A DNA stretch of 21,354 bases from IMG/VR virus record IMGVR_UViG_3300028653_000062, positions 1-21,354 of that record, one strand, 5' to 3'. The DNA comes from a virus. Of this stretch, positions 1 to 21,354 are shown one piece after another. The first letter of the stretch is position 1. Each line of letters begins with the position of its first letter. The position numbers and the translations under genes are program-made. The notes under the pieces are model-generated. The model saw only the letters and a program-made list of their open reading frames with translations. It was not told where the DNA came from and did not search any database.

Positions 1-1488
1 GGCTGGTCGTACCGGGAATCGCCGACACACCGCTACGTCTGGCCGCACGGCGGCTGTCTGCAACTCTTCTCGGACGACTCTGATTGGAAGAAGCTGCAAG
101 GTGTGCCCATCGACTTGTGCGTGATCGACGAGGAGTGCGACCCCAAGCATTGGCGAGAACTTGTGATGCGGCGCCGAGGCCGTAAGAAGACGAGATTCAT
201 CATCGCCGCTACGGCCACCCAGGGAAAGCGGTGGATGTACCACGACGTGTATCGGCCGTGGTTGGAGCACCACCAGAATCTTGGGCTTGCCGTTACGGAA
301 GGCCACGAGGAAGAGGCGATGCTGGCGCAGGCGCACCCCACTATCTTCTGCTGGCCCAAGGGCGGACTACCCGATAACCCGCTGTCGGCCGCCAGCGATC
401 AGGACAGCCAGTGGTACGCCTCGTCCCTGCTCAACGCCTCGGCCGCCGAGCGGAAGGTTCGCATGGAGGGCGGATTTGCCTCGCTGAACGCCTCGCCGGT
501 GTTCGACGGGGCCAACCTGGAGGTCATGTCGCGGCTGGCAGCGCCGTTCACCTCGGCGGGCGTGAGCGGATTCTTCCGGCCCTTGCCGCGTGCGAAAAGG
601 CGCGGACCCAACGACAGTCTGGCCGTGGAGTTGGAGTTTGTCGGCAATGGCGGCAAGTTCGGGAACGGCACGATCACCATCTATGAGCACCCAGATGTTG
701 ATGATCCAGACGATCACTACGTCATCGGCGCGGACTTCGGCGCGGGTCTGGAGAATCGGGACTGGGACGCGGCCTGCGTGCTCTCGCAGCGCCGTCGCCG
801 GCAGGTAGCCCAGGCGCGGGGGCGTTGGGGCGACATCCAGTTCGCGCAGGTCCTGTGGTGGCTCGGATGGTACTTCAATGAGGCCCTGTTGATCGGCGAG
901 CGGCAGTTCGGCTTGCCCACCATGCGGCGGCTGCATGACGAGTGGGGCTACACCTACCAGTACATGCAGAGCGACGAGAAGCACGTCAACACCCGCAAGA
1001 GCGACCTGCTCGGCCACCATCGGTATCACGGCGACCTCATCATTCCCAACCTGCAATGGGCGATCGCGCCGATGACGATGGACAAGCTCGGCCGGCCGAC
1101 CGGCGAGAAGGGGAAACCAGTGGTCCAGTTCGTGGACAAGATGCTGCTCTCAGAGTTGGAGGACTACGAGTACCACCCGCGCAGCCAGGCCGTGGACCTT
1201 GCGGACGCGGGCGGGTTGCAGATGATAACCGGCGCTCCGGCAGGCGGATTCGACGACTGCGTGATGAGTGCGGCCTACGCGGTGACGGGCTGGATCGAAC
1301 TCCCGAAATACCTGCACAAACGGCCGATCATCCGGCCGGGGACGCTCGGCGACAGGCTCGGGCACGCGAAGATCATGGAGGAATCGCTGCACCCGGAGCA
1401 GGTGCGGGCGAAGGTCTTCAAGCACGCGAAGGGCGGCAAGCAGGAGCGGAAGTTGACGGGGCCGGCGTGGCCGCCGCCGGGGTGGTGA
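1..1488 (+). CDS. terL: Terminase large subunit (partial, 5' end outside window)
   Basis: This is the ATPase/nuclease motor subunit that drives DNA into the prohead through the portal and cuts the concatemer. The frame is open from base 1, so the GTG at 103 is internal and the Walker A region lies upstream of the window. Visible motifs, numbered by codon from base 1, are a Walker B (LCVIDEE, about 39-45), a coupling motif (AATATQG, about 69-75), and an RNase H-like nuclease with acidic residues in GADFGAG (D245), LIGERQFG (E301) and GFDDC (D418/D419). The C-terminus is basic, as is usual. The stop lies 9 bp from the stop of the convergent PolX-like gene. The portal gene starts 3.6 kb downstream, an unusually long separation filled by small genes and an RNA-like region. 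Family assignment is firm; the packaging type cannot be judged. Confidence 0.94.
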   Translation, partial: GWSYRESPTHRYVWPHGGCLQLFSDDSDWKKLQGVPIDLCVIDEECDPKHWRELVMRRRGRKKTRFIIAATATQGKRWMYHDVYRPWLEHHQNLGLAVTEGHEEEAMLAQAHPTIFCWPKGGLPDNPLSAASDQDSQWYASSLLNASAAERKVRMEGGFASLNASPVFDGANLEVMSRLAAPFTSAGVSGFFRPLPRAKRRGPNDSLAVELEFVGNGGKFGNGTITIYEHPDVDDPDDHYVIGADFGAGLENRDWDAACVLSQRRRRQVAQARGRWGDIQFAQVLWWLGWYFNEALLIGERQFGLPTMRRLHDEWGYTYQYMQSDEKHVNTRKSDLLGHHRYHGDLIIPNLQWAIAPMTMDKLGRPTGEKGKPVVQFVDKMLLSELEDYEYHPRSQAVDLADAGGLQMITGAPAGGFDDCVMSAAYAVTGWIELPKYLHKRPIIRPGTLGDRLGHAKIMEESLHPEQVRAKVFKHAKGGKQERKLTGPAWPPPGW

Positions 1489-1497
1489 ATCCCTTCC

Positions 1498-2067
1498 CTA
1501 TCGGTATTCCGGCGCGACGTACTTTTGACCGCAGAACCTGAACACATCCTCTTCGCTGTGGGCGATCAGCATCTCGTCGGTTCTTTCATCCATGACGCCG
1601 CAGCCGGATACTTTGAGCGAGCGGCCGAGGTTGTTGGCGCCGTTCGTCAACTTCATGCACGTCTCCCGGCTGCCCGTGCGGACAACCAGCGACACCCACC
1701 AGTTTTCCAGTGTGGTGGCGAAGAAGTCGATCGGGATGCCGGTGGCGACATGGACGGCGAACTTGTTCTTGTCGCCCCACATGGGAGTGCCCTTGGCGTT
1801 GAGGCGCTTCGAGAGAATTTTGGCTTCGACCAACGAATTCAGCAATGGTTCCGCCAGATCGACATCGACATCGGCTCCCGGAAATAGACCGCGCTTCTTC
1901 TTTGCAAAATACGGAACATACAGAATCTCCACGTCGCCCACATACCGTTTACAGCGCCGGACGCTCCCGGCCACCTGCAACTTCTCGCAGTAGGGCGCGA
2001 TCTCCAGCACCATCTCGGCGGCCACCTTGGAAGCGACGGTCAACGGATAATCTCTGCGGTTGCTCAT
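1498..2067 (-). CDS. Minimal DNA polymerase family X (pol beta-like) nucleotidyltransferase
   Basis: This 189-aa protein has the palm and thumb signatures of family X polymerases. They are an AGSVRR motif (33-38), GDVEI (44-48) giving two metal-binding acids (D45, E47), IPIDFF (111-116) giving the third (D114), a TGS element (131-133) in the usual thumb position, and a C-terminal EEDVF...YVAPEYR segment like that ending PolX cores. The second acid is Glu where pol beta has Asp. No N-terminal 8-kDa/HhH lyase domain and no C-terminal PHP domain is present, so it is a stand-alone core that probably fills short gaps or adds nucleotides. The ATG has a strong Shine-Dalgarno site (GAGGAA, three bases upstream). 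It lies antisense to the packaging genes, 7 bp after a co-oriented small gene, and its stop faces the terminase stop. Polymerase versus other nucleotidyltransferase activity is not decided. Confidence 0.85.
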   Translation of the reverse strand: MSNRRDYPLTVASKVAAEMVLEIAPYCEKLQVAGSVRRCKRYVGDVEILYVPYFAKKKRGLFPGADVDVDLAEPLLNSLVEAKILSKRLNAKGTPMWGDKNKFAVHVATGIPIDFFATTLENWWVSLVVRTGSRETCMKLTNGANNLGRSLKVSGCGVMDERTDEMLIAHSEEDVFRFCGQKYVAPEYR

Positions 2068-2074
2068 GGGTTCC

Positions 2075-2311
2075 TCAATTCATTGACGAATAACAGACGC
2101 AAGTTGGCATGCAGCAGACAACTGCAACGCTGCAGCCGAGTTCTTCTGGGACGTTCTTGCCGTACCGCTGGAACAGTTCCGACCACAGAGCTTCCGACAT
2201 CAGGAGCAGCGGCTTGCTTGGCGTCGGCCGGCAGTGGATCCAGACCCCAACCCCGGCGATCCCGGTTTCCCGGATTCCATCCATCACTTCTTCCACTTCC
2301 TCGTCGGTCAT
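2075..2311 (-). CDS. Small protein of unknown function, upstream of PolX-like gene
   Basis: This 78-aa protein is not recognised. The chosen ATG overlaps the TGA of the preceding 28-aa ORF in an ATGA arrangement, suggesting translational coupling. A longer version from a GTG at 2362 is possible but has no ribosome site. The N-terminus is acidic ([12 protein letters not shown]). The middle (GVGVWIHCRP...KPLLLMSEALWSELFQRYG) is mixed alpha/beta, and the C-terminus is Cys-rich (C60, C66, C67, C71, C73), which could bind metal. Its stop is 7 bp before the PolX start, so the two are probably co-transcribed. Sitting beside a polymerase core it may be an accessory factor, but nothing in the sequence proves this. 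Confidence 0.55.
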   Translation of the reverse strand: MTDEEVEEVMDGIRETGIAGVGVWIHCRPTPSKPLLLMSEALWSELFQRYGKNVPEELGCSVAVVCCMPTCVCYSSMN

Positions 2312-2394
2312 ATTCGCCCCAGGAAAAAGATCACGGCCAGGAGGATCGCCAGGATTAGGCACACGGACAGGATGAAGCCCAGGTCGGAATTCAC
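2308..2394 (-). CDS. Putative 28-aa single-helix membrane peptide
   Basis: This GTG-started short ORF encodes 28 residues: a short polar start (MNSDLG) and then an almost purely hydrophobic run ([20 protein letters not shown]) long enough to cross a membrane once, ending in RI. Its TGA overlaps the ATG of the next gene in an ATGA junction. The GTG falls six bases after a CATAAT -10-like hexamer, so the mRNA could be leaderless; no Shine-Dalgarno site is visible. A second in-frame GTG lies 15 bases upstream. Small membrane peptides are common in phages (holin-like, superinfection or regulatory), but no specific role can be assigned. It could be a chance ORF; the hydrophobic pattern and the stop-start overlap argue for a gene. 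Confidence 0.45.
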
Positions 2395-2400
2395 GCGGTA

Positions 2401-2429
2401 ATTATGCACCGCAATTTGGAGGGAGGCAA
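2401..2429 (-). promoter_or_regulatory. Sigma70-like promoter for the minus-strand PolX cassette
   Basis: On the minus strand a TTGCCT hexamer (plus coordinates 2429-2424) is followed after 17 bases by CATAAT (2406-2401). The expected start point falls on or next to the GTG at 2394, implying a leaderless message. An imperfect inverted repeat, GCGGT-N8-ACCGC (2395-2412), covers the -10 element and could be an operator. Assignment rests only on hexamer match, spacing and position. Confidence 0.4.
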
Positions 2430-2444
2430 ATCGTGGTGTAGATT
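2416..2444 (+). promoter_or_regulatory. Sigma70-like promoter facing right, divergent from the PolX promoter
   Basis: TTGGAG (2416-2421), a 17-base spacer and TAGATT (2439-2444) form a modest promoter. The expected start is about 2450-2451, which coincides with the ATG of the zinc-ribbon ORF. That gives a leaderless start for that ORF and a 37-base leader for the DUF6496-like gene. It interleaves with the minus-strand promoter at 2401-2429, so the two could exclude each other or share a regulator. Confidence 0.35.
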
Positions 2445-2450
2445 ATTCCC

Positions 2451-2738
2451 ATGGAAGCACAACAACCCACCAATAAGGAGACTCAAAATGCCGTTGACCC
2501 CAGGAAAGAGCCGGGACGTGATCTCCCACAACATCGTGGAAATGATGAAGGCGGGGCACCCGCAAAAGCAGGCGGTGGCAGCGGCCCTGCACAACGCGGG
2601 CAGTCCGAAGAAGCCTGCGAAGAGTGCAAGAGGCCATTCGCCCCGGAGGCGATGAGGTGCCTGCGGGGCGGCCGCACGCTCTGCATACCGTGCTATGAAT
2701 TCGAGATGCGCGCGGAGCGCAAGAAGGCCGCGCCATGA
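2451..2738 (+). CDS. Putative zinc-ribbon protein overprinting the DUF6496-like gene
   Basis: This frame encodes 95 residues. The C-terminal 40 carry a paired-Cys motif typical of small zinc ribbons or treble clefs: C56-x2-C59 (CEEC) and C78-x2-C81 (CIPC), followed by a charged tail. The first pair is encoded inside the end of the 55-aa gene at 2488-2655, in another frame. The ATG at 2451 has no Shine-Dalgarno site but lies at the predicted transcript start. The only later in-frame ATG (2652, ATGA overlap with the previous stop) would remove the first CxxC. The TGA overlaps the next gene's ATG. The first 50 residues are low complexity and may merely be the shadow of the other gene. Frameshifted synthesis from the upstream frame is an alternative. 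Confidence 0.45.
2488..2655 (+). CDS. Small basic DUF6496-like phage protein
   Basis: This 55-aa protein begins [16 protein letters not shown] and continues [17 protein letters not shown]. That pattern (Lys/Ser-rich start, ISxNIxEM, then GxPQxQAxAxAL) is recognisable from a family of very short proteins encoded among phage structural genes (DUF6496-like, from memory). The rest is a Lys/Arg/Pro/Ser tail ending in RRR, as in nucleic-acid-binding peptides. The start is well marked: AAGGAG lies 7 bases before the ATG. It is the first Shine-Dalgarno-led gene of the rightward small-gene cluster, and its 3' half is overlapped by the zinc-ribbon frame. The role of the family is unknown. Confidence 0.8.
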
Positions 2739-2914
2739 AATACCTCGGCATGATCGAGGAACTGCTTGCTCTGGAAGATGGACTCTCCGCGTGGGAGACC
2801 GACTTCCTCGACAGCGTGTATCTCCAGACCCACCAGGCGACAAAGGACACGCTCACTGACAAGCAGCGGGCGGTCCTTGAGAAAATTTGGAACAGGAGAC
2901 TGGGGACGCGATGA
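2735..2914 (+). CDS. Small acidic helical protein, unknown function
   Basis: This 59-aa protein is predicted to be mostly alpha-helical. An acidic N-terminal helix (MIEELLALEDGLSAWETDFLDSV) is followed by a Lys-rich one (LTDKQRAVLEKIWNRR). The combination 'W..DFL.S......LT.KQ..VLEKIW' resembles short helical modules seen in many phage early or accessory proteins, but I cannot name the family. The ATG overlaps the TGA of the zinc-ribbon frame (ATGA), and the TGA overlaps the ATG of a six-codon mini-ORF leading to the next gene. This suggests coupled translation in one operon. Confidence comes from the tight packing and coherent protein rather than homology. Confidence 0.65.
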   Translation: MKYLGMIEELLALEDGLSAWETDFLDSVYLQTHQATKDTLTDKQRAVLEKIWNRRLGTR

Positions 2915-2931
2915 AAGGAAGTTCGATATGA
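2911..2931 (+). other. Six-codon mini-ORF bridging two ATGA overlaps
   Basis: ATG at 2911 (overlapping the TGA at 2912-2914) opens six codons ending in a TGA at 2929-2931 that overlaps the ATG at 2928. The ribosome site of the 2928 gene lies inside it. It may be a coupling relay or a coincidence of close packing. Confidence 0.35.
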
Positions 2932-3323
2932 CACTACAAGATTTCATCAAAATCATCGAGCGGCACTACGAGATTTCAAGACAGCGACTGAGTAAGTCGC
3001 ATTCCGTACACGAAGCGCGAGCCCGAAACGAGCAGGCGCTGCAGTTGAGCGAGATATTGGAGATGGCTCGCTCGATCACTCCAGCTACTCCCGAACTGAC
3101 CTGGCCGGATGGGTGGTATTTTTGGAATTCGACTTCATCAAAGTGGGAGATAAACCCTCAAGGTAGTACAAGCGGGGACAGTTCATGGATTGAGTTGGAA
3201 ACCGGGATTGTATGTCAGGCGTGTATCGGAGAGGCAATACGTTTTCGGCCTCCAATCTTCCCCCGCGTCGGCAAGCCGATGGCCGACGAAATGCGGGAGA
3301 TCGTGGCGGCGGAACAACTTTAG
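2928..3323 (+). CDS. Hypothetical protein
   Basis: This 131-aa protein is not recognised. The first 50 residues form a helical, charged segment (LQDFIKIIERHYEISRQRL...), followed by a Trp-rich beta-like part (TWPDGWYFWN...SKWEINP) and a single CQAC pair near residue 95. The start is the ATG at 2928, preceded by AAGGAA at 2915-2920. That site sits in a mini-ORF of six codons (2911-2931) whose TGA overlaps this ATG. The gene is 8 bp from the next one, so it belongs to the same rightward operon. Base composition is a little more AT-rich than the structural genes. Confidence 0.65.
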   Translation: MTLQDFIKIIERHYEISRQRLSKSHSVHEARARNEQALQLSEILEMARSITPATPELTWPDGWYFWNSTSSKWEINPQGSTSGDSSWIELETGIVCQACIGEAIRFRPPIFPRVGKPMADEMREIVAAEQL

Positions 3324-3331
3324 GAGACCAA

Positions 3332-4225
3332 ATGCAAGACCTCGTTCAGGCAATCGTGAGGGCGGTTCAGATGATCTGCCCCAAAGGCATTCATGTCTCG
3401 GGCGCAATAGGCGCCGACGGCACCGGTGCCATTGAGCTTAGAAAGGCCGAACCAGAGTCGGCCACGACGCAGAGAGGGCTTGCTTCCGGAGACACCGATG
3501 TTTACGCCGAGTCACTCCGCAAGCTCAAGGCCGCGAACGATCGGCAGGCAGCCATCATCACGAAAATGCAGGAGGCCGAGAAGGAATCCGCGGAAGGCTA
3601 CGCCATGGAACTCCTTGTTCGGCAGAACCGGATCGCCGATCTCACGGAATCTCTCGAACTCCTCGCCCAAAGCGTTATCGGAATGAAGCCCCCCGAGAAC
3701 TGCGACTTCAACTGGCTTTGCAAAGTCGCCTCTGCGAACCGGAAGGCGCATGAGGCCGCCAAGGCGGAGCGGACGCCATCGACGCCCATTCCGCCAGAGG
3801 TTCAGGAGGCGTTCGCCATGATCGCCGTGGAGTGCCACAATGCAATGGCCATCAAGAAGTTCAACGCGGCGCACGATGACGGGCATACCGATAAGTCCCT
3901 GGCGATAACGGCGGCGTTCCTGCTGGAGGACTACTGCGAACCAGGCCGGCAAGAGGAGTGGGCCATCAACCGCCACACCCTTTTGAAGAAGGCCGGGCGT
4001 GCTCCGTGGCCCGCCGCCTACGCCCATCGCAAGTTCAATGACAGCCTGGAATTGCAACGTCTGGTCATTGCCGCTCAGTTCACCGTGTCCGAGATTGCCC
4101 GCGTACTTCGCGCCCAGCGAGTTGTTGCACGGAATGCAACAGGTGAAAAGAAGAACCCGAACCCGAAGTTCACACCCTGCGATGGACCGGCGATGGAGGG
4201 GGCGGACGAGCCGAAAGGGCGATAA
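3332..4225 (+). CDS. Hypothetical phage protein with coiled coil and conserved C-terminal helical domain
   Basis: This 297-aa protein starts at the ATG preceded by TAGGAG; the frame is open upstream but has no better start. Residues about 58-110 are heptad-like and charged (LRKLKAANDRQAAIITKMQEA...), a probable coiled coil. Residues about 180-270 follow a pattern I know from many small phage proteins: AHDDGH, then a helix with LAITAAFLLEDY, then APWP, then LQRLVIAAQFTVSEIARVLRAQR, i.e. 'HDD.H...LA.AA..Y...WPW...R.LV.AAA...AEI.R..R'. That domain is widespread among phages and has no established function. The C-terminal tail is Pro/Lys-rich and probably disordered. It is the last gene before the terminator at 4285. 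Confidence 0.7.
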   Translation: MQDLVQAIVRAVQMICPKGIHVSGAIGADGTGAIELRKAEPESATTQRGLASGDTDVYAESLRKLKAANDRQAAIITKMQEAEKESAEGYAMELLVRQNRIADLTESLELLAQSVIGMKPPENCDFNWLCKVASANRKAHEAAKAERTPSTPIPPEVQEAFAMIAVECHNAMAIKKFNAAHDDGHTDKSLAITAAFLLEDYCEPGRQEEWAINRHTLLKKAGRAPWPAAYAHRKFNDSLELQRLVIAAQFTVSEIARVLRAQRVVARNATGEKKNPNPKFTPCDGPAMEGADEPKGR

Positions 4226-4230
4226 TCCCC

Positions 4231-4258
4231 TTGATATTCCTGGGCGGTGTGGTAGTAT
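4231..4258 (+). promoter_or_regulatory. Promoter-like sequence just before the intrinsic terminator
   Basis: TTGATA (4231-4236), 16 bases, TAGTAT (4253-4258) matches sigma70 sites at nine of twelve positions. A transcript from about 4265 would meet the terminator at 4285-4308 after roughly 45 bases. It is therefore either a chance match, an attenuated promoter or the source of a very short RNA. Confidence 0.3.
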
Positions 4259-4284
4259 TCTCCCGCTTGGTCAGATTTCCGCGC

Positions 4285-4308
4285 CCCCCGGACACCCGGG
4301 GGTTTTTT
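4285..4308 (+). terminator. Rho-independent terminator of the 2.4-4.2 kb operon
   Basis: A perfect 7-bp GC stem (CCCCCGG, 4285-4291; CCGGGGG, 4296-4302) encloses an ACAC loop and is followed directly by six T residues (4303-4308). It lies 60 bases after the stop of the preceding gene and just before the TTGACA promoter at 4315, so it separates two transcription units. Confidence 0.85.
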
Positions 4309-4314
4309 CTGCGC

Positions 4315-4342
4315 TTGACAAACGAAACCACTTAAGTACTTT
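4315..4342 (+). promoter_or_regulatory. Sigma70-like promoter of the putative structured RNA
   Basis: A consensus TTGACA (4315-4320) is followed after 16 bases by TACTTT (4337-4342), which keeps the important TA...T positions. The expected transcript start is about 4349. It begins seven bases after the T-tract of a strong terminator, as expected for an independent unit. Confidence 0.6.
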
Positions 4343-4348
4343 TGCTTA

Positions 4349-4722
4349 CGCGGATTTTATGACCGAGCCCGGTCTGAGGACCGGCGACACTCCAGAAGTG
4401 GCCCATGGAGCAATAATTGGGGCCGGCAGAGAACGGGGTCAGTTGAGAAACACCCAACCCGTTCGCCGCGCTTCAGCGCGAAACGGCATTGTTGATCCAA
4501 CTCAACCTGAAAATCCCTGGCTATAACCCGCCAGTGGAATGCGAAAGCATGGGGAGCGCCAGCCGCACTACCCCACCGTGAAAAAAGGAGTAACTGCGTG
4601 TCGCGTCCCCTGCCGCAAGGCGAGGCCGGCGTTGCTGGGTCGTCCCGGAGAAATCTGGGCTGGTGCGATCCCTCATCCCTCATTGGTATCGCCGAAGGAC
4701 TCCCTGCGGTGGGGGTCTTTCT
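4349..4722 (+). ncRNA. Putative structured noncoding RNA (about 370 nt), class unknown
   Basis: The stretch lies between its own promoter and its own terminator and has no convincing gene. It contains many local helices: CCGGTC-TGAG-GACCGG (4369-4384); CTCCA/TGGAG (4390-4394/4406-4410); GAACGGG/CCCGTTC (4431-4437/4458-4464); CGCGC-TTCA-GCGCG (4467-4480); CTGGC/GCCAG (4517-4521/4530-4534); ATGC-GAAA-GCAT (4539-4550); GCC-GCAA-GGC (4612-4621); CCCGGA-GAAA-TCTGGG (4644-4659); GCGAT/ATCGC (4665-4669/4688-4692). Three of these have GNRA tetraloops. TCAGTTGAG (4439-4447) can pair with CTCAAC-c-TGA (4501-4510), a possible pseudoknot across the GAACGGG hairpin. I see no tRNA, tmRNA tag, RNase P or intron core. 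The helices were paired by eye without energies or covariation. A small protein gene at 4598-4759 is a competing reading. Confidence 0.5.
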
Positions 4723-4759
4723 GGCTGCATCTTTCCTAAGCCCTATTGGTTTTTCGTGA
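4598..4759 (+). CDS. Possible 53-aa protein with hydrophobic C-terminus (competes with ncRNA reading)
   Basis: A GTG start has a good Shine-Dalgarno site (AAGGAG, seven bases upstream). The ORF encodes a basic N-terminal half and a hydrophobic second half (SSLIGIAEGLPAVGVFLAASFLSPIGF) that could span or associate with a membrane. Against it, the ORF runs through the GNRA hairpins and the terminator hairpin of the putative RNA, its codon pattern is unremarkable and I recognise no homologue. It could also be a translated ORF inside a dual-function RNA. Confidence 0.25.
   Translation: MSRPLPQGEAGVAGSSRRNLGWCDPSSLIGIAEGLPAVGVFLAASFLSPIGFS
4695..4722 (+). terminator. Intrinsic terminator ending the putative RNA
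   Basis: AAGGACTCCC (4695-4704) pairs with GGGGGTCTTT (4711-4720), ten pairs with two G-T wobbles, around a TGCGGT loop. The T residues at 4718-4720, which close the base of the stem, and CT after them form the tail. It is weaker in U content than the terminator at 4285, but it lies between the putative RNA and the next promoter. Confidence 0.55.
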
Positions 4760-4785
4760 ACAGCAACACAACAATGTACTACAAT
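4757..4785 (+). promoter_or_regulatory. Promoter for the small basic gene and probably the portal operon
   Basis: TGAACA (4757-4762), a 17-base spacer and TACAAT (4780-4785, five of six consensus positions) precede the gene at 4803. The expected start is about 4792, giving a leader of about 11 bases that would truncate or sit within the ribosome site AAAGGAA (4790-4796). The exact start therefore needs mapping. Confidence 0.45.
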
Positions 4786-4802
4786 CAAAGAAAGGAATTA
4801 AT

Positions 4803-5060
4803 ATGAAAACACGACGCAATTTCTGGAAAGCTGTGAAGCCTGGAACTGGACTGAAGGAGTCAGAGCTCTCTGTGCTTGCCGCTTTGAGAAGACAGCGGAA
4901 AGTGAGTGAGCGGGATCGGAGTTTTATTGGTCGACTGGCAGCGCGGGAGCGGCGACGGAACGAACGGGGCAATCTGGAGCGGTCGATTTCGGCGTCGTTT
5001 GACTCGGATAAGAGCCGGGTGACCATCCTGGAAGTTCCCGCCCAGGAAAGAATTCATTGA
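4803..5060 (+). CDS. Small basic protein, unknown function
   Basis: This 85-aa protein starts at the ATG with AAAGGAA seven bases upstream; the longer frame back to 4746 lacks a site. It is strongly basic and Arg-rich (TRRNFWKAVKPG...LRRQRKVSERDRSFIGRLAARERRRNERG), with a likely helix over residues 18-55, then a short beta-like end (SRVTILEVPAQER). Such a protein could bind nucleic acid or the acidic surface of a partner. It sits directly before the portal gene (34 bp), apparently first in the head operon. I do not recognise a family. Confidence 0.6.
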   Translation: MKTRRNFWKAVKPGTGLKESELSVLAALRRQRKVSERDRSFIGRLAARERRRNERGNLERSISASFDSDKSRVTILEVPAQERIH

Positions 5061-5094
5061 CGTTTCCCGCCGCAAGTGGATATGCTGTTCAGAC

Positions 5095-7107
5095 ATGCCA
5101 CTGGACACCCATGATCCCGAAGCGATGTCGCAAGAGGTTCAGCGCGCTGAGGAATTCCGTAAAAAGCACACCGCCCGCACCCGTGAGATCATCGACCGGT
5201 ACAAGGGGAACTGGTATCGGGAGGATTATCAGGGAGAGGCGACCCCCGAGAATCTTGTGGCCAATTATGTGACATTCATGCTGCCCGAGTTGTCGTTCAC
5301 CATTCCCCCGATCACGGTCAAGGCCATGCGGCCGGTGTCACACAAGGCTATCGCCGATTTTATGACGATGGGGATGCGCTCGTGGCTGGGGGGTAACAGG
5401 TCGTGGGTTCTGGATCATCGGGACGTTGTGCGGGACCTGCTCATGGGGTTTGGGTGCATGAAGGTGGGGATGGAGCCGCGCGACTCATACAACGAGGTGG
5501 GGCAGGCGTACAGTGATGGGGGAAGACTGACGCCGTTCGCGTGCCGGGTTCCCCCGGACCATTTGATCCTGGACCCGCGGTGCGAGGCGCCGCAGTACGC
5601 TCGGTTCCTGGGCGATTCCTACTGGCGTGATCTGGACAGCATCCTGGAGAATCAGGAGCGATGGAATCCGGACGAGCCGGACGCGATGGAGAAGCTGGAG
5701 AGTTGGGCCGAGTCAGACGGGACGAGTCAGGACGCCATGAGCAGCCGGGAGCGGGCGGTGAAGTTCGGTCCTTCCGGTCCCCGCAAGCGGGTGATGCTGG
5801 TGGACCTGTGGGTTCCAGAGACGGGGGAGTTGCTGACGCTGGCCAAGAGCGACAGCCAGACCACATCGGACGTGGTGCTGCGGCGGGAGCAATACGAAGG
5901 CCCCAAGAGCGGCCCCTATCAGGTCTTCGGCTGCTACTCGGTTCCGGGCGATCCCTACCCGATTGGCCCGTTGCAGTTTGCGATGGAGCAGTTCGAGGAA
6001 ATGCAGAGCCAGATCAACTCCGTGTCGGAGGCTTCGGCCAACTACAAGCGGTTCGTCATTGTGGACGCGGCGGCGGTGGACGCACAGAACGCGGTGGCGA
6101 CGGCGAAGAACGGGAGCGTGGTGGCCATCCGGGGAGCCAGCGGAGCGGGGATCAACCAGGTGGAGATGGGCGGGGCGCACAGCGAACAGTTGACCTATGT
6201 GGCGGCCCTGCGGGAACGCTTCGACCGCGTGATGGGCGTGAGCGACGCGCAGCGGGGCGTGGCGGCGGGAAAGACGGCCACAGAGGCGGGGATCGTGGAG
6301 AAGAACGTAGACGCCCGCACGGACTGGATTCGGCAGTGCGTGGTCCTGGGCACGAACGGGGTGTTGGAGAAGGTGGGATGGTATCTGTTCTACAACCCGA
6401 CCGTGGTGCTGGAAGTGAGCCACACGGATGATGTCACCGGGCAGACGACCGAAGGCTTGTTCCTGGGCGGCCCGCAGCCGGGTCAGGACGCGGATTGGAT
6501 GAGCTTCAACCTGGACATTTCCAGCGATGCCCTGTCGCGGCCGGATCAGGCGGGCGACCTGGCCAAGGCGATGCAGTTGTTCACGCTGGCCCCGCAGGCG
6601 ATGCAGTTGTTGACGCAGATGCCGATGCTCAACGTGCGGTGGCTGCTGAACCAGATCGGCGAGGCGATGGACATAGAGAATCTGGCGGACCTGCTCATCA
6701 ACCAGCAGGTGCTTCTACAGATGGGACAGACGGCGCAGCAGCAGGCGATGTTCGGGGGCATGGGCCAGCCGGGCCAGTTGCCGGGGAATCTGAACCCGCA
6801 GTTGCAGCAGTTCCTGGCCGGGCAGACCAACCAGCAGAACAACGGCTGGATGCAGCGGGGCGCGGGAGGGTTTGAGTCCTCTCCGGTGACGATGCCGGCG
6901 GCGCAGCCCCTCTTCAATCCCGCCATGGCCCCGTTCTCCGGAATGGGTGGCCTGGCTCCGCAGAAGGGCGGCGGCACGGCCGGGTCCACGGGTCCGCTGG
7001 CGGGGATGATGGGCATTGGAAATAGAGGCGTCGCAAGACCGGCGTCCAAGATAAGGCAGATGACACAAAACAGGCCACGGCCGCAAATGCAGCCGGCCGG
7101 GAGTTGA
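5095..7107 (+). CDS. Portal protein
   Basis: This is a 670-aa portal: the ring at the head vertex through which DNA enters and to which terminase and connector dock. The N-terminal part (LVANYVTFMLPELSFTIPPITVK, about 54-76), the clip/stem region and a helical segment with GVSDAQRG...TATEAGIVEKN...R (about 380-405) match the general pattern of large portal proteins. The length fits portals of short-tailed phages with a C-terminal extension. Residues from about 525 onward are rich in Gln, Met, Gly and Pro, consistent with a barrel or flexible crown. The ATG has only a weak upstream purine run (AAGTGGA, over ten bases away), perhaps offset by coupling to the previous gene. The next gene starts four bases after the stop. 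Confidence 0.83.
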   Translation: MPLDTHDPEAMSQEVQRAEEFRKKHTARTREIIDRYKGNWYREDYQGEATPENLVANYVTFMLPELSFTIPPITVKAMRPVSHKAIADFMTMGMRSWLGGNRSWVLDHRDVVRDLLMGFGCMKVGMEPRDSYNEVGQAYSDGGRLTPFACRVPPDHLILDPRCEAPQYARFLGDSYWRDLDSILENQERWNPDEPDAMEKLESWAESDGTSQDAMSSRERAVKFGPSGPRKRVMLVDLWVPETGELLTLAKSDSQTTSDVVLRREQYEGPKSGPYQVFGCYSVPGDPYPIGPLQFAMEQFEEMQSQINSVSEASANYKRFVIVDAAAVDAQNAVATAKNGSVVAIRGASGAGINQVEMGGAHSEQLTYVAALRERFDRVMGVSDAQRGVAAGKTATEAGIVEKNVDARTDWIRQCVVLGTNGVLEKVGWYLFYNPTVVLEVSHTDDVTGQTTEGLFLGGPQPGQDADWMSFNLDISSDALSRPDQAGDLAKAMQLFTLAPQAMQLLTQMPMLNVRWLLNQIGEAMDIENLADLLINQQVLLQMGQTAQQQAMFGGMGQPGQLPGNLNPQLQQFLAGQTNQQNNGWMQRGAGGFESSPVTMPAAQPLFNPAMAPFSGMGGLAPQKGGGTAGSTGPLAGMMGIGNRGVARPASKIRQMTQNRPRPQMQPAGS

Positions 7108-7111
7108 CACC

Positions 7112-7828
7112 ATGGGTGAATTCGACAAGCGAGACGGCGTGATCTGTCAGTTCGTGGGCGATGCGTCCAGCGGCCCGCAGGGTGCGGGGTACAAGATCAG
7201 GACCTTCCGCGGCAAGACCAAGGCGGAGTTGGCGACGATCACTCTGAGCAGCCTCGTGCGCGCGGCAGTGGCGACGGGCGACCCCATGGCCACGTTGCCG
7301 GGCGCGCAGTACACATTGAATCCAGACCTTCTGAACATGATGGTTGTCACGGCCACGAGCGCAACGGCGCACGGCCTGGCCATCGGCAGCGTGGTGACGA
7401 TCACGGGGGCCTCGGCCGGGTACAACGGCACGTTCACCGTCACCGGCATTACCAGCCCCACGGTGTTCACCTACAACCAGCCCGGGCAGGCTGCGGGCAC
7501 GGCCGGGGCGGCAGGCTACCTTACCTCGATCCCCCCCAGTAAGCGGCTGATGATCCACTCGTTCACCCTGGTCTGCGACGGCGCGGCACAGGTGATCGTG
7601 TTCGATGACGTGGACGCCGCGGACGATCAAACCGTGACCGCCATCGGCGCGGCGGGAACAGGCGGCACGGGGAAATTGCTCCTGACCGGATCCTTCGCGG
7701 CCAACGCGGGAATCAGCCACTTCCTGCCGGTGCCGTTCGGGGTAAGCCCTGGAAAGCGGCTTTCGATCAAGTCGAGCGCCTCCACGAACGTCGGTTTCAC
7801 GGGGTTCGGACATCTGGTTGACGTGTAG
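7112..7828 (+). CDS. Putative structural protein with 'AHGL...NG' beta domain
   Basis: This 238-aa protein starts at an ATG with GGGAG eight bases upstream. Residues about 78-135 hold a beta-rich module: TATSATAHGL, GSVVTITGA, YNGTFTVTGI, TVFTYNQPG. The same layout recurs in the genes at 14856 and 15880. The C-terminal half (140-238) is also beta-rich, with Gly/Ala turns (GAAGTGGTGKLLLTGSF) and a final HFLPVPFG...KRLSIKSS segment like capsid-surface or tail-attached beta sandwiches. The position after the portal suggests a virion component such as a head fibre or decoration, but the family is not recognised. Confidence 0.65.
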   Translation: MGEFDKRDGVICQFVGDASSGPQGAGYKIRTFRGKTKAELATITLSSLVRAAVATGDPMATLPGAQYTLNPDLLNMMVVTATSATAHGLAIGSVVTITGASAGYNGTFTVTGITSPTVFTYNQPGQAAGTAGAAGYLTSIPPSKRLMIHSFTLVCDGAAQVIVFDDVDAADDQTVTAIGAAGTGGTGKLLLTGSFAANAGISHFLPVPFGVSPGKRLSIKSSASTNVGFTGFGHLVDV

Positions 7829-7835
7829 GAGCGCC

Positions 7836-8405
7836 ATGCTGCAAGCGATGATTCTTCCCGAGAGTGTCGGAGACGGCTCGGTCTACCGGGCCGGGGACGT
7901 TCTTATGGTGGCCGGGCCGGACCATGTGTGGGGCGATCAGGAGTCACTCAAGTACCTGTTTGTGGACTGGGACGACCCGGACCTGGAAGTGACGATGGCG
8001 GATCAGGGGGACGATATCGTGGTCAGCCAACCCTACGCGGTCTTTGAGACGGTCATGCAAGGCGGTGGGAAGCGGATGTCGGCCCGGTCCAAGATGACGC
8101 GGATGTGCGCCGACGATCAGGCGGTGAATCTGGAGTCGATAGACCAAGCGCTGCTGGTCAATGTGGGCACGGCGCTGGTGAAGTTGGGGATCGGGGACTA
8201 CACCAAGGGCGAGCCGGACGACGTGCCAGTCGAACAGTTGACGGCAACACTTCCCGGCGGCGGCGGCGTGAAGATCGGCGGGGGCGGCATCAGGAGCGCC
8301 ATCCCTGGTCCAGCACCTCACCTGCAGGCGGACCAGAGCATGAGCACGGGAGGATCGGCCTGGTCGGCGGTGACGGGGTTCTTCAAGCGCATCTTTAGGG
8401 GATGA
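7836..8405 (+). CDS. Hypothetical protein, probably structural
   Basis: This 189-aa protein starts at the ATG preceded by TAGGAG; the frame extends upstream to 7818 inside the previous gene but without a site. It has an acidic N-terminal half (VDWDDPDLEVTMADQGDDI), a helical middle (NLESIDQALLVNVGTALVKLG), a Gly-rich linker (LPGGGGVKIGGGG) and a short basic, hydrophobic end (WSAVTGFFKRIFRG) that looks like an amphipathic helix. That tail could contact membrane or another virion protein. It is tightly packed between the structural gene at 7112 and the fibre-like gene, whose start follows its stop by one base. Confidence 0.6.
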   Translation: MLQAMILPESVGDGSVYRAGDVLMVAGPDHVWGDQESLKYLFVDWDDPDLEVTMADQGDDIVVSQPYAVFETVMQGGGKRMSARSKMTRMCADDQAVNLESIDQALLVNVGTALVKLGIGDYTKGEPDDVPVEQLTATLPGGGGVKIGGGGIRSAIPGPAPHLQADQSMSTGGSAWSAVTGFFKRIFRG

Positions 8406-8406
8406 C

Positions 8407-10536
8407 ATGTCGCTCGTCACTAAAGTCATATTTTTGACCTCTGGGACCAGTTGGATTGTGCCGGCGGATTGGAATAACGCCAACAACACCGTGGAGTGCA
8501 TTGGCGGAGGTGGAAGTGGTGGGAGTCGTGGGGGAGGCGGGGGTGGTGCTTATTCGTCTGTATCTAATCTGACGCTTTCGGGGACCATTGCTCACCAAGT
8601 TGGCGGGGTAGCTCAAGACACGTTTTTCAACGGTACAGCGTGTTCCGCTGGAAATTGTTCAGTCGGCGCAAAGGGCGGAGTTACCGCGACTTCTGATACC
8701 GGCGCTGCTGGCGGGGCGTCGTCTGGTGGGGTTGGAGGAACAAAACGATCGGGGGGCAAAGGTGGGAATGCTCCGCGTGTGGGGGGTGGGGGTGGCGCGG
8801 GTGGGCCACATGGTGACGGGAAGGCTGGTGGAGATGGGTACAATCCGCTCACGTCCGGTGGTGGTGGTGCCGGTGGTGGTGGTTCGGTCGGCAATCCAGG
8901 AACGTCAACAAATGGCGGCGCAGGAGGAAATGGATGGAACGGTAGCGGAGGAGGTTCGGGCGGACCAGGTGCTGGTGTGGCTGGACAGGCGGGAACGGCT
9001 CTAACAGGCTCAGGTGGTGGTGGTTCCGGCAATGGAGGAGGAGGCGGCAACGGCGCTACAGGTTCGGAATGGACATCGAACCCCGGTGGTGCCGTGGCTG
9101 GAGCGGGAGGTGCGGGCGGCGGTGCTAACGGTACTTATAGCGCCGGCAACGGAGGTCTGTACGGTGGTGGGGGTGGTGGGTCAAACAATGTTGGGTCCCA
9201 AGGCATCGGCGCTCAGGGCATCATCGTCATCACCTACCTTCAGCGCGACATCACTGGGCCGACGCCCGTCAGCGGGACGGTTGCCACCAGCGGGACTTCC
9301 CTCGACCTCACCCTGACGGACGCCGATTCGCCACCGATCCTCCCGACTCACGATCCAACCGGGTTCTCGATCACCGCCGATGGGATACCAATATCCGTGG
9401 TCGGCATATCGCAGGCCGGATCGGTATATACCTTCACACTCGCCACGATCATCTGGTCCGGCCAGGTTGTGAAGGTTGCCTACGACAGCGGGACGGGGAA
9501 CGTCACCGACAGCGAGGCGTACTCCCACAATCCGATGACCTCGTTCTCGAACTTCGCCATCACCAATAATTCCACGCGGACGGTGACAACTGCCACGGTG
9601 GGAACGGGCAAGGATTACACCACGCTTGCGGCGGCGCTGATCGCCATGGCCGCTGCCGAAACGAGCGACGTGGTGCTGAACTGCTACGGACCCGATGACC
9701 TGCTCGACTTCGACCTGAGCCTTGTGCCTGCCCACACGTCGGCCCTGCACATCACGGCCATAGACGCCCACGACGGGAAGTACCACAGCGATATGGACGT
9801 GGCGACGGGCCGCGGGGCATGGGGCGAGAACGTCTACAACAGTGGTTTGCTCGTGAACACGGCAACCATTGTGACTGGGATGCGCTTCTTCGGGACGGCG
9901 GACATAGAGACATCGGGCCCTGGCGCATTAGGAATTACCTTTGACCGCGTGATCTTTAACCCACTCAGCATACGGAATGGGTGGCCCGTCTTCTACTTGG
10001 GCGTGGGGTACAATGCGGTCTACAATCTAGTCTTCAACAATTCGCTTCTGGCCGGACCTTCTCCATCTCCGATTGTTTCTTTCTATGACGGAACGAGCAT
10101 CGCCCAGATATCCGTAGCTTTCAATGGCTGCACTCTGCTCGCCCTGTCTGGCTATCCTGGTTGGGGGATTGTCTCGCCCGAAACGTCCACGGCAACAATC
10201 GCGGTCAACGATACCATCATCGCCAGCTTGAACGGATTCGTCTTCAACGCGACGGACGCCGCGTGGTCGCCTGGGGTCTACACTTTCAGCCACTCCCTGC
10301 TCTACAAGGCCGCGCCGCCTGCGGGACTGATGAGCAGCGTAGCCAATGGCGACCCCTCCCTGCCCAACGGATCGCCCGCCATCGGCACCGGTGCGAATAC
10401 CGGACTCACCTATGACATTATCGGCACCGCCCGTCCCGGACCAGCGGGGTACGACATTGGAGCGTGGGAGGGGCCTGGGACCGTCGGACCCTCTACCGGC
10501 CACCCGAACCTCCTGCTCCTCATGTGGGAGGGATAA
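8407..10536 (+). CDS. Gly-rich / SwmB-like / beta-helix fibre or adhesin
   Basis: This large protein (709 aa) has three parts. Residues 1-278 begin with a motif typical of Gly-rich phage fibre domains (SWIVPADWNNANNTVECIGGGG), continue as long Gly runs and end GIIVITYL, as those domains do. Residues about 281-392 look like a SwmB-type surface domain (VSGTVATSGTSLDLTLTDADSP, FSITADGIPISVVGI, GQVVKVAYDSGTGNVTDSEAYS). Residues about 395-700 look like a right-handed beta-helix, ending with YDIGAWEG, common at the end of such repeats. It is probably a receptor-binding or surface-decorating fibre. The start has GGGG six bases upstream. Its position between portal and capsid genes is unusual for a tail fibre, and the Gly-rich part uses GGT/GGA far more than the neighbours' GGC, hinting at acquisition. 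Confidence 0.75.
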   Translation: MSLVTKVIFLTSGTSWIVPADWNNANNTVECIGGGGSGGSRGGGGGGAYSSVSNLTLSGTIAHQVGGVAQDTFFNGTACSAGNCSVGAKGGVTATSDTGAAGGASSGGVGGTKRSGGKGGNAPRVGGGGGAGGPHGDGKAGGDGYNPLTSGGGGAGGGGSVGNPGTSTNGGAGGNGWNGSGGGSGGPGAGVAGQAGTALTGSGGGGSGNGGGGGNGATGSEWTSNPGGAVAGAGGAGGGANGTYSAGNGGLYGGGGGGSNNVGSQGIGAQGIIVITYLQRDITGPTPVSGTVATSGTSLDLTLTDADSPPILPTHDPTGFSITADGIPISVVGISQAGSVYTFTLATIIWSGQVVKVAYDSGTGNVTDSEAYSHNPMTSFSNFAITNNSTRTVTTATVGTGKDYTTLAAALIAMAAAETSDVVLNCYGPDDLLDFDLSLVPAHTSALHITAIDAHDGKYHSDMDVATGRGAWGENVYNSGLLVNTATIVTGMRFFGTADIETSGPGALGITFDRVIFNPLSIRNGWPVFYLGVGYNAVYNLVFNNSLLAGPSPSPIVSFYDGTSIAQISVAFNGCTLLALSGYPGWGIVSPETSTATIAVNDTIIASLNGFVFNATDAAWSPGVYTFSHSLLYKAAPPAGLMSSVANGDPSLPNGSPAIGTGANTGLTYDIIGTARPGPAGYDIGAWEGPGTVGPSTGHPNLLLLMWEG

Positions 10537-10577
10537 TCTCCTTGCTTTCCTGTGGACAAGTAGTGTAACATCAACAA

Positions 10578-11000
10578 ATGCCCACTCGCTACGATTATGA
10601 GTGTCAGAACTGCGGCAGCCGAGTCGAACTCGTGCGCTCCATGAATTCTGACCCCACGATCACCGAGAAATGCCCACGTTGCCACGAAACGACCCTTTCC
10701 CGCCGGTGGACGATGCCCACGACCGCCCTGGAAGCAATCGACCCCTACCGCGAGCGCCGGGCCGATGGGAGCCGCATTCCGCACTACTCCGACCGATTCC
10801 CCTACGTTTCCAACGCCATGCCCTTCGGCGGCAACCTCGCCGGCGGCGGCGCTCATGTCGGCCGGATGAAGAAGATTCTGGTGGAGAGCGCCAAGCACGA
10901 GGAGAGATTGCGGCATGTGCACGGCATGAGTGGCGAGAAGGACATCGGAAAGCAGGTCCATGAACCCGACCCGAATTACGGGAAGGTTCTCCGAGATTGA
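10578..11000 (+). CDS. FmdB-like zinc-ribbon protein
   Basis: This 140-aa protein begins MPTRYDYECQNCGS and continues to EKCPRCHE, the layout of FmdB-family zinc ribbons: C9-x2-C12 and C32-x2-C35 as likely zinc ligands. The remaining hundred residues are charged and helical (GRMKKILVESAKHEERLRHV), with no domain that I recognise. No Shine-Dalgarno site precedes the ATG, whose upstream bases are AT-rich (TAACATCAACAA). A weak TTGCTT-18-TAACAT promoter-like pair precedes it, so a short leader is possible. It stands immediately before the scaffold and capsid genes, suggesting an assembly or late-regulation role, but this is only positional. Confidence 0.7.
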   Translation: MPTRYDYECQNCGSRVELVRSMNSDPTITEKCPRCHETTLSRRWTMPTTALEAIDPYRERRADGSRIPHYSDRFPYVSNAMPFGGNLAGGGAHVGRMKKILVESAKHEERLRHVHGMSGEKDIGKQVHEPDPNYGKVLRD

Positions 11001-11019
11001 CACTTTTTGAGCGCCCGAT

Positions 11020-12174
11020 ATGGTTGAGACGAACCCAAACTCCGGAAGCGAAGATGTGACTCCGGCCCCGAGTCCGCAGAGCGAATCCTCGCCCAACTCG
11101 GCAGAGCAGACCCAAGCCACGACCGACGGCGACAAGGGGGCCTTGCCACCTGCTTTGTCCGCTGACGAGCGTGATGTCAGGGCCTTTGCGATGCTCGACG
11201 AGGGCAAGGGACGCGATGTAGCCCGGAAGGAGTTGGCAGCCGCCACCCCGGATAAGGAATCTCAACTCGCGGCAGAGTCCGTGCCTGGGCCTGCTTCAGA
11301 TGCTAATGTCGAAGAGGTTGTCACCCATGATGGCCTCGATGACAAGTCCATCCAACAGCTTTCCCAGGCCGGGCTACTGCTCGACGCGGCCGATTGGAAC
11401 GTGATGCCCCAGAAGGCGCGAGACCGGATTCTCGCACGAGCAAAGGAGACGATCGCTGAACGCTCAAGGGCGTATCAGCAGGAACAAGCGAACCAACGCG
11501 CTCGCAACGAGCGCGGTCAGTTTACCGCTGGCGCGGCAAGCGCACAGACGGATAAGGCACAGTCGCAGGGCGGCGGCAAGTCCGAGCCTGCGAAACCCGG
11601 CCAAGGCGATTTGGCCAGCAAGGTCCAGAAGATCAAGGAGATGTTCGGCGATGAAGCCGCGGCACCCTTGGCGGAAGTTCTGGAAGAGCTGGACAAGCGC
11701 GTAGCCGAAGCCTCGGCTCCGAAGGACGACCCGCGCATGGACTACATGATGCAGCGGCAAGTTGCGATGGACGAGGCAGCCGCCAGAACCTCACTTTCAG
11801 CCGATCTCGCTGATCTCACCCCGCCCAAGGGCGCAGCACCCGAAGTGGTGCAGGCGTCCAACGAGGCTTGGCAGGTCATCCGGGAAGAGGCCCAGGTGTT
11901 GGCTCAGGCGGCCGTTACAGCCGGCAGGCCGTGGACGTGGCAGGAATGCCTCGAACGCGCCGGCCGGATGTTGTACGAACCCTTAATCCGTCAGCAGGAA
12001 CAGGCCAAACTTGCCGCCACGCGGAAACAGACGCTCCGGGCGACTCCGGAGCGCTCCAACCGTCAATCCTCCCCGAACCGGGTCGAGAGCAGCGAGGAGC
12101 GCGATCGTCGCGCCTTCGAGGCCCTGGACTCCGGGAAGACACGCGACGACGCAAGAATGGCCATCGCCGGCTGA
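11020..12174 (+). CDS. Scaffold-like head assembly protein
   Basis: This 384-aa hydrophilic protein, directly upstream of the capsid gene, fits a scaffold: a long Ser/Pro/Glu/Gln-rich start, extended helical charged stretches (WNVMPQKARDRILARAKETIAERSRAYQ...) and a helical end. Scaffolds fill the prohead interior and leave or are cut before packaging. A 25-residue motif occurs twice, at 49-73 (DERDVRAFAMLDEGKGRD...) and at 359-383 (EERDRRAFEALDSGKTRD...), with 15 identities. Residues about 210-232 are a likely coiled segment (VQKIKEMFGDEAA...EVLEELDKR). The ATG has only a weak GAG upstream. Identity rests on position, length and composition, not on a diagnostic motif. Confidence 0.65.
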   Translation: MVETNPNSGSEDVTPAPSPQSESSPNSAEQTQATTDGDKGALPPALSADERDVRAFAMLDEGKGRDVARKELAAATPDKESQLAAESVPGPASDANVEEVVTHDGLDDKSIQQLSQAGLLLDAADWNVMPQKARDRILARAKETIAERSRAYQQEQANQRARNERGQFTAGAASAQTDKAQSQGGGKSEPAKPGQGDLASKVQKIKEMFGDEAAAPLAEVLEELDKRVAEASAPKDDPRMDYMMQRQVAMDEAAARTSLSADLADLTPPKGAAPEVVQASNEAWQVIREEAQVLAQAAVTAGRPWTWQECLERAGRMLYEPLIRQQEQAKLAATRKQTLRATPERSNRQSSPNRVESSEERDRRAFEALDSGKTRDDARMAIAG

Positions 12175-12218
12175 CCCTGGGCCGCAGCGCCCGGTGAATC
12201 AGAAAGACGAGGCCCCGT

Positions 12219-13301
12219 ATGGCGGGTAAAGCACTTGCCAGTTTTGCGGATTTCGTTGCCGTAACCAACGAACGCCAGTTGACCCCTTCAACAGAAATGA
12301 TTAACGATGCGGTGAAGAACACCTACACCCTTCGTGACGCACTCAAGGGACGCGGATTCGATGAAGTGATCCAGTCCGGAGCCACCATCACCGACCGTAT
12401 CCAACTCACGGCCGGAACCCAGTTCGGGTTCTACAAGCCCAACGATCAATTCAGCCCCATCATCGAAGACACCGTGACCAAGCAGATTTGCCCCTGGCGG
12501 TTCGCCAAGGACCTCTGGTCCTGGACCGATCAGGAACTTGAACTCAACGAGGGCGACCGCTTCGTGATGTTCAAGAAGCTCCGGGACACAAAGAAACAGG
12601 CCAGCTACGTCAGCATGTTCAATGGCCTGGAAGATGCAGTCTGGGCAACACCGGACTACGCCTCCATGGAAGCCACCGGCGAGCAGGTGTCGCAGCGGCC
12701 CTACTCCATCCCGGCCTTCATCACGGAGACCGGCCTGACGGCGTGGGAGGCCAGCAGCCACAACCTCATGCAGGTCAGCACCGCGACGAACGCCAAGTGG
12801 CGCAACCAGATCGTCAACTACCAAGCCGCCGACCCCGATGGCACGCTGGTCAGCGCCTTCGAGGAATCGTGGCTCCGCCTTAAGTTCGAGGCTCCCGACA
12901 CCAAGGAGCAATACTTCAAGGAGACCAAGTTCTCCAAGATGAAGATTTACGCTCCCTTGGACGGCCGGAAGATGGCCACGCGCCTCCTGCGCCAGACCAA
13001 CGACCGGAACTACCCGACCAACGATCTCGGCTACGCGGTCGAGGACCCGACGTTCGGGAACATTCCGATCAAGTGGGCGCAGCCGCTCGACTCGGCCGGG
13101 TACACCACGGGCCAGCCCCGGTTCTTCTGGGTCAACCTGGAGTTCCTGGTGCCCGTCTTCCACGCCAAGCGGTACTTCTACCAGACCGACCCGATCAACG
13201 GCGGGCACACGCAGCCGTTCTCGTGGGTTGTGTACTGCGACATCTGGTACAACTGGTTCTGCCGGTCGCGCTACCGCCAGGGCATCGTGGTCCCGGTCTG
13301 A
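12219..13301 (+). CDS. Major capsid protein
   Basis: This 360-aa protein is the likely shell subunit. It follows the scaffold-like gene, has GAGG seven bases before the ATG, and resembles capsid proteins of short-tailed phages: an N-terminal arm (FADFVAVTNERQL...INDAVKNTYTLRDALKGRG), a long helix-rich middle with many Trp and Tyr residues (WRFAKDLWSWTDQELEL), and a C-terminal beta-rich region (FFWVNLEFLVPVFHAKRYFYQTDP...YCDIWYNWFCRSRYRQGIV). I cannot assign a named capsid family from memory, and the fold (HK97-like) is inferred from the gene set. A small hairpin (12177-12194) lies just upstream in the leader. Confidence 0.78.
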   Translation: MAGKALASFADFVAVTNERQLTPSTEMINDAVKNTYTLRDALKGRGFDEVIQSGATITDRIQLTAGTQFGFYKPNDQFSPIIEDTVTKQICPWRFAKDLWSWTDQELELNEGDRFVMFKKLRDTKKQASYVSMFNGLEDAVWATPDYASMEATGEQVSQRPYSIPAFITETGLTAWEASSHNLMQVSTATNAKWRNQIVNYQAADPDGTLVSAFEESWLRLKFEAPDTKEQYFKETKFSKMKIYAPLDGRKMATRLLRQTNDRNYPTNDLGYAVEDPTFGNIPIKWAQPLDSAGYTTGQPRFFWVNLEFLVPVFHAKRYFYQTDPINGGHTQPFSWVVYCDIWYNWFCRSRYRQGIVVPV

Positions 13302-13328
13302 TCGCGGCTCCGGGGGCGTCGGGGGATT

Positions 13329-13358
13329 GAACGAACGAAGTGAACGAACGAACGAAAG
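13329..13358 (+). repeat. GAAC-type tetranucleotide repeat in leader
   Basis: Short runs of the unit GAAC (GAACGAACGAAG, then TGAACGAACGAACGAAAG) occupy most of the leader of the gene at 13368, ending just before its ribosome site AAGAAGG. Slippage here could change the leader length, but the repeat ends upstream of the ribosome site. Confidence 0.6.
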
Positions 13359-13367
13359 AAGGCATTT

Positions 13368-14324
13368 ATGATTAAGCAAAGAGGCGTGGGACTCATCCCC
13401 ACCGAGCGCGTGCAGGTCGTCAACCAGACCGGCGCTGTCCTAGTCGTCGGGGGCTGCTACGCCCTTGACGTTACCAACACCCAGGCCGTGGCGGCCCCGT
13501 TTGCCGACACAGACCTGTACAACCTGGTGGCCGTCGCCACCGCGAACCTGCGCGGCATCATGGTCATCGCCGACTCCGCGATTGCGATTGGCGCAACCGG
13601 GAACTGCGTGCTGACCGGGCGCGTGCAGGCGCTGGTGGACGGCACAACCAACGTCGCCTCCGGCGACGCCCTGATCGCCCAGAACGGCAGTCCGAACCTC
13701 ATCAAGCAAGGTTCGACCGCGACCACCCCGGCCTGCGGCATGGCACTGGCCGCGCAGACTGGCGTTGTCGGTACGCTGACCGACATCTTCTTCGACGGTG
13801 CGGAAATGTGGCGGCAGCAGAACGCGGGGAGCACGGCGAACGTGGCCATCGTGGCGGACTCCACGACGCTTACCGGAGACCCCGAAGCGATTTACGACGC
13901 GGTCGCCACGATTCCAGCCAATACACTGAAAGCCGGGGATATCGTCAAGATCAAGGCGGTGGTCCGCAGAATCGCAACCAACGCCTCGGAAACCATGCTG
14001 ACCAAGCTATGGATTCACACGGCGGCGACCTTGTTGGGTGGCACCGCGTTGTTGACCAGCGGCGCAGTAATCGTTCAGACTGGCGGCTTCGTTGTCATCG
14101 ACTTCGCCCTCCAAGTGAGATCGGCCACCAAGTTCGTGGGCGGCGGAAGCATAATGTCAACCACATCCGCGACCGCGACCACCTTGACGGCTGGCGGCGT
14201 CGTCGAAACGACATTCGACGCGACTGTGGCTCAATTCATCGGCTGCTCTTGCGACAACAGCAGCGCCAGCGGCGGCGATACAGCCGTCCTGGCCCTGCTC
14301 AGTGTCGAAATCGTCCGTAAGTGA
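13368..14324 (+). CDS. Putative capsid decoration or head protein
   Basis: This 318-aa protein follows the capsid gene by 66 bp and starts with AAGG six or so bases upstream. The first half (residues about 1-140) is small, beta-rich and Gly/Ala/Thr-rich (LVVGGCYALDVTN, GATGNCVLTGRVQALVDGTTNVASGDALI), a composition typical of capsid decoration proteins. The second half is another beta domain (NVAIVADSTTLTG, GDIVKIKAVVRRI, GGFVVIDFALQV, GDTAVLALLSVEI) resembling fibre-head modules, so the protein may carry a surface domain. Capsid-adjacent genes of this kind often encode decoration or stabilising proteins; no specific family motif is seen. Confidence 0.6.
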   Translation: MIKQRGVGLIPTERVQVVNQTGAVLVVGGCYALDVTNTQAVAAPFADTDLYNLVAVATANLRGIMVIADSAIAIGATGNCVLTGRVQALVDGTTNVASGDALIAQNGSPNLIKQGSTATTPACGMALAAQTGVVGTLTDIFFDGAEMWRQQNAGSTANVAIVADSTTLTGDPEAIYDAVATIPANTLKAGDIVKIKAVVRRIATNASETMLTKLWIHTAATLLGGTALLTSGAVIVQTGGFVVIDFALQVRSATKFVGGGSIMSTTSATATTLTAGGVVETTFDATVAQFIGCSCDNSSASGGDTAVLALLSVEIVRK

Positions 14325-14346
14325 TCGTCCATGAGGATTCCTTTCC

Positions 14347-14377
14347 CCGTCGCGTCGGCGAACAACCGGCGCGGCGG
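14347..14377 (+). other. Strong 12-bp leader hairpin
   Basis: CCGTCGCGTCGG (14347-14358) pairs along its whole length with CCGGCGCGGCGG (14366-14377), two wobbles included, around a CGAACAA loop. No T-tract follows, so it is not a normal terminator. GAACAA (14360-14365) can instead pair with TTGTTC (14379-14384), so two structures compete. It ends 13 bases before the ribosome site of the next gene. Confidence 0.5.
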
Positions 14378-14398
14378 CTTGTTCACAACAGGAGACCC

Positions 14399-14668
14399 AT
14401 GCACGGCACCACGAACGCCTTGAAAAAGAAACTGCCACCCAAGCAGGGTCCGCCCAACTTGCGGATGCAGCCGGGAAAGGGCGAGTTCTTCGGCGCGACC
14501 GACCCGATCCCCGACACCAGCCAGACGGCCACCAGCACCCTTGGAGAAGCGGACGACGGTTACGGCAACCCCTCCAGCGATGCGGACGCCGATGATGTGG
14601 CGACCCGCGGGCGCAAGGCCCGGTTCGCGCTGGCCATGAAGAACCTTCGGTCCAAGAAGAAAGCGTGA
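14399..14668 (+). CDS. Small basic/acidic protein, unknown function
   Basis: This 89-aa protein has AGGAGA four bases before the ATG; the longer upstream frame from 14321 has no site. The N-terminus is basic (TNALKKKLPPKQGPPN), the middle acidic and probably disordered (STLGEADDGYGNPSSDADADD), and the end basic (RGRKARFALAMKNLRSKKKA). Such bipolar charge is common in small late-operon phage proteins with assembly roles, but there is no recognised family. The next small gene follows after four bases. Confidence 0.65.
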   Translation: MHGTTNALKKKLPPKQGPPNLRMQPGKGEFFGATDPIPDTSQTATSTLGEADDGYGNPSSDADADDVATRGRKARFALAMKNLRSKKKA

Positions 14669-14672
14669 CACC

Positions 14673-14852
14673 ATGGCAGACTGGATCAAAGGAGCCATAA
14701 AGCACCCCGGAGCGCTCCACCGGGAAATGGGCGTCCCCCAGGGGGAGAAGATCGCGGCCGGCCGGCTGGCCAAGGCTGCCGAAAGCTCCGGGACTCTCGG
14801 CCGGCGGGCGCGGCTGGCGCAGGCGCTCAAGAAGATGCACCACGGAAAGTAG
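14673..14852 (+). CDS. Conserved small basic phage protein (WIKGAI..PGALH family)
   Basis: This 59-aa protein reads ADWIKGAIKHPGALHREMGV, then PQGEKIAAGRLAKAAES, then LGRRARLAQALKKMHHG. The combination 'WI.GAIK.PGALH..LGV..GEKI....L.KA......L..RA.LA.TLKK' is one I recognise from small proteins in many phage structural regions; no function is established. It is compact, basic and helical, so it may bind nucleic acid or a head protein. An AAGAAAG purine run precedes the ATG. It is separated from the next gene by three bases. Confidence 0.8.
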   Translation: MADWIKGAIKHPGALHREMGVPQGEKIAAGRLAKAAESSGTLGRRARLAQALKKMHHGK

Positions 14853-14855
14853 CAC

Positions 14856-15815
14856 ATGGCCGGACTCACCTTCACCTTCGCGGACCTGCAAGCCTCGGTC
14901 TTCCACGCCCTGCACGCGCAGGCCGGCAGCGGGACCACGGTGTCTGTCACCGACGCGGTTCAGGTTGCCAACGCGAAGCAGACGGTGAACCGGGCGCTGG
15001 ACATGCTGGTCCAGATGCACCCCTGGCGCTTCCGCACCAAGAACCTCTCCATAGACGTGGTTCAGACCGCGATCACCAGCCTCTCCCGGACCACCAACGT
15101 CATCACCGTCACCCAGACGGCCCACGGCTACGGTCAGGGGGCGGCTGTCGAGATCATCGGCGCGCTGGACAGCGCCTTCAACGGCCAGTTCATCGTCGCC
15201 GACGTACTCACTCCCGACACCTTCATCCTCCGCCAGCTTGGCCCGGACGCCGTGGCCACCACCCCCGGCTTCACGATCCCCGGCGCGCTCCTTCTTCCCA
15301 GTGACTTTGACTCCCTGTTGAGCCTCAAGTCGGCCACCAACAGTTACCGCGACGTGTTCCCCACCACGATGGACGACTTGTGGCTCCGGCGCCAGTACAT
15401 CTACGGCAACACGGCCTACGAGACCTGGTTCGCGCTTAACTGGCAGCAGCAGACCAGCGTCACCTCCGCGCCGCGAGCGGTGTTGGAGGTCTACCCCATC
15501 CCGCAAGCGGCAGGCGTCGGGCAGTTTGTGGGCAGCTACCTCCGGATCATCCCGAGCCTCTCCGCCTCGACAGACGTGCCGGACATCCCCACGCCGTACC
15601 ACGGCCTGCTGATGACGCTCTGCCGGGCGCTCGCGGTGTCCAACGAGGAGGATCGGAGCGGATCGGACTGGGACTTGTTCGGACGGATGGTGATCGACGC
15701 GGCGGCGAACGACGGAGCATCGCAAGGACCGATCGTGGCGCAGTTGAGGAACACGATTAACCGCGGCTGGAGACCTAGTCCCTTCTTTCCGGCAGGACGT
15801 ATACAGACCACTTAG
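14856..15815 (+). CDS. Head-tail adaptor-like (connector) protein
   Basis: This 319-aa protein starts at an ATG with GGAAAG upstream. The first 65 residues are helical (TFADLQASVFHALHAQ; VNRALDMLVQMHPWRFRTKN), and the 'NRAL..L.....PWRFR' pattern is like that of phage adaptor proteins of the SU10 or T7 gp11 type, which join the portal to the tail. Residues about 79-139 hold the AHG/NG beta module shared with the genes at 7112 and 15880 (TQTAHGYGQGAAVEIIGA, FNGQFIVADV, TFILRQLG). A helical C-terminal domain follows (YHGLLMTLCRALAVSNEEDRS...WDLFGRMVIDAAANDG). The position before the nozzle gene supports a connector role. Confidence in the exact name is moderate. Confidence 0.6.
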   Translation: MAGLTFTFADLQASVFHALHAQAGSGTTVSVTDAVQVANAKQTVNRALDMLVQMHPWRFRTKNLSIDVVQTAITSLSRTTNVITVTQTAHGYGQGAAVEIIGALDSAFNGQFIVADVLTPDTFILRQLGPDAVATTPGFTIPGALLLPSDFDSLLSLKSATNSYRDVFPTTMDDLWLRRQYIYGNTAYETWFALNWQQQTSVTSAPRAVLEVYPIPQAAGVGQFVGSYLRIIPSLSASTDVPDIPTPYHGLLMTLCRALAVSNEEDRSGSDWDLFGRMVIDAAANDGASQGPIVAQLRNTINRGWRPSPFFPAGRIQTT

Positions 15816-15857
15816 GGCCGCGTAGGGGCGCACAGCCTACACCGGCCTCAACTTTTT
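15816..15857 (+). terminator. Possible terminator after adaptor gene
   Basis: GGCCG (15816-15820) with CGGCC (15843-15847), and inner GTAGG (15822-15826) with CCTAC (15836-15840), form a two-part stem around a nine-base loop. TCAAC and then five T residues (15853-15857) follow. The five-base gap before the T-run makes it imperfect, so it could also be an mRNA-end or processing hairpin. The next gene starts 23 bases later with its own ribosome site. Confidence 0.5.
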
Positions 15858-15879
15858 CTGTGCTGTCGAGGAGACAAAT

Positions 15880-16668
15880 ATGTTTACCAACAGAGTCAGG
15901 AAAATCATCGAGGATTTTAAGGTGGACCTGCCCAACGCGGGCGTGTACACCGACATTGCGGGGCGCATCTACGGCGACGCGCGGCAACTGCTTCGCCTGC
16001 TTCTTGGCATGCGTGACGGGACCGGTTACTCGTCCGACCGACGCCGGATGGAGTTCGTGGCCATCGAGGAGCAGATTCAGACTGACATTGGCGGGACCTC
16101 CTACCAACTCACAAAGCAGATTCCACCCAACAGTATTATCATGGCCTGCTGCCTGAACTTCGACACGGCCATCACTCTCGCTACGGCGGTGAAGGTTGGC
16201 GTGGGACTCTCGACGGCCGGGACGACTCACCTCGGCGACTGTGTGATCTCTGGAACGGTGATGACCAAGAACACGCCGACGACGGGCATTACCCCGGTCG
16301 TGGCCGCCGCAGTCCCCGTGGTTATTGGAACCGGACTCGTGCGAGCCAGCGGCACGACCACTATGACCTCGGCCGCGCACGGCCTGGTTGTGGGCGACAA
16401 GTTCCGCATCACCGGATGCAGCGACATCACCTTCAACGGCGACTATACGGTCCTGACTCGGCCGACAACGGGCACGCTGACGTTCGCGCAGGCCAACCAG
16501 CCGGACGCAACGCCGACCACGCCGGGCTATTTCTCGCCCTACATCAAGCTCAACCTCGCCTGCCTGGCGACAGACGGATCGGCGGCGGGTACGTTCAACG
16601 GCGCGGCCCAGAAGGTTCGAGTGCAGGCGATCTACAGCCACATTTCCGACCTGCAGCCCGCGGCGTGA
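15880..16668 (+). CDS. Structural protein with AHG/NG beta module
   Basis: This 262-aa protein starts at an ATG with GAGGAG eight bases upstream. Residues 1-60 are charged and helical (RVRKIIEDFKVDLPNAGVYTD...RQLLRLLLGMRDG). The rest is beta-rich, including the third copy of the shared module at about 155-217 (TTMTSAAHGLVVGDKFRITGC, FNGDYTVLTRP, TLTFAQANQP). It also carries repeated Thr/Val/Ala strands (AVPVVIGTGLV). The protein lies between adaptor and nozzle and so may be a tail-hub or fibre-attachment component. No known family recognised. Confidence 0.6.
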   Translation: MFTNRVRKIIEDFKVDLPNAGVYTDIAGRIYGDARQLLRLLLGMRDGTGYSSDRRRMEFVAIEEQIQTDIGGTSYQLTKQIPPNSIIMACCLNFDTAITLATAVKVGVGLSTAGTTHLGDCVISGTVMTKNTPTTGITPVVAAAVPVVIGTGLVRASGTTTMTSAAHGLVVGDKFRITGCSDITFNGDYTVLTRPTTGTLTFAQANQPDATPTTPGYFSPYIKLNLACLATDGSAAGTFNGAAQKVRVQAIYSHISDLQPAA

Positions 16669-16687
16669 TCGGTTCTACTTCCTTGGC

Positions 16688-16725
16688 GGGGCCGGCCTTC
16701 CCTGCGGTTGAGCCGGCCCCCTTTT
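16688..16725 (+). terminator. Intrinsic terminator immediately before the nozzle-like gene
   Basis: A perfect 9-bp stem, GGGGCCGGC (16688-16696) and GCCGGCCCC (16712-16720), encloses a 15-base loop and is followed by CTTTT. It ends five bases before the next ATG, so the start region of that gene is built into the terminator tail and there is no room for a Shine-Dalgarno site. Confidence 0.7.
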
Positions 16726-16729
16726 CACC

Positions 16730-18955
16730 ATGCCAGCATCACAGAGCATCATCTGGGGCTTCCCGATCAAGGGGTTGGACATTGCGCACTCCAAGCACGA
16801 CCAGCCCCAGGACTCCACCCCCGACTGCCTGAACGTGCTTCCCTACGAGCCGGTCAGCGGACGACTGCGGGGCGGGAGCCGGCCGGGGAGCAAGAGGAGC
16901 TATGCCACGGCGATAGGGGGAGGGACCACGCCAGTCAATTATCTCGGTACGTACACCCTTCCTCTGGACGCAGGGACGATTGTGCCGACCAATGTTTTGC
17001 TCACGGAAACTTTCACCGACACGGACGGCGTCGCTCTCAACTCACACAACTCCGCTTGGACGGCCTACTATACATATCAGTCAAGCTATGCCTACGACAC
17101 GTTCAACGGCGGCGTCTCCAACAGCTCAGCGTACATTCATTCCAATCTTGCAAGACCGATCCAGGCGGGCCTTATTGGGGCCAAGTACACCGCCAATCCT
17201 TCTATCGGCGCCGCCTACAGCGTGAAGATAACAATGAAGGCGACTACTGTCGGAAACCAAGCCAAAATGGGAATTGGCGTTCGGATTGGAACCGCCAATG
17301 GCACCGGCATATATGCCGACTTCCTGCCTTGCACGGCTACAGTGGATGGCCAAGCCGTCAATTACGTGAACAAAACGATGGGCCAGGTAACGACCATTCC
17401 CGCCGGTTCTCCTCAGTTCCTTGAGACGTTGGATCACATCCTCGAATTGCGCGTGAACGGAAACTTCTTCACCTTCTATGTTGATGGCAACCTTCTTCTC
17501 TCCTTCGTTAGCTCCGCCAACGCGACCAACACAAAAGTAGGGTTCTATTGGGGCGGGTTCAGTATTACCACCGATGCTGACAACTTCATTATTTCAAACG
17601 GGAATCCCGTGGCCCAATATCGGCAGACCAATGTCATCGCCGTCTCGGGTGGCATCATCTACGAGGGGAATCAATCCACTCTCAACCCTATAAGCGGAAC
17701 GACGAACGGTCTTGTTCCCGGAGTGCCAGTCCAGATCGCTTACTTCGGCACCAAGGGATACGCGGTTGATGGGACCAACATAGTCCAGATCAATATGACG
17801 GCCAATCTGATCGAAACCTACACCCTCATCGGTGCTGGCACTCCCCCCACCAACTGTACCCTCGCCTGCATCTGGAACGGCAGGCTCATGCTCGCGGGCA
17901 AGCGCGATGCTCCGGATCAGTTCTTCGGATCGAGGGGACTCTACCCCAACGACTGGAACTACAACACCGGCCTGTCAGACTCGGCCTTCCAGTATTCGAC
18001 CTACGGGACGGTGGGCAACGTCCCCGACGCGATCATCGCCATGGTCCCGTTCACCGACGACATCCTGGTCTTCCTCTGCGATCACACGCTCGTCATGCTC
18101 AACGGCGACCCTGGCTCCGGCGGACACCTGGACCTCGTCTCCAATGCGATAGGCGGACTCGGCCCCAACTGCTGGACCAAGAGTCCCGAAGGCGTGCTGT
18201 ACTTCGCGGGCACGGGCGGCTTCTACAAGATACAGCCCGGCGGCGGCGCTCCGGAGTGCATCAGCAACAACACGATCAACGAAATCTTCAAAAGTATCGA
18301 CCGCTCCCAGACCTACGTTACCTGTTGTTGGGACCGGGATCGGTGGGGTTGCCACATCTTCCTGACGCCGGTCACGAGCGGAGCGGCCAAGCACTTGTAC
18401 TTCGACGGCCGCACGCAATCCTTCTGGTACATGCAGTACCCCGACGACTACGGCCCGATCTGCGCCACGGTCTACGATGGCGATGCGGCGGTGGATCGGG
18501 TGATGATGATGGGTGGGCGCACGGGGTTCATCTACCAACTGGACAACACGTTGTCCCATGACGTGGATACCGCCCTGCCGACGCCGAACCCAGTGGGGAT
18601 CACTTCCTACGTCTGGCTCGGACCCTTCATCCCCGGCGACGACTTCCACGAGACGAAGATATTTGGGCTGCAAGCCTATCTCTCGGACCAGCAGGGCACT
18701 CAGGTCAACAACATGAACTGGACGTTGCAGACGGGGAACGACGCGGCGCAGGCTATGGGAAGCTCCCCGGCCGGGTTCACGGCGGCCACAGCCGGAGCGG
18801 GCTACGTCGGCGTGTACGGCAGGCGACCGCTACTCCTGAACCGGATGAGGGGCCTGGCGTTTGCCATGAAGTGCTGGAACGACACGATGGACCGGCGGTT
18901 TTCCTTCGAGCGGCTCCTTCTCCCGATTGAACCGGGCGCACAAATCAGGACCTGA
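16730..18955 (+). CDS. Tail nozzle-like beta-propeller protein with inserted lectin-like domain
   Basis: This 741-aa protein starts GFPIKGLDIAH...QPQDSTPDCLNVLP...GRLRGGSRPG, a start I know from phage nozzle/tail-tip proteins. Its C-terminal part from about residue 300 continues with the family's propeller-like blades: DILVFLCDHTLVMLNGDPGSGG, GVLYFAGTGGFYKIQPGG, TQSFWYMQYPDDYGP, GGRTGFIYQLD. In SU10-type phages such a protein closes the short tail and gates DNA exit. Residues about 88-292 look like an inserted jelly-roll/lectin-like domain (TETFTDTDGVALNSHNSAW, LELRVNGNFFTFYVDGNLLL). The insert is more AT-rich than its surroundings. The ATG has no Shine-Dalgarno site and lies just after a terminator, so translation start or transcription must rely on other signals. 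Confidence 0.62.
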   Translation: MPASQSIIWGFPIKGLDIAHSKHDQPQDSTPDCLNVLPYEPVSGRLRGGSRPGSKRSYATAIGGGTTPVNYLGTYTLPLDAGTIVPTNVLLTETFTDTDGVALNSHNSAWTAYYTYQSSYAYDTFNGGVSNSSAYIHSNLARPIQAGLIGAKYTANPSIGAAYSVKITMKATTVGNQAKMGIGVRIGTANGTGIYADFLPCTATVDGQAVNYVNKTMGQVTTIPAGSPQFLETLDHILELRVNGNFFTFYVDGNLLLSFVSSANATNTKVGFYWGGFSITTDADNFIISNGNPVAQYRQTNVIAVSGGIIYEGNQSTLNPISGTTNGLVPGVPVQIAYFGTKGYAVDGTNIVQINMTANLIETYTLIGAGTPPTNCTLACIWNGRLMLAGKRDAPDQFFGSRGLYPNDWNYNTGLSDSAFQYSTYGTVGNVPDAIIAMVPFTDDILVFLCDHTLVMLNGDPGSGGHLDLVSNAIGGLGPNCWTKSPEGVLYFAGTGGFYKIQPGGGAPECISNNTINEIFKSIDRSQTYVTCCWDRDRWGCHIFLTPVTSGAAKHLYFDGRTQSFWYMQYPDDYGPICATVYDGDAAVDRVMMMGGRTGFIYQLDNTLSHDVDTALPTPNPVGITSYVWLGPFIPGDDFHETKIFGLQAYLSDQQGTQVNNMNWTLQTGNDAAQAMGSSPAGFTAATAGAGYVGVYGRRPLLLNRMRGLAFAMKCWNDTMDRRFSFERLLLPIEPGAQIRT

Positions 18956-18956
18956 C

Positions 18957-19691
18957 ATGGGAATCGACAGACGACCACGCACGCCCCACAGAAAGCTCAG
19001 GGCGCTGGCGGCCTACGCCACAAAGGGGCAGGCGGACGGTCTCACGATCTACCTGACGCCCGGCGGCCAGTACGCGGTCATCATCGACCCAACCACGCCG
19101 GGATTGCAGGGGACCAGCGGACTCAAGATTCTGCTGGCCGATACGTCGCTCGCTCTCTCCTCGTCCGGGCTGGCCTTGAACCTGGCAGCCAACAGTGGAC
19201 TGGTTGTCTCCAGCGGGCTGAAATTAGCCCACGCCCCGGTGGCGCCCCTGTTTGACCACTTCGCGGACGTGGCCAACACGGACCTGCTGGAGGACGATCT
19301 GGTCAGCGACACGGTTGCCCCTGGCCAACTGGCCAACAACGGCGACAAGCTCCAAGGCGAGTACGGCGGGTTGTTCACCAGGATCACCACCGTGCGCATC
19401 CGAGCCTATTTTGGCGGCCAGTTGATGTTTGACACCCAGCCACAGGGGCTCTCGGCCACATCTGCGTGGATGTGCCGCATCAACCTCATTCGGGTATCAT
19501 CAACCGTGGTGAGATATACGATGCTCTTCTCGGCCGCGCCATTCGCGTTCGCCCTTGCGACGGCGGTCGGGGAGTTGACTGGCCTGACCCTGGCCGCCAC
19601 GAACATCATCAAGATCACCGGCCAGAGCACGGGCGCGGCGGGCGACATTGTGGCGAAGATGGCAAACCTGCTGTTCATACCAGCAGCATGA
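18957..19691 (+). CDS. Hypothetical structural protein
   Basis: This 244-aa protein starts at the ATG one base after the nozzle stop, with AGGA eight bases upstream; the frame upstream to 18927 is inside the previous gene. It is beta-rich with Ser/Gly/Leu repeats (SLALSSSGLALNLAANSGLVVSSGLKLAH), a short Pro/Arg start (RRPRTPHRKLRALAAYATKG) and a mid-region (FDHFADVANTDLLEDDLVSDTVAPGQL). It could be a fibre or tail-spike accessory. No family recognised. Confidence 0.6.
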   Translation: MGIDRRPRTPHRKLRALAAYATKGQADGLTIYLTPGGQYAVIIDPTTPGLQGTSGLKILLADTSLALSSSGLALNLAANSGLVVSSGLKLAHAPVAPLFDHFADVANTDLLEDDLVSDTVAPGQLANNGDKLQGEYGGLFTRITTVRIRAYFGGQLMFDTQPQGLSATSAWMCRINLIRVSSTVVRYTMLFSAAPFAFALATAVGELTGLTLAATNIIKITGQSTGAAGDIVAKMANLLFIPAA

Positions 19692-19703
19692 AAGGCGGAC
19701 GAT

Positions 19704-20726
19704 ATGGCAGCGGCGAAGTACCAAGGCGGCGGTTCAAACAGTGGCGGCTACCAGAATGACCCGGACTACGCTGCGTGGCTCGCGGCAGGACAGGACAACT
19801 CCGGCCTCAACGACATCGACGGATCGAGGGGCAAAGCCTTCTACCAGTGGAAGCAATCCCAGACCAGTCCCGCTCCAGCCGACACTGAAGGCCCAGTCAA
19901 CGACTCCAGCCTCGAACCCTTGAAAAACGCGGACTCGGGCACGTCGGCCGGCGGCGACAACTCCGTAGCCTCACCCGGCGCTGGGGGTGGATTCATGCAA
20001 GCCGGCACTGGCGGCATCGACCTCACTACGGGCCTGCCTATCGGCTACGGATCACAGGGCCAGAGCAGCGGCGGTGGTGGCGGCATGGGCGCCGGCAGCC
20101 TCGGCGGCGGAACTTCCGGAGGCGGCGGTGGCGGATCGGGTATGGGGGGCGGCCTCGGCGGCGGCGGTGGGTCCAGCGGCGGCGGCACTGGATCGGGCGC
20201 GCGGACAGGGACATCGGCCACCAACGGCATGGGCCTTGTGCCCGGCCAGATTGCCAGCGTTTCACCGACGAACCCCAACCAGGGCAAGATGGCGGCCGGC
20301 GACTACCAGAAGGCATCCCAGGCGTACCTCGACTTCATCCAGAAGAACATCGCGGGCATGAACCAGCAGAACGCCACCATGTACAAGGATGCGATGAATT
20401 TGGCCAGCGGGAGCCAGGATACAGCGAAGGAACTCCTCAAGCAGCAGGAGCAGGAGAACGAGTCGAAGATCAGCATGGACTTCGTGAACCGCGGCCTGAT
20501 GAGCGGCACGGGGCTTCCATCGGCGCTCACCCAGAGCCAACAAGCATATGCTCTGGCCGAGAACAATCTCACCGAGAAAGAGCGGCAGGCCAAACTCGCC
20601 GTCCTCCAGAACCAGATCGACACCATGAACAAGACCGCCGGGATGGGCCTCGACTACTCAGCGAAGGGCACCCCGTCTGGATCAACGCTATTGCCCTACG
20701 TCTATCAGGCGTCGGGCGGGAGGTAG
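19704..20726 (+). CDS. Gly-rich protein with helical C-terminus, possible internal virion protein
   Basis: This 340-aa protein starts at an ATG preceded by AAAGGCGG. It has a polar start (YQNDPDYAAWLAAGQ), then a long Gly/Ser linker with runs of GGGG at about residues 110-170, then an alpha-helical part from about 195 (YQKASQAYLDFIQKNIAGMNQQNATMYKDAM; LLKQQEQENESKI; NLTEKERQAKLAVLQNQIDTMNK). A flexible Gly linker joining an N-terminal segment to a coiled helical end fits an ejection or internal-head protein, but that is positional inference. The next gene begins four bases on. Confidence 0.6.
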   Translation: MAAAKYQGGGSNSGGYQNDPDYAAWLAAGQDNSGLNDIDGSRGKAFYQWKQSQTSPAPADTEGPVNDSSLEPLKNADSGTSAGGDNSVASPGAGGGFMQAGTGGIDLTTGLPIGYGSQGQSSGGGGGMGAGSLGGGTSGGGGGGSGMGGGLGGGGGSSGGGTGSGARTGTSATNGMGLVPGQIASVSPTNPNQGKMAAGDYQKASQAYLDFIQKNIAGMNQQNATMYKDAMNLASGSQDTAKELLKQQEQENESKISMDFVNRGLMSGTGLPSALTQSQQAYALAENNLTEKERQAKLAVLQNQIDTMNKTAGMGLDYSAKGTPSGSTLLPYVYQASGGR

Positions 20727-20729
20727 ACC

Positions 20730-21354
20730 ATGCCAATCGTCGTCCCGTACAGCGCGTGGGGTAACATCGCCAACCTGGCCTCTGCGGCCGGGGTCGCCAG
20801 CCAGCAGCCCGCCAGCAACGCCTTGGCCATGCAGGTCCAGCAGTACAACCAGTCCCTCGTCCAGCGCCAGCAGGACGAACAGGACAAGCAGCAGGCCGAG
20901 CAGGATAAACAGGCGCAAGAGGCGCAACAGGCGAGCCAATACCAGCAGACTGAACAACGGCTCATAAACCAGGCCCAGGGCGAGCAGGATTACCATCAAC
21001 AGCAGCTCAAGCAGCAGGCGGACCAAGCGACCGCAACGCATGAGGACAGGCGGGATACGCAGGCGGCAAAGAACGCGGTGCAGGCACAGAAGGACGCGGA
21101 TCGCCAAAGAACCATTGACGAGATCAACGCAAGGTTTGCTCCTGATTCCCCCGAGTGGCACGATGCGATGGGGAGGCTCTATTCTGGGTCATACAGTCCA
21201 TTGCCGATGCCAGGCTCCGGCTCCGGTCGAGTGGCGTCCACGCAGTTGACCCCGGATGCTACCGCGAACCAACTCCAGCAACAGATTACCGACGCCGAAA
21301 AAGAGATTGCCAAGCAGCAGAAGTTGGCGATGCTCGGCGATCCCACGGCAGTAG
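20730..21354 (+). CDS. Gln-rich coiled-coil protein, 3' end outside window
   Basis: The ATG at 20730 has an excellent GGGAGG ribosome site seven bases upstream, and the frame stays open to the last base, giving 208 visible residues. The start is mildly hydrophobic (IVVPYSAWGNIANLASAAG). It is followed by a long helix of Gln, Glu, Lys and Ala (QQYNQSLVQRQQDEQDKQQA... to QAQKDADRQRTIDEI), a Gly/Ser/Pro break, and another helix near the edge (LQQQITDAEKEIAKQQ). This matches ejection or tape-like internal virion proteins of short-tailed phages in style. Final length and function are not visible. Confidence 0.7.
   Translation, partial: MPIVVPYSAWGNIANLASAAGVASQQPASNALAMQVQQYNQSLVQRQQDEQDKQQAEQDKQAQEAQQASQYQQTEQRLINQAQGEQDYHQQQLKQQADQATATHEDRRDTQAAKNAVQAQKDADRQRTIDEINARFAPDSPEWHDAMGRLYSGSYSPLPMPGSGSGRVASTQLTPDATANQLQQQITDAEKEIAKQQKLAMLGDPTAV

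Follow-up and report, generated by a model that had tools for sequence, protein, structure and literature searches.

Phage noncoding RNAs are poorly sampled. Among those described, ROOL and GOLLD are RNAs of phages and prophages that often lie near tRNA islands, one ROOL being 659 nt long and many GOLLD over 800 nt (PMC12286853). The element considered here is a candidate RNA stretch between the packaging and portal genes of an uncultured phage, found in an IMG/VR virus record whose entire 21,354 bases form the window of this analysis. It resembles ROOL and GOLLD in being phage-encoded and set apart from coding genes, and in having GNRA loops and a possible pseudoknot; however, both are larger than this element of about 385 nt, which has no Rfam match, has no tRNA in its window and adjoins the portal gene. 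The phi29-type packaging RNA (pRNA) is likewise a small phage RNA, and our element lies near packaging genes, but it is longer than pRNA, matches no Rfam family and is missing at this locus from relatives with the same portal family. Like the attenuators and riboswitch-like leaders of bacteria, the element has a terminator-like hairpin before an operon and, further upstream, a helix that can compete with it; unlike them, it has no known ligand-binding motif, its competing helices do not exceed chance and separate promoter-like sites lie downstream.

Search for known families and homologues

The covariance models of Rfam 15 gave 0 matches at the gathering threshold over the whole window, and at E ≤ 10 the best sub-threshold match within 4200-4830 scored 17.2 bits, where 70 are required. 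The first-pass annotation, a reading of the letters alone, had proposed this search, and the outcome is consistent with its view that the RNA belongs to a class it did not recognise. It had also invoked ROOL, GOLLD and pRNA; here the model tests fail, and nothing supports the likeness beyond the presence of the element in a phage. Membership in ROOL or GOLLD was rejected for want of a covariance-model match and of a tRNA neighbourhood (no tRNA or tmRNA was found in the window, a 21 kb contig that is possibly a fragment). A phi29 packaging RNA was rejected because the Rfam library, which we take to include the phage pRNA model, gave no match and because the element is not conserved across the phage group (L002 to L005 below, some of these contigs being partial).

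Searching phages, plasmids and E. coli genomes with the element by blastn returned short chance matches or none, and no homologue. Nor was one found when the RNA region was translated in two frames and compared with viral and genome contigs, or by pattern scans; the two-frame scan amounts to a crude DNA homology search that finds close homologues only. The element is known from one sequence, and its lack of homologues is weak evidence, since all of these searches would miss a diverged RNA.

Genomic setting and relatives of the phage

The main genes around the element are as follows.

103-1488: large terminase (terL), with a PHROG terminase match
1498-4225: small genes on both strands
5095-7107: portal-like protein
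12219-13301: capsid protein

More structural genes lie elsewhere in the window. Coding is otherwise dense, and the 577 bases at 4226-4802, from the last upstream stop at 4225 to the next start at 4803, hold no credible large gene. The terminase, portal and capsid proteins had 0 matches among 50,697 named phages, so the phage lineage is an undescribed one. Three other features of the gene layout were recorded. The gene at 1498-2067 (- strand), which lies after the terminase and before the structural operon, encodes a DNA polymerase beta thumb domain (PF14791, E 1e-6); it is an unusual accessory gene, perhaps for a PolX-like nucleotidyltransferase. A similar short domain with the pattern AHGL..G..V.I.G...NG...V recurs at 7112-7828, 14856-15815 and 15880-16668, all matching PHROG 9998, which suggests that one virion module is used repeatedly in three separate structural genes. 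The 709-residue product of 8407-10536 starts with a long stretch rich in glycine, matches SWM_repeat weakly and below the cutoff, and is probably a fibre or tail appendage.

Relatives were sought by scanning viral contigs with the portal, terL, capsid and 3332-4225 proteins. The portal scan of IMG/VR found four relatives only: L002 and L003, both about 53% identical, and the more distant L004 (35%) and L005 (26% over a short part). A scan with a two-sequence capsid alignment returned L003 alone, and bacterial genomes yielded no relative. In L002 the terL reading frame overlaps the portal frame, in L003 the interval between them is filled by small ORFs, and in L004 and L005 open reading frames run right up to the portal; neither L002 nor L003 has the element between terL and portal. 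A search of the L002 to L005 records, some of them partial contigs, gave only matches of 18-26 bases, those in L004 being weak and judged to be chance, and Rfam found no family in the stretches scanned. Because the element is missing here from L002 and L003, the closest relatives by portal, we regard it as accessory and not as a conserved part of packaging or of the portal; packaging in the wider phage group would then not need it. TTGACA...AGTACT promoters in L005 resemble that of the element but precede ordinary small ORFs and were set aside. The record of a distant relative, L012, has at 3930-4275 (- strand) two TTGACA...AGTACTATAG promoters that are nearly identical; about 300 bases separate them, and each precedes a different small ORF.

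Promoter and terminator signals around the element

The signals flanking the element, all on the + strand, are listed below with the stretch that they would delimit.

4285-4308, +: intrinsic terminator ending the small-gene operon upstream, seven G-C pairs and then T6
4315-4342, +: likely promoter, TTGACA (4315-4320), 16 bases, TACTTT (4337-4342)
4349-4735, +: putative transcript body with predicted ends, no Rfam match and no clear coding signal
4694-4721, +: terminator-like hairpin of 11 pairs, -17.5 kcal/mol, a partial match in the terminator scan with a weak T tract
4757-4785, +: promoter-like TGAACA, 17 bases, TACAAT before the 4803 gene, matching 9/12

The first-pass annotation had described a terminator, a TTGACA/TACTTT promoter, a second terminator and a new promoter, and most of this arrangement was recovered. 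The GC-rich stem at 4285-4302 (-14.8 kcal/mol), followed by its T6, is the top-ranked terminator of the window. Pairs of TTGACA and TANNNT at normal spacing occur twice in the window, where shuffled sequences lead one to expect 0.03. The site at 4315-4342 is one of them; its -10 box matches at only 3/6 positions, a weakness that left the promoter out of our general promoter-scan list. The other instance, TTGACA-N16-TATGGT at 10997-11024, has the ATG of the 11020 ORF inside its -10 box; either the start is wrong, or the promoter is internal, or the site matches by chance. Because of this start codon and the weak -10 box, we consider the promoter at 4315-4342 likely from its sequence, not certain. 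The promoter before the 4803 gene was found as described, and another promoter-like site lies at 5057. The second terminator held up in part: the hairpin at 4694-4721 is strong, but its U tract is poor, most of the T residues falling within the stem, and terminator-like sites across the window are no commoner than in shuffles. Just 5' of the 4285 terminator there is also a TTGATA-N16-TAGTAT site with a TG before the -10 (4231-4258), from which a transcript would be very short.

Folding of the putative RNA

The predicted structural features, again on the + strand, are the following.

4349-4386, +: 5' hairpin with an inner GACCG/CGGTC stem, pair probability about 0.6 (outer) and 0.8 (inner)
4431-4464, +: hairpin GAACGGG/CCCGTTC with a loop of 20, pair probability 0.9; the loop could pair with 4501-4506
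4465-4487, +: hairpin adjoining the preceding one without a linker, in the local fold only
4501-4506, +: CTCAAC, possible pseudoknot partner of GTTGAG at 4442-4447, competing with a hairpin at 4491-4506
4514-4574, +: three linker-less hairpins (4514-4538, 4539-4550 with a GAAA loop, 4551-4574), supported by the folding z of 4510-4592
4644-4659, +: GNRA hairpin CCCGGA-GAAA-TCTGGG within a stem at 4637-4671, probability 0.93 or more

The 391 bases at 4345-4735 fold at -156.7 kcal/mol, with a z of -2.1 against shuffles (-1.4 for the opposite strand). Over about 385 bases the z is -2.95 when the pairing span is limited to 40 and -1.8 to -2.1 without that limit; because the signal grows under the limit, the folding excess is one of local hairpins, chiefly those of 4510-4592 (z from -2.75 to -3.1, P ≤ 0.003). 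Of 15 control intervals of equal length that do not overlap, 14 have a higher local value. The three hairpins at 4514-4574 appear to be the best-supported structural core, with predicted pairing of 0.9-1.0 when 4349-4592 is folded; in the full-length fold 4539-4574 has competing partners, and the folds preferred by parts of the RNA differ from those of the whole. The description of the RNA as highly structured, with at least nine local helices, overstates the case: the global z is near -2, the possible strong helices number 32 against 36 in shuffles and so do not exceed chance, one control interval of coding sequence (12000-12386) does equally well against shuffles, and no homologue was found with which to assess covariation.

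The three GNRA loops noticed at the outset are all present, the others being ATGC-GAAA-GCAT at 4539-4550 and TGCC-GCAA-GGCG at 4611-4622. GNRA hairpins whose stem has 4 pairs or more are expected 0.31 times, giving P 0.0035 by shuffling for a feature chosen after it had been seen. The pseudoknot, placed by the first-pass annotation at 4439-4447 with 4501-4510, reduces to a 6 bp helix of 4442-4447 with 4501-4506; its coordinates were slightly off, and by our estimate it is not significant: chance alone would give about 0.11 such helices between the loop and the 36 bases that follow (15 x 31 position pairs / 4^6). One further match was judged to be chance: 4540-4557 (TGCGAAAGCATGGGGAGC) agrees at 17/18 bases with a stretch of E. 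coli 16S rRNA, with P about 0.007 against shuffles for a match picked post hoc. Antisense pairing with the translation starts of the window genes gave no strong candidate among the 17 tested with 30 mononucleotide shuffles each, the best score being z -2.9 at 19704.

Alternative explanations

Two of the alternatives depend on the following features.

4585-4590, +: AAGGAG, Shine-Dalgarno-like, 7 bases before GTG 4598
4598-4759, +: putative coding ORF of 53 codons with a hydrophobic C-terminal half, codon score -0.07
4607-4617, +: CCCCTGCCGCA, which by helix search can form 11 pairs with 4705-4715, breaking the 4694-4721 hairpin

The ORF could be the gene of a small protein, possibly a membrane protein, with about 250 nt of structured leader on its 5' side that may control its translation; we think this unlikely, though next in order after a noncoding RNA. 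Its AAGGAG is a good ribosome-binding site, and the folding signal is clear 5' of it, at 4349-4592; such a site with an ORF of at least 50 codons arises in 8% of shuffles. The codon score is like those of the nearby presumed small genes 2404 (-0.10), 2910 (-0.06) and 4803 (-0.08) and above 92% of random open frames, but it is below 95% of gene chunks, GC3 is 0.58 against about 0.8 in most genes, and the hydropathy peak of the product is only 1.8. Searches of phages, Pfam, PHROGs and PDB gave no relative of the product, and two GNRA stem-loops and the strong hairpin fall within the frame. A cis-acting leader or attenuator for the portal operon that follows, in which 4694-4721 would halt transcription unless 4607-4617/4705-4715 or 4571-4580/4705-4714 forms, seems to us rather improbable. 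The mutually exclusive helices are nearly equal in full-RNA energy (-156.7 and -154.8 kcal/mol), the candidate directly precedes the structural operon and a short leader ORF is possible; yet four helices this strong, where 2.25 are expected (P 0.17), are nothing unusual for the composition, the promoter-like sites at 4757 and 5057 would let transcription start past the attenuator, and its hairpin has the poor U tract noted above.

Least probable of all is that the element has no RNA function: it would be GC-rich intergenic DNA, either decayed or newly acquired, with hairpins that mostly reflect its composition. The chance-level helix number, the equal folding of the coding control, the failure of every homologue search and the absence of the element from relatives all fit such an origin; the placement of promoter and terminator, the local z near -3 and the GNRA excess speak against it, and phages seldom keep hundreds of unused bases.

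A possible accessory noncoding RNA

We find the likeliest single reading to be an accessory, separately transcribed phage noncoding RNA of about 375-385 nt, to which we give somewhat less than an even chance; the small protein with a structured leader, the cis-acting attenuator and the absence of function follow in that order. It is favoured by the strong terminator and then the TTGACA promoter immediately upstream, by the 577 bases between genes in a dense contig, by six-frame codon scores that are low over 4240-4740 with no clear coding signature in any frame, by the local folding together with the three GNRA hairpins, and by the better folding of the + strand than of the - strand relative to shuffles. 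Against it stand the single known sequence, the chance helix number, the modest global z, the weak -10 box and second terminator, the overlap of its 3' half by the 4598 ORF with its good ribosome-binding site, and the want of an antisense target that stands out in the window. The separate structured RNA of the first-pass annotation is thus retained as the leading interpretation, in keeping with the empty Rfam search, with its structure toned down and some probability left to the 4598 ORF. The element is real as anatomy and unproven as an RNA class.

As a noncoding RNA, the element would be transcribed from near 4349 by a host sigma-70-type promoter, judging by the promoter sequence, and folding statistics suggest that short hairpins follow one another in a chain, three of them forming a tight core at 4514-4574. 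The transcript would end at or just past the 4694-4721 hairpin. It would then most likely act in trans, and our guess is that its exposed loops bind the ribosome or a protein, from either the host or the phage. That it represents a new structured-RNA class of about 380 nt, accessory beside the portal operon of an undescribed lineage and acting in trans during infection, is a doubtful proposition. At present the element is an orphan candidate whose value hinges on homologues; a discrete transcript with a structured core beside a structural operon could reveal a new regulator or an RNA scaffold.
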